The notes beneath the pieces were generated by a model that made no database searches, was not told the DNA's origin, and saw only the letters and a program-made list of their open reading frames with translations. A stretch of 64,000 nucleotides of DNA, from positions 1 to 64,000 of the forward strand of contig NZ_VDUZ01000001.1 in the NCBI RefSeq assembly GCF_008039615.1, read 5' to 3'. Position 1 is the stretch's first letter; every line of letters starts with the position of its first letter. The stretch is from Vineibacter terrae (GTDB taxonomy: Bacteria; Pseudomonadota; Alphaproteobacteria; Reyranellales; Reyranellaceae). Positions 1 to 64,000 of the stretch are shown here, piece after piece. Position numbers and translations under genes: made by a program.

Positions 1-58
1 TTCGACAGGCTCAGGAGATCCCTCTCCTGAGCCTGTCGAAGGGGCGCTCGGGATGACA
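1..58. repeat. Partial copy of dispersed palindromic repeat, TTCGACAGGC variant
   Basis: Perfect 18-bp inverted arms lie at 1-18 and 23-40, followed by the right end of the common repeat (CGCTCGGGATGAC). The left part is cut off by the window edge. The same TTCGACAGGC-type insert occurs inside the copies at 5302-5404 and 41692-41793. Confidence 0.85.
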
Positions 59-87
59 GTTGCCACAAGGAAGGGATGCGCCCTCCC

Positions 88-705
88 CTACGGCACGGAC
101 ATCCCCTTCTTCACGGCCGGGCGCTGGCCCATCTGGTCGTACCAGCGCCGCACGTTGGGGAACTCGGCCAGGTCGATCTTGTGCCATTCATGCCGCGCCG
201 CCCAGGGATAGGTGGCGATGTCGGCGATGCTGTACTCGGCGCCGCCGCACCACTCGACCGCGCCCAGACGCTTGTCGAGCACGCCGTAGAGCCGCCGCGT
301 CTCGTCGCTGAAGCGCTTGATCGCATACGGCACCTGCTCTGATGCGAAGCGCACGAAATGATGCGTCTGCCCCAGCATCGGGCCGAACCCGCCCATCTGC
401 CACATCAGCCACTGGATGGCATCGAAGCGCCTGGCACGATCGGCCGGCAGGAAGCGGTTGGCCTTGTCGGCGAGGTACAGCAGGATCGCGCCCGACTCAA
501 AGCAGGCATAGGGCTGGCCGCCCGGGCCATCGGTGTCGACGATGCCGGGGATCTTGTTGTTCGGGCTCACCTTGAGGAAGTCGGGCGTGTACTGCTGGTT
601 CTTGGTGATGTCGACCTTGTGCACGCTGTAGGGCAGTCCGCACTCCTCCAGCATGATGCTGATCTTGCGCCCGTTCGGTGTCGCCCAGGTATAAAGCTCG
701 ATCAT
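88..705 (-). CDS. Glutathione S-transferase (nu-class / YfcG-like)
   Basis: 205 aa, a normal GST length. The N-terminal thioredoxin-like half begins MIELYTWATPNGRK, the T-x-N-G arrangement of YfcG/nu-class enzymes. It has the cis-proline segment (PNNKIPGIVD) near residue 50 and the glutathione gamma-glutamyl site ESGA near residue 72. The helical C-terminal half contains GGAEYSIADIATYPW, the usual GST N-capping box. The start at 705 was chosen because homology begins there; the frame is open upstream but runs into a palindromic repeat. Likely a cytosolic glutathione-dependent thiol or disulfide enzyme; substrate unknown. A paralogue lies at 13191-13907. Confidence 0.9.
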   Translation of the reverse strand: MIELYTWATPNGRKISIMLEECGLPYSVHKVDITKNQQYTPDFLKVSPNNKIPGIVDTDGPGGQPYACFESGAILLYLADKANRFLPADRARRFDAIQWLMWQMGGFGPMLGQTHHFVRFASEQVPYAIKRFSDETRRLYGVLDKRLGAVEWCGGAEYSIADIATYPWAARHEWHKIDLAEFPNVRRWYDQMGQRPAVKKGMSVP

Positions 706-784
706 CCTTCCCCCGTTGGCCATCGTCCTGTGGATGAAGCCGACACTAGGCCATCCTCCAGGCGCGCGCCACCCGCCAGCTTTC

Positions 785-935
785 TCACCTCTCCCGCATG
801 CGGAAGAGGTCGACGGGCGCGCAAGCGGCCGTCGGGTGAGGGCCTCACACACGGCACCTCGTCCTTGGCCCCTCACCTTCCCATTGCGCTTCGCGCAATG
901 GGCCCCTTCCTCTCCCGCACGACGGGAGAGGAGAT
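785..935. repeat. Dispersed inverted repeat, CTCTCCCGC family
   Basis: Starts CACCTCTCCCGC and ends GGGAGAGGAGAT. An internal hairpin is built on CCCATTGCGC / GCGCAATGGG. Two further copies lie in tandem at 56478-56617 and 56650-56794. It fills the gap between the GST and the cytochrome c peroxidase gene. Confidence 0.85.
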
Positions 936-943
936 CGAGGTGC

Positions 944-2125
944 TCAAGGACACGTGTCGGCCACGCGGCGCCGGAACGGCGGCGTGGTGTCGGACAGCGT
1001 GCTCAGGAAGGCGATCAGGTCGTCGGTCTCGCCGGCATCCAGCCGCAGCGGCTTGAGGATGCGCTCGCCGTCGGCATGCAGGCGGTCCTCGTTCAGCTCG
1101 GAATAGTGCCGCACCACGTCGCGCAGGTCGGCCAGCGCGCCGTTGTGCATGTAGGGCGCGGTGCGCGCCACGTTGCGCAGCGACGGCACCTTGAACTCGC
1201 CGAAATTGCGGTGCTGCAGCTCGACATGGCGCGTGCGCAGGCGCGTCGCGCCGCCGGGATCGTCGTTGTAGGGCCCCAGCAGGTTGAAGGCGCTGCCCCG
1301 CACCTGGCGGATGCCCTCATGGCGGCCGGAATCGACACCGCCGCGCGCCAGGAAGAACGGCACGCCGATATCGGCGAACTCGCCGTTGGTGAACAGCGGC
1401 CCGACATGGCATGTCGAGCAGCTGCCCTTGCCGATGAAGATCCGCAGGCCGCGCAGCGCATCCTGCGGGTAGCGCGCCATGGCGGCGGCATCGCCGCGCG
1501 CCAGCGCGTCGCGGAAATCGTCGAACGGCGTGCGGCCGCTGACCAGCGTCTCCTGGAACGCGGCCAGGGCCTTGCCGGTGGCGATCAGCAAGCCGGTGTC
1601 GTCCATGGACGATGGCGCCTGGCCGAACACCTGCCTGTAGCGGCAGGCGAGATCCGCGTCGCCCCGTACCCGCGCCGCGACCTGGGCCGCGGAGCCGCCC
1701 ATCTCGCGCGGCTCCAGCAGCGGCCGCAGGCTCTGCGACCACAGCGAATCGTGCCCCCCGCCCCAGCCGAACCAGCGTTGCAGGCCGACATTCCACAAGG
1801 CCGGCGTGTTGCGATCGAGCGTCGCCTTGCCGACGCCGCGCGCGAAGCCGTCGCTCCAGTCGCGCGCCGGATCGTGGCACCAGTCGCAGGCCATCGCGCC
1901 GTCGCCCGAGAGCCGGCGGTCGAAGAACAGGCGCTCGCCCAGGGCGATCGCCGCTGGCTGGCCGGAGACGCGGTTGCTGGGATCATGCGGCGGCGCCGGC
2001 GGCCATGGCCCGTGCGCCAGGACGCGCCGCGTCTCGGCCTCGCCGAGCATGGGCGCCTGCGCGACGGCCGGTGCCGCCAGCAGGATGCCGGCCGCCGCGG
2101 CCAGAGTGGCGAGCAGCGCCCGCAT
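944..2125 (-). CDS. Di-haem cytochrome c peroxidase / MauG-family protein, periplasmic
   Basis: 393 aa. A Sec signal peptide covers residues 1-23 (MRALLATLAAAAG...AVAQA). Two haem c sites are visible: CDWCH at 80-84 and CSTCH at 236-240, the spacing expected for the two-domain CcpA/MauG fold. The conserved PSLRNVARTAPYMHNG segment follows in the C-terminal domain. Family members reduce periplasmic H2O2 or oxidise a partner protein; which applies here cannot be told. The start at 2125 overlaps the stop of the YtkA-like gene by one base, so the two are probably translationally coupled. It is the last gene of a three-gene operon with the amidohydrolase. Confidence 0.92.
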   Translation of the reverse strand: MRALLATLAAAAGILLAAPAVAQAPMLGEAETRRVLAHGPWPPAPPHDPSNRVSGQPAAIALGERLFFDRRLSGDGAMACDWCHDPARDWSDGFARGVGKATLDRNTPALWNVGLQRWFGWGGGHDSLWSQSLRPLLEPREMGGSAAQVAARVRGDADLACRYRQVFGQAPSSMDDTGLLIATGKALAAFQETLVSGRTPFDDFRDALARGDAAAMARYPQDALRGLRIFIGKGSCSTCHVGPLFTNGEFADIGVPFFLARGGVDSGRHEGIRQVRGSAFNLLGPYNDDPGGATRLRTRHVELQHRNFGEFKVPSLRNVARTAPYMHNGALADLRDVVRHYSELNEDRLHADGERILKPLRLDAGETDDLIAFLSTLSDTTPPFRRRVADTCP

Positions 2126-2565
2126 CACTCGATCTGCAGGTCGTCGGCCAGGCGCTCGACCCGCGCGCCGGCACGCAGCTCGACGGTCAGGCGCCAATGG
2201 CCGGGCATGTGGAACAGCAGGCCTTCAACGCGATAGCGGCCGTCGCCATGCGCGCTGACGCTGGGGCGGTAGTTCATGCCGTGGCGATGCGCCGGCATCT
2301 CGGCATCGACGGCGAGCGTGTCCACGTCTGCCGCGCCGGCGGCGGCGCACACCGCCAGCTCGATCGCAAAGGGCGCCCCGACGGCAACATCACGCGGCTC
2401 GGTGCGATAGGCCACGGCATAAGCCGGGGCGCGCAGCACGCGCACGGCCTCCCCGGCCAGCGACGGCTGGCATGCCTGCGCGGCGGCTGCGGCCGCGAGA
2501 ACGGTAAGCACCCCGGCGCCGACGACGGGCAAGCCCATGGGCCGGCCGGCACCCGCAAGCGTCAT
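2125..2565 (-). CDS. YtkA-like secreted protein
   Basis: 146 aa. The N terminus is hydrophobic (LPVVGAGVLTVLAAAAAAQA), a signal peptide or anchor. The rest resembles the YtkA-like domain, with the block MPAHRHGMNYRP near residue 95 and a beta-rich ending (FHMPGHWRLTVEL). His and Met residues cluster around 95-105, which could bind a metal, but this is inference. The start ATG overlaps the amidohydrolase stop (ATGA), and the stop overlaps the cytochrome c peroxidase start. This is consistent with a periplasmic accessory for the di-haem enzyme. Confidence 0.75.
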   Translation of the reverse strand: MTLAGAGRPMGLPVVGAGVLTVLAAAAAAQACQPSLAGEAVRVLRAPAYAVAYRTEPRDVAVGAPFAIELAVCAAAGAADVDTLAVDAEMPAHRHGMNYRPSVSAHGDGRYRVEGLLFHMPGHWRLTVELRAGARVERLADDLQIE

Positions 2566-3389
2566 CGCCCGTCCATCATGCGGCCGAGCAGCGCCTCGCC
2601 GTTGCGCCAGGCGATGCGCTCGGCAAGGTCCTTGGGCAGGTCGGCCAGCCAGGCGCGCGAGAAGTTGGCGTGCTCGCCGATATAGTGCCAGCGTTCCGGC
2701 GTGAAGGTGTCCGTGCCGACCATGAAGCGGTCGGGAAACGCCTCGAACACCGCACGCCAGGCAGCATCGACCTTGCCGCCGGTGGCGTGGTCGCTGCGAA
2801 ACGCCAGGTCGCACCACAGATGGCGGTGCCTGGCCAGCATCTCGCGCACGGCCTCGGGCCGCGCGAAGCCGGCATGGGCCCACAGGATCCGGGCCTGCGG
2901 ATCCTGGAGGAACAGCCGGTCGACCGCATCGGCATCCGAATGCGCGTGCAGGAACAGCCGGTGCTGGCGGGCCAGCTCCACCAGACGCCGCACCACCGGC
3001 AGGTCGGCATCGGCGCCGTAGACATGGAACTCGCCGATCGCGGCGTAGCGATATTTCTTCAGGCGCTCCTCGACATAGGCGAGCACCGTCTCATCGCGCA
3101 TCCAGGTGCCGATCTCACCGCGCGTGCGGTAGGGCCGCAGCTCGGGCACAATGAGGTCGGGCGCGGCCGCGAGCAGGCGCTGGGTGCCGTCGTCGTTGGA
3201 GCTCGACACCATGGCGCGCTTCAGCCCGGCCTGGCGCAGGATCGCGATCGCCTCCTGCGGCGGCACGCTTTCCCAGGCATCGTGGCTGTAGTGCAGGTGC
3301 GCATCGAAGATCGGCAGGATATCGGCGGCGCCGGCGGGGGGCGCCGCCAGCACCGACAGCGCAAGCCCCATGGCGGCAAGGAGTCGCAT
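2562..3389 (-). CDS. Secreted amidohydrolase-fold protein
   Basis: 275 aa. A signal peptide (MRLLAAMGLALSVLAA...GAA) is followed at once by FDAHLHYS, the HxH metal motif that opens amidohydrolase barrels. Later conserved-looking points are GEFHVYG, LHAHSDAD, WAHAGF and MVGTDTF, fitting the remaining His and the final Asp ligand. Probably a periplasmic metal-dependent hydrolase; substrate unknown. First gene of the operon with the YtkA-like protein and cytochrome c peroxidase (4-nt overlap). The start at 3389 was chosen for the signal peptide; an upstream in-frame ATG at 3437 would add 16 unlikely residues. Confidence 0.8.
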   Translation of the reverse strand: MRLLAAMGLALSVLAAPPAGAADILPIFDAHLHYSHDAWESVPPQEAIAILRQAGLKRAMVSSSNDDGTQRLLAAAPDLIVPELRPYRTRGEIGTWMRDETVLAYVEERLKKYRYAAIGEFHVYGADADLPVVRRLVELARQHRLFLHAHSDADAVDRLFLQDPQARILWAHAGFARPEAVREMLARHRHLWCDLAFRSDHATGGKVDAAWRAVFEAFPDRFMVGTDTFTPERWHYIGEHANFSRAWLADLPKDLAERIAWRNGEALLGRMMDGR

Positions 3390-3491
3390 CGTGAGCCCCC
3401 ATTCGATCGACGCGGCATGGTCGGCGCACAGTAGCATGGAACCCGGTCATACCATGTCGTTCACGATACGAGAGCAGCAGAGGAGCCGACC

Positions 3492-3878
3492 ATGGACCGC
3501 CAGACCGCCGAGCTGAACGCCAAGGCGCAGATGACATCCGGGCCGCTGATCGCTGCCGACAAGGTCGAGGGCACCCATGTCTACAACCCGGCCGGCGAGA
3601 AGCTCGGCTTCGTCGACCATGTGATGCTCGACAAGGTCTCCGGCCGTGCGGTGTACGCCATCATGGCGTTCGGCGGCTTCCTCGGCATCGGTGAGAAGTT
3701 CCACCCGCTGCCCTGGAGCGAGCTCAAGTACGACGACAGCAAGGGCGGCTACATCGTGAACCTCGACAAGCGCCGGCTGCAGGACGCACCGGCTCATGCC
3801 GGCACCGACTTCGAGTGGACGGAGGAATATGGCCGCAGCGTTGACAAGTACTACGGCGCGCGCTCGTACTGGGATTGA
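3492..3878 (+). CDS. PRC-barrel domain protein
   Basis: 128 aa, single domain. The PRC-barrel runs from about residue 20 (LIAADKVEGTHVYNPAGEKLG) to about 95, with the typical DHVMLDKVSGRAVYAIM and HPLPWSELKYD strands. The C-terminal tail is acidic and aromatic. A good ribosome binding site (GAGGAGCC) lies just upstream of the ATG. Such stand-alone PRC-barrel proteins are common in soil alphaproteobacteria and often appear in stress regulons, but no specific role can be assigned. Confidence 0.88.
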   Translation: MDRQTAELNAKAQMTSGPLIAADKVEGTHVYNPAGEKLGFVDHVMLDKVSGRAVYAIMAFGGFLGIGEKFHPLPWSELKYDDSKGGYIVNLDKRRLQDAPAHAGTDFEWTEEYGRSVDKYYGARSYWD

Positions 3879-3930
3879 AGCTTCCAGCCGTCGGCATGCG
3901 ATCGCCGCCGGCACCTGTTCCCAGGGCAAT

Positions 3931-4083
3931 CCAGTGCTGGGAATCGCAGGTTGCTGATACATCCGTCATCCCGAGCGCAGCGAGGGATCTCCCGCGTGGG
4001 ACGCACAGTGCGCCATTCGCGGGAGATCCCGCTGCGCTCGGGATGACGGTCGCGATCCACCTTCCACCGATTCCCAGCACTAG
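3931..4083. repeat. Composite palindromic repeat with outer GAATCG arms
   Basis: The inner core (3965-4047) runs GTCATCCCGAGCG to CGCTCGGGATGAC and includes the GGATCTCCCGCG / CGCGGGAGATCC stem. An outer layer pairs AGTGCTGGGAATCG (left) with CGATTCCCAGCACT (right). The same outer layer is recognisable around 43590-43720 and 34056-34135. Confidence 0.9.
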
Positions 4084-4469
4084 CAATCCGGGTTGTCGAG
4101 CACCTGCCGCAGCGCCGCCAGCAGCAATTGCGGCGGGTATGGCTTGTCGAGAAACGGCCGGCCGGCGTGATGGGCGGGAAGGATGCTGCGGTTGTGGCCG
4201 GACACGATCACGAACGGCACCCCCGCTGCGTCCAGCGCATCGGCCACAGGAAAGGATTTCTCACCCTGTAGGTTGAGGTCGAGGATGGCCGCGTGCGGCT
4301 GCCACGCGCGTACCTTGTCCACGGCTTCGTCAACCGAAGCCGCAACGGCCAGATGCCGGCACCCTACGTCCCGCAGAACATCTTCATGGAGTATCGCCAT
4401 AAGGATCTCGTCCTCGACGATCAGAACGCGGCATTCCTCCAGGTTGGGCATCGATGGCTCGGCTTCCAT
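4080..4469 (-). CDS. Single-domain response regulator (receiver domain only)
   Basis: About 129 aa covering one receiver domain: VLIVEDE acidic pocket, the phospho-acceptor Asp in HAAILDLNL, a Ser in the switch position (VIVSGH), and the Lys in FLDKPY near the end. No output domain follows. The start is uncertain: in-frame ATGs at 4496, 4469 and 4451 are all possible, and an AAAGAGGA stretch lies just before 4469. The architecture matches the receiver proteins that pair with HWE/HisKA_2 kinases, like the second receiver at 11184-11597. No kinase is adjacent. Its last codons lie at the edge of a composite repeat. Confidence 0.85.
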   Translation of the reverse strand: MEAEPSMPNLEECRVLIVEDEILMAILHEDVLRDVGCRHLAVAASVDEAVDKVRAWQPHAAILDLNLQGEKSFPVADALDAAGVPFVIVSGHNRSILPAHHAGRPFLDKPYPPQLLLAALRQVLDNPDC

Positions 4470-4737
4470 TCCTCTTTCGGGGCTTGATGATGCCATAGCA
4501 AGGGCATGGATGTCGGCTGTTCCCGACGGCTGACAATCGCGGATACCGCGCGCGGCGCCGGTAGCCCCTCGACGGCAACGCCTTGCCTGCCCCGGGGTTC
4601 CCCGGGCGGCCGATACCATGTTGCCGGGTCGGCAGGAAAGCGCATAGGGGCGCAACCAATCCGCAGGGGCGACGTTTGCGAGCATAGGCTGCAAATGGCG
4701 TCAGGTGCCATGGCCAACCGGATTGACGGATGACGCG

Positions 4738-5154
4738 ATGGTTCCCGTGTCTGAGGGTCTGTTCCTCAAGCTGCCGGCAGGCCCCGCTTGCGAGCGGTGC
4801 GGCGGCCGCACCTATGTCGCCGCTATCGAGCCGCATCCCCGGAAACAGCGGCGGACGCGCCATACGTTCGAATGCCCGCAGTGCTATCACCTCACGAAAG
4901 TGGTGGTCACCGTCCGCGGACAGCCTCTCGACGAGCTGGCCAGGATGAACCAGTTTGTGGCCAACGCCTCGTTTCGCATCGAGCGCCAGACCACGCTGAT
5001 CCGCCGCTTGCGGCATCTGGGCCGCGACGTGACGCGGGCGGAAGCCCTGCTCGAGGTTCTGCAGGAATCCCGTGATGCCTTGGTACGATACCGCGACCAC
5101 GTCGCGAGCTCGCTCTGCGAGCGCCCGGGCCTCGATGAAGCTGGCGCCATATAG
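4738..5154 (+). CDS. Small zinc-ribbon-like protein
   Basis: 138 aa from 4738; an in-frame ATG at 4705 would add 11 residues. Four cysteines are arranged CERC near residue 18 and CPQC near residue 48, about 30 residues apart, a zinc-ribbon or rubredoxin-like knuckle. The C-terminal half is charged and helical (RRLRHLGRDVTRAEALLEVL), possibly coiled coil. I do not recognise a named family. Conserved-hypothetical quality: codon use matches the neighbours and the gene is flanked by repeats. Confidence 0.6.
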   Translation: MVPVSEGLFLKLPAGPACERCGGRTYVAAIEPHPRKQRRTRHTFECPQCYHLTKVVVTVRGQPLDELARMNQFVANASFRIERQTTLIRRLRHLGRDVTRAEALLEVLQESRDALVRYRDHVASSLCERPGLDEAGAI

Positions 5155-5518
5155 ACGGAACACCGGCCGCTCGCTTGGGCCACGATACGTTCAGGCCAGG
5201 ACGAGGACAGCGATCAACAGCATCACGATCAACGGACCGCCCAGCATTCCGGCGTAGTCCGCCACCCCCAGGTCGGCAGGGCATTCGCATATGACCTCGC
5301 TGTCATCCCGAGCGCCCCCTTCGACAGGCTCAGGAGAGGGATCTCCTGCGGCAAGGCGCACGGTGCGCCATTCGCGGGAGATCCCTCGCTACGCTCGGGA
5401 TGACGGTAGGGGCATATGCGAATGCCCTGCCCAGGTCGGGGACGCCGGATCATCGCCAGACCTCCCCCCTGCCGAACGGTCCTCCGGCAGATTCTCGTGC
5501 GTCATGCGCATCCCCGTT
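5155..5518. other. Gene-poor gap with nested repeat and a possible 24-codon membrane ORF
   Basis: Mostly repeat (5276-5430). On the minus strand 5265-5191 encodes a 24-residue peptide from a GTG start, with one long hydrophobic stretch (MLGGPLIVMLLIAVLVLA). It could be a tiny membrane protein, but a good ribosome binding site is not evident, so it is not called as a gene. Confidence 0.4.
5276..5430. repeat. Two-shell nested palindromic repeat
   Basis: The outer shell is a perfect 18-bp inverted pair, GCAGGGCATTCGCATATG at 5276-5293 and its complement at 5413-5430. The inner shell is the common GTCATCCCGAGCG / CGCTCGGGATGAC element at 5302-5404. The left inner arm carries an insert with TTCGACAGGCTCAGGAGA, absent from the right arm. 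Confidence 0.92.
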
Positions 5519-5836
5519 TCAGTGGCGCGCTGACACCCGATACGAGGCATAGGCAGCCCGGCGGCGCCCTTCCTTGAGGCGCGCGAACCGCACGAAGCCT
5601 CTGATCGCCCGTTTCGCCGACTCGAGGTCGGCTGCCGACGGCTCGGGCCCACCGTGGCGCAGCGCCTGCCGCAGGTCGAGCAGCCGCTGCCGCTCCTCGC
5701 CATATGCGAACCGATCCGGCGCCCATTCCAGCCAGGCATCGACGGCTGCCTCGGCCTGGGCAATGGATCGGATCTTGTCCGGACCCGCGCCGACGCCCCA
5801 CGGCGTGGGGCGCATGAACTGTCCTCTTTCGGACAT
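5519..5836 (-). CDS. DUF982-like small protein
   Basis: 105 aa. Begins MSERGQFMRPTPWGVGAGP and shares a colinear pattern with the protein at 9861-10145: F-x-RP, W-x-x-G-x-GP, an A-x-A-x-x-AWL helix, ER-x-x-x-L-x-LRQ, and a final SAK-x-AI-x-GFV-x-FAR segment. This pattern resembles DUF982 proteins of Rhizobiales, small cytosolic proteins of unknown function often found near mobile or plasmid DNA. The start at 5836 has an AAGGGAAAG ribosome binding site. Longer in-frame starts exist upstream but lack homology to the paralogue. Confidence 0.75.
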   Translation of the reverse strand: MSERGQFMRPTPWGVGAGPDKIRSIAQAEAAVDAWLEWAPDRFAYGEERQRLLDLRQALRHGGPEPSAADLESAKRAIRGFVRFARLKEGRRRAAYASYRVSARH

Positions 5837-6132
5837 GGCGGCTTTCCCTTCTGTCGCGGCGCATCGGTCGTGCGCCGGCATATGAATGTGCACACGCAGC
5901 GCGGCCGCAGTCACAAAGGCGCGCCCGTGGCGAAAATGAATGATGTGGTAGTTGCAGATCACAGCCGTGCTCAACGAGCGAACGACAAACGATCGTGGCG
6001 TTGCGCGCCGCTAGGCACGTCAACAGGCCGGGACTTTGCACCGGTCAAACGACGGAGACAAGGTCCAGCGGACCGTCCCGCCGCATTTTGTGAAAGCCCC
6101 CCGCCGATCGAGCCGACGGCGGCAGATGCAGC

Positions 6133-7473
6133 CTATGGCACCGTTGCCGGCGCCACCCGCCAGACGGCATTGCCGACGTCGTCGGCGACCAGCAGGGCGC
6201 CGGCGCCGTCGATCACGGCACCGACCGGACGGCCCAGCGCATCGTCCTGGTCGAGGAAGCCCGTCAGGACGTCGACCGGCGGTCCCGACGGCCGCCCGTC
6301 GGCGAACGGCACGAAGATCACCTTGTATCCGCTGCGCGGCTTGCGGTTCCATGAGCCGTGCTGGCCGATGAACGCGCCGCTTCTGTAAGCTGGCGGCAGC
6401 AGGCTGCCGCTGGAGAACGCCAGCCCCAGCGATGCCGTGTGATTGCCCAGCGCGTAGTCGGGCGCGATCGCCTTGGCCACCAGCTCCGAGTTCTGCGGCG
6501 TGACCCGCGCGTCGACGTGCTGGCCCCAATAGCTGAACGGCCAGCCGTAGAAGCCGCCCTCCTTCACCGAGGTCAGGTAGTCGGGGACGAGGTCGCTGCC
6601 CAGCTCGTCGCGCTCGTTCACCACGGTCCACAGCACACCCGTCTGCGGCTGCCAGGCCATGCCATTGGGATTGCGCAGGCCGGACGCGAACACGCGCAAG
6701 CGCCGCGTCGCAAGATCGACCTCCAGGATCGCGGCCCGGCTCACCTCGGCGTCGAGGCCATTCTCGCCCACGTTGCTGTTGGAGCCGACAGTGACGTAAA
6801 GGCGGCTTCCATCCTGGCTGGCGATCAGGTTCTTGGTCCAGTGGTGGTTCCGCGGACCGGCCGGCAGGTCGACGACCTTCTCGCCCGGCGCGTCGATCCC
6901 GGTAGCGCCCGTGGCGTAGGGAAAGCGCAGGATGGCGTCGGTATTGGCGACGTAGAGATCCTGGCCCACCAGCGCCATGCCGAAGGGCGAGTTCAGCCCG
7001 GCGATGAACACCGTCTTCGTCTCGGCAACGCCGTCATGGTCCGCGTCGCGCAGCAGCGAGATGCGGTTGGCGCTCGCGACGCCGGCGCCGGCCCGCTCCT
7101 GCACCATCCGCGATGCCCAGCCGCGGATGCCGCCGCCTTCCTGCGGCCGCTGCGGCGCATTCGTCTCGGCAACCAGGACATCGCCGTTGGGCAGGACATG
7201 GAGCCAGCGCGGATGGTCGAGGCCGGCGGCATAGGCCTTCACCGACAGCCCCGGCGCCGGCATCGGCGCGACGCCGGGCGGCCAGCCTTTGGCGGTGGCG
7301 ATGTGCACTGTCGGGACCAGGGAGGTCGTGGGCTGCGGCAGTGTCGGGTTCGGCCCCACCGACGCCTCGTCCGGCAGCGTCGCCGTGTCGCCGGACAGCA
7401 GGAAAACAGCCGCGGCACCGCCGATCAGCATGACGGCGGCCACGGTCAACAGGATCCTTGCGATCGCTTTCAT
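6133..7473 (-). CDS. PQQ-type soluble sugar (sorbosone/glucose) dehydrogenase, membrane-anchored or secreted
   Basis: 446 aa. The N terminus is a signal anchor ([22 protein letters not shown]). The beta-propeller domain starts near residue 75 with [19 protein letters not shown] and continues through [22 protein letters not shown] and GQHGSWNR, the recognisable blocks of the Gdh-B/YliI/sorbosone dehydrogenase family. It also has the [15 protein letters not shown] strand typical of the L-sorbosone subgroup. Predicted to act in the periplasm; the exact sugar or aldehyde is unknown. The start at 7473 sits before the hydrophobic segment; the upstream extension is not supported. Confidence 0.88.
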
Positions 7474-7622
7474 CGACGCTCCCGCTCCAGCGCCAGCTTC
7501 ATGCGCCGCGCGATTCAACGGGATCGCAGCGCGCCGGTTCCGATAGGATGGACGATCCGATCGCGCGCGCCCCGATCGCACGCATCATCCCGTGCGACCA
7601 TCCGATGAGCAAGGCAGGGAAC

Positions 7623-8198
7623 ATGGCGGATTACGAGTCCGGTGCCGCAGCGGCAGCACCCCCACCCGGCGTCACCCGCACGGCGCTCTTCCTGGGCTTC
7701 CTCAAGATCGGCCTGCTGGGCTTCGGCGGCGTGGCGCCATGGGCGCGCCACGTGATCGTCGAGGAGCGCCGTTGGCTCAGCGAGAAGGAATACGCCGCCA
7801 TCCTGGGCATCGGCCAGGTGCTGCCAGGCCCCAACACCATGAACGCGGCCGTGATGATCGGCGATCGCTTCCATGGCGCGCCGGGCGCCATGCTGGCGCT
7901 GCTGGCCATGATGGCGATGCCGCTGGTGATCCTGGTCGTTCTGGCGTCGCTCTACGCCTCGTTCGCGACCGTCCCTGACGTGCGGATCGCGGTCGAGGCG
8001 GCGGCGTCGGCCGCCGCCGGCCTGGTGATCGGCACGGCCGTGAAGATGGCGGTGAAGCTCAAGCCGACGCGGCTGGCCCTGCTGGTGGGCCTGCTCGCCT
8101 TCGCCGCCGTCGGGCTGGCGCGGCTGCCGCTGCTGCCGACGGTGATCGTGCTGGCGCTGCTGAGCGTCGCCGGCGCGGTGTGGGAGCGCCGGGCGTGA
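7623..8198 (+). CDS. chrA: Chromate transporter, first half (short-chain CHR)
   Basis: 191 aa, half the size of classical ChrA. Hydrophobic helices dominate. The diagnostic block FLKIGLLGFGGVAPWARH near residue 25-42 and the GQVLPGPNTMNAAVMIG block are CHR family signatures. A ribosome binding site (GGCAGGGA) precedes the ATG at 7623; an upstream ATG at 7605 is possible. The stop overlaps the GTG start of the second half, so the two subunits are probably made together as a heterodimer exporting chromate or a related anion. No ChrB regulator is seen nearby. Confidence 0.88.
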   Translation: MADYESGAAAAAPPPGVTRTALFLGFLKIGLLGFGGVAPWARHVIVEERRWLSEKEYAAILGIGQVLPGPNTMNAAVMIGDRFHGAPGAMLALLAMMAMPLVILVVLASLYASFATVPDVRIAVEAAASAAAGLVIGTAVKMAVKLKPTRLALLVGLLAFAAVGLARLPLLPTVIVLALLSVAGAVWERRA

Positions 8199-8737
8199 AG
8201 GACGACCTGCTGCTGCAGATGGCCGTGGCCTTCGCCACGCTGTCGCTGGTGTCGATCGGCGGTGCCAATGCCGTGGTGCCGGAGCTGCACCGCCAGGTCG
8301 TCGACCAGCTCGGCTGGATGGACGGCGCGACCTTCACCCAGCTGTTCGCGATCGCCCAGGTCGCGCCGGGTCCGAACGTGCTGGTGGTCAGCCTGATCGG
8401 CTGGCACATGGCCGGGCCGGCCGGCCTCGCCGTGGCCACCACCGCCATCATGCTGCCCTCCTCGGTGCTCGCCTTCGCCGCCGGCCGGCTGGTGGCGCGC
8501 TGGTCGCACACGCGCTGGATCGAGATCGCCAAGGCAGGCCTCGTGCCGGTGGCCGTCGGGCTGATCCTCGCCAGCGGTGTCGTGATGGCGCAGGCCGCGG
8601 ACCACGACGCGCTTGGTGTCATGATCACCGTCGCCGCGGCCGGCTTCATCGTCCTGAGCGACCGCAATCCCCTCTGGGCCCTGGCGACGGCGACAGCCGT
8701 CGGCGTCGCCTGCTTCAGGCTGGGCCTGTCCGCCTGA
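8195..8737 (+). CDS. chrA: Chromate transporter, second half (short-chain CHR)
   Basis: 180 aa from the GTG at 8195, which overlaps the previous stop in GTGA. It repeats the CHR pattern in the opposite-topology half: LVSIGGANAVVPELHRQVV near residue 20 and AQVAPGPNVLVVSLIG near residue 53. Multiple hydrophobic segments run to the C terminus. An alternative GTG at 8180 would lengthen the overlap. The paired short genes in one operon match the known two-gene form of this transporter. A strong terminator hairpin follows about 100 bp downstream. Confidence 0.85.
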   Translation: MKDDLLLQMAVAFATLSLVSIGGANAVVPELHRQVVDQLGWMDGATFTQLFAIAQVAPGPNVLVVSLIGWHMAGPAGLAVATTAIMLPSSVLAFAAGRLVARWSHTRWIEIAKAGLVPVAVGLILASGVVMAQAADHDALGVMITVAAAGFIVLSDRNPLWALATATAVGVACFRLGLSA

Positions 8738-8837
8738 CCACCGCGCGACGCAACCCTGGACCGGCATGGGCGTAGTCCTGGTGGAGGGCGTTTCTCCCCC
8801 CGGGGCCACCCCCCGCGCCCTCCGACCCGCAAGCCCT

Positions 8838-8869
8838 GCCCCGCCGGCGCCTGCGTCGGCGGGGCCTTT
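8838..8869 (+). terminator. Rho-independent terminator after the chromate transporter
   Basis: GCCCCGCCG at 8838-8846 pairs with CGGCGGGGC at 8857-8865 across a 10-nt loop, followed by CTTTG. The T-run is short but the stem is perfect and very GC-rich. Confidence 0.7.
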
Positions 8870-8936
8870 GTTGCAACGCTGACCCGCGAGAAGCGTTGTC
8901 CTGGCGGTTGCGGTGCTTCACGTGAGGGACGACGCC

Positions 8937-9833
8937 ATGGCACGACCCACTTGGCAAGGACATCTGAAGCTCTCGCTCGTCACCTGTCCGGTGGCGCTCT
9001 ACAAGGCCACCTCGGCCGCGCACGACGTCCATTTCCACCTTGTGCACCCCAGGACGCACAACCGCATCAAGATGGTGACGGTCGATCCCGAGCTCGGCGA
9101 GGTGCCACGCTCCGAGCTTGTAAAAGGCTATGAATTCAAGAAGGGGCAGTATGTCCTGCTCGACAGGAAGGACTTCGCTTCGGTCAGGCTCGAGTCGACA
9201 CGCACCATCGACATCCAGGAGTTCGTGCCGCTCGACTCGATCGACCGGATCTACTGGGACGAGCCCTACTACCTGTTCCCCAGCGGCAAGACGGGCATCG
9301 AGGCCTTCGGCGTCATCCGCCAGGCGATGCAGACGCAGGAACGGGTTGCGCTGGGCCGTCTGGTGGTCAGCACCCGCGAGCGCGTGTGCGCCATCGAGCC
9401 ACGCGGCGAGGCCATGCTGCTGACCACGCTGCGTGCCCATGACGAGGTCCTGGCGATGGAGGACGTCGGCGGCAATATCAAGGTGCCCAGGCTCGACAGG
9501 CAGACGCTCGACATCGCGGCGAGGATCATAGAGCAGCAGGCCGGCGAGTTCGACCCGTCGCACTTCACCGACCGCTACGAGGAGGCCGTGCGCGCGCTGA
9601 TCGCCGAGAAGCGCAAGGGCAAGCCCGTCCGGGTCAGCGAGCCGGATGAAGATGCCGGCGACGGCAAGGTCATCAACCTGATGGATGCCTTGCGCCGCAG
9701 CCTGGAGGGCGGCCACGGCAGCGACGACAACAAGCAGCGCGCCGGCAAGCATCTGCAGGCCCATGCCCGCGCCAGGCGCGCCCCGTCCAGGAAGCGGGCA
9801 TCCAGGCCGCGAACGCGCCGCAAGGCGGCGTGA
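8937..9833 (+). CDS. ku: Ku protein (non-homologous end joining)
   Basis: 298 aa, standard for bacterial Ku. Opens MARPTWQGHLKLSLVTCPVALYKA, followed by HPRTHNRIKMVTVDPELGEV and the KGYEFKKGQYVLLDRKDF block of the Ku beta-barrel. It ends in a highly basic tail (residues ~265-298, many Arg and Lys), the extension that contacts DNA or ligase in bacterial Ku. A GAGGGA ribosome binding site precedes the ATG. Ku binds double-strand break ends and recruits LigD. No LigD gene lies in this window, so the partner must be elsewhere. Confidence 0.95.
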   Translation: MARPTWQGHLKLSLVTCPVALYKATSAAHDVHFHLVHPRTHNRIKMVTVDPELGEVPRSELVKGYEFKKGQYVLLDRKDFASVRLESTRTIDIQEFVPLDSIDRIYWDEPYYLFPSGKTGIEAFGVIRQAMQTQERVALGRLVVSTRERVCAIEPRGEAMLLTTLRAHDEVLAMEDVGGNIKVPRLDRQTLDIAARIIEQQAGEFDPSHFTDRYEEAVRALIAEKRKGKPVRVSEPDEDAGDGKVINLMDALRRSLEGGHGSDDNKQRAGKHLQAHARARRAPSRKRASRPRTRRKAA

Positions 9834-9860
9834 GGTGCGGCCGGCCCTGCGATGATGCCG

Positions 9861-10145
9861 CTAGGACGGCTTCACCTCGTGTTGCGACCGTGCGAACTGC
9901 ACGAAGCCCTTGATCGCCAGCTTGGCCGACTGCAGGTCGGCGGGCGACGGATACGGGCCGCTGTTGCGCAAGATCTGGCGCAACGCGAGGATGCGCTCGC
10001 GCTCCTCGCGGTGCTCCAACCGGTCCGGCGTCCGGGCAAGCCACGCCGCCACGGCGCTTTCTGCCTGCGATACGGACTCCAGGTGCTCCGGCCCTCCGCC
10101 GATCGCCCAGCGGGCCGGCCGCACAAATCGGCCGCGTTCGAGCAT
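9861..10145 (-). CDS. DUF982-like small protein (paralogue)
   Basis: 94 aa. Colinear with the protein at 5519-5836: MLERGRFVRPARWAIGGGP, SQAESAVAAWLARTPDRLEHREER, then SAKLAIKGFVQFARSQ. Unknown function; DUF982-type proteins are short, cytosolic and common in Rhizobiales. The ATG at 10145 has a GGGAGC ribosome binding site. It is convergent with ku and divergent from the SDR gene, so it is likely a single-gene transcript. Confidence 0.75.
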   Translation of the reverse strand: MLERGRFVRPARWAIGGGPEHLESVSQAESAVAAWLARTPDRLEHREERERILALRQILRNSGPYPSPADLQSAKLAIKGFVQFARSQHEVKPS

Positions 10146-10251
10146 GGTGAGCTCCCGACAGCTTGGGTGACGTGGATCTGGGCATTGGATTGTGGCGGGT
10201 ACGGGGCATCGACAAGTGAAAACAATCGTGAAGATTGAAAGGAGCACGATC

Positions 10252-11061
10252 ATGGCGCCAACCGATCGACAGCTCAGCCAGCAACGGGCGATCGTCACGG
10301 GCGCAAGCTCGGGCATCGGCGCGCAGATCGCCCGGGTGTTCGCACGCGCCGGCGCCACGGTCGGCGTGAACTATCGCGGCGCCGCCGCGGCCGCCGACGC
10401 GACCCTGCGCGAGGTCCGCGATGGCGGCGGCCAAGCAATGGCGCTGCCCGCCGATGTCTCGAAGGAAGAGGATGCGCGCCGGATGTTCGATGACTTTGCC
10501 GGCCGGTTCGGCGGCGTCGACATCCTGGTCGCCAATGCCGGGCTGCAGAAGGATGCGGCGGCCGCCGAGATGACACTCGAGGCCTGGCGCACGGTGATCG
10601 ACATCAACCTCACCGGCCAGTTCCTCTGCGCCCGCGAAGCGGTCCGGCGCTTCCTGGCGCAAGCCCCGCCCCCGCAGGGCCGCGCCCGCGGCAAGATCAT
10701 CTGCATGAGCTCGGTGCACGAGGTCATCCCCTGGGCGGGCCACATCAATTATGCCGCCTCCAAAGGCGGCGTGATGCTGATGATGAAATCGCTCGCCCAG
10801 GAAGTCGCCGACAAGAAGATCCGCGTCAACGGCATTGCGCCGGGAGCGATCCGCACGCCCATCAACGAAGCGGTCTGGTCGGATCCGGCCGCCATGGCGG
10901 CGCTGCTCAGGCTCATCCCTTACGGCCGCATCGGCGAGCCCGACGATGTCGCCCGCGCAGCCCTCTGGCTCGCTTCGGACGACTCGGACTACGTCACGGG
11001 CACGACCCTGTTCGTCGACGGCGGCATGACGCTTTACCCCGCCTTCCGCGACAACGGCTGA
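10252..11061 (+). CDS. Short-chain dehydrogenase/reductase (glucose 1-dehydrogenase-like)
   Basis: 269 aa classical SDR. The cofactor motif TGASSGIG lies near residue 16, NAG near 95, the catalytic Ser in CMSSVHEV near 150, and YAASK near 165. The C-terminal LFVDGGMTLYP is typical of glucose 1-dehydrogenase-like members. An excellent ribosome binding site (AAAGGAGC) sits 7-10 nt before the ATG; the longer open frame upstream is not supported. NAD(P)-dependent oxidoreductase acting on an alcohol or sugar; substrate not determinable. Separated from the downstream receiver gene by about 120 bp. Confidence 0.88.
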   Translation: MAPTDRQLSQQRAIVTGASSGIGAQIARVFARAGATVGVNYRGAAAAADATLREVRDGGGQAMALPADVSKEEDARRMFDDFAGRFGGVDILVANAGLQKDAAAAEMTLEAWRTVIDINLTGQFLCAREAVRRFLAQAPPPQGRARGKIICMSSVHEVIPWAGHINYAASKGGVMLMMKSLAQEVADKKIRVNGIAPGAIRTPINEAVWSDPAAMAALLRLIPYGRIGEPDDVARAALWLASDDSDYVTGTTLFVDGGMTLYPAFRDNG

Positions 11062-11183
11062 CGCCATGCACAATGCCGGTTGCCGGACGGAGGAACAATG
11101 GCTCCCCGAAGAGCATTGCAGCTGCAGCCGTCGGAGGTCGCGGCTGGGGCAGGCCCGCGGAACCGATCGGAGAAGAAAGGTCG

Positions 11184-11597
11184 ATGATGGCAGGTCATGC
11201 CGGTGACGGACTGGTCGGCAGCCGTGTCCTGGTCGTCGAGGACGAGTTCATCCTCGCCTGGGATGTCGAGCGCGAGCTGTACGCCGCCGGTTGCGCCAGC
11301 GTGAAGCTGGTCACACTGGTGCCCGAAGCGCTGCAGGAGCTGCAATACTGGCGCCCGGACGTCGTTCTGCTCGACCTCAGGCTGAGGGACGGCCGCTCCT
11401 CGATGCCGATCGCCGATACCCTGGACGAGCGTGCGATCCCCTTCGTGATCCTCACCGGCCAGTCGCCGGACGCCGTTTCCGAACGCCACCGCGACCGGCC
11501 CTTCCTGCTCAAGCCATGTCCCACCGATACTGTCGTCGCGACCCTGCGGCAGGCTCTGCAAGGCCGACGCACCACGACGACGCCAGGACAGGCTTGA
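11184..11597 (+). CDS. Single-domain response regulator paired with HWE kinase
   Basis: 137 aa receiver domain: VLVVEDEFILAWDVE acidic pocket, phospho-acceptor in DVVLLDLRLRDG, Thr switch in VILTGQ, and Lys in FLLKPC. No output domain. The ATG at 11184 has a GAAAGG ribosome binding site. Only five bases separate its stop from the ATG of the HWE histidine kinase, so the two form a two-gene signalling operon. Related to the lone receiver at 4080-4469. Confidence 0.88.
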   Translation: MMAGHAGDGLVGSRVLVVEDEFILAWDVERELYAAGCASVKLVTLVPEALQELQYWRPDVVLLDLRLRDGRSSMPIADTLDERAIPFVILTGQSPDAVSERHRDRPFLLKPCPTDTVVATLRQALQGRRTTTTPGQA

Positions 11598-11602
11598 ATC
11601 CG

Positions 11603-13186
11603 ATGCCGCGGAACGTAGGATGCTCGCGTGCGTTTTCGGGGCATGCTCTTGCCCAATATACGGGGAGCTGTTTCTTGGGGCGTTCAGATCCTCCGCGCGC
11701 AAATGCCGGATCGGCGACATCCGACGGCAGCGACGCCGAGGTTCGCTACCGCGGCATCTTCGACAACGTCCCCATCGCCGTTTGGGAAGAAGACTTCTCC
11801 GCGGTGCTCGACCTTCTCGACGAGATCCGTGCCGAAGGCGTCGTCGATCTGAGCGCCTATTTCGCGGCACGGCCGGACCGGCTGGCGGACGCGATCCGTC
11901 GGGTTCGCGTCACGGACGTCAATGATTTCAGCCTCGGCATGTTCGGCACACGGCACAAGGAGTCGCTGCTGGGCTCGATTGCCGACGTCCTGCTGCCCGA
12001 GACCGGGGCGGCCCTGATCGACCAGCTCGTCGCGCTGTGGACCGGACAGCGGCGCGTCGAGAGCGAGACCGTGCTGCGGACCCTGACGGGGCAGCGCCTG
12101 GACGTGATCCTGACCGTCGCCTTCGAAGGCGCGCGCGCCCAGCGCACGCTGGCCAGCATACTCGATATCACGGCGCGCAAGGCAGCCGAGCGATCGGCCC
12201 AGCTGCTGGCCGCGATCGTCGAATCCTCCGAGGATGCGATCATCAGCAAGGACCTGAACGGCGTCATCACCACATGGAACAGGGGCGCCGAGCGGCTGTT
12301 CGGCTACACGGCCGAGCAAGCCGTAGGCAGGTCGATCGCGATCCTCATCCCGCCCGACCGCCAGGCCGAGGAAACCACGATCCTCGACCGTATCCGCCGG
12401 GGCGAGCGGATCGACCACTTCGAGACCATCCGCCGACGCCGGGACGGCAGCCTGCTGCACATCTCCCTCGGCGTCTCGCCGGTCAAGGACGGCAATGGCC
12501 GCATCGTCGGTGCTTCCAAGATCGCGCACGACATCACCGAACGCAAGCGTGCCCAGGAACAGCAGACCCTGCTGGTGCGCGAGATGAGCCACCGCATCAA
12601 GAACCTGTTCGCCGTCACCAACAGCGTCGTGGCGCTCAGCGCCCGCGCCGCGCGCACACCGACGGAGATGGCCGAGGCCATCCAGGGCCGGCTGAGCGCG
12701 CTCACGCGCGCCCACGACCTGACGCGGCCCGGTTTGATCGTCACCCCGGATGCCATCACCCGCGACACCACCCTGCACGCGATCATCCATACCGTGCTGT
12801 CGCCCTATGTCGACGCGCGGCGCGAGGAAGAGCGGACGCGGGTGGTCGTCAACGGGCCGGACGTGCCGGTCGGCACCAATGCGATCACCAGCCTGGCGCT
12901 GATCCTGCACGAGTTCGCGACCAACGCCGCGAAATATGGGTCGCTCTGCCTGCCGACAGGCCGGGTCATGATCGACTGCGCCCTCGATGGCGGCGACGAG
13001 CTGCGGTTGACCTGGCAGGAGAGCGGTGGGCCGGCGCTGCAGGAGCCGCCGGGCGGCGAAGGCTTCGGCGGCCAGCTGGCGCGCCGGATCGTGACCGGCC
13101 AGTTCGGCGGCAGCGTGGCCTGGGAGTGGCAGCCGGACGGGCTGACCATCCGGCTGATGCTGCCCGCCTCACGCCTGGCGGGGTGA
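11603..13186 (+). CDS. PAS-PAS HWE-family sensor histidine kinase
   Basis: 527 aa from ATG 11603; a TTG at 11675 behind GGGGAG is a plausible alternative giving 503 aa. No membrane segment is obvious, so it is probably cytosolic. An N-terminal PAS-like region (YRGIFDNVPIAVWEEDFS, residues ~48-190) and a second PAS with PAC (residues ~195-315, ESSEDAIISKDLNGVITTWN) are followed by the kinase core. The H-box is REMSHRIKNLFA, the N-box HEFATNAAKYGSL, and WQE (LTWQESGG) matches the WxE motif that names the family. Likely phosphorylates the receiver protein encoded just upstream. The signal is unknown. Confidence 0.9.
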   Translation: MPRNVGCSRAFSGHALAQYTGSCFLGRSDPPRANAGSATSDGSDAEVRYRGIFDNVPIAVWEEDFSAVLDLLDEIRAEGVVDLSAYFAARPDRLADAIRRVRVTDVNDFSLGMFGTRHKESLLGSIADVLLPETGAALIDQLVALWTGQRRVESETVLRTLTGQRLDVILTVAFEGARAQRTLASILDITARKAAERSAQLLAAIVESSEDAIISKDLNGVITTWNRGAERLFGYTAEQAVGRSIAILIPPDRQAEETTILDRIRRGERIDHFETIRRRRDGSLLHISLGVSPVKDGNGRIVGASKIAHDITERKRAQEQQTLLVREMSHRIKNLFAVTNSVVALSARAARTPTEMAEAIQGRLSALTRAHDLTRPGLIVTPDAITRDTTLHAIIHTVLSPYVDARREEERTRVVVNGPDVPVGTNAITSLALILHEFATNAAKYGSLCLPTGRVMIDCALDGGDELRLTWQESGGPALQEPPGGEGFGGQLARRIVTGQFGGSVAWEWQPDGLTIRLMLPASRLAG

Positions 13187-13190
13187 CGCC

Positions 13191-13907
13191 TCAGCGCACC
13201 GTGGCGGCGGTCTGCCCGAACAGGATGCGGCGCTCTTCTTCGCTGTGCACGGTCTGCGGCCGGCGCAGCTCGGCGCCGGCCTCCTTGCCTCTGCGCACTG
13301 CCGGCCGCTGGCCCATCGTGTCACTGAACCAGCGCCGCAGGTTCGGGAACTCGTCCAGATTCTGCTTGAAGTTCTTGTAGGGCAGCACCCACGGCCAGAT
13401 CGCCATGTCGGCGATCGAATAGGCGCCGGCGACGAATTCACGGTCGGCCAGCCGCTTGTCGAGCACGCCGAGCAGGCGGCCGACCTCGTTGGTGTAGCGG
13501 TCCTGGCCGTAGGTCAGCTTCTCGACCGGGTTGAACTGCGGCGCATAGACGTTGAAATGCGTCGCCTGGCCGGCCATCGGCCCCAGGCCGCCCATCTGCC
13601 AATTCACCCACTGCAGCACCTCGTACTTGCCACGCAGGTCACTCGGCATGAACTGCCCGGTCTTCTCGGCGAGGTACTGCAGGATGGCGCCCGACTCGAA
13701 GACCGCGACCGCATCGCCGCCACCCGGCGGCGCATGGTCGACGATGGCCGGCATGCGGTTGTTGGGGCTGATCCTGAGGAACTCGGGCTTGAACTGCTCG
13801 CCGGCCCCGATATTGACCGGCACCAGCCGGTAGGGCAGCGCGCATTCCTCCAGCATGATGCTGATCTTCCAGCCGTTGGGCGTCGGCCAGTAGTAGAGGT
13901 CGATCAT
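13191..13907 (-). CDS. Glutathione S-transferase (nu-class / YfcG-like)
   Basis: 238 aa, with an extra ~25-residue C-terminal tail relative to the GST at 88-705. N terminus MIDLYYWPTPNGWKISIMLEEC; cis-Pro region ISPNNRMPAIVD; glutathione site FESGAILQYLAEK; C-terminal capping box AGAYSIADMAIWPW. The close match in all blocks to the first GST suggests an old duplication. The start was chosen at the homology boundary; the upstream extension is not supported. Convergent with the HWE kinase, their stops only five bases apart. Confidence 0.9.
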   Translation of the reverse strand: MIDLYYWPTPNGWKISIMLEECALPYRLVPVNIGAGEQFKPEFLRISPNNRMPAIVDHAPPGGGDAVAVFESGAILQYLAEKTGQFMPSDLRGKYEVLQWVNWQMGGLGPMAGQATHFNVYAPQFNPVEKLTYGQDRYTNEVGRLLGVLDKRLADREFVAGAYSIADMAIWPWVLPYKNFKQNLDEFPNLRRWFSDTMGQRPAVRRGKEAGAELRRPQTVHSEEERRILFGQTAATVR

Positions 13908-14040
13908 TCGCAGACTCCGGCATGGCGGGTGATTTGCGCGACTGTACCGCCCGCCCTGTCCGCGACTCAATCGCCTTCCCGGCGACCGCCCTCACGTCAT
14001 CCCTCGCTGCGCCCGAAGTGTGTGACTTATGGCTCGCCTT

Positions 14041-14126
14041 GTCACCCCGAGCGTAGCGAGGGATCTCCTGCGGCACGGCGCACGGTGCGCTATTCGCAGG
14101 AGATCCCTCGCTCCGCTCGGGATGAC
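14041..14126. repeat. Dispersed palindromic repeat (common family)
   Basis: GTCACCCCGAGCG to CGCTCGGGATGAC with the GGATCTCCTGCG / CGCAGGAGATCC stem inside. A decayed half copy precedes it at about 13995-14015. Confidence 0.88.
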
Positions 14127-14209
14127 AGAAAGGGCGGCAGCGCGGCGCTACGCCATAGGCGATCACCCTGCCCCTCCCGGAGGAAGGTCAAACGACAGCG
14201 TTGCTGCTG

Positions 14210-14581
14210 CTAGCCCGGCTGGAACGTCGCGATCGGGCGGATCTCCAGCGCGCCCGATGTGAGCCCGGCGGCGCTCCGCGGCGCTTCCAGCTGGCGTGCG
14301 ATCGCGACCGCCTCCGCGTGCGAGGCGCAGTCCACGACATAGAAGCCCAGCAGCTGCTCCTTGGTCTCGGCGAAGGGGCCGTCCATCATCGCCGGCTCGC
14401 TGCCGGCGCGCAGCGTCGCGGCCGCGGTCGTGGGCATCAGGCGGGCTACCGGTCCCAGCTTGCCCTGCGCGCGCAGCCCAGCCTGCACCCGCGTCAGCTC
14501 CGCCATCATCGCGTCGTCCTGCGCCTTGGGCAGCGCCGAGGTCATGACCTCGGCATTGTAGCAAAGGATGGCATAAAGCAT
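14210..14581 (-). CDS. YciI-like (DGPF domain) protein
   Basis: 123 aa. Starts MLYAILCYNAEV and carries the name-giving DGPF motif in MMDGPFAETKEQLLGFYVVDC (residues ~66-85), followed by the helix of the YCII ferredoxin-like fold and a closing EIRPIATFQPG. Members often occur beside ECF sigma factors; none is seen here. Cytosolic; function unknown. The ATG at 14581 follows GGACGAGA. Flanked by a palindromic repeat downstream and a gene-poor gap upstream. Confidence 0.85.
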   Translation of the reverse strand: MLYAILCYNAEVMTSALPKAQDDAMMAELTRVQAGLRAQGKLGPVARLMPTTAAATLRAGSEPAMMDGPFAETKEQLLGFYVVDCASHAEAVAIARQLEAPRSAAGLTSGALEIRPIATFQPG

Positions 14582-14924
14582 CGGGGTCTCGTCCTGACGG
14601 TGACCGGGTGGGCCGAATATCCCGCCGCCGGCCCGGCATCAAGCGGTCCACGCCAGGAATCGCATTGCAGATCGGTCGCGCTCCTGCACGGCAACTGGCG
14701 CTTCGGGCTGGTCGAATGGGAAGGACCCGTCGAGCTGTGGATCGCGCCGCTCCACGAGGTGCTGGGCAAACCGCCCCGTGGCCAGCGCAATCGTCAGCTC
14801 AACAGGCCCTTCGTTTCGCTCGAGACGAACACACCCCCGGCTCGACGGGCGCTTTCACCTCAGCGAAAGCCGCGTCGGCGCCTCTGCTCCACCGATGGCG
14901 CGGCGGAGCAGAGGCGCCGTCACC
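14582..14924. other. Gap with possible decayed coding sequence
   Basis: No supported gene. A plus-strand stretch at about 14670-14780 reads like protein (HGNWRFGLVEWEGPVELWIAP) but has no start, ribosome binding site or clear end. It may be a gene relic. The porin terminator hairpin occupies 14877-14918. Confidence 0.35.
14877..14918 (-). terminator. Terminator-like hairpin downstream of porin
   Basis: GGCGCCTCTGCTCC (14877-14890) pairs perfectly with GGAGCAGAGGCGCC (14905-14918), beginning seven bases after the porin stop. No strong T-run follows, so it may act as a transcript-end stabiliser rather than a classical terminator. Confidence 0.7.
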
Positions 14925-16166
14925 TTAGAAGGTAAGGACGGTGCCCATGATCACGGCCCAGGAATCAGCCTTCTCGCTCTTGGACTGACCCGAGCCCATG
15001 ACGTACTGGAAGCCGCCGACAAGCTTGATGCCCGGCGACAGCGCGTAGTTGCCGCCGACTTCGAACATGTCGATCTTGTCCTTGCCGGCGCGGTTCTGCG
15101 CCGTGGTCGACGCCACCGACTTCTCGTTGTTGCGCCCGCCCCACCAGCCGGCCGACATCTGCCAGGGACCGGTCTCGTACATCAGGCTGGCGGCATACCA
15201 GCGCGTGGCGTTGTCGCCCTTCAGGCCGTTGTTGTCCCGGCCGATGCCGCCGCCGAGCGTGAAGCCGCCGTAGGCGACCTGCGCGCCGGTGGCCCAGCTC
15301 TTCCAGCGGCCGTTGGCATTGGCCGCCGCAGGGATGATGCCGCCGACGTTGTTGTTGGCGCCGCCGGCCGTGCCACGGTCGAAGCCGGCGTTGAAGTAGC
15401 CGCCGTACAGCGCCACCGACACGTCGCCGAACTTGTTGAGGTAGTTCACGCCGATGTCGAGCGCGTTATGCCACTCGTTGGAGTTCCTCGGGCAGTTGGT
15501 GAAGTTGCCGCCGCTCGTGCGCGAGGCGCACTGCGCGGCGCTCGCCGTGCCGTTGAACTCGGGCGTGTACGAGACGCCGATCTGCAGGCCGGCGATGCGC
15601 GGGGTGTAGTACGTGGCCTTGTTGGCGTCGCCGGAATTGGCGCCCATCGCCGCGCTCATGCCCGGTGTCACGGTGGCGGCACGGCCGGCGTTGTTCGAGG
15701 CCGTGAAGCCGTTGCCGCGATGGCCCATGTTGGGATCCTGGAAGCCCCAGCCCGTCAGCGCCGACGGCGCCGCATACACCATCCGGTACGACGCGTCGTT
15801 GAGGGCGCCGAACTCGACACGGCCCCAGTCGCCGAAGGCGAAGATGTATTCCTCGTCGATCTGGTCGTTGGTCGAGGTGGAGCCACCCCCCTGCGACCAC
15901 GCCTCCAGCTCGATGCGCACGCCGACGGTCGTGCCGTTGTCGAGCTTGGTCTGGCCGGTGAACCAGATCTCGCCCTCGTATCGGAAGGTTTCCGGGCGAT
16001 AGCTCGTGCCAGTCGTGCCGGAAACGTCACGGTCGATATGACCCAGCGTGATGAAGGCCTGGAAGTAGCCCTTCAGCTCAAGCTTGATCGGATCGGCGGC
16101 GAGTGCCGGAGCAGCGAGAACGGCACTCGAAAGCAACGCCGTCGAACCCAATAACGCGTATCTCAT
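14925..16166 (-). CDS. Outer-membrane porin
   Basis: 413 aa. A signal peptide (MRYALLGSTALLSSAVLAAPALAA) is followed by alternating beta strands of a 16-stranded porin type: KLELKGYFQAFITLGH, SYRPETFRYEGEIWFTGQTKLDNGTTVGVRIELEA, then GDWGRVEFG. The C terminus ends MGTVLTF, a terminal Phe that acts as the outer-membrane assembly signal. General diffusion or small-solute uptake is expected; selectivity cannot be read from the sequence. It has its own 5' leader with a perfect inverted repeat at 16192-16209 and a hairpin immediately downstream, so it is monocistronic. Confidence 0.9.
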   Translation of the reverse strand: MRYALLGSTALLSSAVLAAPALAADPIKLELKGYFQAFITLGHIDRDVSGTTGTSYRPETFRYEGEIWFTGQTKLDNGTTVGVRIELEAWSQGGGSTSTNDQIDEEYIFAFGDWGRVEFGALNDASYRMVYAAPSALTGWGFQDPNMGHRGNGFTASNNAGRAATVTPGMSAAMGANSGDANKATYYTPRIAGLQIGVSYTPEFNGTASAAQCASRTSGGNFTNCPRNSNEWHNALDIGVNYLNKFGDVSVALYGGYFNAGFDRGTAGGANNNVGGIIPAAANANGRWKSWATGAQVAYGGFTLGGGIGRDNNGLKGDNATRWYAASLMYETGPWQMSAGWWGGRNNEKSVASTTAQNRAGKDKIDMFEVGGNYALSPGIKLVGGFQYVMGSGQSKSEKADSWAVIMGTVLTF

Positions 16167-16191
16167 CTTCTATTAGCCCCCAACAGGACTC

Positions 16192-16209
16192 GCGCTGCGA
16201 ACGCAGCGC
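16192..16209 (-). promoter_or_regulatory. Perfect inverted repeat in porin 5' leader
   Basis: GCGCTGCG-AA-CGCAGCGC, about 26 bases upstream of the porin start. It could be an RNA hairpin that controls translation or an operator. No experiment-like evidence; placement is the only support. Confidence 0.4.
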
Positions 16210-16302
16210 CCCTATGACGATGCAAGGAGTCCCCGGCGGAGCCCCTTGCGCTCGTCGCTACACGATGCGTGTTACCACTTTATTGAAGAGGCACAACGGC
16301 AA

Positions 16303-16596
16303 CTAACGCCGCGCCCCCACGGCCCGCTCCGGAAGATTGAATCCGGCGGCGCGCAAACGCTGCTCGAGCTGCGGGATGGCCGCGGCGGCACGCTCATTCG
16401 TGCAATCATTCAGCGCTGTCACCGTCTGCAGGCTGGCGCTGGTGTTCGCCGAGCCGGCGTACCGGCTCTGCAAATTCGCCAGCTTCTTGCAGTAGGCAGC
16501 ATCATCGGATTCGACTGTGACATTTTGCGCGATCGCCGGCGCAGCCACGAAGGCAAGGCAGAGCGCCAGGCCGGCTGCTGTCACGCGATGTGACAT
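16303..16596 (-). CDS. Small periplasmic protein of unknown function
   Basis: 97 aa. Clear signal peptide (MSHRVTAAGLALCLAFVAAPAIAQ); mature part about 73 aa with two cysteines (AYCKKLANL and LNDCTNER) that could form a disulfide. The mature region is helical and rich in Ala, Asn and Gln. I do not recognise the family. Transcribed in the same direction as the porin but separated by 136 bp with its own leader. A 13-bp palindrome lies 108 bp upstream. Confidence 0.7.
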   Translation of the reverse strand: MSHRVTAAGLALCLAFVAAPAIAQNVTVESDDAAYCKKLANLQSRYAGSANTSASLQTVTALNDCTNERAAAAIPQLEQRLRAAGFNLPERAVGARR

Positions 16597-16704
16597 AGGT
16601 CCTCCACCGTAACTGAGTGTTCATCGCTCAGGTAACGGCGCTCACATAGTGCGCCACTTTTCCGCCGCAAGACCGCCACAGTGGAAAATTTGTATTGGTG
16701 AGGA

Positions 16705-16717
16705 TGAGATAATCTCA
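16705..16717. promoter_or_regulatory. Operator-like palindrome TGAGAT-A-ATCTCA
   Basis: Perfect 6-bp inverted repeat around a central A in a locally AT-rich stretch between the small periplasmic protein gene and the serine hydrolase gene. Possible regulator binding site; no linked regulator is visible. Confidence 0.3.
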
Positions 16718-16817
16718 AGGATCGGGACACGGCGTACGTGTCCTCTCGCCACGCGAACAACCGCGACGTTTGCGCGCGCCCTGCCCGTTTTGTGTGCAAT
16801 CGCGGCCATCCCGCCGC

Positions 16818-18110
16818 TCAGTTGATCACCGCCTGGTACACCATCTCGCGCATCAGGTAGCGATAGGGCAGACGGCTCGCCGGTGCCTGCATCATCAGGA
16901 TGGCGAACAGCTTCTCCTTCGGATCGATCCAGAAATAGGTGCCGTAGGCGCCGCCCCAGAAATAATCACCGGCCGAGCCGTGCAGCGGATTGCGTCCGGC
17001 CTCGGTGCGCACGGCGAAGCCGAGCCCGAAGCCCTGCCCCATCTCGGGACTGGGCAGCAGCGCCTGGAAAGCCGGCCACATGTCGGCGCCGATCGCCGTG
17101 CCCGGCGGCAGGTGGTCGGCCGTCATCAGCTCGACCGTCTTGCGCGACAGCAGGCGCACGCCATCGAGCTGTCCGCCATTGAGCCAGAACTGGCAGAAGC
17201 GCGCGTAGTCGGCCGCGGTCGACACCATGCCGCCGCCGCCCGACTTCCATTTCAGGTCGGCGGTGACGGGCGGGATCGGCGGCGCCTGGCCCGATGCCGG
17301 ATCCTTCTGCGGCAGGGCGGCGCGATCCTGCTTGGCGGCGTCGGCGGAGAAGCCGGTGTCGGGCATCTTCAGCGGCCGGGTGATGCGCTCGGCGATGAAG
17401 CGGTCGAGCGGCATGCCGCTCACCACCTCCACGATGCGGCCCAGCACATCGGTCGACATGCCGTATTCCCAGGTCGTGCCCGGCTGATGCACCAGCGCCA
17501 GCTTCGCGAGCTTGGCCACCATCTCCTCGTTGCTCTGCCCCGGGTCCATCACCTTGGCGTCGGTATAGGCCTGTTTCAGCGGACCACGTCCGGCGGCGCC
17601 GTAGGTCAGGCCCGAGGTGTGGCGCAGCAGGTCGTGGACCGTCATCGCGCGCCGCACCGGCTCGCGCACCACCTCGACGCCGCCGTCGCTGCCCTTCTTC
17701 TCGACACCCACCTGCAGATCCTTGAACGCCGGCAGATAGAGCGACACGGGATGGGCGATCGACAGCTTGCCTTCCTCGGCCAGCATCATGACGGCCAGCG
17801 ACACCACCGGCTTGGTCATCGAGGCGATGCGAAAGATCGCATCCGGCTTCATCGCTGCCCTGGCGTCCCGGTCGCGGAAGCCGAACGCCTCGAGGTAGCC
17901 GACCTTGCCATTGCGGCCGACCACGACCACGGCGCCCGGAATCTCGCCCTTGTCGACTCCGGCCTTCATCGCCGCCGACAAGCGTTTCAGCCGCTCGCCC
18001 GACAGGCCCACTTCTTCCGGCTTCGCAGCCGGCAGGCTCTGCGCCAGGGCCGGCGCCACACCGCTCAGCACGGCAATCATCGCCACGGCGAATACACGCA
18101 TCACGCGCAT
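16818..18110 (-). CDS. Serine hydrolase, class C beta-lactamase family
   Basis: 430 aa. Signal peptide at the N terminus (VFAVAMIAVLSGVAPALAQ). The nucleophile motif SMTK (ASMTKP) lies near residue 97. A YGMS sequence near 218 corresponds to the Tyr motif, and the third motif region is GGAYGTYFWIDP near 395. HDLLRHTSGLTYG is a further family hallmark. Such proteins are usually periplasmic esterases or peptidases rather than true beta-lactamases. The start at 18110 was chosen for the signal peptide. Downstream of the HupE-like gene on the same strand, about 90 bp away. Confidence 0.88.
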   Translation of the reverse strand: MRVMRVFAVAMIAVLSGVAPALAQSLPAAKPEEVGLSGERLKRLSAAMKAGVDKGEIPGAVVVVGRNGKVGYLEAFGFRDRDARAAMKPDAIFRIASMTKPVVSLAVMMLAEEGKLSIAHPVSLYLPAFKDLQVGVEKKGSDGGVEVVREPVRRAMTVHDLLRHTSGLTYGAAGRGPLKQAYTDAKVMDPGQSNEEMVAKLAKLALVHQPGTTWEYGMSTDVLGRIVEVVSGMPLDRFIAERITRPLKMPDTGFSADAAKQDRAALPQKDPASGQAPPIPPVTADLKWKSGGGGMVSTAADYARFCQFWLNGGQLDGVRLLSRKTVELMTADHLPPGTAIGADMWPAFQALLPSPEMGQGFGLGFAVRTEAGRNPLHGSAGDYFWGGAYGTYFWIDPKEKLFAILMMQAPASRLPYRYLMREMVYQAVIN

Positions 18111-18200
18111 GGTCCTTCCTTCCTCCCTCTCCTGCCTGGACGCCAGATTATGTACCGGCGCCATCGGCGTCACCCACCACGATTGCGCATGGTGTGCGAT

Positions 18201-19283
18201 CTACACGAAGAACACCCGCTGCACGAACCAGAAGGTCCCCATCGCCGCGACCAGCACCGAGGCGAGCTGCGGCAGGCGGCGCAGGGCCGGCGGCCGGCTG
18301 GCCCACGCCAGCAGCGGCAGGAACACGGCGATGAACGCCACCTGCCCCAGCTCCAGCCCGGCATTGAAGCCAACCAGCGCTCTTGCCAGCGCGGCGCCGT
18401 CGAGGTGCAGCTCGGCGAGCGCGCCGGCGAAGCCCAGCCCATGCACCAGGCCGAAGCCGAAGGCCACCAGCCAGCGCCGCCACGCGCGGCCCGGCGATAT
18501 CAGGTTCTCCACCGCCACCCAGACGATCGAGGCGGCGATCAGCGGCTCGACGATCCGGCCCGGCGCCGCCAGCAACCCGAGCGCCGCCAGGCTCAGCGTG
18601 ATGCTGTGCGCCACGGTGAAGGCGGTGACGATCTTCACCACGCCCCAGAAGCAGCGGGTGTGCGCCAGCAGCGCGACCAGGAACAGCAGGTGATCGATGC
18701 CGCCGAGAATATGCTCGATGCCGAGCCAGACGAAGTCGGCCCAGCCGGCGCGCGCCGGCGCGGCGCCCGCAACCTCGACCGTGATCGTGCGCTGCCCTTC
18801 GCCCAGGATGCGCTCCTGGCTGGCCCCGGCGGCGCGGATCGAGAGGATCGTCTGATAATGCTCGCCGAACAGCGTGCGCCAGTCCTCGCGGATCGTCAGG
18901 CGGCGTGGCGGCGCCTGGCATGCCAGCGCCAGCTCGAGCTGCACCTTGCCGTCGCCGGCGCGCGTGCCCTGGAAGCGGATGCGGCCGGGCCGGCAAGGTG
19001 TGCCGTCAGCCTCGATCGTGATCGCCTCGCGCATGGCCTCGGCCAGGGCCTGGGCCATCGGCGGGTCGCCGTCGGCGGCCGCCGACAGCAGCCGCCCGCC
19101 GGCCTCGGGCATTTCCGGGGCGACGACGTCGAGCACATAGGTCAGGCGCTCGCCCTCGACCGACAATGTCGCCAGCCCGGTGCTGGTGACATGGGCGCCA
19201 GCCGGCGCGGCCACGAGCAGCCCGAGGACGAGGGTGAGCAGAACGCATGATCGCGCTGCAGCACCCCGGAGCCCCGGTGTCAT
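18201..19283 (-). CDS. HupE/UreJ-like membrane protein
   Basis: 360 aa. A signal segment (VLLTLVLGLLVAAPAGAHV) leads a periplasmic domain of about 170 residues, followed by six or so membrane helices starting WADFVWLGIEHILGGIDHLLFLVALL. The HILGGIDHLLF, AFTVAHSITLSLAALG and GFGLVHGLGFAGAL blocks, with their conserved histidines, are characteristic of the HupE/UreJ_2 family. These are possible metal or small-molecule permeases. The only suitable ATG (19283) is the end of a palindromic repeat (GGGATGAC), so the repeat seems to supply the start codon; a further upstream start would translate the repeat itself. Confidence 0.82.
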   Translation of the reverse strand: MTPGLRGAAARSCVLLTLVLGLLVAAPAGAHVTSTGLATLSVEGERLTYVLDVVAPEMPEAGGRLLSAAADGDPPMAQALAEAMREAITIEADGTPCRPGRIRFQGTRAGDGKVQLELALACQAPPRRLTIREDWRTLFGEHYQTILSIRAAGASQERILGEGQRTITVEVAGAAPARAGWADFVWLGIEHILGGIDHLLFLVALLAHTRCFWGVVKIVTAFTVAHSITLSLAALGLLAAPGRIVEPLIAASIVWVAVENLISPGRAWRRWLVAFGFGLVHGLGFAGALAELHLDGAALARALVGFNAGLELGQVAFIAVFLPLLAWASRPPALRRLPQLASVLVAAMGTFWFVQRVFFV

Positions 19284-19364
19284 CCCGAGCGCAGCGAGGG
19301 ATCTCCCGCGGCCCGGCGCGCCATGCGCCATCGGAGGGAGATCCCTCGCCGCGCTCGGGATGAC
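19279..19364. repeat. Dispersed palindromic repeat (common family)
   Basis: GTCATCCCGAGCG to CGCTCGGGATGAC, 86 bp; its left end overlaps the predicted start of the HupE-like gene. Confidence 0.9.
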
Positions 19365-19396
19365 TGAAGAGGCACGTGCCATGGCTCCATTCTTCG

Positions 19397-19948
19397 TCAT
19401 GGCGCCCTCACCACGGCATCCCAGGCGTCGGCGACATGCCGGGGCACCAGCCACAGGCCGTCATTGCCCACTATCCGTGCGTAGCGCGCATGGCCCAGCG
19501 GGTTCTCGGCGCCGAACGCGATGGTGAAGCGTGTGGCGCTGGCACCGATGACGCTGACCACGACGGCCGGCGGGTCGAGCCCCAGATCGGCGGGCGGCAT
19601 GCCGGCGGCCTCCTCGGGCGAGAAGCGCCGCTCGGGCCCTGAATCGCGCAGCAGGCTCAGCGCCTGCTCGATGCGCGCAGCCGCGTCGGCGGCCAGCGGC
19701 AGCGGCGGCTCGCCGCCGCTCCAGTCGCCCCGTGCCGAGCGACGGTAGCGCCACTGCCGGCCGCCGGCTTCGATCACCAGGCCGCGCACGTCGTGCGCAT
19801 CGCGGCCGGCCAGGAAGCCGGCCGGCTCGAAGCGGTGCATGCCTGCTTCCGGACGCTCGCCGCGCATGGCGACGAAGCCGACGAAGCCGGCTGCCGCCAG
19901 CGCCAGCACCGCCCAGGCGGCGCGCTTGGCTAGCGGCGCAGCCACCAT
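19397..19948 (-). CDS. DUF4340-like protein, last gene of Gld-like ABC operon
   Basis: 183 aa. Single N-terminal membrane helix (AAWAVLALAAAGFVGFVAMRG), then a periplasmic region with VRGLVIEAGGRQWRYRRSARGDW and FTIAFGAENPLGHARYARI, the strand pattern of DUF4340 domains. It is shorter than many members, holding about one repeat. The ATG at 19948 overlaps the end of the GldG-like gene by 19 bases. DUF4340 proteins routinely follow GldF/GldG-type ABC genes, so a role in the same complex is likely. Confidence 0.75.
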   Translation of the reverse strand: MVAAPLAKRAAWAVLALAAAGFVGFVAMRGERPEAGMHRFEPAGFLAGRDAHDVRGLVIEAGGRQWRYRRSARGDWSGGEPPLPLAADAAARIEQALSLLRDSGPERRFSPEEAAGMPPADLGLDPPAVVVSVIGASATRFTIAFGAENPLGHARYARIVGNDGLWLVPRHVADAWDAVVRAP

Positions 19949-21429
19949 GCCGCCACCCCTGCCAGCGCGATGCCTCCTGGCATGCCGATCACCGTCAGCA
20001 GGAAGATCCAGCGCATCTGGCTGTTGGTCAGCGCCACCGTCGGCAGCACCTCGACCGGCGGCTTCATCGTCGGCGCGCTCTCCTCGCGCATCAGCCAGGC
20101 GATGCTGCCCAGCACCAGATCGGCATTCGAAAGATACGGGAAGAAGGAATTGCTGGCGAAATCCGCATCGCCGATCACGATCAGGCGGAACGGCCGCGTG
20201 CCGCCCGCGAGCGTGCCCTCGCTGGCCACCGCCAGCGGCTGCGCGCCATGCGGCGCCGCTGCCGCCTGCGCTTCCACCCGCAGCCGGTCGGTCACGACAT
20301 AGCTCGACGCGCTGCTGGCGAACAGCGCCGTGCTGTTGATGCCGGCCGCCGCGACCGGACGAACGGGACGCGCGCCGGGAAAGAACGACAGCGCCAGGAA
20401 GCGCGTCGCCGGATGGCGGGCATACCGGGTCACGGCAACCATCTGCTCGTCCGTGTAGTAATGGTCTGACGGGTCGACCACGACGCCGTCGCCGATGCCG
20501 ACGCCGGCCGCCCCCAGCAGCGCCGCCAGCTGCGGCTCGAGCACGTAGTCCGGCTCGACCAGGAACAGCGCGCTGCCGCCGCGCCGCAGATAATCGGCCA
20601 GCGCCCCTGCTTCGGTCGGCGCATGCTGCGTGCGCGGGTTGGCTTCGACCACGACGCTGCAATCGTCGGCGATGGCGCGGGCACCGGCCACGGTGATCTT
20701 GCGCACCTGGATGCCCAGCTTGTCCAGCGCGCGGTGCAGGCGGCCGATGCCATGCTGCTCCATCTGCACCACCGCCATGCCCTGGATGTCATGGCTGTGC
20801 GCGTGCGTGCCCTCGAAATGCGTGTGGAAGGCGAAATTGTCTATGTCGTACTCGCCATGGTCCGACACGAAGCACACGGTCTTGCTGTCGGTCCGCGTGA
20901 CACGCAGGATGGCCAGCGCGATCTCGCGGTCGTCGGTGGTCGGCACTTCCAGCCGCCGCCCGTCGCTGATCAGCAGGGCCGCGTTGTACAGCCGCACGCC
21001 GTAGCGGCTGGCCACGGCCGGGCTCTGGTCGGGATCGACGGTGCGCACCTTCAGGCGCGGGTTGAGCCGCCCCATGAGCTCGACCATCACCATGGCGTGC
21101 CGCGCCGCCGGGTTGCCCTTCTGATAGAAGTAGATCAGCTCGACGTCCTGGCTCAGCGTCGCCACGACCCGCGTCGCCTCGGCCGAGGGCGTGAAGGCGC
21201 GCTCGCGGGTCAGGTCCAGATGCGCGTCATTGCGGTACAGCGCCACGTTCGCGCCGAGCACGACGGCCGCCGCGGCCAGCACCGTGAGCATCCGCCCGGT
21301 CCACCGCCGCCAGCCATGCGGCGTCGGCGGCAGCCGCAGGCCGGCGACGAACAGCGCCACCAGCGCCGCCAGGATGCCCAGCGCCCACAGCGCATCCGGC
21401 CACAGCCCGGCATGGGCATGCGCGCTCAT
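19930..21429 (-). CDS. GldG-like ABC-type transport auxiliary protein
   Basis: 499 aa. Two N-terminal membrane helices (residues ~10-30 and 40-58), then LDLTRERAFTPSAEATRVVATLSQDVELIYFYQKG, the classical opening of the GldG/ABC_transp_aux domain. The long periplasmic body follows (FVSDHGEYDIDN and ALADYLRRGGSALFLVEPD). A C-terminal helix (WIFLLTVIGMPGGIALAGVAAWWL) closes the protein. A His-rich patch (FHTHFEGTHAHSHD) sits near residue 220. ATGA overlap with the permease gene upstream. The substrate of the complex is unknown; in Bacteroidetes the homologous set supports gliding. Confidence 0.88.
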   Translation of the reverse strand: MSAHAHAGLWPDALWALGILAALVALFVAGLRLPPTPHGWRRWTGRMLTVLAAAAVVLGANVALYRNDAHLDLTRERAFTPSAEATRVVATLSQDVELIYFYQKGNPAARHAMVMVELMGRLNPRLKVRTVDPDQSPAVASRYGVRLYNAALLISDGRRLEVPTTDDREIALAILRVTRTDSKTVCFVSDHGEYDIDNFAFHTHFEGTHAHSHDIQGMAVVQMEQHGIGRLHRALDKLGIQVRKITVAGARAIADDCSVVVEANPRTQHAPTEAGALADYLRRGGSALFLVEPDYVLEPQLAALLGAAGVGIGDGVVVDPSDHYYTDEQMVAVTRYARHPATRFLALSFFPGARPVRPVAAAGINSTALFASSASSYVVTDRLRVEAQAAAAPHGAQPLAVASEGTLAGGTRPFRLIVIGDADFASNSFFPYLSNADLVLGSIAWLMREESAPTMKPPVEVLPTVALTNSQMRWIFLLTVIGMPGGIALAGVAAWWLRR

Positions 21430-22127
21430 CGCTCGGCCAGCCAGCGCGTGGTGAGGAACAGCGCCAGCATCGCCAAGGTCACGAAGTAGCCGATATCGGA
21501 TGCGAACACCGAGCCGGTCGCCATCGGGCGGAAATGGCCGATCAGCGACAGGTTGATGGCCACCACGTCGAACGGCGCCGGCAGCAGCGGCGCCACCGAG
21601 TCGGCGAACCACAGCATCAGCGCCAGGCCCAGCGACAGCGCCGCCGACACGACCTGGTTCTCGGTGATGCTCGAGGTCATGAGCCCGATCGCCACCAGCA
21701 GCGCGCCGTGCAGCATCAGCGCCAGGCAGCCGCTGTAGATCGGGCCCCAATCGGGCTCGCCGTAGAGGCCCAGGATCACGGCGTAGACCAGCGCCCCGGC
21801 ATAGATGCCGTAGACCAGCGTCAGCCCGGCCAGGAACTTGGCCAGCACGATCCAGATCTCGCGCACCGGCGCCGTCAGCAGCAGCTCCAGCGTGTCGGCC
21901 CGCCGCTCCTCGGCGAAGGACCGCATCATCAGCACCGGCACCAGCAGGATCGACAGAACGTACATCTGGTGGAAGATGTAGATCAGGTTCGCGGTCTTGG
22001 TGGCGAACAGGGTGAGGCTGAAGCTGTAGCCCAGCACCAGCAGGAAGACCGCGGCCAGCACGTAGCCGATCGGCGACGTGAACGTCGCGTGCAGCTCCTT
22101 GCGCAGCAGGACGGCGAGCGTGCTCAT
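21426..22127 (-). CDS. ABC-2 type permease (GldF-like)
   Basis: 233 aa with six hydrophobic segments. Opens VLLRKELHATFTSPIGYVL, the typical amphipathic start of GldF/NosY permeases, and contains MMRSFAEERRADTLELLLTAPV, the signature loop. Start and stop both overlap neighbours by ATGA, so translation is coupled from the ATPase through to the GldG-like gene. Forms the membrane channel of this exporter. Confidence 0.9.
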   Translation of the reverse strand: MSTLAVLLRKELHATFTSPIGYVLAAVFLLVLGYSFSLTLFATKTANLIYIFHQMYVLSILLVPVLMMRSFAEERRADTLELLLTAPVREIWIVLAKFLAGLTLVYGIYAGALVYAVILGLYGEPDWGPIYSGCLALMLHGALLVAIGLMTSSITENQVVSAALSLGLALMLWFADSVAPLLPAPFDVVAINLSLIGHFRPMATGSVFASDIGYFVTLAMLALFLTTRWLAER

Positions 22128-22855
22128 GCCAATGACAGGAACCAGTCCTCGAGGTCGGGCGTGTCGGCGACGGCGCGCACGCCCAGCAGACGCCCGTCCA
22201 GCAGGACCGCGACCCGGTCCGCGGTCTTCGCGACCTCGGCCAGGATGTGCGAGCTCATGACCACGGTGTGCGTGCCGGCCAGCGAGCGCACCAGCTCGCG
22301 CACCTCGATGATCTGGCGCGGATCGAGCCCGTTGGTGGGCTCGTCGAGCACCACGATCTGCGGCTCATGGATCAGCGCCTGGGCCAGCGCGACGCGCTGG
22401 CGATAGCCGCGGGACAGGGCCCGCGTCGGCTTGTGCGCAACGGCGCCCAGCGCCAGCCGCTCGACGACGCGGTCGACGGCGCCGCCCAGTTCGGCCGGCG
22501 ACAGGCCCCGCAGGCGGCCCATGAACGCCAGGAACTCGCGCACGCGCATATGGCCGTACACCGGCGCCGCCTCGGGCACGTAGCCCAGGCGCCGGCGTGC
22601 CGGCAGGGCATCGCGCACGACGTCGAGGCCGCAGATCCGCAGGCGGCCGCGCGTCGGCGCGAGGTAGCCTGCCAGCATGCGGATGAACGTGGTCTTGCCC
22701 GAGCCGTTGGGCCCCAGCAGCCCGAGCACCTCGCCGTGCCGGATCTCCAGCGACAGGTCGCGCAGCGCGGTGACCGGCCCGTAGCGCTTGGTCAACGCCT
22801 CGGCGAGGATGGCGGGCGCGCCGGCTTCCGGCCCGGCGCTGGCGGCGATGCTCAT
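22124..22855 (-). CDS. ABC transporter ATP-binding protein (GldA-like)
   Basis: 243 aa. Walker A GPNGSGKT near residue 50, signature LSRGYRQRVALAQAL near 148, Walker B IVVLDEPTNGLDPRQ near 170, His switch MSSHI. This LSRGYRQR signature is the form seen in GldA/CcmA-like exporters. The start at 22855 was set at the first Met before recognisable homology. First gene of the four-gene operon (ATPase, permease, GldG-like, DUF4340-like). Confidence 0.92.
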   Translation of the reverse strand: MSIAASAGPEAGAPAILAEALTKRYGPVTALRDLSLEIRHGEVLGLLGPNGSGKTTFIRMLAGYLAPTRGRLRICGLDVVRDALPARRRLGYVPEAAPVYGHMRVREFLAFMGRLRGLSPAELGGAVDRVVERLALGAVAHKPTRALSRGYRQRVALAQALIHEPQIVVLDEPTNGLDPRQIIEVRELVRSLAGTHTVVMSSHILAEVAKTADRVAVLLDGRLLGVRAVADTPDLEDWFLSLA

Positions 22856-22940
22856 GGCCGCGCCCGCAGCACCGGCGCGCACGCTGCCGGCCTCAATGTC
22901 GAGCCCCGCTATCGCAGCCGGCGTCGCGCACGAGCGCCGG

Positions 22941-23819
22941 TCAGTCGTAGAACTCCGGCGCCTTCTTGGTCGCCTTGAAGAGCTCGGGGTCGTGGGCGAT
23001 GAAGAGCTGCGCCTTCTCGGCATCGCGGATGTGGCGGATGCGGGCATAGCTCTTGTACATGTCGCCCGGGCTCCAGGTCCCGGGAATCGGCGGGATCAGG
23101 TTCTTCTCCAGGCTCTCCTGCATGTAGACGACGTCGCTGGTGAGGATCACCGAGCCGGTCTTGGGCAGCTTGACGACCATGAACTGGCTGCCCGGCGTAT
23201 GCCCCGGCGCGCGGAAGATGCGGATGCTGCCGTCATTGAACAGGTCGATGTCGCCGTCCAGGCGCATCACCTCCATCTTCTTGGTGTCGGCGAAATCGCC
23301 CGGGATGTAGTAGACCGAGTAGCCGACATCGGGCCACCATGCGGCCTTCATCTCGTCGTTCTGCACCACCAGGGTCGATTTCGGGAACTGCCCGACATTG
23401 CCGCCATGGTCGAGATGCATGTGCCCGACGACGAGGTACTTGATGTCTTCCGGCTTCAGCCCGATCTTGGCGAGCTGCGCCGGGATGGCGTCGTCCTTCG
23501 TCATCTTCAGCCCGAACCCCTTGGCCAGCGGGCCCCACCAGCCGTCGGCGTCGGTGATGGTCTTGTCGTTGTTCCCGCAGTCGAACATCACGTTCCCTTT
23601 GGGATGCTTGATGACGTAGAAGCCGACCGGCATCCAGTCGATGTTGCCGGTGCCGCCGATCTGCAAGGCCGCCTTGGGGAATCCGCCCATCGAGCCCGAC
23701 GTGAAGACATAGAGCTTCGGCCCCTCCTGCGCCCGCGCGGTGCCGACCACCGCCGGCATGGCGCTCAGCCCGAGCAAGGCCACGGCGCTGACCAGGGTTC
23801 TGCCGATACGCTTCAGCAT
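22941..23819 (-). CDS. Secreted metallo-beta-lactamase-fold hydrolase (AHL-lactonase-like)
   Basis: 292 aa. Signal peptide (LVSAVALLGLSAMPAVVGTARA). The zinc motif HMHLDHGGN near residue 135, APGHTPGS near 197 with the next His, LTSDVVY for the bridging Asp, and a late His in FIAHDPE complete the metal site. The layout fits the N-acyl homoserine lactonase family, though the signal peptide makes a periplasmic lactonase or other esterase more likely than a cytosolic one. A perfect AGGAGG ribosome binding site precedes the ATG at 23819. Confidence 0.87.
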   Translation of the reverse strand: MLKRIGRTLVSAVALLGLSAMPAVVGTARAQEGPKLYVFTSGSMGGFPKAALQIGGTGNIDWMPVGFYVIKHPKGNVMFDCGNNDKTITDADGWWGPLAKGFGLKMTKDDAIPAQLAKIGLKPEDIKYLVVGHMHLDHGGNVGQFPKSTLVVQNDEMKAAWWPDVGYSVYYIPGDFADTKKMEVMRLDGDIDLFNDGSIRIFRAPGHTPGSQFMVVKLPKTGSVILTSDVVYMQESLEKNLIPPIPGTWSPGDMYKSYARIRHIRDAEKAQLFIAHDPELFKATKKAPEFYD

Positions 23820-24053
23820 GGCGGTTCCTCCTGTTCGGGCTGCGGGCCAGGCCGCCGCCTCGTTTTTGCCGCTGAGTGACAACTTCCTCAGTCGCTGTGC
23901 GAATAATCCGCCTCGTCGCGGCGGCGGTCAAGACGCGAAACCCAATGTCCCGTCGTGCCCGCCCGCGCCGCGCTCCTGCCGGTGAGATACCCTGCACTGC
24001 GTTGACCTGCTCCCGAGGCCTCCTTAGAGTTCGCGCCCGGGGAGCGATGCGCA

Positions 24054-24950
24054 ATGAGCGAGAGGCACTCCAGGCAATTGCCCGAGTCCGTTGGCGCGGC
24101 CTTGCGCGGCGTGTCCTCGGCTGGCGCCGCGCTCTGGACCTCCGTCGAACCCCGGATCCGGCAATGGGGCGCCAAGGCAAGAACCCGGCTGCGGCACTAC
24201 CTCGACGAGGGATATGCCCTCGATGGCGAGGCTGCCCGGCCAGCCGCCGCGTCCATCACCTTCGAGGGTGCGACGGCCATATTCGGGGATGCGCCGGCGC
24301 TGCGCGACATCTCCGGGACGTTCGCCGCCGGATCGATGTCGGCGGTGGTCGGCCCGAATGGCGCCGGGAAGAGCACTCTCCTGAAGCTGGCTGCCGGCCT
24401 GCTGCAGCCCCGCGCCGGCATGATCCGGCGCGAGCCTGCCGACCCTCGTGCCATCGCCTTCCTGCCGCAACGATCGGAGATCGACACCGCGTTTCCCATC
24501 ACTGCCCTTGATTTCGTCGCCCTGGGCGCATGGCGGCGCTACGGTTCGCTCGCGACACCGAACGACGATACCCGGGACAGTGCCCGGCAGGCTCTTGCCG
24601 TGGTCGGCCTTTCGGATGCAGCCATGCGGCCCATCGGCGAACTGTCGATCGGCAACCTCCAGCGGCTCCTGTTTGCCCGTCTGCTGCTGCTCGACACGCG
24701 TTGCCTGCTGCTCGACGAGCCCTTCGCCGCGATCGACCAGGCGACCGCCGACGATCTGCTTGCCGTGCTGCGCCGCTGGCATGGCGAAGGCCGCACGATC
24801 GTGGCTGTGCTGCACGACCTCGACCAGGCCCGGGAAGCATTCCCCGAATGCCTCGTGCTGGCGCGCCGCGTCATGGCGTGGGGCCCCACGCGTTGCGTGC
24901 TCACCGAGCAGACACTGCGCGATGCGCGCCAGGCGATGCAGGGCAATTGA
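24054..24950 (+). CDS. Zinc/manganese-type ABC transporter ATP-binding protein
   Basis: 298 aa, about 50 longer than ZnuC/MntB. Residues 1-66 are an extension with no motif I recognise. The ATPase domain then runs: Walker A GPNGAGKST near 100, a degenerate signature LSIGNLQRLLFARLL near 198 (Gly to Ile at position 3), Walker B CLLLDEPFAAID near 217, and His switch VLHDLD. Its stop TGA overlaps the permease ATG. Powers metal uptake with the next two genes. No Zur or MntR gene is adjacent. Confidence 0.88.
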   Translation: MSERHSRQLPESVGAALRGVSSAGAALWTSVEPRIRQWGAKARTRLRHYLDEGYALDGEAARPAAASITFEGATAIFGDAPALRDISGTFAAGSMSAVVGPNGAGKSTLLKLAAGLLQPRAGMIRREPADPRAIAFLPQRSEIDTAFPITALDFVALGAWRRYGSLATPNDDTRDSARQALAVVGLSDAAMRPIGELSIGNLQRLLFARLLLLDTRCLLLDEPFAAIDQATADDLLAVLRRWHGEGRTIVAVLHDLDQAREAFPECLVLARRVMAWGPTRCVLTEQTLRDARQAMQGN

Positions 24951-25813
24951 TGTACCAGACCCTCATCGCCCCCTTCGACAATTTCAGCTTCATGCGCATG
25001 GCGCTGGTCGGCGTGCTCGCCCTGGCGCTCATCAACGGCCCTATCGGCCTGATGCTGCTGATGCGGCGCATGACCTTGGTCGGCAACGTGCTGTCGCACG
25101 CGGTCGTTCCCGGCGCCGCGCTCGGCTTCGTCATGGTCGGGCCATCCATGGCGGTCATGGGCCTGACCGGCTTTCTCAGCGGCGTGGTCGTGGCCATCCT
25201 TGCCGGCGTCGCAACGCAGCTCACGCCGCTGCGCCAGGATGTGAACTTCGTGGCGTTCTACCTGCTCTCCCTGACGGCCGGGTCGCTGCTCGTGCTGGCG
25301 TTCGGCAGCAATGTCGATCTCATGCGCGTCTTCTTCGGCACGGTGCTGGCCATCGATCTGGGCGTGCTCGCCATGATCGCGGCCATTGCCACCGTGGTTC
25401 TGGTCGGCCTGGCGGTGTTCTACAGGCCCTTGCTGGTCGACGGATTCGATCCGCGCTTCCTCGGCAGCGTTGCCGGCCGCACCGACGTCTATGCCGGGAT
25501 GTTCATGGCCATGGTCGTCGCCACGCTGGTGGCGAACTTCCTGGCGCTCGGAACGTTGCTGGCTGTCGGGCCGCTTCTGCTGCCGGCCGCCGCCGCACGC
25601 TGCTGGGCAACGCGGCTCGGCGCCGCGATGGCGCTCAGCGTGCTGCTCGGTGCGCTGGGTGGCTATGGCGGCCTGCTGATGTCGCTGCATGCCAACATGC
25701 CCTCGGGGCCGTCGATCGTTCTTGCCGACGGCATCATCTTCGTCATCGCTCTCGCGGCGAGCGGCCGCTGGTCAGTCATGTCGAGGTTCAAAGCGCGGGG
25801 TATCAGCCCATGA
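24950..25813 (+). CDS. Zinc/manganese-type ABC transporter permease
   Basis: 287 aa, about eight membrane helices, with no signal peptide. Opens FDNFSFMRMALVGVLALALINGPIGLMLLMRRMTLVGNVLSHAVVPGAALG, the ABC-3 (ZnuB/MntC) family start. The conserved RTDVYAGMFMAMVVATLVANFLALGTLLAVGPLLLP lies in the second half. Start and stop overlap both neighbours, so the three genes are translationally coupled. Confidence 0.92.
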   Translation: MYQTLIAPFDNFSFMRMALVGVLALALINGPIGLMLLMRRMTLVGNVLSHAVVPGAALGFVMVGPSMAVMGLTGFLSGVVVAILAGVATQLTPLRQDVNFVAFYLLSLTAGSLLVLAFGSNVDLMRVFFGTVLAIDLGVLAMIAAIATVVLVGLAVFYRPLLVDGFDPRFLGSVAGRTDVYAGMFMAMVVATLVANFLALGTLLAVGPLLLPAAAARCWATRLGAAMALSVLLGALGGYGGLLMSLHANMPSGPSIVLADGIIFVIALAASGRWSVMSRFKARGISP

Positions 25814-26724
25814 AACGTGTCCTGCTTGCGCTCGCAGCCTGCCTGGTCCTGGCGATCGGGGCGATCTCTCCTGCCGCCGCCCAACCGGTCAAGGTCGTGG
25901 CGACGTTCTCGGTGCTGGGCGATATCGTGCGGCAGGTCGGCGGCGACAAGGTGCTGCTGGCCGTGCTGGTCGGTCCCGATGGCGATGCCGAGCTCTATCA
26001 GCCCACGCCCGCCGATGCGAAGGCCATCGCGCAAGCACGGCTGTTCGTGGTCAACGGCAAGGATTTCGACCCCTGGCGCGACAACCTTGCCCGCACCGCC
26101 GGCTTCCGCGGCACGATGGTGACGGCGATCGACAGCGCCAAGACCATCTCGCGCAGCGTCGAGGGCGAAGGCAGCCGGCATGCGCGGCGCCTGGTCGTGG
26201 ACCAGCACGCCTGGCATGACCCCGCCAACGGCGCGCTCTATGCAAAAGCCATCGCGGACGCGCTGGCCAAGGTCGATCCCGCCAACGCTGCCTTCTATCG
26301 GCAGCGGGCCGAGGCTTACGGCAAGGAGCTGACCGACCTCAGGGCGTGGGCCGTCGCGGAGATGCGGCAGATCCCCGACGCGAAGCGCAAGATCATCACA
26401 TCGCATGACGGCTTCGCCTACATGGCCAACGCCTACAAGATCACGATCCTGAGCCCGGTCGGGCTGGTGAACGACAAGGAGCCGAGCGCCGACGACGTCG
26501 CGCGGCTGATCGCCCAGATCCGGCGCGCCGAGGTCAAGGCGATCTTCATCGAGAACATGACCGACCCGCGCATCATCCAGCGCATCGCCGCGGAAGGCGG
26601 CGGCGTGATCGGCGGCACGCTCTATTCCGACGCCCTGTCCAAGACCGGTGGCCCGGCCGACACCTACGTCAAGATGCTGCGCCACAACGTCGCCACCATG
26701 AAGGCGGCGATGATGAAGAACTGA
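25810..26724 (+). CDS. Metal ABC transporter substrate-binding protein (ZnuA/MntA class)
   Basis: 304 aa with signal peptide (LLALAACLVLAIGAISPAAAQ). Cluster A-1 fold: VVATFSVLGDIVRQVGGDKV, then DAELYQPTPAD, DQHAWHDP, TSHDGFAYM, and LYSDALS. In ZnuA/MntA relatives the four ligands are His, His, His or Glu, and Asp. Here the first position, usually DPH.YEPTP, reads DAELYQPTP, so His appears replaced by Glu. The other three ligand segments look intact. The metal is therefore uncertain. The ATG overlaps the permease stop. Confidence 0.9.
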   Translation: MKRVLLALAACLVLAIGAISPAAAQPVKVVATFSVLGDIVRQVGGDKVLLAVLVGPDGDAELYQPTPADAKAIAQARLFVVNGKDFDPWRDNLARTAGFRGTMVTAIDSAKTISRSVEGEGSRHARRLVVDQHAWHDPANGALYAKAIADALAKVDPANAAFYRQRAEAYGKELTDLRAWAVAEMRQIPDAKRKIITSHDGFAYMANAYKITILSPVGLVNDKEPSADDVARLIAQIRRAEVKAIFIENMTDPRIIQRIAAEGGGVIGGTLYSDALSKTGGPADTYVKMLRHNVATMKAAMMKN

Positions 26725-26738
26725 TCGGCGAGCCGGCG

Positions 26739-28070
26739 ATGCTCGGCAATCTCGACACGGTGCTCGGCGACACAAGCGGGCGCATCCGGCTCGCCGCCGG
26801 CCTGGTCGTGGCCTTGTGGCTTGGCGTCGCCTGGGCCCACTGGTCGCCCACCACCAGACCCGAGGCAGCGGCCGGACCGCCGACCTACGAGCTGCGCCTG
26901 CTGGTCGCGGAAGGCCAGCCGTCGCCGGCGGGCGGCATGTTCGACCGCTTCCATGTCGCCTCGCAGCCGATCGTCACGCCGCTCAACCGCAAGGGGCAGA
27001 CGGCGTTCTTCGCGACGCTGATCCGCAGCGGCGCCGAAGAGGGCGTCTTCCGGCACGAGCCTGATGGCCGGATCGACAAGATCGCAGCCGCAGGCGATTC
27101 GGCGCCGGGCGGCGGCACCCTGTCGAGCTTCGCCAAGCATCCCATCGTCGCGATGAACGACAAGGGCACGGTCGCCTTCACGGCCGCCGTCGCCGGCGGC
27201 AAGGCGGTCGAGGGCGTGTTCCTCCACACCGCTGGAAGGCTGAAAGCGATCGCGCTGACGGGCACGGCGGCGCCCGGCATCGCCAACGGCACCTTCGCCG
27301 ATTTCGAGGTGCCGGCGCTGGACGACAACGACAACGTCGTCTTCCTGGCCAATGTGCGTCGTGGCCGCGAAGCGGTCGAAGGCATCTTCCTGTCCAGGGG
27401 CGGCGAGCTGCGCAAGGTGCTGGCTGCCGGCGACCCGGCGCCGGGCGGCGGCACGTTCGCGGCGTTCGGCATCCCCAGCATCAACAGCGCGGGCACCATC
27501 GCCTTCACCGCCGTGGTCGAGAAGGGCAATGTGCTGGGCGGCATCTACCTGCACCAGAACAGCGAGGCCAGGCTGCTGGTCGGGGCTGGCGACAAGGCTC
27601 CCGACGACAGCACGATCGCGAAGTTCTCGGAACGCATCGCGCTCAACGAGTCCGGCACCGTGGCCTTCAATGCCATCCTCAAGTACGGCACCGCTCCCGC
27701 GGCCGTGCTGCGCGTCGATGGCGGCAGCACGGGCTTCGTCGCCAGGATCGGAGAGGCGGCACCGGAGGGCGGCAAGTTCGGCTACCTCGGCCTGTGGCCG
27801 GCCATCGCCGACAACGGCGCCATCACATTCATCGCCTCGCTTGAAGGCGAGGCGCCTGGCATCGCGATCTTCCAATCCGATGGCGGCCAGGTCCGCCGCA
27901 TCATCGCGCAAGGCGACGCCCTGCCCGGTGGCCAGAAGCTGGCGTCCTTCGGGCTCTATCCGGTCGTATCGGCAAGCCCGGACGGACAGGTGGCGTTCGC
28001 CACCACGCCCACGAGCACCGGTCCCGGCCGCGACGCGATCTACGCCTACCTGCCCGTCAAGCGCCGCTGA
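26739..28070 (+). CDS. Membrane-anchored repeat protein (DUF7453-like), in metal ABC operon
   Basis: 443 aa. One N-terminal hydrophobic segment (LAAGLVVALWLGVAWAHW) is followed by six imperfect repeats of about 60 residues. Each contains a G-x-x-APGGGTF-x-x-F-like turn (DSAPGGGTLSSF, DPAPGGGTFAAF, DALPGGQKLASF and weaker ones) and an N-x-x-G-x-x-AF strand. This suggests a beta-propeller or solenoid exposed to the periplasm. It begins 15 bases after the binding-protein gene, so it is probably cotranscribed. Function unknown; linkage hints at a role with metal uptake, but this is inference. Confidence 0.75.
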   Translation: MLGNLDTVLGDTSGRIRLAAGLVVALWLGVAWAHWSPTTRPEAAAGPPTYELRLLVAEGQPSPAGGMFDRFHVASQPIVTPLNRKGQTAFFATLIRSGAEEGVFRHEPDGRIDKIAAAGDSAPGGGTLSSFAKHPIVAMNDKGTVAFTAAVAGGKAVEGVFLHTAGRLKAIALTGTAAPGIANGTFADFEVPALDDNDNVVFLANVRRGREAVEGIFLSRGGELRKVLAAGDPAPGGGTFAAFGIPSINSAGTIAFTAVVEKGNVLGGIYLHQNSEARLLVGAGDKAPDDSTIAKFSERIALNESGTVAFNAILKYGTAPAAVLRVDGGSTGFVARIGEAAPEGGKFGYLGLWPAIADNGAITFIASLEGEAPGIAIFQSDGGQVRRIIAQGDALPGGQKLASFGLYPVVSASPDGQVAFATTPTSTGPGRDAIYAYLPVKRR

Positions 28071-28080
28071 TGGACGTATG

Positions 28081-29124
28081 TCAGTTCATGTCCGCCGGCG
28101 GGTATTCCATGAAGATGTTCGCTGACGTGATGAGGCGATGCGTCGTCGCCGTGCGCGGCGGCAATGCCTCGCCGCGCAACAGCTTCATGGCCATCGGCAA
28201 CACGTCGTAGCCATAGCGGTCGAGATAGAAGCCGACCGAGCCGATCAGCACGCTGCCGCGGTTCGCCGGGTCGATCTCCTTCTTGTCATTCATGCCGCCA
28301 TGCATCGACCGGTCGCACCCGAGGCTCACAATTGCTGCATCGTTCAGCCGGCCGGCGGCTTCCAGCGCCGCCTTTGTCGACAGCGCCGTCGCATCGTCCA
28401 GCGTTGCCAGCAGGATCTTCCTGCCACCTTGTCCGGACAGGAACCGCCCAAGCACCGCCTCCGTCTGCTGCGGGTTGCCGCCCGTGTCGAGCCTGGCCAC
28501 GCTCGTCGTCACGCCGGCCTGGTTGAGCCCGGCAAGGATGCCCGCAATGCGTTCTCTGATCCGCTCGGCCGGATCGGAAACCGGGCCGACGATCGCATAG
28601 GCTGCCGGCAGGCCGGACCACATCGTGGCGGCAAACCTGCCCAGCGCCTCGCCGGCGATGCGGCCGGCGCCGGTATTGTCGGGGCCGTAGATCGGCGCAT
28701 CGCCGATCGCCTGGCCGATCGCGATCACCGGGATGCCGGCGCCTTTCAGCCGGCGAGCGATCTCCGCATTGGTCGCGGGATCATCGAAATAGCCGATGTA
28801 GAGGGCCGCCTTGTCGCGGATCGCCGCCTCGGCATTGGCGAGCGCCTTGGCCTTGTCATGTCCGTTGTCGAGCGGGCGCAGGTCGATGGGATAGCGCCGC
28901 GCCGCCAGCTGGAAGCTGCTGCGCACATCGGCACCCGTGAAGCCGAGGCCTTCGATCCGCACACCGGGCTCTTCCGTGAGGTTGGCCAGCACGACGACCG
29001 GCCTGCGATCCTGCGCCGCGGCGGCTGGCACGATCGCCGCGCCGATCGACGCCAGCGTCGTTGCCACAAACATCCGGCGCCCTGCCGAGGGCGCCGGTCT
29101 CGTGAACCAGGGTCGTGCCGTCAT
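28081..29124 (-). CDS. Sugar-type periplasmic binding protein
   Basis: 347 aa. N terminus MTARPWFTRPAPSAGRRMFVATTLASIGAAIVPAAAAQ is a probable signal peptide with a near-twin-arginine stretch. The body has the two-lobe fold of ribose/LacI-type binding proteins: LYIGYFDDPATNAEIARRLKGAGIPVIAIGQ, then PDNTGAGRIAGEALGRF and LLATLDDATALSTKAALEAAG. No ABC permease or ATPase gene is adjacent. It follows the cyclase gene by only three bases on the same strand, so the two are an operon. The ligand is probably related to the cyclase substrate or product (inference). Confidence 0.8.
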   Translation of the reverse strand: MTARPWFTRPAPSAGRRMFVATTLASIGAAIVPAAAAQDRRPVVVLANLTEEPGVRIEGLGFTGADVRSSFQLAARRYPIDLRPLDNGHDKAKALANAEAAIRDKAALYIGYFDDPATNAEIARRLKGAGIPVIAIGQAIGDAPIYGPDNTGAGRIAGEALGRFAATMWSGLPAAYAIVGPVSDPAERIRERIAGILAGLNQAGVTTSVARLDTGGNPQQTEAVLGRFLSGQGGRKILLATLDDATALSTKAALEAAGRLNDAAIVSLGCDRSMHGGMNDKKEIDPANRGSVLIGSVGFYLDRYGYDVLPMAMKLLRGEALPPRTATTHRLITSANIFMEYPPADMN

Positions 29125-29127
29125 GAA

Positions 29128-30144
29128 TCAGCGGATACCTTCGATGGCCACGAACGTGCCCGTCAGGCCGACCGCCTTCGGCACGGTCATCGAGAAGAAG
29201 AACGTGGCGCGGTTCGTCTGGGCGACCTCGGCGGCCATCAGGTCCGTGCGCACGTTCTCGATGATGTGGATGCCGCTGTCGGTGATCAGCATGTTGTGGA
29301 CGATGAAAGCCTCCTTGGGGTTCTCGCCCGGGATCACCTCGACGGCCCACGAGTCGGCGCCGACCGCGACCACCTTCTGCTCGATCAGCCACTTGGCCGC
29401 CGCCTTGCCGATGCCGGGCTCGCCGCTGTTGTACTCGGTGTTCTTGGCCGGGAACTGCGCGAACAGGTCGCCCCAGCCGGTATGGATGATGACGATGTCG
29501 CCTTCACGCAGGGTCGTGTTCGTCATCTTCAAGCCGGCCTGCAGATCCTCCGCGGTGATCACCGTGCCCTTGTCGAGGCAGGGCGTGCGGCAGTTCGCGT
29601 TGGTCTTCAGCTTGCCCGCCTGCTGGTAGACCTTGACCACGTCGATGAACACGCCGCGGGTGGCGAAGCTCTTGAGGTTCTCCAGGCCCAGCTTGGTCAT
29701 GTTGTTCTGGGTGATGAACTTCCCCATGGCGATCTGGTTGTAGTAGCAATCCTGCCGCCCAATGTGCCCCATGCCATCGAGGTGCGTGCCGACGTGGCTC
29801 TGGCTGAGGTAGGTGTCTTCCATGTAGGTGAGCTGGTTCTCGCCGAACGAGGCACCGGGCGCGAGGCTGGTCGCCGTCAGGATGGTCTTCGTGAAGCGGG
29901 TGCCGAACAGCGGCACGCCGTCGGTCAGCGGGAAGGACATCACGATGACCTTGCCCTCCTGGATCTCCGCCGCGGCAGCCTTGGTCACGGCCGGCGTGAT
30001 GCGGTTGGTAGCCCCGGTCTGATCGTCTTTGCCGAAAGGTGAAGCCGGCACGATCTTGCTGCAATCGGTTTGCGCCAGGGCATTCGCTCCCAAGCCGATC
30101 GATGCTACGAAGGCAATGCCCGTCAAGGTCGACACCATTCTCAT
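29128..30144 (-). CDS. Secreted cyclase-family metal hydrolase (kynurenine formamidase-like fold)
   Basis: 338 aa. Signal peptide (MRMVSTLTGIAFVASIGLGANALAQ). The metal motif SHVGTHLDGMGHIG at residues 115-128 fits the HxGTHxDxxxH consensus of PF04199. Further family segments are GVFIDVVKVYQQ, EDLQAGLKMTNTTLREGDIVIIHTGWG and the substrate-lid region. An exceptional ribosome binding site (AGGAGGAG) precedes the ATG. The enzyme should hydrolyse an amide, lactone or similar in the periplasm. Paralogue at 31760-32839, which has changed metal ligands. Confidence 0.88.
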   Translation of the reverse strand: MRMVSTLTGIAFVASIGLGANALAQTDCSKIVPASPFGKDDQTGATNRITPAVTKAAAAEIQEGKVIVMSFPLTDGVPLFGTRFTKTILTATSLAPGASFGENQLTYMEDTYLSQSHVGTHLDGMGHIGRQDCYYNQIAMGKFITQNNMTKLGLENLKSFATRGVFIDVVKVYQQAGKLKTNANCRTPCLDKGTVITAEDLQAGLKMTNTTLREGDIVIIHTGWGDLFAQFPAKNTEYNSGEPGIGKAAAKWLIEQKVVAVGADSWAVEVIPGENPKEAFIVHNMLITDSGIHIIENVRTDLMAAEVAQTNRATFFFSMTVPKAVGLTGTFVAIEGIR

Positions 30145-30329
30145 GACATCTCCTCCTCTTCATTGCCGACGCGGCCTGCGGCCGCGCGCCCCCTTCTTGA
30201 GCGGGGTGGCGAAGGGTTGCCCAACGCCCCGGCCGAGTCAAAATCAATTCGCGGACGGTCTTCAAATTGTTATGGCGTTGACGTGCTATTTGTTCGCCGG
30301 AACCGGGCTCGCCCCGTGGCCGCTGGTCT

Positions 30330-31544
30330 TCACGGCTTCAAGCCGATGGCGAAGTCATGGTTCCAGGCAACCCTGATGCCGATGACATGGTCATCGGTGT
30401 TCTTGCCGGTGTCTGTGTCACGCACACGCTGATACTTGTACCCGGCGCCGAGCTGCCATTGCTCATCGAAGCGGTAGAACAGGGAGGTCGCGATCAGCCG
30501 GTCGCGTATCTTGACGACGCCCGGGGCATCGGCATTGCGCAGCGTGCCGGTGAGATACCATGTCCAGGCGCCATTGCCGACCATCACGTTGGCGCCCCAG
30601 TACGTCAAGCTGCCCGGCTGGCCACCCCCGTTCCAGAACCGCACCCACTCGATCGATGGCTGGATCGTCGTCCTGCCGGACAGCAGCACGTCCGTCACCC
30701 TGGCCGTGTAGTCGAACGCGATTGCCAAGCCCTGCTCGTTGCGGGTCTCGGCGCCGGCGGCACCCCTTGCCGGGCTTCTGTGCAGGAAACGATAGCCGAG
30801 ATGGATGCCGAGCTCGGGCAGGAAGTCCAGGTCCGAGCTGTCAAGAGTCGCCGAGAAATTGTTGAACCTTCCCGTGTTGCCGAGCCCGCCGTCCGACCGG
30901 CGCAGCCGGCTCTGGCGCTCGACCGTCGACCCGCCGGCGCGGGGTGCGGTAATGATGGAGCGATGCAGGAACGTCGTGTCGGCGCGGAAGATCTGCCCCG
31001 TCAATTCATGCTGGCCGACGCCGCGGTCCCGCAGGTCGCCGCGCAGCACAAAGCCGGCGCCGATCATGTCGATGGTCTGGTAGTCCTCGGTGAAATCGAC
31101 CGAGAACAGCCCTTCGGCGCGGTGGTGATCCTGCAGATAGCCGAAGGTCGGTCTGATCTTGCCGATGAAGAACCCGACCTGGCCGAGATCGACGTCCACG
31201 AAAAGCTGCTCCATGAACAGCCCAAAGCCCCGGAACGCCTCGCTGCGATGCGGCCGCAAGGCACGCAGCGGCTCGCCCCTGACGTTGCCTTGCACCGAGA
31301 GCCAGTCATTGAAGTGGAGTCCGAAGCCCAGATTCACGTCATCCAGATACATCTGGGCCGCGCGATGGGGCGTGAAATCGGTGGCAACCGGACCGTCGAC
31401 GCGAAACGAGGCCTCGAAAGCGCCCTGGATGAATGGTCCATCGAACGCCCTGCCGGCCATGCTGTCGACACCGTGCGCCCAGGCGCCGGGCCCGAGCACA
31501 AGCGATGCGATGCCGGCCAGCCTCGCGGCTCCCCCCTTGAGCAT
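30330..31544 (-). CDS. Outer-membrane beta-barrel protein (porin-like)
   Basis: 404 aa. Signal peptide (LAGIASLVLGPGAWA), then long alternating strands (GPFIQGAFEASFRVDGPV, LGFGLHFNDWLSVQGNVRGE, LFVDVDLGQVGFFIGKIRPTFG) and a C-terminal AWNHDFAIGLKP. Reads as an outer-membrane channel of the phosphate-selective or alkane-porin type rather than the general porin at 14925. Strong ribosome binding site (GGGGGGAAGG). It sits between the two cyclase genes, all on the minus strand, suggesting uptake of the same substrate class. Confidence 0.72.
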   Translation of the reverse strand: MLKGGAARLAGIASLVLGPGAWAHGVDSMAGRAFDGPFIQGAFEASFRVDGPVATDFTPHRAAQMYLDDVNLGFGLHFNDWLSVQGNVRGEPLRALRPHRSEAFRGFGLFMEQLFVDVDLGQVGFFIGKIRPTFGYLQDHHRAEGLFSVDFTEDYQTIDMIGAGFVLRGDLRDRGVGQHELTGQIFRADTTFLHRSIITAPRAGGSTVERQSRLRRSDGGLGNTGRFNNFSATLDSSDLDFLPELGIHLGYRFLHRSPARGAAGAETRNEQGLAIAFDYTARVTDVLLSGRTTIQPSIEWVRFWNGGGQPGSLTYWGANVMVGNGAWTWYLTGTLRNADAPGVVKIRDRLIATSLFYRFDEQWQLGAGYKYQRVRDTDTGKNTDDHVIGIRVAWNHDFAIGLKP

Positions 31545-31702
31545 CCTTCCCCCCGACCATGGTTCGCTGTGGCCGCTTCACATCGCCGATCACCGCCGGC
31601 TTGCTTCCCTCGTTCGTGGCACGAACATATCTGACGCATCGTGACACAGCCACATGGCTCCCGCTGTCATCCCAGCCGCGCGCCATGGCGCGCGCCAACA
31701 TG

Positions 31703-31728
31703 AAAAGGGCGCCGCTGTGGCGGCGCCC
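31703..31728 (-). terminator. Rho-independent terminator of the second cyclase gene
   Basis: On the minus strand GGGCGCCGC (31728-31720) pairs with GCGGCGCCC (31715-31707) over a four-base loop and is followed by TTTTC. It lies 32 bases past the cyclase stop. Confidence 0.85.
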
Positions 31729-31759
31729 TCTCGTCGGCATAAGGTGTTCTCAGCAACGA

Positions 31760-32839
31760 TCAGGTCACGGCGATGGGACCGCCATTGGAGCCGGTCGCGC
31801 CCCGGATGGGCGCCGGCGAGAAGATGTAGGCGAACTGGTGCTTCCCGTCGGCGATCAGGGCCGTGAAATCCAGGTTCTCGTGGTTGTAGATGCCCTGCTT
31901 GCAGATCAGCTCGCTGTGCACCGGGAAGACGAGGTTCTTGTCGGGGTTGGGCACGACCTCGACGGCCCAGCAATCGCCGCCGGTCACGCAGGCGCCCTTG
32001 TCCACGACCCACTTGGCGACCTCCAGTCCGATGCCGGGCTCGCCGCTGTTGTACTTGTCGTTGTTCTTCATCCACAGCTTGCCCCAGCCGGTGTTGAAGA
32101 ACAGCGCGTCGCCTTCCTTGATGTCCTCCTCCTTCATGTTCTGCTTCGTCATGGCGGCGCGCAGGTCGGCGAGCTTGATCTCCTCGCCGGCTTCCAGCAT
32201 CCGGCCCTTCACCGCCTCGACGTCGAACAGATGGCCGCGCGTGAAGATCGGCTTGCAGTTCTCGATGCCCAGCTTCTTCAGGCCGTAGGCGGTGATCATC
32301 TCGAACTCGGTGACGCCGTTGTAGAAGCGCATCTCGGTCATGTCGCCATCCTTGCCCATCTGGATGCCGATGTGGCCGAGCCCGTCGAACTGCGTGCCGG
32401 TCTGCGCGACCTCGGCGGCAAGGAACTCCTCGTGGCCGATCAGCCGGTTGGCGCCATACGAGCTGCCGGTCGGCGTGGTCCGCACGCTGAACGTGCGCTC
32501 GCCGTATTTCGGCATCGCCGATTCATAGACGCGGCCGATGCGGTAGATCTTGCCGTCCTTGATGCCCTTGACGGCATCCAGAACCTTCGCCGGCGTGATC
32601 CAGTTGGACGCGCCTGCCTGGTCGTCCTTGCCCCACTTCGGATGCGGCCACCACGGCTTGTCCGACAGCGCCGGTGCCTGGGCGACCTGGACGGGCTGTG
32701 CCGCCGCGGTCCGCGGCGCCATCGCACCGAGGACGGCGGCGGCCCCGCCCACCAGCGTGGCCGCCTTCAGGATGTCACGGCGCTCCGCATCCGGCGCGTC
32801 GCCATCTTCCGCCGCGCGGCGGAGCTTGCTCAGGTCCAT
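31760..32839 (-). CDS. Tat-exported cyclase-family protein with altered metal motif
   Basis: 359 aa. A twin-arginine signal (ERRDILKAATLVGGAAAVLG, residues 19-38) precedes the PF04199 domain. The metal motif reads AQTGTQFDGLGHIG (residues 145-158): both histidines of HxGTH are Gln, while Asp and the last His remain. Its paralogue at 29128 keeps both. This could mean a different metal, fewer metals, or a recognised variant subgroup of the family. Divergent from a CobW-type GTPase 135 bp away. Ends at a clear terminator. Confidence 0.87.
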   Translation of the reverse strand: MDLSKLRRAAEDGDAPDAERRDILKAATLVGGAAAVLGAMAPRTAAAQPVQVAQAPALSDKPWWPHPKWGKDDQAGASNWITPAKVLDAVKGIKDGKIYRIGRVYESAMPKYGERTFSVRTTPTGSSYGANRLIGHEEFLAAEVAQTGTQFDGLGHIGIQMGKDGDMTEMRFYNGVTEFEMITAYGLKKLGIENCKPIFTRGHLFDVEAVKGRMLEAGEEIKLADLRAAMTKQNMKEEDIKEGDALFFNTGWGKLWMKNNDKYNSGEPGIGLEVAKWVVDKGACVTGGDCWAVEVVPNPDKNLVFPVHSELICKQGIYNHENLDFTALIADGKHQFAYIFSPAPIRGATGSNGGPIAVT

Positions 32840-32974
32840 GTTCGTGTTCCTCCCAACCTGGTCGGGGCACATTGCTTGCCCTCTATCGACCCGCTGGTAG
32901 TGTTGCCGAAATCGCGACAGCGTCAACAAGTGTAAGTTGCGCACCGTTGAACGAAGATCGTTGGGGAAAGACCG

Positions 32975-34045
<1,071 letters not shown>

Positions 34046-34055
34046 TACCGCCTAT

Positions 34056-34135
34056 CGGTGGAAGGTGAGTCGCGACCGTCATCCCGAGCGCAGCGAGGGA
34101 TGACGGGTGTGTCAGCGACCAGCGCTTCCAGGTTA
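34056..34135. repeat. Core-deleted composite repeat
   Basis: Outer arms resemble those at 3931-4083 in inverse order (GGTGGAAGGTG at left, TCAGCGACC at right), but the inner 87-bp stem is reduced to 34078-34104 (GTCATCCCGAGCG then GGGATGAC). A natural deletion of the inner hairpin. Confidence 0.7.
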
Positions 34136-34178
34136 TGGTGCACCGGAAGGCGAACGGGGCCGGCGACCTCTGCCTCGT

Positions 34179-35768
34179 CTACAGGACCGGCGGCACGAAG
34201 CCGCCCCACGCCTGCTCCAGCAGCTGCGCGAACTGGATCGGCGTCGCATCCTCGAGGTAGGGCCCGATGATCTGCACGCCGATCGGCAGGCCGGTCGGCG
34301 TGCGGTCGATCGGCGCCACGCTTGCCGGCAGGCCGGCCGCGGTGGCGGGGCCAGCCCAGACGATGTTATTCGTGTAGGGCTGCGCCTGGCCGTCGACGTC
34401 GAGGCGGCGGGCGGACACTTCGGCATGATCGTGCGGGAAGGCCGCGGTCGGCATCGGCGGGCAGAGCACCACGTCGAATGTCTTGAACAGCGTCGCCCAT
34501 TGCTGCTGCTGCACGGTGCGGGCGCGACCGGCAGCCTGCCAATCGCGCCAGCCGATATTGGCGCCGCGGACATAGATGGCATCCAGGCTCTGGTTGTCGG
34601 CGCCCATCGACGCCGCGAGCGCACGCATCTGCTCGTAGTACGCCGGCGGCCGGCCCGCGGTCAGGACCGGGCCGAGCAGGCGCATATAGGTGCGCGTCGC
34701 CTCGGCGAGGTCGGGCAGCAGCGGGCTTTGCCGCAGAACGGTGGCGCCCTCCTTGTCGAGGCGGCCGGCCAGCCGCGCCAGCGCCGTGCGGATCGCCTCG
34801 GCGGTGGGGCAGAGCGGATGGGTGTCGATCACCAGCACCCTGAAGTCGCGCAGCACGCGATGCCGCGGCCGCGGCAGGACCAGGCGCCAGCCGACGCCGT
34901 CGCGCTGCTCGTCCGGCCCGGCGACGATGTCCAGCGCAAGCGCCAGGTCCTGCGCGCTGCGCGCCATCGGCCCCACGACCGACAGCCCGTCGCCGGCCGA
35001 TGGGATCGCCGGCGCGCCCGGGAAGGTCTGGCCGCGCGAAGGCACGATGCCGTAGCTCGGCTTGTGGGCGAACACGCCGCAGTAATGCGCCGGCGTGCGC
35101 AGCGAGCCGCCGATATCCGAGCCCATCTCGAGCGCGACATAGCCTGCCGCCAGCGCCGCCGCGGCGCCGCCCGACGAGCCGCCCGGCGTGCGGGCAATGT
35201 CGTAGGGATTGTTGGTGGTGCCATAGACGGGGTTGGTGCTCTGCCAGTCGGCCAGCGCCACCGGCACGTTGGTCTTGCCCATGATCACGGCGCCGGCTGC
35301 CTTCAGCCGCTGCACCACGACGGCATCCTCCGTCGGCCGCCAGTCCTTGAAGGATGGGAAGCCCCAGGTCGTGGGCAGCCCGGCGATGTTGTAGGACTCC
35401 TTGACCGTCATCGGCAGGCCCAGCAGCGGCCGGCGCTCGCCGCGCGCCAGCGCCTGGTCGGCCGCGACAGCCGCCTGCCGTGCCCGGTCGAAGTCGCGCA
35501 CCACGACGGCGTTGATGTGCTTGTCGAGCCCCTCGATGCGGGCGATGGCCTGGTCGAGCAGCTCGACCGCCGAGACACGGCGCGCCGCGAGATCGGCCAC
35601 GAGATCGTGCGCCGTGCGGTACCACTTGCCGCCCTCGGGCGCCGGTACCACCGCGGCGATCTGCCCGAAGCCGCGTGTCGCTGGAAGCGTGCACGCCGCC
35701 GCTGCGGCGCCTGCCAGGAATGCCCGGCGGCCGGCCGCGCCAGCCTGCCTGACCGAAGACCTGTCCAT
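34179..35768 (-). CDS. Tat-exported amidase (amidase-signature family)
   Basis: 529 aa. Twin-arginine-like signal (GRRAFLAGAAAAACTLPATRG). Catalytic triad of the amidase-signature fold: Lys in LPMTVKESYN, cis-Ser in TPGGSSGGAAAAL, nucleophile Ser in MGSDIGGSLRTPA. The AIYVRGANIG and CPPMPTAAFPHDH segments are variable substrate-pocket parts. Homologous in fold to GatA (60703-62172) but periplasmic, so more likely a catabolic amidase. Transcribed toward the CobW gene; stops about 130 bp apart. Confidence 0.9.
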   Translation of the reverse strand: MDRSSVRQAGAAGRRAFLAGAAAAACTLPATRGFGQIAAVVPAPEGGKWYRTAHDLVADLAARRVSAVELLDQAIARIEGLDKHINAVVVRDFDRARQAAVAADQALARGERRPLLGLPMTVKESYNIAGLPTTWGFPSFKDWRPTEDAVVVQRLKAAGAVIMGKTNVPVALADWQSTNPVYGTTNNPYDIARTPGGSSGGAAAALAAGYVALEMGSDIGGSLRTPAHYCGVFAHKPSYGIVPSRGQTFPGAPAIPSAGDGLSVVGPMARSAQDLALALDIVAGPDEQRDGVGWRLVLPRPRHRVLRDFRVLVIDTHPLCPTAEAIRTALARLAGRLDKEGATVLRQSPLLPDLAEATRTYMRLLGPVLTAGRPPAYYEQMRALAASMGADNQSLDAIYVRGANIGWRDWQAAGRARTVQQQQWATLFKTFDVVLCPPMPTAAFPHDHAEVSARRLDVDGQAQPYTNNIVWAGPATAAGLPASVAPIDRTPTGLPIGVQIIGPYLEDATPIQFAQLLEQAWGGFVPPVL

Positions 35769-36094
35769 CACAGTCTCCTCCCTTCGCCCTGCCCCGCCCG
35801 CAGCGTCACCCGCCTCCCGAGCGTGGCGAGGCGCGACAGTCCGACAGCGGCGCTGCGTTGGGAAGCACGAAATCACAGGCGCCCGCTCCGGCGCCTGGCG
35901 CCGGGTCAGGGTGCCGTCATCTTCCCGGCGTCCGCAGGGGATTCGCATATGGGAGCACCGGTGCCGTCTCCTCGCCCCGCGGCAGCGGGGCGAGGGGTGG
36001 ACGGCAGCATATGCGAATGCCCTGCCGGCGTCCGGGAGCTCCGGGTCTTGTCGAGCAGCGGCCTGGTCGGCGCATGGAGCCGGAGCGCCAGCCA
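35769..36094. other. Intergenic gap dominated by a palindromic repeat
   Basis: No gene supported. A shell of the CATTCGCATATG family (35934-36025) fills the middle. The rest is GC-rich with no recognisable coding. Confidence 0.6.
35934..36025. repeat. CATATG-shell repeat around a different hairpin
   Basis: Outer arms GCAGGGGATTCGCATATG (35934-35951) and CATATGCGAATGCCCTGC (36008-36025) pair with one mismatch. Inside is CTCGCCCCGC (35971-35980) with GCGGGGCGAG (35985-35994), not the common GTCATCCCG core. Confidence 0.88.
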
Positions 36095-37165
36095 CTACAC
36101 GCGTTGCGCCCGTGCGCGCCACGCGGCCGGCGAAGCGCCGGCAACCTTCTTGAACGTGCGGCTGAAGGCAGCCTCCGAAGCGTAGCCGACCTCGCGGCCG
36201 ACGGTGGCAACCTTCCCTGCGCCATCGGATAGCCGGCGCGCGGCCATCTGCATGCGCCACTGGGTCAGGTACTGCATCGGCGGGCACCCGACCAGATACG
36301 CAAAGCGATCGGCGAGCACCGACCGGGACGTTCCGGACGCTCGCGCCAGCCCATCCAGCGTCCAGGCGGAGGCGGGCCGCTCGTGCAGCAGCGCCAATGC
36401 CCGGCCGACCGCGGGGTCGCGCAGGCCCGCCAGCCAGCCGGGCGTGTCGCTCTTGATACCGGCGAGATAGCGCCGCAGGACCTCAACGAAGATCAGCTCG
36501 CTGAGGCCCAGGCGGACGCAGTCGCTGCCGGCCCGGGCGATGCGTGCTTCCGCGAGCGTCAGATCGATCAGCCGGTCCAGGACATCATCCTGCGCATCGC
36601 CGGATCGCTGCAGGTGCAGCAGCCTGGGCAAGGCGGCCAGCAGCGGGTTGAACGGGCGCGCATCGCAGCCCAGGAAGCCGCAGACGAAGCGGGCGTGCTC
36701 GGGACCGCCGCCCCCCTCCTCGACCACGAAGGGCAGCCGGCCGGCCGCCATCGCGCGCAGGAACGCCAGCGATGCCTCGGCCGTGAACTCCAGCGGTCCG
36801 CCCGGTCGGCTGACCATCGTGTAGGGATCGGCATGCGGGAAGACCAGGATGTCGCCGGCGCCGAACCGCACCGGCTCCAGCCCGGGCAGGCTGGCATAGC
36901 CGGATCCTGCCAACGCGATATGGTACGAGACGATGTGCTGCGCCCGCGGCAGGATGATCGGCCCGAACGTCGTCGCATGCGGCACTTCGATGCCCCACGG
37001 CGAGGTCGCCTCGACCAGGAAGAACAGGGCGCCGGTCAGCTTGACCGTCCGCACGACCTCCGACAGCACGTCCTTGCCTGCGCTGCCCGCATCCACCGGC
37101 GCGGACAGGCGTCGGCCGGACGGCACAGCAAGCGATCCGGACACCTGGTCATGGGGTCGAGCCAT
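36095..37165 (-). CDS. AraC-family regulator with cupin sensor domain
   Basis: 356 aa from ATG 37165 (an ATG at 37189 would add 8). The N-terminal cupin-type domain (residues ~40-200) contains HIVSYHIALAGSGYASL and GDILVFPHADPYTM. The C-terminal double helix-turn-helix (residues ~260-350) has WTLDGLARASGTSRSVLADRFAYLVGCPPMQYL and VGREVGYASEAAFSRTFKKVAGASPAAWR, textbook AraC. Divergent from the methyltransferase at 37237 (72 bp), which may be a target. Confidence 0.9.
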   Translation of the reverse strand: MARPHDQVSGSLAVPSGRRLSAPVDAGSAGKDVLSEVVRTVKLTGALFFLVEATSPWGIEVPHATTFGPIILPRAQHIVSYHIALAGSGYASLPGLEPVRFGAGDILVFPHADPYTMVSRPGGPLEFTAEASLAFLRAMAAGRLPFVVEEGGGGPEHARFVCGFLGCDARPFNPLLAALPRLLHLQRSGDAQDDVLDRLIDLTLAEARIARAGSDCVRLGLSELIFVEVLRRYLAGIKSDTPGWLAGLRDPAVGRALALLHERPASAWTLDGLARASGTSRSVLADRFAYLVGCPPMQYLTQWRMQMAARRLSDGAGKVATVGREVGYASEAAFSRTFKKVAGASPAAWRARAQRV

Positions 37166-37236
37166 GGCCACGACTATAGTTCCGTGCAAAACGCGCGCCC
37201 AGCGCCTTTGGACCCTTCATAACGCGGAGGCTCGAC

Positions 37237-38034
37237 ATGAACGCTCCTGAGGGAGGCCGAACGCCCGCCGAAGTCTACGAGACGCTGTTCGTCCCGGCGC
37301 TGTTCCGGCAATGGGGCCCGATCGTCGCCGGCCAGGCAGAGATCGGGGATGGCGATACGGTGTTGGATGTCGCATGCGGCACGGGCGTGCTCGCCCGCGC
37401 CGCGTATGAGCGCGCCGGGCTGCACGGCAAGGTCGTCGGCCTCGATGCCAATCCCGACATGCTGTCGGTGGCCCGCCGCAATCACGCGCAAATTGACTGG
37501 CACGAGGGAAAGGCCGAGTCGCTGCCGTTCCCCGATGCAAGCTTCGACGCCGTCGTCAGCCAGTTTGGCCTCATGTTCTTCGACGATCGTCCCGGCGCGC
37601 TGCGGCAGATGATGCGCGTGCTGCGTCCCGGCGGTCGGCTGGCGGTTGCCGTCTGGAGCGCGCTCGACCGCGCGCCGGGCTACGCCGCTCTCGCCCGGCT
37701 TCTCGGGCAGCTCTTCGGCGATAGCATCGCCGATGCCTTTCGTGCGCCCTTCGTGCTGGGCGATCCCGGACGGCTCCTCGCCCTCTGTCGCGCAGCGGAA
37801 ATTGCCGATGCGAAGGTGCGCGAGCACAGCGGCACCGTTCGATTCGCCTCGATCGATGCCCTGGCCTCGGCGGAACGCGCCTGCGTCTGGACGCTCGGCG
37901 GCCTGCTGGATGACGCCCAGTTCGCCGACCTGCTCAAGCATGCCGATATCGCGCTCAGGCCCTACGTGACGGCAGACGGCGCCGTCGTCTTCGACATGCC
38001 AGCCCTCGTTGTCACGGCGCGCAAGCAGCAGTGA
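37237..38034 (+). CDS. SAM-dependent class I methyltransferase (UbiE-like)
   Basis: 265 aa. Motif I VLDVACGTGVLAR near residue 42, acidic loop VVGLDANPDML near 67, motif II LPFPDASFDAVVSQFGLMFF near 90, post-motif LRPGGRLAVAVWS. Good ribosome binding site (CGGAGG). The substrate is not determinable from sequence. Divergent from the AraC gene; a perfect hairpin separates it from the convergent binding-protein gene. Confidence 0.9.
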   Translation: MNAPEGGRTPAEVYETLFVPALFRQWGPIVAGQAEIGDGDTVLDVACGTGVLARAAYERAGLHGKVVGLDANPDMLSVARRNHAQIDWHEGKAESLPFPDASFDAVVSQFGLMFFDDRPGALRQMMRVLRPGGRLAVAVWSALDRAPGYAALARLLGQLFGDSIADAFRAPFVLGDPGRLLALCRAAEIADAKVREHSGTVRFASIDALASAERACVWTLGGLLDDAQFADLLKHADIALRPYVTADGAVVFDMPALVVTARKQQ

Positions 38035-38037
38035 GAC

Positions 38038-38072
38038 GTTGTGCGCCCGGCTTCAACGACCGGGCGCACAAC
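38038..38072. terminator. Bidirectional hairpin between convergent genes
   Basis: GTTGTGCGCCCGG (38038-38050) pairs perfectly with CCGGGCGCACAAC (38060-38072) over a nine-base loop. It starts three bases past the methyltransferase stop and 20 bases past the binding-protein stop on the other strand. Confidence 0.8.
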
Positions 38073-38092
38073 AGTGCCGGGCGGCGCCTCGA

Positions 38093-39427
38093 TCAGGTTC
38101 GCTTGAACCCTTCGACCTCGCGCGCCGCCCAATCAAGCGTCTTGTCGAGCGCTTCGCCCTGGAAGTATCGCACGATCATGTGGGCCTGGATCGACTGGGC
38201 CCAGATCTGGGCGGCGATCAATGGCGGCGCCGGCGAGCAGGTGACGCCGGCAACCTGATCACCGCCCCGGATGGGATAGTGCGAGATCGAGCCCTTGGGC
38301 GGCCCTTCCTCATCCCAGGTCTTGAAGTCGTTGAATTTCGAGTAAGGCGGGATGTCGTAGCCCTGGCTGGCGGCGACCTGCCGCTCGGCGGTCTGCCGGG
38401 AGGTCAGGTGCTCGAGCAGGCTCCTGGCTGCCTCCTTGTTCCTGGAGAAGCTCCAAAGACCGTAGAAGCGCGGCAGGATCGGATTGAAGCGCCCCTTCGG
38501 TCCCTTGGGGAAGCCGTGCGTCCAGCACTGCTCGGCGACCTGCGGCGCATCCCGCTTGGCGACGGCCCAGGCGCTGGGCGGGTTGCAGATCAGCGCGCCG
38601 CGTCCCGAGATCAGCCACTTGTTGTTGGATGAGTCGTCCCACGCCGGCGCGTCCGAGGGACAGAATGCAGCGAGCTTCTTCGCGTAGTCCATCACTTGCC
38701 GGACAGCGTCCGACTTGACCGTCACGTTGCCCTCGGCATCCATGAGCTCCGCGCCGTAGGCCAGGAACAAGGCCCCGACCCATTGGTTGGTGTCGGTGGT
38801 GCTGCCCAGCGGCAGGCCGAAGCCGTGCCCTGCCTTCTTGCACTTCTCCGCCGCGACAAGGAAAGCGTCCCATGTCCAGCTTGCGTCCGCAGCCGGCTTG
38901 CCGGCGGGATACAACGCCTGGACGTCGATGCCGGCATCGGCCTTCATCATGTCGATGCGCGAGCAGCATCCGAGCAGGAGCGTGCCGCGCGTCATCGGCA
39001 CCGCCAGCCAGCGGCCATCGAGCTTGCCGAGATATTCGACCGCCGGCTCGATCGGCCCGTTCGTGGCGATGACACGCTTGATGACGTCATCGACCGGCTC
39101 GAGCCGCGCGTTGTACTGCGCCGCCTCCCAGTTGGTGAACTCCATGATGTCATGGCCCGACTTGGCCTGGGCCTCGGCGGCCAATGTCAGCAGCAGCTTG
39201 TTCCCCTGGCTCGTGATGTAGTCGACCTTCACGTCGACCTTTTCCTTGTCCGCCCATTCCTTGATGATCGCGGACTGGGCATCGTTGGCGCCCGGGACCC
39301 AATGGTCCCACAAGCCGATCGTGAGGCTTCCGGCCGCGTTCGCGCGCTGCACGAACGGCGCGCCGACAAGGCCGACGGCCGCACCCGCGGCCATGACTCG
39401 ACGACGAGACAGTTTGCGAAACTGCAT
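38093..39427 (-). CDS. Tat-exported extracellular solute-binding protein (family 1 type)
   Basis: 444 aa. Strong twin-arginine signal (SRRRVMAAGAAVGLVGAPFV). The mature part has the ABC sugar-binding fold: SLTIGLWDHWVPGANDAQSAIIKEW, SGHDIMEFTNWEAAQYNARLEPVDD, then SWTWDAFLVAAEKCKKAG. Several cysteines are present, unusual but not unprecedented for a periplasmic protein. No permease or ATPase genes are adjacent, so it is an orphan or the rest of the operon was lost. Ribosome binding site GGGAGG. Ligand probably a sugar or polyol derivative. Confidence 0.85.
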   Translation of the reverse strand: MQFRKLSRRRVMAAGAAVGLVGAPFVQRANAAGSLTIGLWDHWVPGANDAQSAIIKEWADKEKVDVKVDYITSQGNKLLLTLAAEAQAKSGHDIMEFTNWEAAQYNARLEPVDDVIKRVIATNGPIEPAVEYLGKLDGRWLAVPMTRGTLLLGCCSRIDMMKADAGIDVQALYPAGKPAADASWTWDAFLVAAEKCKKAGHGFGLPLGSTTDTNQWVGALFLAYGAELMDAEGNVTVKSDAVRQVMDYAKKLAAFCPSDAPAWDDSSNNKWLISGRGALICNPPSAWAVAKRDAPQVAEQCWTHGFPKGPKGRFNPILPRFYGLWSFSRNKEAARSLLEHLTSRQTAERQVAASQGYDIPPYSKFNDFKTWDEEGPPKGSISHYPIRGGDQVAGVTCSPAPPLIAAQIWAQSIQAHMIVRYFQGEALDKTLDWAAREVEGFKRT

Positions 39428-39722
39428 GGCATTATCCTCCCTGAGCTTGTGCACGCACTCGAGTTCGTTCTGCTGGTTTTTGTGCAACGCTGCGTAAAGG
39501 CACTCGTGCCAGGCGATCCCTGAGGCCACGCCCCAACTCGTTCGTGTTCTATGTATTTCGGGCCTGTGGCTGCAGGCAGCGCCGCCCCGACTTCGACGGA
39601 GATTGGTCGGGCTGTCAACCCGCAGCGAACAAGCCGACGGCTACGATCAGGTCTATGTCAGCCTGGGACGCACCGCGAACGCGCACGGGTCCGCTCCCGC
39701 GCACGAGAGATCCCACGAGACC

Positions 39723-39967
39723 GCAGGGCGCTCGCATATGGGCTTTCGACTACCTTCCCCCGCCTGCGGCAGGGCATTCGCACATGACCTCGCTGTCATC
39801 CCGAGCGCCAGCGAGGGATCTCCTGCGGCAAGGCGCACGGTGCGCAATTCGCGGGAGATCCCTCGCTACGCTCGGGATGACGGTAGGGGCATATGCGAAT
39901 GCCCTGCCCCGCAAGCGGGGGGAGGTAGTCGAAAACCGACGCTCCCGCTCATATGCGATCGCCCTGC
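39723..39967. repeat. Four-shell nested palindromic repeat
   Basis: Shells from outside in: GCAGGGCGCTCGCATATG (39723-39740) with 39950-39967; TCGACTACC...CCCCCGC (about 39744-39763) with GCGGGG...GGTAGTCGA (39915-39934); GCAGGGCATTCGCACATG (39769-39786) with 39890-39907; and the common core GTCATCCCGAGCG (from 39795) with CGCTCGGGATGAC (to 39881). Every layer is an inverted pair centred on the same point. Confidence 0.93.
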
Positions 39968-40027
39968 ATGCGACCGGGCTGCCGTGGGCACGGCCGGCGC
40001 GCGCCGGCCATGAGCAGGTGCTGCCGC

Positions 40028-40055
40028 TTGATTTTTGGCACGGTTGTGATATATG
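40028..40055 (+). promoter_or_regulatory. Possible sigma-70 promoter upstream of SGNH gene
   Basis: TTGATT (40028-40033), 16-base spacer, TATATG (40050-40055) in an AT-rich island; the SGNH gene starts 150 bp on. Weak match, no other support. Confidence 0.35.
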
Positions 40056-40206
40056 TTTCGCTCTCCTGTAGGTTGAAAGAAACGAAAGCCAGGGTGCTGC
40101 GGCACGCTCTCGCGTCAGGCGCCAGTTCAGGCGTGCCAGCGCGTGAGCAGAGACGCTTCATCGATGCTGCGCAAAACCAATATGACGACACGGGGGGTTG
40201 TGGGGA

Positions 40207-41652
40207 ATGGCGCTTCCACCGGCTTTGATGCATCCGCCGATGATGGCGATCGGCGATTCACTCTACAACGGCATGCGGTCGGCCACGATCGACGGGCAGA
40301 AGACCCAGGGCAGCCCACCTGCCCTGATCGCCCGGAGCCTTGGCATCACCAGCTTCTCGGTTCCCGATCTGCCGCGGCCGGTGCTCGTCGACCTCGAGAA
40401 CTGGCTGGAGCGCCTGTCTCCCATCGTCGGGGTGCCGCTGGCCGTTGCGACCATCATCGGCGACCTGCGCGAGTCGATCCGCTTCTGGGCGACAGGTCCG
40501 GCCAATGTGCCGTCGCCAAGTGGGGCGCGCGCGTTCCACAATATCGCCTTCGCCGGCGCCACCATCGAGGACATGTATCAGCTGACGGCCGAGAAGGCCG
40601 ACGCGTGCGCCCGCAAGCTCGCCGCCGACGCCCTTGCCGGCGGCGGCCTCACGTCGCTGGTCGCGAACATCGGTACCCTGCTGATCATGGCCAATGCCCG
40701 CTTCACGCTGGCACCCGATCCCGAGCTTTCGGAGGCCAACCCGTTCCGCCGCAGGACATCGCTGGAGATCGTCGCGATGCGGCAGCCCCGGCGCCTGCTC
40801 GTCAGCATCGGGCACAACAACGGGCTGGTGGACATCGCGCTTCGGGCCGATCCGGCCGGCGCCACGCATCTGGCCAATGAGCTGGAGGCGCGGTACCCGG
40901 AGCTGGTCTGCCAGCTGTGCGCGCTGCCCGCCGCGGTGGAAGCGATCTACGTCAACCTGCTTCCCGCCCCCAGCGCGGTGTCGAGCCTGATGCCGACGTC
41001 GACGAAAGCTTTCGACACGGATCTCGGCCGCTACTTCGAGAGCTATGAGACGCTCATGTGCTATCGCTATGGCACCTACAGGGGCGAGCGCCTGCACGAG
41101 ATCGATCTCGAGGTCCAGGCCCTCAACCAACGGATCATCGACCTGTTCAAGGTCCGTGACACGATCGGAAGGGTCCATTTCATCGACGTCTTTGGCCGCA
41201 TGAAGGGCATCGATTCGAAGAACAACGGCCGCAACGCGGGCAACACGTTCATCGTCGATGGCCGGACCTGCACCAACGAGATGTTCCAGGCCAACCCGCT
41301 TCCCGGCAGCCTGGGCTTCAAGGCGGGCGGGCTGGAGGGCCTCGACGGCATCCACCTGACGGCCGTCGGCAATGCGCTCCTGGCGCGGTGGGTCCTGGAA
41401 GCCATCGCCGAGAAGGAAGGCGTGGCGATCACGCAGCCTGCCCCGGTGACCGACTCGCTCATCAGGAATCCACCCAATGCGTGGTCCTGGGCGCTCTTTG
41501 CCTACAGGGACATCATGCGGGCCCAGGCGGGCAAGCCGCATAACCGGTCGGCCCTGGAGGTCACCGCCGTGCAGCACAGCGTCGACATCGCCGCCAAGGT
41601 GATGAGCCGGATGTCGCTGACCAGCGGCAAGCCACCGGAGCCCGGGGTGTAG
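40207..41652 (+). CDS. SGNH/GDSL-type hydrolase-like protein
   Basis: 481 aa. No signal peptide. MMAIGDSLYNG (GDS at residues 16-18) gives the Ser of block I; NIAFAGATIED is a block II candidate; LVSIGHNNG near residue 200 is block III (N in place); LDGIHLTAVGNALLARW near 375 carries the D-x-x-H block V. The order fits SGNH hydrolases (esterase or lipase), with long insertions between blocks. The start could instead be TTG 40198, adding three residues; GGGG upstream favours 40207. Stands alone between repeats. Confidence 0.75.
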   Translation: MALPPALMHPPMMAIGDSLYNGMRSATIDGQKTQGSPPALIARSLGITSFSVPDLPRPVLVDLENWLERLSPIVGVPLAVATIIGDLRESIRFWATGPANVPSPSGARAFHNIAFAGATIEDMYQLTAEKADACARKLAADALAGGGLTSLVANIGTLLIMANARFTLAPDPELSEANPFRRRTSLEIVAMRQPRRLLVSIGHNNGLVDIALRADPAGATHLANELEARYPELVCQLCALPAAVEAIYVNLLPAPSAVSSLMPTSTKAFDTDLGRYFESYETLMCYRYGTYRGERLHEIDLEVQALNQRIIDLFKVRDTIGRVHFIDVFGRMKGIDSKNNGRNAGNTFIVDGRTCTNEMFQANPLPGSLGFKAGGLEGLDGIHLTAVGNALLARWVLEAIAEKEGVAITQPAPVTDSLIRNPPNAWSWALFAYRDIMRAQAGKPHNRSALEVTAVQHSVDIAAKVMSRMSLTSGKPPEPGV

Positions 41653-41691
41653 CACCTGCTCTCACTGATCAGCGGGTCGCACGCTTTTTCC

Positions 41692-41793
41692 GTCATCCCG
41701 AGCGCAGCGAGGGATCTCCTGCGAATTGCGCACGGTGCGTCTTCCCGCAGGAGATCCCTCTCCTGAGCTTGTCGAAGGGGCGCTCGGGATGAC
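41692..41793. repeat. Dispersed repeat, right arm with TCGACAAG-type insert
   Basis: Common family, but the right arm carries CTCCTGAGCTTGTCGAAG between the inner stem and CGCTCGGGATGAC. This mirrors the left-arm insert in the copy at 5302-5404. Confidence 0.88.
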
Positions 41794-41860
41794 GGCATTG
41801 GCGCATCAGGCATAGCGATCCGGGTGCTCACGTCGAGCCTCTCCTCACGGAGCCAGCCAT

Positions 41861-43207
41861 ATGCTTTTCCTCGGGCGCACATGCCGAACCGCTGCCGCGG
41901 CAACCATCGCATTGGCGTGCCTCGTGGCCGGCTGCGCACCCGTCGCCGATGCCATCGACGCCATGTCGAACGGCACGGCGGAAGACCGGACCCTTGCGCC
42001 CGGGCCGGCGGCCCGGGCCCTCCACGACCGCCTCCTGGTCGCCGACCTGCACGCCGACACGCTGCTGTGGCGGCGGGCCATCAGCCCGACCGAAATGCGC
42101 CGCGGCCATGTCGATCTCGTGCGCATGGAGCGCGGCAACATCGGCTTGCAGGCGTTCACGATTCCGACGCGCGTGCCGATCGGACGCTCCTGCATATCCG
42201 GCCGCGGCCCCGACCCTGCCGGGCTGCTCGCGACGCTCAACGGCTGGCCGCCCGGAACCCGGACCTCGGCCTATCACCGCGCCCTGCACCAGGCCAGCAC
42301 GCTGGCGGCGGCCGCCGCGGCGAGCCGGAAGGGTTCCGGCGCCCGTCTCAGCATCATCCGTTCGGTCGACGACCTGCGTGCCTGGCTGAGCGCGCGCTTC
42401 CCGGAGCCGGGCACCATCAATCGAGACGAGATCGGTGTGATCCTCGGGCTGGAGGGCTCGCACGCGCTGAACGACACCGTCGGCGCCGAGCTCGATGCGC
42501 TTTATCGGCTTGGCCTGCGGATGATCGCGCCCACCCATCGGTTCGACAACGCCTTCGGCGGATCGAGCGAAGGATGTGATCGCTACGGCCTCACGATGCC
42601 GCTGGGCAAGCGTCTGATCGAGACGGCGATCGCGCGGCGCATGATCGTGGACCTGGCTCATGCCTCATCCGGCACCCTGGAGGCGGCGGTCGCGATTGCC
42701 GCCAGCCACCGGCATCCGGTCGTCATCTCCCATTCGGGCCTGCGATCGTTCCTGGAGCGGCTGCCGCCGTGCTGCAACGGCGAGCCGATGCGCGGGAACA
42801 CCGATGCCGAGCTGGTGGCGGTGGCCCAGACCGGCGGCGTTTTCGGAATCGGGTTCTGGAAGGAGGTGCTGGGCACGGCGGATGTCGACTACATCGTCGC
42901 CGCCATCCGCCACGCGCTCGCCGTCCTCGAAGCGCATGAGGGCCGGCCGCCGCCCGCACCCGGCCTGCGCACGATCAAGCGCGCATCGCAGCACATCGGG
43001 CTCGGATCGGACTGGGACGGCGCGGTCAGGACCGCCATCGACGCCGGGCAGGTCGGCCTGATCACCGAGGGCCTCATGGCGGCCGGCATATCGCAGGACC
43101 GCATCGCCGACATCATGGGCCGCAATGTCTGCCGTGTCGTCGCGCAGAGCCTGGCCGGCGGCAGCCTGACCTTCGATCAGGCCTTGCAGCTCTGCAACGG
43201 CGGCTGA
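41861..43207 (+). CDS. Lipoprotein membrane dipeptidase (peptidase M19 type)
   Basis: 448 aa. Lipobox LVAGC places the acylated Cys at residue 25. The metal motif HxD appears in VADLHADTLLW near residue 63, the bridging Glu in GLEGSHAL near 207, and further ligands in DLAHAS and ISHSGLRSF, then GSDWDG. This is the renal-dipeptidase fold with two zinc ions, cleaving dipeptides or similar amides. The lipobox indicates attachment to a membrane facing the periplasm. No neighbouring peptide transporter. Confidence 0.9.
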   Translation: MLFLGRTCRTAAAATIALACLVAGCAPVADAIDAMSNGTAEDRTLAPGPAARALHDRLLVADLHADTLLWRRAISPTEMRRGHVDLVRMERGNIGLQAFTIPTRVPIGRSCISGRGPDPAGLLATLNGWPPGTRTSAYHRALHQASTLAAAAAASRKGSGARLSIIRSVDDLRAWLSARFPEPGTINRDEIGVILGLEGSHALNDTVGAELDALYRLGLRMIAPTHRFDNAFGGSSEGCDRYGLTMPLGKRLIETAIARRMIVDLAHASSGTLEAAVAIAASHRHPVVISHSGLRSFLERLPPCCNGEPMRGNTDAELVAVAQTGGVFGIGFWKEVLGTADVDYIVAAIRHALAVLEAHEGRPPPAPGLRTIKRASQHIGLGSDWDGAVRTAIDAGQVGLITEGLMAAGISQDRIADIMGRNVCRVVAQSLAGGSLTFDQALQLCNGG

Positions 43208-43892
43208 AGCGGGACGCCGCCTCGCGCGTGGTCGGCACCTTCATCCTGCTGTTGGGTCTGACGATTCTTGGTCCCGGGCCATTCAGTCACGTGTAGACCT
43301 CAGCGCCGTATGACGAATCATGGATCGACGGCGGCATGTTGAAGAAGACATACGTTGGCTCCGCTGGCATGGCAGGCGGGAGCGCGAATCTGTCTCTCGC
43401 TCACCGGTGCCTGGGACATGCCTCTTGCGAATGATGGCGCCCTTTAGCGCAAGCCTCTGGAGGGTCAGCCAGTGCCAATCCTTGCACCATAATTCGGCGC
43501 TCCGCGCACTCACTTTCATGGATCGCGTCTGATTCGAACATTCCTGGATGTTGACCTGTGCGACAAACTAGTGCCTCGAATCACTGATCGCTGATACATC
43601 TGTCATCCCGAGCGCAGCGAGGGATCTCCTGCGCGGGACGCACGGTGCGCCATTCGCGGGAGATCCCTCGCTGCGCTCGGGATGACGGCAGCAACTCACC
43701 TTTCATCGATAGCCGGTACTGGGCTGGCTCCAAGCCTTCGGCGAAGGCAACACCGTAGAACCGCGCTCCCGCTGCGGCCCCCGCCTGAACATCCGCGTAG
43801 CCTTCGCTCAAGCCGGCATCTTCCCGGGCAAACACGCACACGTGTCAATGCTCTCGTGCCGCGACGACGCAGCCGATGCCAACACCATTCGG
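43208..43892. other. Gap with repeat and possible gene relic
   Basis: Repeat at 43602-43686. On the minus strand 43840-43700 reads plausibly as protein (DAGLSEGYADVQAGAAAGARFYGVAFAEG), then runs into the repeat and has no clear start or end. This looks like a gene fragment truncated by the repeat. Nothing else is recognisable. Confidence 0.45.
43602..43686. repeat. Dispersed palindromic repeat (common family) with outer layer
   Basis: Typical core. The flanks GCTGATACATC (left) and CACCTTTCATCGAT (right) resemble the outer shell at 3931-4083. Confidence 0.88.
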
Positions 43893-44078
43893 CTACGTCA
43901 GTTCGCTTTCGCGGACGACACGCTCATGGTTGTCCTCAGTGCTTCGGACTCGATACTGGTTCTCGTCGTTGTCTGGCGGCAGCGTCCGTACGATCTCATA
44001 TCGGCCCGCGGGCGCAGCAAGAAACCGCTTGGGCAGGATTCGTACAAATTGTCCCGGCTTGTACTTGTGCGCACGCAT
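43893..44078 (-). CDS. Conserved small protein of alphaproteobacteria (unknown function)
   Basis: 61 aa. MRAHKYKPGQFVRILPKRF, then GRYEIVRTLPPDNDENQYRVRSTEDNHERVVRESEL. The layout (hydrophobic strand, E-V-x-x-LP, Q-Y-R-V-x-S, HERVVRESEL) is one I recognise from a widespread short conserved hypothetical family in Rhizobiales and Rhodospirillales. Probably a small beta-barrel. CGGAGA ribosome binding site. Longer in-frame start at 44204 rejected because homology begins at 44078. Confidence 0.78.
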   Translation of the reverse strand: MRAHKYKPGQFVRILPKRFLAAPAGRYEIVRTLPPDNDENQYRVRSTEDNHERVVRESELT

Positions 44079-44471
44079 TTGTGTCTCCGGTCGTGAAAAG
44101 GCGCAACAGCACCGGCCGCTTGAAACGGTCGGAGGGATCGTCAGGAGCACCGATCTCAGCCCCGGCGAGCAGCTGACAGCGTGGCCATAAGCCACGACGT
44201 GCATGGCATATAGGGATCAGGTGGCGATTGCGCCACGTTTAACTGCACTTTGGAGCAGCGAGGGCGGATCATCCCTGACGATCGGGTTTGAAACGGCGCC
44301 ATACTTGCTCTTGCTTGCTGAACTCGACGTCCTTGGGTCGTGCAAGCATTGCTCAGCGACAATCGACGTTCAGCCACTATAGACGGTCGGGCCGGCGTGT
44401 AACGCACGCTGCACCAGGAGCGCGAAGGGACAGCGGTGCGACTCGCGGACCGAAGCAGGCGATCCGGCCGG
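44079..44471. other. Gap without supported gene
   Basis: About 390 bp with slightly lower GC. Overlapping open frames on both strands exist, but none has a good start and protein-like composition together. Confidence 0.5.
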
Positions 44472-44648
44472 ATGAGCAGAAGAAACGAGCACATGCGCGA
44501 GAGAACATTGCTGATCGTCCAGGAGGGTACTACCGCCGCAGAGTTGCAGCGTGGCGCCGATGTCGTCCGGGCGCTTTTCAAAAGTGCCGGGATCGCACCT
44601 TGGGATGCCGCCCATGCGATCCTGCGGTTCAATCGCTCGCGGCGATGA
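44472..44648 (+). CDS. Small hypothetical protein
   Basis: 58 aa from ATG 44472; ATG 44493 is an alternative. MRERTLLIVQEGTTAAELQRGADVVRALFKSAGIAPWDAAHAILRF has a strand-helix-helix look and normal codon use. It resembles short hypothetical proteins seen in Rhizobiales accessory regions, though I cannot name a family. A minus-strand frame covers the same bases but reads as Ser/Arg-rich shadow. Confidence 0.5.
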   Translation: MSRRNEHMRERTLLIVQEGTTAAELQRGADVVRALFKSAGIAPWDAAHAILRFNRSRR

Positions 44649-45522
44649 CCGCGCGCGGTGTGCCCGAACCGAACGCGGTACAGTTGGTCCTGGTCGTCGC
44701 AACGAATCTCGACTGGATAGGCCCCGCGGGACGGCAACTCTACTGCGGCGTATGGCGGGCAAGATCAATGCCGAGCAGTTGCGCTAGGCGATGCAGTGCC
44801 CGGGCAGCATCCGGGCCTGCGGGAGTGATTATCGCGCTCGGCGGGATCTGCGAAAGCGCTATAGCCGATGTCGCGCCCGGCCTGGGCCGCCACGCTCGCC
44901 ACCTTGATCTGCCTGGTGATGGCGACGTTCATCCTTATCGGCGAGAAACCCTGGACCAGCGTCACGCAGAGCAGAGTCGTTGCGTGCGGCTTGCGCTGGC
45001 TACTGGCGCGCGGCTTGTTGCCGGCGCCGGGGTGCTTCGTGTTTGGCTTCTGCGATAGATGCTGACGCCGAGTCGTGACCGGGCGCCTTCGCCTGTCCAG
45101 TCTTTACCTTTTGCGTGCCTCATGGAGGGCAAAAGGCGGACGTCGGCTCAAGGCGATTTCTTCTCCCGCTCGCTCGCCAACGTGCTGCACCACGCCTTCG
45201 CGGCGACGAGACCGTCGGTCAGGCCAGTATACGTCCCGTCGCAATTGCAGCCGTACTTGCCGGCCAACGCACGTCCCAGGGCAAACCGCGGATCGGGTGC
45301 GGCCGGCGACCTGCAAACAAGGTCGCGGAACCGCACTGGGCACAGGTGGGGCGGATGGTGCTGACTCCGAGAGGCAACCGCATGTCTGCCCTCACTGGTA
45401 TGTGCGATCGCGTATTCTCACATACGCTCGAAACTGTTCTTCGGGCCGTCCCGGCGATACCGCGTGCTCAGAGCCTATTGCGTTCGGGCGGACAGCAGAT
45501 GTTTCGCCCACAGCCCGCGCAA
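44649..45522. other. Gap with two weak small ORFs
   Basis: Candidate 1: plus 44868-45065, 65 aa with one hydrophobic helix (AATLATLICLVMATFILIG). Candidate 2: minus 45336-45148, 62 aa from GTG, with GKYGCNCDGTYTGLTDGLVAAKAWC. Both lack strong ribosome binding sites and known relatives, so neither is called. Confidence 0.4.
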
Positions 45523-45801
45523 CTAGCGAAAGACCAAGCCTTCGCGGGCGATGCCGGCCAGCAGGGCGCGGTAGCTCGCACTCAGATCCGTCGGCGACCG
45601 ACTTTCGAGTGCCGCGAGTAGCAGCTCGAGAGGCTCACTCAATCGTTCGCACACAGCGGCGTTCGCCGGCGCGCGCAACCATGCGACGGCTATCTCGACT
45701 GTCGGCAGGAACACGAACCGATCGCCGACACGCAACCGCGCCGGCGACGGAAAGCGCAGCTGAGCCCCGGCAATGCTCGCGAGAGACCGACCACGGCGCA
45801 T
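45523..45801 (-). CDS. Small hypothetical protein
   Basis: 92 aa. FVFLPTVEIAVAWLRAPANAAVCERLSEPLELLLAALESRSP then YRALLAGIAREGLVF. Helical, with a weak resemblance to DUF982-type layout but no firm match. The ATG at 45801 has a good AAGGGAAG ribosome binding site at proper distance; an ATG at 45846 would add 15 residues. Confidence 0.55.
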   Translation of the reverse strand: MRRGRSLASIAGAQLRFPSPARLRVGDRFVFLPTVEIAVAWLRAPANAAVCERLSEPLELLLAALESRSPTDLSASYRALLAGIAREGLVFR

Positions 45802-46119
45802 CAACGACTTCCCTTCCGCGCTGTTCGCCGGCCAATCCGGCCTCAAGCGGTTCTCACGATGCCGGTGGTCATGCGGCTTCCTTTCCCGCGCGTTCGGGCC
45901 ATGTGAGATCGTACGGACCGGAACAATCTATATCGTGGAAGCTCAGGAAGTCGGCCCGCGAACGGGCGAAACTGGCGGGCCGGCCAGAATGGCGATTGTC
46001 CACACCTTACATAGAGACTGTGGTGCCGTACCGCCATGTTTATTTTCGGCCAGACTGAGCGAACTCTCCATAGCCCCACTGCCATTTCTCGATCGCGCCG
46101 ATAGAGCTGATTTCACGTC
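45802..46119. other. Gap without supported gene
   Basis: About 320 bp of lower-GC sequence. No ORF with a credible start or family. Possible promoter material for the minus-strand gene at 45523, none identified. Confidence 0.5.
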
Positions 46120-46620
46120 CTATGGTCGAGATGATGGCGGCGATGTCGGCATGTGAACTGGCGCAACGACACCATCCCCGACTAGGAGCCGCTCAACGCG
46201 CGCCGGCACACCGAGCAGCAGGGATGCAGCAATGCCGGCTGCGATCAACCAAAGCGCCAGGGATCCAGCATTGTTCTTCTCGGCCACACGTGGAGTCCGT
46301 ACATCCGCTCGCACCTCGGGATCATGCCTTGGGAGGAGTTCTACGAGGTGGGATGCGATGCTGGTTGTGTCCGACAGTTGCCAAGTGCCGAGAGGCAGGC
46401 GGCCGATACACAGGCTCAATGCAGCGATCGCGCGCTCCTTCGACAATTGCGACAGTCGTGCTGCCTCTTCCCAGGGATCGAGATCTAGCCGGCTGAGGCC
46501 TGACAGAACGCTCACTGTCATCCCATTGGGTTCCTCACCGATGGGCGCGAAGAGGAACGGTTCAAACTCGGGCTTCGCCGTCTGGATCGACAGGTGTGGC
46601 GTCATGCCGGATGACTTCAT
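46120..46620 (-). CDS. Conserved alphaproteobacterial membrane protein of unknown function
   Basis: 166 aa. The cytosolic part begins FEPFLFAPIGEEPNGMTVSVLSGLSRLDLDPWEEAARLSQL, a block I recognise from short conserved hypotheticals in Bradyrhizobium-like genomes. A single membrane helix lies near residues 132-150 (GSLALWLIAAGIAASLLLGV) and a short tail follows. The ATG at 46620 has an AAAGAGCAG ribosome binding site; 46605 is possible. It may anchor a partner at the inner membrane. Confidence 0.72.
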   Translation of the reverse strand: MKSSGMTPHLSIQTAKPEFEPFLFAPIGEEPNGMTVSVLSGLSRLDLDPWEEAARLSQLSKERAIAALSLCIGRLPLGTWQLSDTTSIASHLVELLPRHDPEVRADVRTPRVAEKNNAGSLALWLIAAGIAASLLLGVPARVERLLVGDGVVAPVHMPTSPPSSRP

Positions 46621-46799
46621 CCATCTGCTCTTTGATATGGCGACGAACGCCACGAACTCAACAACAACTCGCTGTTCCGGCCGGATTGAGCAAATGACGA
46701 TCGACCGGGACGCCGCAGTGCACGCAGCGAGGCCACGACCGTCGTACGGGTCAGGTCACGAAGTATCGAGAGCGCCCATCCAGCGGCGGGGCGACATGA

Positions 46800-46994
46800 A
46801 TGGCCGGAGCAGCGCGCACATCGGACGACTGCGCGTCCGCGTGCGGGGGACCCAATATGCGCCGCTCTCCCAACCGGCGCTTTCGCGCGTTCGCCCGTGC
46901 GGTGATCGACGATGGTATCGATATCGTCCATGGCCACTTTGCACATGTCGTCCAGGCAATCGAACGCTATGGCCACGCCATCATCATCGCCTGA
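46800..46994 (+). pseudogene. Remnant of a CapA-family (poly-gamma-glutamate synthesis / metallophosphatase-like) gene
   Basis: The reading frame contains GGPNMRRSPNRRFRAFARAVID and DGIDIVHGHFAHVVQAIERYGHAIII. This matches the CapA pattern (H)WGPN-M ... FARAVIDxGxDIVHGHSxHVxQxIExY, including the HGH pair, but Trp of HWGPN is Gly, the N-terminal two thirds is absent and a stop follows where the D-F/D-Y strand should continue. About 45 residues of recognisable domain. Family assignment is from memory of the motif. The flanks hold no further CapA sequence that I can detect. Confidence 0.6.
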
Positions 46995-47086
46995 AAACGT
47001 CCCGTGTCAGTCGAACCGCGCATCCACTCACCCAAGACAGGCCCCGAAGCATCGGCGCTCCGGAGCCTTCGATGGACGGCAAGCCA

Positions 47087-47530
47087 TCAGTTCTTCTTGG
47101 TGTCGCTCTCTCTGGCTGCGGCTATTCGTGCATCGCGAGCCGCGGCCGCTGCCAGGGCCGTCTTGATGGCAGCGTCGACTTGCGCGTCGGTCGTGAGCTG
47201 GTCGAGCCCTCTTCCGCAGGCTCTGCCGGAGTCTACGTCCGGCGCATGACCTGTGTTGACGAAAATTTCGGCCTGCTCCCCGGTTCCCTTGCTCCGCAGC
47301 CTGCCAGCTTCCGCCGCCGTGACGCCAGAACTGAGGTACGAAGCCAGGCAGTACTCTGCGCGGATCTTGTCGCCTTCTGTTTTGCGCTGCTCGGTTGCGG
47401 CGCTCCGAGACATGAACCAGCCAGGGTAACCGAAGCAGAAAAATGCCGTGGCAAGAATGCCAAGGCCAAGGCCGACCATATGCTGTTTTCTGACCGGATT
47501 TTGCCATCCGTTCGTGGCTTGCGCGGCCAT
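47087..47530 (-). CDS. Small membrane or exported protein of unknown function
   Basis: 147 aa. One hydrophobic segment at residues 19-36 (VGLGLGILATAFFCFGYPGW), then a soluble region with DKIRAEYCLASYLSSGVTAAEAGRLRSK and cysteines near 61 and 105. A charged Ala-rich tail follows. GGGAGG ribosome binding site at good distance. No recognised family. Codon use resembles chromosomal neighbours. Position in the sparse region suggests accessory DNA. Confidence 0.68.
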   Translation of the reverse strand: MAAQATNGWQNPVRKQHMVGLGLGILATAFFCFGYPGWFMSRSAATEQRKTEGDKIRAEYCLASYLSSGVTAAEAGRLRSKGTGEQAEIFVNTGHAPDVDSGRACGRGLDQLTTDAQVDAAIKTALAAAAARDARIAAARESDTKKN

Positions 47531-48275
47531 GATTATGGCCTCCCGTTGGATACGGAACGAAATGTTCGCCCGCTATTCATCACAGTATCAGGTTCAGGAA
47601 AAATAGGTGGGAAGATTATGAAATATCACTATTTGCACCATAAAAAGCGTGGACACAGTTATTTCGGAGGTAAAAGTGTCAACATGGGGAATGATAAGTC
47701 ATTGGACGACGAGCACCACTGTCTAGCGTTCCCCCTCTACCGCGAGTGCCGCCTGCCACGGAAACATGGGAGCCACACACCGCGTGTTATCAGTCGCCCA
47801 ACGAGAGTGAGCGGCCGCAGCGAGCATTAGCCTAGCGCGATGCGTCCCTACCGCATTTGCTCATTCGGCTTTTGCGCCGTGCATTGTTCTGGCTGCGGAT
47901 TCTGCACGAGACCGGCGTAGAGCCGCGTTCGTGAACTCCTGGAATCTCTCGCTTTTCATCTAGCCACCCAACTGCGATTCCATCCGTCCAACCGGTAAAA
48001 TTCGACTGGCGCGTCGGTGCGCCTGAGGAGGGAGCCTGTCGCGCGAGCAGCTACGGCAGCTACGATTGGCCGCGATCGTCCCGGCCGACATGGCGGAGCT
48101 ACTCCCGCCTCAAAAGACTTATGGATTAGCCGCAGGCCTACGACTGATTAGCCGAGAGCGATTGGGCAGCAAAAGCTTGCGACTCGGGCGTTGCCATGGG
48201 ACATGTATCATATGCGATGAACCCGCGCGTGCACGTTTACACTGGCGGCAGCTGGAGCCGAACGAGGCAAGTACA
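47531..48275. other. AT-richer gap with one weak ORF
   Basis: The stretch 47560-47720 is distinctly AT-richer than the rest of the window. Plus 47618-47830 could encode 70 aa (MKYHYLHHKKRGHSYFGG start, GGGAAG upstream). A separate GGAGGTAAAA motif precedes a 16-codon frame from a GTG near 47673. Neither resembles a known protein. Likely acquired or decayed DNA. Confidence 0.45.
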
Positions 48276-48593
48276 ATGTCGGACGCCCCCATCGTGCTCG
48301 ATGACCGCCGCGGCATGGCTGCGCAAAGAGCGACCGAGATCCGCCGCCGCCTCGCCGAGGTAAGAGCCGACCAAGCAGCGCTGCGCGAACGGCAGGCTGA
48401 ACTCGAGAAGGTGATGGCCGCCGCGCCCGCGCAAACTTGGGCCGAGGCTGCTGAGAAGGCGTGCTACCTGATCGAGCTCTTTGCCGCCACGCCGGGCGCC
48501 GAAGACCCGCGTCGACAGCGTCTGATCGCAAGCGTGCTTGATGATTTCAGACGCTTCACCGATGGCCCCCCGGACCGAGTGGACGGCGGTTAG
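48276..48593 (+). CDS. Conserved small coiled-coil protein (unknown function)
   Basis: 105 aa. A coiled-coil stretch (QRATEIRRRLAEVRADQAALRERQAELEKVMA, residues ~16-47) is followed by AQTWAEAAEKACYLIELFAATPGAEDPRRQRLIASVLDDFRRF. I recognise this second block from short conserved hypotheticals in Rhizobiales. GAGG ribosome binding site before ATG 48276; the upstream extension from 48066 is not supported. Confidence 0.72.
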   Translation: MSDAPIVLDDRRGMAAQRATEIRRRLAEVRADQAALRERQAELEKVMAAAPAQTWAEAAEKACYLIELFAATPGAEDPRRQRLIASVLDDFRRFTDGPPDRVDGG

Positions 48594-49236
48594 AACGATC
48601 CGGGGCCGGCATGACGCCACCTGGTGTTCTCGGCCGGCGAGGGCGCGGATCGCCAGCACCAAACCAGGGCGCACGCCGATGCGCGCGGCGTACCAGCAAG
48701 CAGGACAATGGCAGCGCTCTGTACGCTAACGATGGTCGACACGCTTGGCAAAGATGCCCAGACCACGGCGATCATCATCCCTGCTGCCGCCATGCTGGTA
48801 CCGAAAGCGGCAATGCCCGGCCAACAAGCGGCAAGACATCCGCGCTTGAGCCAGCGCAGCCGATCCCGGCCATATCCGATGCCAAAAGCTCAATCGGGCT
48901 CCCCTCGCAAGACCCGTCAGCGGGAGACCTTTCGATGCGGCTCAAGGCACGACAAGTGGGCAAAGCCTGTGGATTTTATCGGCCACTAGAAACTTCCGAT
49001 GCATGTTCGTGAGTCGCACCGGGAAACGACCACGGAACAACAGCTTGCGTCGCCACGGCTAGCGGCATTGCACGATGCGGTAAAGGCGACAGGTTTATTT
49101 TCTGGTCCCTGATGCCAAATGAGCAGCGGTCCCCATCTATATGGCGGACTTCTTCTGCGCGCGTTGGTTGATGCGCGTTATCAGTTTTGAGCAGCGGCTT
49201 TGACGCCCAACAGAAGAGCCCGCCCTACGGAAAGCG
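48594..49236. other. Gap without supported gene
   Basis: About 640 bp. Open frames exist on both strands but have shadow-like composition. A minus-strand stretch (48793-48650) has a hydrophobic start (MAAAGMMIAVVW) with no convincing context. Nothing called. Confidence 0.5.
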
Positions 49237-50337
49237 GTGACCGACATCGCGAATGAATCTCCACAGCGATCGGCTGCCCCCCAACGACCGACCGCGACCA
49301 GCACCGATAAGGCGGGCGTCACGGCCGATCTTGCGGCGCTGCGGCGGACATTGTCGTCCCATCAGACGGGCAGCCGGGCGAGCAGCCTGGGCCAGCTTGC
49401 CTCGTCGTTCCTGCCCTTTCTCGCATTGTGCGGGGCGATGTACGCCACCCTGGCCGTATCCCTCTGGCTGACATTGGCGATGGCAGTGCCGGCCGGAGGG
49501 TTCCTCGTGCGCATCTTCGTCATCCAGCACGATTGCGGACATGGTGCATTCTTCCGCTCGCCTGCCGCCAACGACTGGATCGGCCGGCTATGCAGCCTCG
49601 CGACATTGACGCCTTATGCGAACTGGCGACGCCAGCACGCAGTTCATCATGCCAACTGGAACAACCTCGATCGCCGGGAAAGCGGCAGCGATATCTATTC
49701 GGCTTGCCTGACCACGCGCGAGTACCACCGCCTCAAACCGCTGCGGCGCACCCTCTGGCGACTTCTTCGTCACCCGGCCATCGCCCTGATCATCCTGCCC
49801 CCGCTCGTGTTCCTGCTGGTCTACCGCCTTCCGTTCGACACGCCGGCGCATTGGCGGCGAGAGCGCCTTTCGGTTCACGCCACGAACCTCGCGCTGGCGA
49901 CAGTCATCGCCGGCCTCGGTTTCATCGTAGGTTTCGGAGCCATGGCAGTGGTTCAGCTTTCGATCATGGTGGTCGCCGCCATTATCGGGGTCTGGCTGTT
50001 CTCAGTGCAGCATCGCTTTGAGGCGGCGCGCTGGTTCACGCGCGATGAGTGGTCGGCCGTCGACGCGTCGCTGCGCGGTACGTCCTATCTGCGGCTGCCC
50101 CCCATCCTGCAGTGGTTCACCGGCAACATCGGCTTTCACCATGTCCATCACCTCAATCCACGGATTCCCAACTACCACCTCGCGGCGTGCCACGCAGCGA
50201 GCCATTACCTACAGCAGGTGCCCACCCTGACCCTGCGCGACGGGTTGAAGGCCGCGACGTACTGGCTTTGGGACGAGGCCCAGGAACGAATGGTCCGGTT
50301 GCGCGACTGCCAGCCACGCCGAGACCCCCTTATTTGA
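49237..50337 (+). CDS. Fatty acid desaturase (membrane di-iron)
   Basis: 366 aa from GTG 49237 (GGAAAG upstream). Three histidine boxes of the membrane desaturase family: HDCGH at residues 98-102, HAVHH at 134-138, and HHVHH near 292. Hydrophobic pairs lie between them (FLPFLALCGAMYATLAVSLWL; IALIILPPLVFLLVYRL; ALATVIAGLGFIVGF). Di-iron enzyme inserting a double bond into acyl chains, electron donor unknown. An isolated gene in a sparse region. Confidence 0.9.
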   Translation: MTDIANESPQRSAAPQRPTATSTDKAGVTADLAALRRTLSSHQTGSRASSLGQLASSFLPFLALCGAMYATLAVSLWLTLAMAVPAGGFLVRIFVIQHDCGHGAFFRSPAANDWIGRLCSLATLTPYANWRRQHAVHHANWNNLDRRESGSDIYSACLTTREYHRLKPLRRTLWRLLRHPAIALIILPPLVFLLVYRLPFDTPAHWRRERLSVHATNLALATVIAGLGFIVGFGAMAVVQLSIMVVAAIIGVWLFSVQHRFEAARWFTRDEWSAVDASLRGTSYLRLPPILQWFTGNIGFHHVHHLNPRIPNYHLAACHAASHYLQQVPTLTLRDGLKAATYWLWDEAQERMVRLRDCQPRRDPLI

Positions 50338-50751
50338 TGAAGAGCTGAAGACATGGGGCTGAGAAACGGCATGCCTGAGCGGCTGAGCCTCGGTAAAGCA
50401 GGCCAAGCCTGAATGGGCAGACGCACGGACGATGCGGCGAAGAAGATCGGACGTCGGCGGTGCCGACATGGAAGTGCTCGGCACGTTCGTCCGCCGGCAC
50501 ACCGGGAAGCGAGCGCTGCGGCAGCGTGAGGTCCCGTGCGCGCCGCCGTAGCGCGCAAGCACGTGCAGGAATCAGCACACCGCATTGAAATACGCGATTG
50601 ATCTCGCAGGCACATCGTCCGCATGAGCAATCGGTGATCCGTGACTGACGCCGGGCCGCGACGCCGTCTTGAAAGTGATGGTGAGGAGTACATTCAACAG
50701 CTTGAAGGGCCGTCCAGTCAGATACTCATGAACAAAAAGGGGTGACACGAC
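50338..50751. other. Gap with a short leader-like ORF
   Basis: No standard gene. GTG 50641 to TGA 50745 encodes 34 residues ending EEYIQQLEGPSSQILMNKKG. Its last codons contain the ribosome binding site (AAGGGG) of the following 49-codon ORF. Could be a leader or coupled small gene. Confidence 0.35.
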
Positions 50752-50901
50752 ATGCCAGAAGTGAATACCCCGTTGGCCGAGCTCTTTCGGCAGCAAGGGC
50801 TGGATGCCCTGGCCAGAGTCGGCGCAATGACGACCGCCGTCCGGGCGCCGGCGGCGAAGGAAATGACCTTTCCTATTTTAGAGCCAGAATATTGTCACTG
50901 A
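50752..50901 (+). CDS. Candidate 49-residue protein or precursor-like peptide
   Basis: 49 aa: MPEVNTPLAELFRQQGLDAL at the start, a helical middle, then a proline/aromatic tail ending TFPILEPEYCH. An excellent ribosome binding site (AAAAAGGGG, nine bases before ATG) supports translation. The helix-then-short-tail layout would fit a modified-peptide precursor, but no maturation enzyme is nearby; it may also be the truncated start of a lost gene. I do not recognise a family. Confidence 0.45.
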   Translation: MPEVNTPLAELFRQQGLDALARVGAMTTAVRAPAAKEMTFPILEPEYCH

Positions 50902-50949
50902 CGGCCCTCCGGCTCACTGGACGCCGATCCTGACAATCAGGGCTTGCTA

Positions 50950-50972
50950 CTGTTAACTTCTGGTGGTAACAG
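50950..50972. promoter_or_regulatory. Operator-like palindrome before the toxin-antitoxin pair
   Basis: CTGTTA (50950-50955) and TAACAG (50967-50972) are exact inverted repeats eleven bases apart, ending six bases before the toxin ATG. Likely binding site for the antitoxin regulator. Confidence 0.5.
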
Positions 50973-50978
50973 AAAGTC

Positions 50979-51332
50979 ATGAGCGAGGATCGTGATCCGA
51001 GCCTCGACACGCTTCTGGACCTCGACGGTCAGGTGCTCGTTGTCGATCCCAAGGGCGGTCATTGGGTGAAGTTTATCGTCACCCGCGTTCCGGCGTCGCC
51101 GGAGAAGCCGCACGGCCTCGATTACTCGCTCACGCTTCACGGGCCTTCGGGCGAACGGCTGGTTGGCTTCGACAACGCCCATCCGGTCGGCCGGGGCAGA
51201 CGCGGCGAGCCGATGGACCATCGGCACCGCCTCCAGACCGTAAAGCCCTATGCCTACGAGGAAGCGGCCACGCTGCTGGCCGAATTCTGGCAGGCGGTGG
51301 ACGCGGTGTTGAAGGAGCGAGGCGTGCTATGA
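50979..51332 (+). CDS. TumE-like toxin (DUF6516 family)
   Basis: 117 aa. SLDTLLDLDGQVLVVDPKGGHWVKF, HGLDYSLTLHGPSGERLVGFDNAHPV, MDHRHRLQTVKPYAYEEAATLLAEFWQAVDAVL: the whole length follows the TumE toxin pattern (DUF6516) from start to C-terminal helix. Full-length and apparently intact. The stop overlaps the start of the regulator gene (ATGA), the usual toxin-first arrangement of this system. The cellular target is not inferable here. Adjacent to a decayed recombinase, consistent with mobile-DNA origin. Confidence 0.85.
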   Translation: MSEDRDPSLDTLLDLDGQVLVVDPKGGHWVKFIVTRVPASPEKPHGLDYSLTLHGPSGERLVGFDNAHPVGRGRRGEPMDHRHRLQTVKPYAYEEAATLLAEFWQAVDAVLKERGVL

Positions 51333-51718
51333 CGACATTGAAAGTCGGGATTGCCGGCTACGACGAGATGAAAGCCCGCACCATGCGGATCGCACGCGGC
51401 GAGGAAAAGCCGGCGGCGGACGATCCGAAGGTGTGGTTCACATCCATGGAATCCTTCGCGCAGCTCCTTTCCAGCGGGAACCGCGAGCTGCTGCGCGTCA
51501 TCGACGAGCAGTCGCCCGGCTCGCTGGAGGAACTGTCGCGGATCACGGGGCGGGCGAAGCCCAGCCTGTCCCGAACCCTCAAGAAGATGGCGAGCTACGG
51601 CCTGATCCGCATGGAGTCAGGCGAGGGGCAGAAGGTCGTGCCCAAGGTGTTGCATGATCGTGTGGAGCTGGAGTTGCCCTTGCTCGAACGGCGCAAAGCG
51701 AAAGGAGGCCGCAGATGA
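51329..51718 (+). CDS. TumA-like antitoxin / HTH regulator
   Basis: 129 aa. The N-terminal 40 residues (TLKVGIAGYDEMKARTMRIARGEEKPA) probably contact the toxin. VWFTSMESFAQLLSSGNRELLRVI leads into a winged helix-turn-helix, SLEELSRITGRAKPSLSRTLKKMASYGLIRM (residues ~60-95), followed by the wing. It matches the HVO_A0114-type DNA-binding proteins that accompany TumE. Expected to neutralise the toxin and repress the promoter through the palindrome at 50950-50972. ATGA overlaps at both ends. Confidence 0.85.
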   Translation: MTTLKVGIAGYDEMKARTMRIARGEEKPAADDPKVWFTSMESFAQLLSSGNRELLRVIDEQSPGSLEELSRITGRAKPSLSRTLKKMASYGLIRMESGEGQKVVPKVLHDRVELELPLLERRKAKGGRR

Positions 51719-52152
51719 ACGCCCAACCCCGAATCGGCAGCCGCGTCGTCGATGTCGAGCAGCGCGGTGCTGAGAGATGAAGAAGAAAGCTGGAGATCGT
51801 CAGCCACCTGAACAGGAACCGCATGTTCACCCGCAATGGCGGGCGTTGGGGCATCGGCCAGTTCCACCGCATCCTGACCCGGCGCACCTATATCGACGAG
51901 CATCAGTTCAACAAGCGGTCCAAGGCTGAGGAGACGAAGCACGAGGATGAGGTCGTCACCGTCGCGGTGCCGCCGCTGATCGACCTGGAGACCTTTGAGA
52001 CCGTCCAGAGGCGCTTGCTGGCCAACAAGCGGATCATGCCTCTTTTCGTTCCGGCGGCCTGCGCAACGCAGGTACTCTGGATGTCGAGGGAGCCCAGCGA
52101 CAGGCTGGTCGTCCAGGCTGCGGCCAATGCCGGAAAATGCTGGCTCGGTTGA
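51715..52152 (+). pseudogene. Serine recombinase remnant, internally deleted, with in-frame stop
   Basis: The frame opens at ATG 51715 behind AAAGGAGG and overlaps the antitoxin stop. After 21 codons (MNAQPRIGSRVVDVEQRGAER) a TGA occurs, but the same frame continues NRNRMFTRNGGRWGIGQFHRILTRRTYIDEHQFNKRS and VVTVAVPPLIDLETFETVQRRLLANK, a clear piece of the recombinase domain of large serine integrases. The catalytic resolvase domain is missing. After LLANK (about 52030) the sequence no longer resembles a recombinase. Confidence 0.8.
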
Positions 52153-52810
52153 TCGATGAGAGTTCCGGTCCAGTCCGGGAGCGCACGGGCTCTTCGGTTA
52201 CGCGACAAGCAACTGGAGCGTGTAATTCCTGTTTTATTCTCCCTTGACGTGAGGCGCGTTGTGATGTAAACAGAAAATCGTAGTTCGCGTTCCCGCCGCC
52301 GGGGCTAACGGGCGCTTCCGCCTGCCCAGCAGTCAAAAGGGCATGCCGCCGCCGGGCATCCAATCGGGCGCCCGCTTACGCCACCGAAGCAGCCGCTTCG
52401 GCTGCGAAGGCCGGATCGCCGGTTGCTGTCGTCAAGCAACACCGTCCGCCACAACATGGATGCGCCTCATGGCTGCTCCTGCTCTTGCCGTCGCGCCACC
52501 GGTCACGCCGGTTGACGGGTCGGCCGGATCATGTCCTCGATCTGCAGCGTCGATCATGACGGCAGAACCGGCGACGTCGCACGGGTTGCCCTCGGCGTCG
52601 ACCGTACCGGGATCAGGGTTTCCGGTAATTTCCGGTAGACGCCGCCACGGCGCCAAGTCTATGCAAACATTGACGAAAGGATTTACCAGTAAATCCGGTA
52701 CCGAATTTTTTCCCCACCGACGTTTGGCCCATCGTACCCCAGGACGATCCATCGCCGCGCTGCCGCTTGCCGGCTGCCGCCGCGACGGCGACCATCGCCG
52801 CCTTGTCCGC
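52153..52810. other. Gap following the recombinase remnant
   Basis: About 660 bp. A locally AT-rich piece near 52220-52290 and 52640-52720 (TTTCCGGTAATTTCCGG direct repeat, TTTACCAGTAAA palindrome). No gene supported. Probably the junction of the accessory region with the chromosome. Confidence 0.5.
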
Positions 52811-53578
52811 CTAGAAGATCGCTTCGGGCGCCTGCGGCACGCTCTTCCAGAACTCGGCATCATGGCCGAAGAAGATGCGGGCGCCGCCCTGCTCCAGGGC
52901 CGCCAGGCGGTCGAGCGAGGCCAGCATCGCCTCGCGATCGTAGACGAAGCGCGGCAGTCGGCGCCCGCGCAGGCTGCGGCAGAAATAGCAGGCATCGCCG
53001 GCCAGCACGACCTCGCCCGAGTCCAGCCGCACGCGCAGCGACTGGTGGCCCGGCGTGTGGCCATGGGTGGGGATGCAGACCACGCGCCCGTCGCCGAACA
53101 GGTCGTGCTCGCCGTCGGCCTGGATCACCGGGTGGCCGTGATCGATGTCCTGCCTGTAGAAGCCGACCTTGGCCGCGAGCTCGGCGTCCTGCGCCGCCGC
53201 CCATTCGCGCCGCTGCACCACAAGCGTGGCGTTGGGGATGAGCTGGTTGCCGCCGCAATGGTCGAAATGCAGGTGCGAGTTCACGATGTAGTGCACCTTG
53301 CCGGGGTCGTGGTCGATCGCCTCGAGCCGGGCGCTCACCTCGTCGCCGGGCTGGAACGTCTCGAAGCCGAAGATGCGCGCCACCCGCTCGCCCAGGCGGC
53401 CAGGCGCGTCGTGCTGCAGCTGCGGGTGCATGCCGGTGTCGAACAGCACCGTGCCCTTGGGGTGCTCGATCAGGTAGGACGGGATCGGCAGCAGCACCGT
53501 CCCGTCCTCGCCCTCGATCATGTCCTTGAGACGACCCGTGATACGCCCGCAGGTCATGGCGAAAAGCTTCACCGACAT
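52811..53578 (-). CDS. Metallo-beta-lactamase-fold hydrolase (AHL-lactonase-like, cytosolic)
   Basis: 255 aa, no signal peptide. Opens VKLFAMTCGRITGRLKDM; zinc motif HLHFDHCGGN near residue 105; PTHGHTPGHQS near 170; bridging Asp in AGDACYF near 195; late His in FFGHDAEFW. The length and motifs fit AiiA/AttM-type quorum-signal lactonases, but the substrate is unproven. ATG 53578 has GAGG nine bases upstream; ATG 53587 is an alternative. Divergent from the paralogous trio that starts 49 bp away. Confidence 0.86.
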   Translation of the reverse strand: MSVKLFAMTCGRITGRLKDMIEGEDGTVLLPIPSYLIEHPKGTVLFDTGMHPQLQHDAPGRLGERVARIFGFETFQPGDEVSARLEAIDHDPGKVHYIVNSHLHFDHCGGNQLIPNATLVVQRREWAAAQDAELAAKVGFYRQDIDHGHPVIQADGEHDLFGDGRVVCIPTHGHTPGHQSLRVRLDSGEVVLAGDACYFCRSLRGRRLPRFVYDREAMLASLDRLAALEQGGARIFFGHDAEFWKSVPQAPEAIF

Positions 53579-53626
53579 CGCTTCCATCCTCTTCCTTTCG
53601 CGCAACGTAGCACATATGGTCGGGAC

Positions 53627-54796
53627 ATGATTCGTGTCGGCCTTGCGCTTGCAGCGCTTGCGGTATGCGCTGCGCCGGCCCTGGCGCAGCCGGCGCCGCG
53701 CGTCGTGACGGACCTGGCCCTGCCGGTAGCCGAGGGCTACACGTTCGATCCCATCCCGTCCCCCGGGCGGCTCGCGGTCGGCCGCGACGGCGGCTTCTAT
53801 GTGCTGCTGCACATGTTCAAGCGGGTGGCGGACGCCGCCGACTCGGCGCGCGAGGAGCAGGTCGACCTCCTCGCCGTGGCGCCGGCCGGCACCGTGACCC
53901 GCCGCCGCACGTTGCCGGTCCAGGAGGTCGTCGGGTCGAGCCGGTTCGATCTCAATGCGCTGGGCGTGGTGGCGGCGCGGTCGGGCGACCTCGCCGTGTT
54001 CATGAGCACCACTGATCCGGCCGGGCGTTCCAGCGCCCGCCTCCTGCGCCTGGACCCGGATTTCAACCTGAAGAAGGCGGCCCCTGTCGGCCCGCCGACA
54101 CGGCACGACGATCCGGGATCGTTCTACGTCGTCGAGACCTACCTGCCGACACCGGACAACGCCGTGCTGCTGGCAGGTGGCTGGGGCCTGGGCCCGGTCG
54201 CATGGTGGATGGGCAAGCTCAGCCTCGACGGCGTGCGCCTGTGGCAGGCCGGGCCAGGTGCCGGCTTCCCGGAGCGCGTCGCGACCATCGCGCCGCGGCC
54301 GGACGGGACATGGCTGAGCGTGGCTGTCGAGATGCACGGTGTCGGACGCGGCACGGGCTGGTACATCCGCCGTCACGCCACCGACGGCCGGCCGCTCGCC
54401 CGGCTGACGCTGGCGCAACCGGACGACGCCGTGGTGGCGGTCCTGCGCGAGGGCTGCATGCTCATCGTCAACGCCAATCCCGACAGCCGGCGGAAGGCGG
54501 AGATGGTGCTGGTCGATGACCGCGGCCGGGTCGCGCGGCGGATGCCGTGGCCCTATCCGCGGACATCGTCGGTGACCGCCAACGGCGCGGGCATCGCGGC
54601 GGTCGTGTCGGATAGCGATGCCACGGACGCGCCGACCTGGCTGGTGCGTGCCGATGCGAAGGGCACCATCATCTGGCGTCAAGGCCCGATGAGCGTCGAC
54701 GAGATGACGAGCCTGCCCGACGGCCGCATCGCCGCGCTCGCGCATCCCGGGCAGGCCGACGCGCCGCCGCATCTCGTGGTGTACGCCGATCCATGA
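53627..54796 (+). CDS. Secreted protein, first of three tandem paralogues
   Basis: 389 aa. Signal peptide (GLALAALAVCAAPALAQ). The mature part has repeated beta-strand units (VGRDGGFYVLLHMFK, PDNAVLLAGGWGLGP, DGTWLSVAVEMHG, TWLVRADAKGTIIWRQGP), most like a beta-propeller. Shared family marks with the next two genes: QPAPRVV-DLALPVAEG near the start and LVVYADP at the end. No enzyme motif is recognised. The stop overlaps the next ATG. Confidence 0.78.
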   Translation: MIRVGLALAALAVCAAPALAQPAPRVVTDLALPVAEGYTFDPIPSPGRLAVGRDGGFYVLLHMFKRVADAADSAREEQVDLLAVAPAGTVTRRRTLPVQEVVGSSRFDLNALGVVAARSGDLAVFMSTTDPAGRSSARLLRLDPDFNLKKAAPVGPPTRHDDPGSFYVVETYLPTPDNAVLLAGGWGLGPVAWWMGKLSLDGVRLWQAGPGAGFPERVATIAPRPDGTWLSVAVEMHGVGRGTGWYIRRHATDGRPLARLTLAQPDDAVVAVLREGCMLIVNANPDSRRKAEMVLVDDRGRVARRMPWPYPRTSSVTANGAGIAAVVSDSDATDAPTWLVRADAKGTIIWRQGPMSVDEMTSLPDGRIAALAHPGQADAPPHLVVYADP

Positions 54797-56016
54797 TGCC
54801 GACGATCAATCGTGGCGCATCCCGGGGCGCGGGGGTGCGCATCGTTGCTGCGGCGATCATTGCCGCCTGGTCCGGCATCGCGCAGGCCCAGCCGGCGCCG
54901 CGCGTCGTGCTGGACGTGGCCCTGCCGGTCGCCGAGGGCTTCACGGTCGACCCCTACCCGTCCGTCGGACGGCTGGCGATCGGCCGCGACGATGTCCAGT
55001 ACGTGCTGCTGCATACGTTCAAGCCGGCGCCGGACACGTCCCGCCCCGCGCTCGAGGCGCGGATCGACCTGCTCGCCCTGGCCGCCGACGGTGACGTGAC
55101 GCAGCGCCGCGTGCTGCCGGTCCAGCCCAAGATCGGGCCCAAAGGCTTCGACCTCCAGACGCTGGGCGTCGTGGCGGCGCGGTCCGGCGATCTCGCCGTC
55201 CTCGTCGGCGGCATCGATCCGAAGGCGGCCCAGCGGCGCACGGCCACCACCCTGCTGCGGCTGGCCCGCGACCTCAAGCTGAAGAAGACGACCCGTATCG
55301 GCCCGCCCGACAGCGTGCGCGGCCGCGACGACCGCGAGGCCTTCTACGGCGTCGAGGTCTACCTGCCGACGACCGACAACGCCATCATGCTGGGCGGCGG
55401 CTTCGGTCCCGGCCCGCAATCCTGGTGGATGGGCAAGTTCAACCTCGACGGCAAGCGGCTGTGGCAGGCCGGGCCGGGCCGCGGCGCGCCCGAGCGCGTG
55501 CCGGCGATCGCGCAGCGGCGCGACGGCACCTGGGTGAGCCTGGTGGTCGAGATGCGGCCCGACAAGAGCGGCACCGACTGGTTCATCCGCCGCAATGCCG
55601 CCAAGGGCAAGTCGCTGGCGCGCACGCGCCTGCCGCAGCCCTACGATTCGGCGGCCGCCATCCTGCGCGACGGCAGCGTGCTGATCAGCGACGCGCATCC
55701 GGACGGCACGCAGAAGGCCGAGATGGCGTTCTACGACGATGGCGGGCGCCTGCAGCGCCGCGCGCCCTGGCCCTATCCCCGGACCTGGCTGCTCATCGCC
55801 CATGGCGAGGGCGTCGCCGCCGTCGTCTCCGAGACGACCGCGCCCGACGCCCCGACCTGGCTGGTGCGCGCCGATGCCCAGGGCACCATCCTCTGGCGCC
55901 AGGGCCCGATACGGGTCGACGAGATCGTGCGCCTGTCCGACAGCCGGCTCGCCGCCCTGGTCCGTCCCGACAGGGCGGCACAGTCGCTGCGGCTCGTGCA
56001 CTACGCCGACCCTTAG
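54793..56016 (+). CDS. Secreted protein, second tandem paralogue
   Basis: 407 aa, colinear with the first paralogue over its whole length: signal peptide (IVAAAIIAAWSGIAQA), QPAPRVVLDVALPVAEGF, WWMGKFNLDGKRLWQAGPG, TWLVRADAQGTILWRQGP, LRLVHYADP. ATGA overlap with the upstream gene indicates coupled translation. Beta-propeller-like, periplasmic, function unknown. Clear duplication of the first gene, with moderate divergence. Confidence 0.8.
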   Translation: MMPTINRGASRGAGVRIVAAAIIAAWSGIAQAQPAPRVVLDVALPVAEGFTVDPYPSVGRLAIGRDDVQYVLLHTFKPAPDTSRPALEARIDLLALAADGDVTQRRVLPVQPKIGPKGFDLQTLGVVAARSGDLAVLVGGIDPKAAQRRTATTLLRLARDLKLKKTTRIGPPDSVRGRDDREAFYGVEVYLPTTDNAIMLGGGFGPGPQSWWMGKFNLDGKRLWQAGPGRGAPERVPAIAQRRDGTWVSLVVEMRPDKSGTDWFIRRNAAKGKSLARTRLPQPYDSAAAILRDGSVLISDAHPDGTQKAEMAFYDDGGRLQRRAPWPYPRTWLLIAHGEGVAAVVSETTAPDAPTWLVRADAQGTILWRQGPIRVDEIVRLSDSRLAALVRPDRAAQSLRLVHYADP

Positions 56017-56134
56017 CGCTTCCAGGCCCGCGCTGCGAGGCTTGCAATGACGGCGGCCCCGAACTGAGATTGAAGCGTGGTCCGCTGCGTTCGGGATGAC
56101 TGACGTGCGCGCTTCATCGGATCGTGCTCCCGCG

Positions 56135-56473
56135 ATGCGCCGGCGGACGCTGATCGGCATCGGCGGCGCCCTCGTGATCGGCGCGCGCACGGCCGCGGCG
56201 CAGGCCCAGCCGGCGCCGCGCATGACGCTCGATGTCGCTCTGCCGCCGGCGACGGGCTTTGCGTTCAATCACGCCGCGCCGGGCGCGCGGCTCGAAGCAT
56301 CGGCGGACATACGCCGCGTGGTGCGCGCCGATGCGCTGGGGGCGATCCGCTGGCACAGCGCCACGGCCGACGTCACCGACATCGCGCCGACGCCCGATGG
56401 CCAGCTCGCCGCCCTGGCGCGCTCCGGCAAGGACGGCGAGACGCTGCGGCTGGTGCGCTACGCGGATCCGTGA
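56135..56473 (+). CDS. Short third paralogue with internal deletion
   Basis: 112 aa. Tat-like signal (MRRRTLIGIGGALVIGA), then AQPAPRMTLDVALPPATGFAF (the family's N-terminal block) and, after about 20 residues, VRADALGAIRWHSATADVTDI ... LRLVRYADP (its C-terminal block). The middle ~260 residues present in the first two paralogues are missing. The frame stays open, so it may still be expressed as a mini-protein. Repeats begin immediately after its stop. An ATG at 56096 would add 13 residues. Confidence 0.65.
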   Translation: MRRRTLIGIGGALVIGARTAAAQAQPAPRMTLDVALPPATGFAFNHAAPGARLEASADIRRVVRADALGAIRWHSATADVTDIAPTPDGQLAALARSGKDGETLRLVRYADP

Positions 56474-56477
56474 TCTT

Positions 56478-56617
56478 CACCTCTCCCGCAAGCGGGAGAG
56501 GTCGGCGCGCGCAGCGCGACGGGTGAGGGCTTCACGCACGACACCTCGTCCCTGCGCCCTCACCTTCCCATCGCTTCGCGATGGGCCCCTTCCTCTCCCG
56601 CGTGCGGGAGAGGAGAT
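56478..56617. repeat. CTCTCCCGC-family repeat, first tandem copy
   Basis: Same family as 785-935. Directly follows the third paralogue's end GCGGATCCGTGA (56462-56473). Confidence 0.88.
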
Positions 56618-56649
56618 AAGCCAGCGCCTTGCGGATCCGTGAACGCCTT

Positions 56650-56794
56650 CACCTCTCCCGCTCGCGGGAGAGGTCGACGGGTGCGCAGCACCCGGCGGGT
56701 GAGGGGCCAAGGACGAGGCACCTTGTCCGTTGGCCCTCACCTTCCCATCGCTTCGCGATGGGCCCCTTCCTCTCCCGCGTGCGGGAGAGGAGAT
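56650..56794. repeat. CTCTCCCGC-family repeat, second tandem copy
   Basis: Preceded by a second GCGGATCCGTGA at 56631-56642, 169 bp after the first. The unit (gene end plus repeat) was therefore duplicated in tandem. Confidence 0.88.
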
Positions 56795-56797
56795 CAG

Positions 56798-58249
56798 CTA
56801 CGCGTCCAGCGCCTTCTTCAGGATGTCGTTGACGGCCTTGGGATTGGCCTTGCCGCCGGTCGACTTCATCACCTGGCCGACGAACCAGCCGAACATCGAG
56901 GGCTTGGCCTTGTAGGCCGCGACCTTGTCCGGATTGGCCTCGACCACGGCCCTGACCGCGGCCTCGATGGCGCCGGTGTCCGTGACCTGCTTCAGGCCGC
57001 GCTCCTCGACCAGCGCCGCCGGATCCTTGCCGGTCTCCTCCATCGCCACGAACAGGTCCTTGGCGATGCGGCCGGAGATCGTGCCGTCGGCGATCAGGTC
57101 GAGCAGCCTGCCCAGATGTGCGGCGCTGACCGGGCTCTGGCCGATCGCCACGCCGCGGCGGTTGAGCATGGCGAAGAAATCGCCCGTCACCCAGTTCGCC
57201 GCCTGCTTGGCGTCGCGGCCCTTGGCCACGGACTCGAAGAACAGCGCCGTCTCCTGCTCCGCCACCAGCACGCCGGCGTCGTACACCGACAGGCCATAGT
57301 CCTTCACGAAGCGCGCCTTCTTGGCGTCGGGCAGCTCCGGCAGCTCGGCCCGCCAGCGCGCCACATCCTCTTCCTTCAGCACCAGCGGCAGCAGGTCCGG
57401 GTCGGGGAAGTAGCGGTAGTCGTGCGCATCCTCCTTGGAGCGCATCGAGCGCGTCTCGCCCTTGCCGGGATCGAACAGCCGTGTCTCCTGCGTGATCGTG
57501 CCGCCGCCCTCGATGATCTCGATCTGGCGGCGCGCCTCGTGCTCGATCGCCTGGCGCACGAAGCGGATCGAGTTCACGTTCTTGATCTCGCAGCGCGTGC
57601 CATACGCGGACGTGCCGGCCCTGCGCACCGACACGTTGACGTCGCAGCGCATGGAGCCTTCCTCCATGTTGCCGTCGCAGGTGCCGAGATAGCGCAGGAT
57701 CGAGCGCAGCTTGGTGAGGTAGGCCGCCGCCTCGTCCGACGAGCGCAGATCGGGCCTGGACACGATCTCCATCAGCGCCACGCCCGAGCGGTTGAGGTCG
57801 ACATAGCTCTGCGTCGGGTGCTGGTCGTGCAGCAGCTTGGCGGCGTCCTGCTCCAGGTGCAGCCGCTCGATGCCGATGGTCTTGGTGGCGCCGTCCTTGA
57901 GCTCGATCTCGACCGCGCCCTCGCCCACGACCGGGTCCTTGTACTGCGAGATCTGGTAGCCCGCCGGCAGGTCGGCGTAGAAGTAGTTCTTGCGGTCGAA
58001 CACCGAGCGCAGGTTGATCTTGGCGTTCAGCCCCAGCCCGGTGCGCACGGCCTGGGCCACGCAATGCGCGTTGATCACCGGCAGCATGCCGGGCATGGCG
58101 GCGTCGACCAGCGACACCTGGGTGTTGGGATCGGCGCCGAAGGTCGTCGGCGCGCCCGAGAACAGCTTGGCCTGGGACACGACCTGGGCATGGACCTCAA
58201 GGCCCATCACGATCTCCCAGTCGCCCGTTTCGCCCTTGATCAAAGACAT
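56798..58249 (-). CDS. gatB: Aspartyl/glutamyl-tRNA amidotransferase subunit B
   Basis: 483 aa, full length. Opens [27 protein letters not shown] and contains [11 protein letters not shown], the signature [26 protein letters not shown] and [13 protein letters not shown]. The YqeY-like C-terminal domain starts near residue 325. Partner of gatA and gatC; the complex converts misacylated Glu-tRNA(Gln) or Asp-tRNA(Asn) to Gln- or Asn-tRNA. It lies 2.5 kb from gatA, separated by a nucleosidase and a methyltransferase gene instead of adjacent to it. Confidence 0.97.
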
Positions 58250-58309
58250 GATTCGCCCGGTGGAAAGCGCATGATATCTGGTACTTAGGGCTTATGGACG
58301 ACAATGTCT

Positions 58310-58440
58310 ATTCCCTCCCCCAGCTTCGCTGGGGGAGGTGGCCGAAGGCCGGAGGGGGAGCCCACGTGGTCTCAGTTGCATAAACCACGTCGGCTCCCCT
58401 CCGCCCCTTCGGGGCACCTCCCCACTGCGTGGGGAGGAAT
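58310..58440. repeat. Second type of intergenic inverted repeat
   Basis: CCCTCCCCCAGCTTCGCTGGGGGAGGTGGCC at left is mirrored by GGGGCACCTCCCCACTGCGTGGGGAGG at right, with CCACGTGG / CCACGT inside. It fills the gap between gatB and the nucleosidase. Confidence 0.85.
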
Positions 58441-59347
58441 TTAACGCGGTGGCGTCCACAAGGTCAGGAACCGCTGCACGACGGCCGCGGAGTTGTCCGA
58501 CGCCAGCCGGAAGAAGGTGCGCAGCTCGTTGGCGCCCTCGCCGCCGCCGGCCAGGTCCGACAGGCTGCGGAAGGCGATGAACGGCACGCCATTGGCGTAG
58601 GCCACCATCGCGACGGCGGCGCTTTCCATGTCCAGCACCTGGGCCTGGAGGGTGGCGGACACATATTGGCGGAAGGCTGCATTATCGACGAATGCCTGCC
58701 CCGACACGCCGTTGCCGCCGACCACCAGCCGCGGCGCATGGCTGAGGCAGGCGTCATCCGCAGCGCAGCGCTTGAGGTCGACGGCGCCGATCTTGCCGGC
58801 CGCCGCCAGCATGCCGGCGTCGGCCTCGAACCAGAAGCGCTTCTCGGCGCCGCCCCTGGCGCTGCGCACGCCGACATCCATGGGGAAGATCATGCCGTGA
58901 TTGGGATACGATGTCTTGATCCACGGCGGCGGCTGGAAGCGGCCGTCGGCCTCGCGCGCGAACACCGCCTCCAGGTATTGCCCCCAGCGTCCGGCCACGA
59001 CCACGTCAGCGACGCGCAGCGCCGGATCGACGCCGCCGGCGATGCCGCTGACCACGATCGCGCTCACATCGAAGCGATCGAGCACGAGCTGGGACGTCAT
59101 GGCGGCGTTCACCATGCTGATGCCGATCAGGAACAGCACCACCTTGCGGCCGGCGAGCGTGCCGGTGACGATCTCCACGCCGTTCACGTGATGGCTGCGG
59201 GCGTCGCCGACGGCCGCCTTCAACGCCACCCATTCCGGCTCGTAGGCCGAGATCACCGCGACGCGCGGCTCGGGATCGAGCCGGTCGGCGGCGCGCCGCT
59301 CCCAGCAGCGCCAGCACAACGCACGCCGCGGCCGTCAATGCGCGCAT
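58441..59347 (-). pseudogene. Exported nucleosidase (MTA/SAH nucleosidase-like), apparent frameshift after signal peptide
   Basis: The enzyme body reads in one frame from about 59290 to 58441: RVAVISAYEPEWVALKAAV, IVVSGIAGGVDPALRVADVVVAG, VLDMESAAVAMVAYANGVPFIAFRSLSDLA. This is the PNP/UDP phosphorylase superfamily with the ME-A/S-D motif of nucleosidases. A classical signal peptide (MRALTAAACVVLALLGAA) begins at ATG 59347 in another frame and reads straight into the enzyme if one shift is allowed within GCGGCGCGCCGCC near 59290. In the enzyme's own frame the only start is TTG 59319 with a poor N terminus. Could be sequencing error or a real inactivation. Confidence 0.75.
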
Positions 59348-59671
59348 GGTTCAGACCTCCGACTGCAGCCTGTTGTGGCACGCAAAATGCAGCGTCACGA
59401 AACAGTGACGTGCATCGCGCGTTGCGCTCATGCCCATGAGACAAGCCTGTGACCGACTGCAAGCAACGTCAGTGCCGATCGATCAGATCAACGTCACCAT
59501 CCTGAGCCGCCGATGTCACGACCGCGTCATGGCTGCGCGCTACGCAGCGCGCATCGCACCGCAGCAACGAGGACGGCCACATATCTGCATGCGCCTCGCA
59601 GCGCAGCGCCCCACTCTGGCCACACTGAGATTGCTTCGTAGCACCCGGCATCACGTAGGAGGAACGCGATC

Positions 59672-60577
59672 GTGCCCAAAGACTCCCCCCTCTTCCTCAC
59701 CAACACCGCCAAGACCTGCCTCAAGCACACCTATCTCCAGAACGACCCGCGCGCGACAATGCGCACGCTGGGCGGATTGGACTATGTGCTGGCCAATGTC
59801 GCAGCGCCCATCTTCCGCCAGCTCATCGCCGCCCACGCCTCCTATGCCGGCCGCGCCCTGCAGGTGCTCGATCTCGGCTGCGCCTACGGGACCGGCACGG
59901 CGCTGCTGCGCTTTCCCGTGACCTTCGCCACCCTGCAGGCGCGCTACACCGCGCGCGAGATGCAGGCGCTGGACGCGGTCGAGCTGGAAGAGCTCGACCG
60001 GCTCTACTACGCCGCCTGGCCGCGCGACGGGCATCGCTATGTCGGTGTCGATGCGCGTGAGGCAGCCGTCTCGTACGCCCATCGCGTCGGCACGGTCGAC
60101 AGCGGCATCGCCGCCGACCTGGAGCGCGCCGAGGCCGACGATGCGCTCGCGGCCGAGATCCTGCGCACCGATATCGTGGTCGCCACCGGCCGCATCGGCG
60201 TGCGCACCGCCATGCGCATCGCCCATGCGGCGCGGCGCGACGATCCGCCATGGATCGCGACCTTCATGAACCGCACCTCGCCGGGCGACGAGCTGGCCGC
60301 GGCGCTGGCGCCGCTCGGCCTGGTCACCGAACGCTTCGACGGCGGCAGCTTTGCCCAGCGCCGCTTCGAAAGCGCCGCCGAGCGCGACCGGGCGCTGTCG
60401 GTGCTGCAGAGCCGCGGCATCGATCCCGCCGGCAAGGAGGCCGACGGCTGGCTGCATGCCGACCTCTACGTCGCCCGTCCGGCCGCGATCGCCGAGTCGA
60501 TCCCGCTGCACCGCATGGTCTCGATCGCCGGCGGCGCCTGCGGCCCGCGGCCGTGGCGCCTGCCGCGACGGGCGTAA
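59672..60577 (+). CDS. Class I SAM-dependent methyltransferase-like protein
   Basis: 301 aa from GTG 59672, which has a perfect AGGAGG ribosome binding site. Motif I is LQVLDLGCAYGTGTALLRF near residue 64. The N-terminal helical part (LTNTAKTCLKHTYLQNDPRATMRTL) and the C-terminal half (IATFMNRTSPGDELAAALAPLGL, then GWLHADLYVARP) are not diagnostic. An acceptor cannot be assigned. The acidic loop that normally binds the SAM ribose is VGVDAREAAVSYA near 128. Stands between the nucleosidase and gatA. Confidence 0.75.
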   Translation: MPKDSPLFLTNTAKTCLKHTYLQNDPRATMRTLGGLDYVLANVAAPIFRQLIAAHASYAGRALQVLDLGCAYGTGTALLRFPVTFATLQARYTAREMQALDAVELEELDRLYYAAWPRDGHRYVGVDAREAAVSYAHRVGTVDSGIAADLERAEADDALAAEILRTDIVVATGRIGVRTAMRIAHAARRDDPPWIATFMNRTSPGDELAAALAPLGLVTERFDGGSFAQRRFESAAERDRALSVLQSRGIDPAGKEADGWLHADLYVARPAAIAESIPLHRMVSIAGGACGPRPWRLPRRA

Positions 60578-60606
60578 GATGCGGAGCCTCGGGTGAAGCA
60601 ATGACT

Positions 60607-60691
60607 GTCATCCCGAGCACAGCGAGGGATCTCCTGCGAGCGACGCACGGTGCGCCATTCGCGGGAGATCGCTCGCTGTGCTCGGGATGAC
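60607..60691. repeat. Dispersed palindromic repeat (common family)
   Basis: GTCATCCCGAGCA to TGCTCGGGATGAC; the base change in one arm is matched by a complementary change in the other. It lies just past gatA's stop. Confidence 0.9.
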
Positions 60692-60702
60692 GGATTGCAG
60701 GC

Positions 60703-62172
60703 CTAGAACCCCGCCGGGCGGGCGCTGAAGGCGGCCGCCTGCTCCAGCGCCGAGGCGGCGCGCAGCATCGTCTCCTCGTCGAAGGCGCGGCCGATGAGCT
60801 GCAGGCCCAGCGGCAGGCCGTCACCGTCCAGCCCGGCCGGCACCGAGATGCCGGGCAGGCCGGCCATCGAGGTCGGCACGGTAAAGACGTCGTTGAGGTA
60901 CATCGTCACCGGGTCGTCCATCTTGTCGCCGGCGGCGAAGGCGGCGGTCGGCGCCGTCGGCGTCAGGATCACGTCGCACTGCGCAAAGGCCTGCTTGAAG
61001 TCGCGCGCGATCAGCGCCCGCACCTGCTGCGCCTTCTTGTAGTAGGCATCGTAGTAGCCGGCCGACAGCACATAGGTGCCGATCAGCACGCGGCGGCGCA
61101 CCTCGGCGCCGAAGCCGGCGGCACGGGTGTTGTCGTACATCTCGGCCAGGTCCTTGCCCGGGACCCGCAGGCCGAAGCGCACGCCGTCATAGCGCGCCAG
61201 GTTGGACGAGCACTCCGCCGGCGCGATGATGTAGTAGGTCGCGAGCGCGTGCTTCGTGTGCGGCAGCGACACGTCGATGGGCACGGCGCCTGCCGCCTTC
61301 AGCATCTCGATGCCCGTCTGCCACAGCGCGTCGATCTCCGCCGACATGCCCTCGACGCGGTACTCGCGCGGGATCCCGACCTTGAGCCCGCGCACGTCGC
61401 CGCCGCAGGCGGCGGCGAAGTCGGGCACCGGCAGCGGCGCTGACGTCGAGTCCTTGGGGTCGTGGCCGGCCATGGCCTGCAGCAGCAGCGCCGCGTCCTT
61501 CACCGTGCGCGCGAAGGGCCCGGCCTGGTCGAGCGAGCTGGCGAAGGCCACGGTGCCCCAGCGCGAGCAGCGGCCGTAGGTCGGCTTCAGGCCCACGATG
61601 CCGCAGAAGCTGGCGGGCTGGCGGATCGAGCCGCCGGTGTCGGTGCCGGTGGCGCCCGGCGCCAGCAAGGCCGCCACCGCCGCCGCCGAGCCGCCCGAGC
61701 TGCCGCCGGGCACGAGCTTGCGGTTGTCGCCCCGCCGCTTCCACGGGTTCTCGACGCCGCCGAAATAGCTGGTCATGTTCGACGAGCCCATCGCGAACTC
61801 GTCGAGGTTGGTCTTGCCCAGCATCACCGCGCCCGCCTTCCACAGATTGGCGGTGACGGTCGATTCGTAGGCCGGCGTGAAGCCGTCGAGGATGTGCGAC
61901 CCAGCCGTGGTGCGCACGCCCTCGGTGCAGAACAGGTCCTTGATGGCCAGCGGCACGCCCTCGAGCACGCCCGCCTCGCCCTTGGCCCGGCGCGCGTCGG
62001 ACGCCCTGGCCATCTCGACGGCGCGCTCCGGCGTCTCGGTGATGAAGGCGTTCAGCCGGCGGTGTGTCTCCATCCGGCCGATGAACGCTTCGGCCAGCGC
62101 CTGGGCCGTGGTCTCGCCCCTGGCAAGGGCGGTGCGCATGTCGGCAATGGTGAGGTCGGCTAGGTCGGCCAT
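60703..62172 (-). CDS. gatA: Aspartyl/glutamyl-tRNA amidotransferase subunit A
   Basis: 489 aa, full length. Amidase-signature triad: Lys in [13 protein letters not shown] near residue 80, cis-Ser in [13 protein letters not shown] near 155, nucleophile Ser in [12 protein letters not shown] near 180. GatA-specific blocks include [14 protein letters not shown] and [17 protein letters not shown]. It releases ammonia from glutamine for the transamidation done by GatB. Follows gatC by three bases on the same strand. Confidence 0.97.
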
Positions 62173-62175
62173 CGA

Positions 62176-62493
62176 CTACTCCACGACCTTGGGCACGGTG
62201 AAGAAGCCACCGGCGTTGGGGTCGGCAGGCTCGAGATAGACCGCGCCGCCCGGGGCATTGGCCAGCACCTTGGCGGCGATGCCGCCATCGCTCACCACGT
62301 CCTCGCGCATGGGCAGGGTGACATCCGAGACGCTGGACAAGGGCTCGACACCCTGCGTGTCCACCTCGTTGAGCTGCTCGATCCAGGTCAGGATGCCGGA
62401 AAGCTCCCTGGCAAGCTGCGGCCGGTCCGCATCCGGCACCCTCAGCCGCGCCAGGCGGGCGATCTTGGCCACGGTATCGACGTCGATCGACAT
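62176..62493 (-). CDS. gatC: Aspartyl/glutamyl-tRNA amidotransferase subunit C
   Basis: 105 aa. MSIDVDTVAKIARLARLRV, GILTWIEQLNEVDTQGVEPLSSV, MREDVVSDGGIAAKVLANAP and FFTVPKVVE follow GatC throughout. Stabilises the GatA-GatB interface. ATG 62493 fits the family start; longer frame rejected. Operon gatC-gatA; gatB is separate. Confidence 0.95.
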   Translation of the reverse strand: MSIDVDTVAKIARLARLRVPDADRPQLARELSGILTWIEQLNEVDTQGVEPLSSVSDVTLPMREDVVSDGGIAAKVLANAPGGAVYLEPADPNAGGFFTVPKVVE

Positions 62494-62819
62494 GAACAGA
62501 CTCCAACGAGACGCGCGCCGGCTGCGCACCGGGCGGCCGACGAACCGGGCATGCACCTACCCGGTTTTGCGACGCGGCGGCAAGGTCGGCGTGCGCCTCA
62601 AGCACATCCTTGAAATGACGGCCTGCGGAAATATTAATGTGTTTCAAATAGTTATTGATAGAAATTCAATCTACTTTGCTGCATTGATCCACAATGGTGC
62701 TCCGGCGGCACCGGCTCGCATTTCGGGTCAAGAACCGCCCCGGGAGGGCCAGGTGACGCGGCGGCCGCCAGCACGTAACGTGAGGCACCCGCAACACAGG
62801 CACGGAGGCATCGCGCAGC
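62494..62819. other. Divergent intergenic region upstream of gatC
   Basis: About 330 bp between divergent genes. A locally AT-rich block at 62625-62690 (AATATTAATGTGTTTC, ATAGTTATTGATAGAAATTC) is probable promoter DNA for gatCA. No precise boxes assigned and no gene seen. Confidence 0.5.
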
Positions 62820-63611
62820 ATGCAGCGCAGCGTCGTGATGATCCACGGCATGTGGGGCACCCCTCATGTCTGGCGGCACTGGCGGGCCTTCCTGGAAGCC
62901 CGAGGCTGGCAGGTGTCGACGCCGGCCCTGCGCCACCACGATGCGCCGCCGTTCGCGCCGCCACCCGGCCTGGGCACCACCTCGCTGCTCGACTACGCCG
63001 ACGACCTGCAGGCCGAGATCGCACGCATGCCGGCGAAGCCGGTCGTCATCGGCCATTCCATGGGCGGGCTGCTGGCCCAGATCCTGGCGGCGCGGCAATC
63101 CTGCGCCGCCGCCGTGCTGCTCTGCCCGGCGCCGCCGGCCGGCGTCTTCGCGCTGCACCCGTCGGCGATGCGCGCCTTCCTGCGCATCCAGCGGCGCTGG
63201 GGCTGGTGGAAATTGCCGCACCGCGCGACGTACAAGGAGGCCATGTACGGCTCCTTCAATACCTGCACCGACCGTATCGCCTGTGGTCACGACTATGCGC
63301 GCTTCGTGCACGAGTCCGGCCGCGTGCTGGTCGAGATCGGCCTGCCCTTCCTCGACCGCAGCCATGCCGCCACGGTCGACCCGGCCGCCGTCACCTGCCC
63401 CATGCTGGTGATCGGCGCCGACAAGGATCGCCTGACGCCAGGTGCCGTGGTGCGCCGGGTGGCGCAGCGCTACGCGCCCGTGGCCGAGCACCGCGAGTTC
63501 GCCGGCCATGGCCACTGGGTGGTCGGCCAGCCCGGCTGGCAGGACATCGCGACATTCGCCGCCGACTGGCTGGAGCGCCACCTGCCTGCGGCCGACACGG
63601 CGAGCGCATGA
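62820..63611 (+). CDS. Alpha/beta hydrolase
   Basis: 263 aa. HGMWGTPHVW for the oxyanion loop, nucleophile elbow GHSMGG near residue 78, acid in LVIGADKDRLTPG near 200, and His in GHGHWVVGQPGW near 229. Compact single-domain lipase/esterase fold; substrate unknown. No signal peptide. Overlaps the start of ruvX (ATGA), so both are likely cotranscribed. Confidence 0.9.
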   Translation: MQRSVVMIHGMWGTPHVWRHWRAFLEARGWQVSTPALRHHDAPPFAPPPGLGTTSLLDYADDLQAEIARMPAKPVVIGHSMGGLLAQILAARQSCAAAVLLCPAPPAGVFALHPSAMRAFLRIQRRWGWWKLPHRATYKEAMYGSFNTCTDRIACGHDYARFVHESGRVLVEIGLPFLDRSHAATVDPAAVTCPMLVIGADKDRLTPGAVVRRVAQRYAPVAEHREFAGHGHWVVGQPGWQDIATFAADWLERHLPAADTASA

Positions 63612-64000
63612 TGCTTGTCGATATCGCCACGCTGGCGGCCACGCTGCCGCCGCATAGCCGCCTGCTCGGGCTGGATGTCGGCACCCGCACCATCGGGCTG
63701 GCGACGTCCGATGTGCTGGGCTCGCTTGCCACGCCGCTGGAGACGATCGCACGCACCAAGTTCACCAAGGATGCGACGCGCCTGGCTGACATCGTGCGCC
63801 GGCAGCAGGTCGCGGCTCTGGCGGTCGGCCTGCCGCTCAACATGGACGGCACCGAAGGGCCGCGCTGCCAGTCGGTGCGCCAGTTCGTGGCCAACCTGGC
63901 GGCGCTGGACCTCGATCTCGGGCCGCCGGCGCGCCGCTTCGCCGATCTGCCGATCGTGCTGCAGGACGAGCGCCTGTCGACCGCCGGCGTCGAGCGCACG
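63608..64000 (+). CDS. ruvX: Pre-16S rRNA-processing nuclease / Holliday junction resolvase-like protein, partial at window end
   Basis: 131 codons visible, C terminus beyond the window. RLLGLDVGTRTIGLATSD near residue 19-36 is the YqgF/RuvX opening, followed by LAVGLPLNMDGTEGPRC and the DERLSTAGVERT block that holds the second catalytic acid. Processes 5' ends of 16S rRNA; the family is RNase H-like. ATG 63608 overlaps the hydrolase stop; ATG 63611 is equally possible. Confidence 0.93.
   Translation, partial: MMLVDIATLAATLPPHSRLLGLDVGTRTIGLATSDVLGSLATPLETIARTKFTKDATRLADIVRRQQVAALAVGLPLNMDGTEGPRCQSVRQFVANLAALDLDLGPPARRFADLPIVLQDERLSTAGVERT

Follow-up and report, generated by a model that had tools for sequence, protein, structure and literature searches.

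Concentric palindromes in Vineibacter terrae: a probable ISAs1-related MITE within an older copy of its own family

The four concentric palindromes at 39723-39967 of the window (the stretch of 64,000 nucleotides analysed here, positions 1 to 64,000 of contig NZ_VDUZ01000001.1 from the Vineibacter terrae assembly GCF_008039615.1) are read here, with a probability of roughly 0.85, as a copy of an ISAs1-related MITE (inner, A-type) located within an older, B-type copy (outer) from its own family. An earlier sequence-only reading had drawn attention to four inverted arm pairs, or shells, and had proposed that elements insert repeatedly into the middle of older copies, in stepwise growth. The four arm pairs are present in the sequence, at or near where they had been placed, and they do come from different repeat families, though the REP-like ones lie within a MITE. 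Four insertion events are ruled out: shells 1 and 3 are terminal inverted repeats (TIRs), whereas shells 2 and 4 are the interior cargo of the outer and the inner element, respectively, so that two insertion units are present and not four.

Organisation of the focal locus

Shell 1 (39723-39740 and 39950-39967) and shell 3 (39769-39786 and 39890-39907) are the 17-bp TIRs of a MITE family scattered through the genome; their sequence is CAGGGCATTCGCATATG or a variant of it. The elements proper begin and end one base inward (CAGGG...CCCTG), the outermost base being part of the target duplication. The parts of the locus are the following.

39714-39723, no strand: left copy of the outer element's target duplication, CACGAGACCG, with 8/10 bases equal to the right copy
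39724-39966, no strand: outer MITE, 243 bp with the inner element counted in, interior of type B, ends CAGGGCGCTCGCATATG and CATATGCGATCGCCCTG, assigned from the TIR pair and the duplication
39744-39763, + strand: shell 2, left arm of the palindromic cargo of the outer element, TTTCGACTACCTTCCCCCGC, read from the sequence; the arm also occurs in other B-type copies
39760-39769, no strand: CCGCCTGCGG, bordering the inner element on its left and lying at the tip of hairpin 1 in the B-type cargo, with 4/10 bases equal to the right flank
39770-39906, no strand: inner MITE, A-type, 137 bp, ends CAGGGCATTCGCACATG and CATATGCGAATGCCCTG, assigned from the TIR pair
39795-39881, no strand: shell 4 core, GTCATCCCGAGCG...CGCTCGGGATGAC, REP-like head-to-head palindrome inside the inner MITE
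39907-39916, no strand: CCCCGCAAGC, bordering the inner element on its right and belonging to hairpin 2 in the B-type cargo
39915-39934, + strand: shell 2, right arm of the palindromic cargo of the outer element, the reverse complement of TTTCGACTACCTTCCCCCGC with one mismatch
39967-39976, no strand: right copy of the outer element's target duplication, CATGCGACCG, from flank comparison

The inner element is thus located between hairpin 1 and hairpin 2 of the outer cargo. It matches an A-type copy elsewhere in the genome (C26:10379) at 98%, and the arms of the outer MITE match three B-type copies (C15:89435, C56:20036 and C31:26710) at 89-97%. The left outer arm corresponds to positions 1-46, and the right one to 160-218, of a 218-bp B-type copy, so about 113 bp of the outer element are absent from the focal locus. 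Prediction of the single-strand folding, which had been proposed as a check, gave a single long hairpin: folded as DNA, the 245-nt focal strand reaches -116.7 kcal/mol, compared with -53.0 (sd 3.5) for 200 shuffles (z = -18.2). An Rfam search of the window gave 0 matches.

A dispersed MITE family with 10-bp target duplications

With up to 3 mismatches allowed, the TIR is matched 8 times in the window (shuffled mean 0.07, largest 2), and 160 ends at up to 2 mismatches were found in the 8.76-Mb genome of V. terrae, where the reversed-pattern control gave 0. Elements were analysed in a sample of 78 merged intervals (777,790 bp) chosen around TIR hits, which is therefore enriched, its densities not being genome averages. 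The sample holds 186 ends, of which 128 form 64 paired elements; the 58 unpaired ends were excluded from the duplication counts. The paired elements measure 68-383 bp, which is short for a transposase, and even the shortest, of 68 bp, still has an interior.

Perfect 10-bp target duplications flank 21/64 paired elements (300 shuffles: mean 0.7, maximum 4), and duplications at 9/10 or better flank 33/64 (1000 shuffles: mean 1.4, maximum 7), while the flanks of 25/64 agree at fewer than 8/10 bases. The other lengths tried, 6 to 13, gave a single perfect match among the 64 elements, at 11. A duplication of 8 bp with GCAGGG ends was dropped, as 21/23 perfect 8-mers extend to 10 bp with CAGGG ends.

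Two further copies in the window stand alone. The occurrence of shells 3 and 4 together at 5276-5430, and that of a CATATG shell alone at 35934-36025, had both been pointed out before and were confirmed in the sequence; each corresponds to a MITE between perfect duplications:

5277-5429, no strand: stand-alone A-type MITE, 153 bp, with CCCAGGTCGG on both sides (5267-5276 and 5430-5439), a 10/10 duplication
35935-36024, no strand: stand-alone C-type MITE, 90 bp, with CCGGCGTCCG on both sides (35925-35934 and 36025-36034), a 10/10 duplication

The MITE at 35935-36024 sits in an amidase reading frame (34179-36287), in the stretch upstream of the Pfam domain, which begins at residue 242; this stretch may be non-coding. 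Elsewhere in the genome (G000), the end of contig C8 (C8:220133-end) and the start of contig C6 (C6:1-177) are parts of a C-type MITE with a common flanking 10-mer, CTGAGCTACG, and these contigs therefore probably join. A pattern scan of contigs from other genomes, in a set that may omit records of V. terrae or of very near genomes, gave three single matches in other organisms, none with a matching partner end, and these are taken as chance.

Link to an ISAs1-family transposase

ISAs1-family elements have inverted repeats of 14-22 bp starting with CAGGG, and an element of this family in Frankia makes a 10-bp duplication, as described in the accessible part of PMC11946415. The TIR of the 64 paired elements, of 17 bp and starting with CAGGG, falls in this range; the duplication has the same fixed length, 21 of the 64 being perfect; and a transposase gene is found between the same ends within the lineage. 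This gene belongs to an ISAs1-family copy in G007, a genome of another genus of the same family. The copy is 1179 bp long when its ends are set as in the first definition; it carries CAGGGGAATCGCATATG and CATATGCGATAACCCTG at its ends and is flanked on both sides by CCCCTCCGGG, i.e., it shows the same ends and 10-bp duplication as the MITEs. The G007 transposase is frameshifted and split over two frames, which score 237 bits (larger frame) and 70.2 bits against NCBIfam NF033564 (cut-off 70).

In V. terrae itself, a C-terminal fragment of an ISAs1 transposase (94.5 bits) is located near the end of contig C16 and shares 51% identity over 94 residues with the G007 protein. Its stop codon lies inside the GCAGGGCTATCGCATTTG repeat, and the G007 frame likewise terminates inside its repeat; only one end is present, and the contig ends there. 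A PF13808 profile search of the V. terrae genome gave 0 matches, and among 40 relatives it matched 3 genomes at 4 places, with both ends nearby at one of them (G007). No intact transposase was found in the V. terrae genome or in the G007 copy; assembly breaks at repeats would be a likely explanation. The similarity between the ISAs1 and MITE ends is confined to the TIR, nothing longer being found. From these sequence comparisons, the MITE family is apparently moved by an ISAs1-type transposase, which would recognise the MITE ends in trans.

Cargo types and distribution in relatives

The same ends enclose unrelated interiors: type A with a GTCATCC core, type B with a CCTTCCCCC hairpin pair, type C with CTCGCCCCGC hairpins in two forms (about 235 bp and 90 bp), and type D. 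These labels come from short string rules, type A including subtypes A2-A4, and the assignment to type C may be wrong for two elements, of 137 and 171 bp. The D-type MITEs (G000:C22:125129-125486 and C11:124012) carry a different repeat, ACCACAGAGGCACAG. In the 153-bp A-type copies (window 5277-5429 and others) one core arm is 16 bp longer than in the 137-bp copies, owing to a stretch with CCTTCGACAGGCTCAGGA in place of a few bases, and the other arm is unchanged.

Shell 4, a REP-like repeat, also exists outside the MITE. The sample holds 108 GTCATCC dimer cores, with a TIR on both sides in 41, on one side in 19 and on neither in 48, when a TIR is counted within 60 bp and duplicates are removed; these counts depend on the rule, another one giving 39 cores inside paired elements and 80 outside. 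By the latter rule, 81 left core arms in the sample are unpaired. Five of the 48 cores without TIRs lie in the window:

3965-4047, no strand: stand-alone GTCATCC core without TIRs
19279-19364, no strand: stand-alone GTCATCC core without TIRs
41692-41793, no strand: stand-alone GTCATCC core without TIRs
43602-43686, no strand: stand-alone GTCATCC core without TIRs
60607-60691, no strand: stand-alone GTCATCC core without TIRs

The core pattern was found in 36/37 genomes of the family, in the single other genome of the order (1/1) and in 0/23 other genomes of the class. Of those 37 family genomes, 21 contain the TIR pattern, 12 of them with just one or two matches each, and it was found in 0/24 other genomes of the order and class. 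A pair of ends was obtained from 19 of 20 regions examined in the relatives. In genus g5 (G007 and G011), 6/12 pairs have perfect 10-bp duplications and 8/12 reach 9 or 10/10, and several of them lie inside CCTTCCC...GGGAAGG or CTCTCCC...GGGAGAG hairpins; among the pairs of other relatives (G003 five, G032 one, G035 one), 0/7 reach 9 or 10/10.

These distributions bear on the possibility that the four shells form one fixed composite element spreading as a unit, as would be argued, in the words of the sequence-only reading, by all shells always occurring together. Shells 3 and 4 do move as one in the A-type element, to which the string rules assign 38/64 elements. However, the TIR surrounds several unrelated interiors, the core is often alone, and the two patterns differ in their occurrence among the family genomes; the stand-alone forms refute a fixed composite within the V. 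terrae genome itself, and we regard it as extremely improbable.

Could a REP-associated tyrosine transposase (RAYT) instead have built the whole structure by REP/BIME growth? CGTC-tagged REPs are mostly found in alphaproteobacteria, according to the accessible text of PMC3733652, and shell 4 resembles them: with few exceptions the base preceding GTC in the core is C or T, which gives the CGTC/TGTC tag. The CCA tail of CGTC-type REPs is absent, the half-core continuing as GGGATCTCC. The V. terrae genome has two Y1_Tnp genes, but the repeat does not flank them as in a REPIN/RAYT system: a search of the approximately 3.2 kb around each of them found GTCATCC once and GCAGGGC/GCCCTGC three times, never as part of a dimer or pair, so that only isolated end heptamers are found nearby. 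Furthermore, the TIR elements make 10-bp duplications, while the cores outside paired elements (a set that includes those with a TIR on one side) show none clearly above chance, and CGTC repeats are reported in PMC3733652 as not associated with transposase genes. A RAYT-driven origin of the whole structure is thus very unlikely.

Nested copies elsewhere in the genome

Three of the 64 paired elements contain another paired element: the focal one (C1:39724), C4:82068 and C31:63768, the outer element of the last being degenerate, with 2/10 flank bases and 3 mismatches in its left end. Four further candidate nests, in which one of the outer ends has been lost or has decayed, were recognised by inspection (C3:151757, C41:69114, C48:1384 and C75:7030).

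The clearest case, G000:C4:82068-82302, shows that one element entered the middle of a copy already in place. Both its outer duplication, CGAAGCGTAG, and its inner duplication, GCGGCAGCGG, are 10/10, and the inner element occupies the tip of the outer one's hairpin. Removal of the inner element and of one duplication leaves 90 bp with 82/90 gapless identity to window 35935-36024, which is the paralogous empty form of this nest. The proposal that elements insert into the middle of older copies is therefore borne out on contig C4. Between the two paralogues (C1:35935-36024 and C4:82068-82302) the hairpin loop is reverse-complemented, GGCA versus TGCC, which suggests a loop inversion.

History of the focal nest

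Stepwise insertion had also been proposed for the focal locus, and here a simple one-step event is not demonstrated, as the inner flanks agree at 4/10 bases and the outer ones at 8/10. Empty-site comparison, another suggested check, was made with the nearest relative found, which aligns up to window 39457 and not beyond; no orthologous empty site for 39723 could be aligned there. In the present reading, insertion of the inner copy at the focal locus was followed or accompanied by loss of the 113 bp or so of outer cargo.

The same junctions may have arisen by rearrangement, either from two copies inserted in the two hairpins of one B-type element with recombination between them, or by replication template-switching in the long quasi-palindrome, which would rewrite the flanks; we give this even odds. 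The inner flanks CCGCCTGCGG and CCCCGCAAGC correspond to hairpins 1 and 2 of fuller B-type copies, with the intervening 113 bp or so absent, and two insertions, one per hairpin, with subsequent recombination would yield the observed junctions without further changes, though no intermediate with two inner copies was seen. A second nest, C31:63887, has the same layout, and its flanks are exact 10-bp reverse complements. Moreover, inverted flanks at 7/8 or better occur in 5/24 elements with at most 5/8 direct matches, a number reached by 1/2000 within-group shuffles; exact 8/8 inverted flanks, however, occur in 2/24, which 164/2000 shuffles also reached. The loop inversion between paralogues points in the same direction, and template-switching in quasi-palindromes has been reported for E. 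coli (PMC7202029, in the part of the text available). On the other hand, palindromic targets alone favour inverted flanks (8/64 elements at 7/8; 500 shuffles: mean 1.7, maximum 7), and 3 of these 8 elements also have direct duplications. Flank inversion may be a real second process, the exact test being weak.

Target preference and hairpin tips

The MITE tends to target symmetrical C-rich/G-rich dyads, which are often the tips of DNA hairpins. At 35 sites with 8-mers matching at 7 or 8/8, the target columns are C-rich on the left and G-rich on the right, roughly CCC-N8-GGG; the strict pattern [CG]CC-N8-GG[CG] is present at 5/35 occupied sites. Stems of at least 7 pairs are found at 13/35 occupied sites compared with 16/221 look-alikes, i.e., strict-pattern sites located 40-430 bp from an element and outside elements (Fisher p = 1e-5, with the cut-off of 7 picked after a bimodal distribution was seen). 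Such stems occur at 7.0% of 3,416 strict-pattern sites in the sample and at 1.0% of random sites. With a cut-off of 5 pairs there is no difference (16/35 occupied versus 80/221 look-alikes, p = 0.35), and when the strict pattern is applied on both sides a long stem is present at 2/5 occupied sites versus 16/221 look-alikes (p = 0.05). A preference for hairpin tips beyond base composition thus has statistical support, subject to these caveats.

The same figures could reflect a preference for sequence together with purifying selection, whereby copies survive between genes, amid GC-rich terminators and REPs, and we put this at a little below an even chance. The target columns form a simple dyad, 22/35 occupied sites have no long stem, and the strict-motif comparison depends on 5 occupied sites; against this stands the excess of long stems over look-alikes taken from the same neighbourhoods. 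Around MITE insertion sites (G000:C29:104160-104520, C10:126251 and C71:38980) another long palindrome, GTGTGACTTAATCCTTCCCCC...GGGGGAAGGATTAAGTCACA, turns up repeatedly; it resembles a distinct REP family.

As the copies themselves carry hairpins, a later one can land inside an earlier one. Each MITE copy would bring a new hairpin, and the family would in this way make its own targets, with concentric palindromes as the outcome. A further-reaching proposal is that the transposase recognises the extruded hairpin, as a cruciform or single strand, that the concentric palindromes record a self-feeding amplification on targets generated by the MITE itself, and that flank inversion by template-switching is a second signature of it; this we consider speculative and rather unlikely. 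The growth pattern had been held not to follow from ordinary REP elements; a known kind suffices for it, namely a MITE with a target preference, together with REP-like cargo.

Comparison with known systems

The elements described here resemble the ISAs1 family and its derived MITEs in their CAGGG-starting TIR, in the 10-bp duplication (described for Frankia in the available portion of PMC11946415) and in the ISAs1 transposase found between the same ends. They differ in their length of 68-383 bp, in the REP-like cargo and in the preference for dyad-symmetric targets. Their core shares with the CGTC-tagged REPs, as far as these are described in the accessible portion of PMC3733652, the (C/T)GTC tag, A-T first stem pairs and a head-to-head dimer form, beside which unpaired arms also occur here; in this comparison by text description, it differs by its CTCC tail in place of CCA and by its additional presence within an ISAs1-type MITE.

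IS1397, ISKpn1, IS621, ISPpu9, ISRm22 and others are known to insert into repetitive extragenic palindromes, and the families named for this are IS3, IS110, IS4, IS256 and IS5 (PMC1525189, accessible part). Our elements share this behaviour, with the difference that the inserted unit is a MITE which itself carries such palindromes. ISAs1 is not among these five families, and the word is absent from the accessible text of PMC1525189. Similarly, a word search of the available part of a review of prokaryotic MITEs (PMC10969869) found neither 'nested' nor 'ISAs1' as a whole word. Among the matches listed from the open-licence literature, with most subscription journals outside it, no report was found of an ISAs1-derived MITE in REP tips.

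With the present elements, ISAs1 is added to the families seen in REP-like hairpins, and REP-like palindromes are shown travelling as cargo of a classical MITE. The Russian-doll palindrome becomes a readable insertion history.

IS231A inserts into a dyad-symmetric G/C target flanking its duplication. The symmetric G/C-rich target is common to IS231A and to our elements, the family and the duplication length being different, and the system described here lends itself naturally to testing whether it is DNA structure or sequence that a transposase selects.
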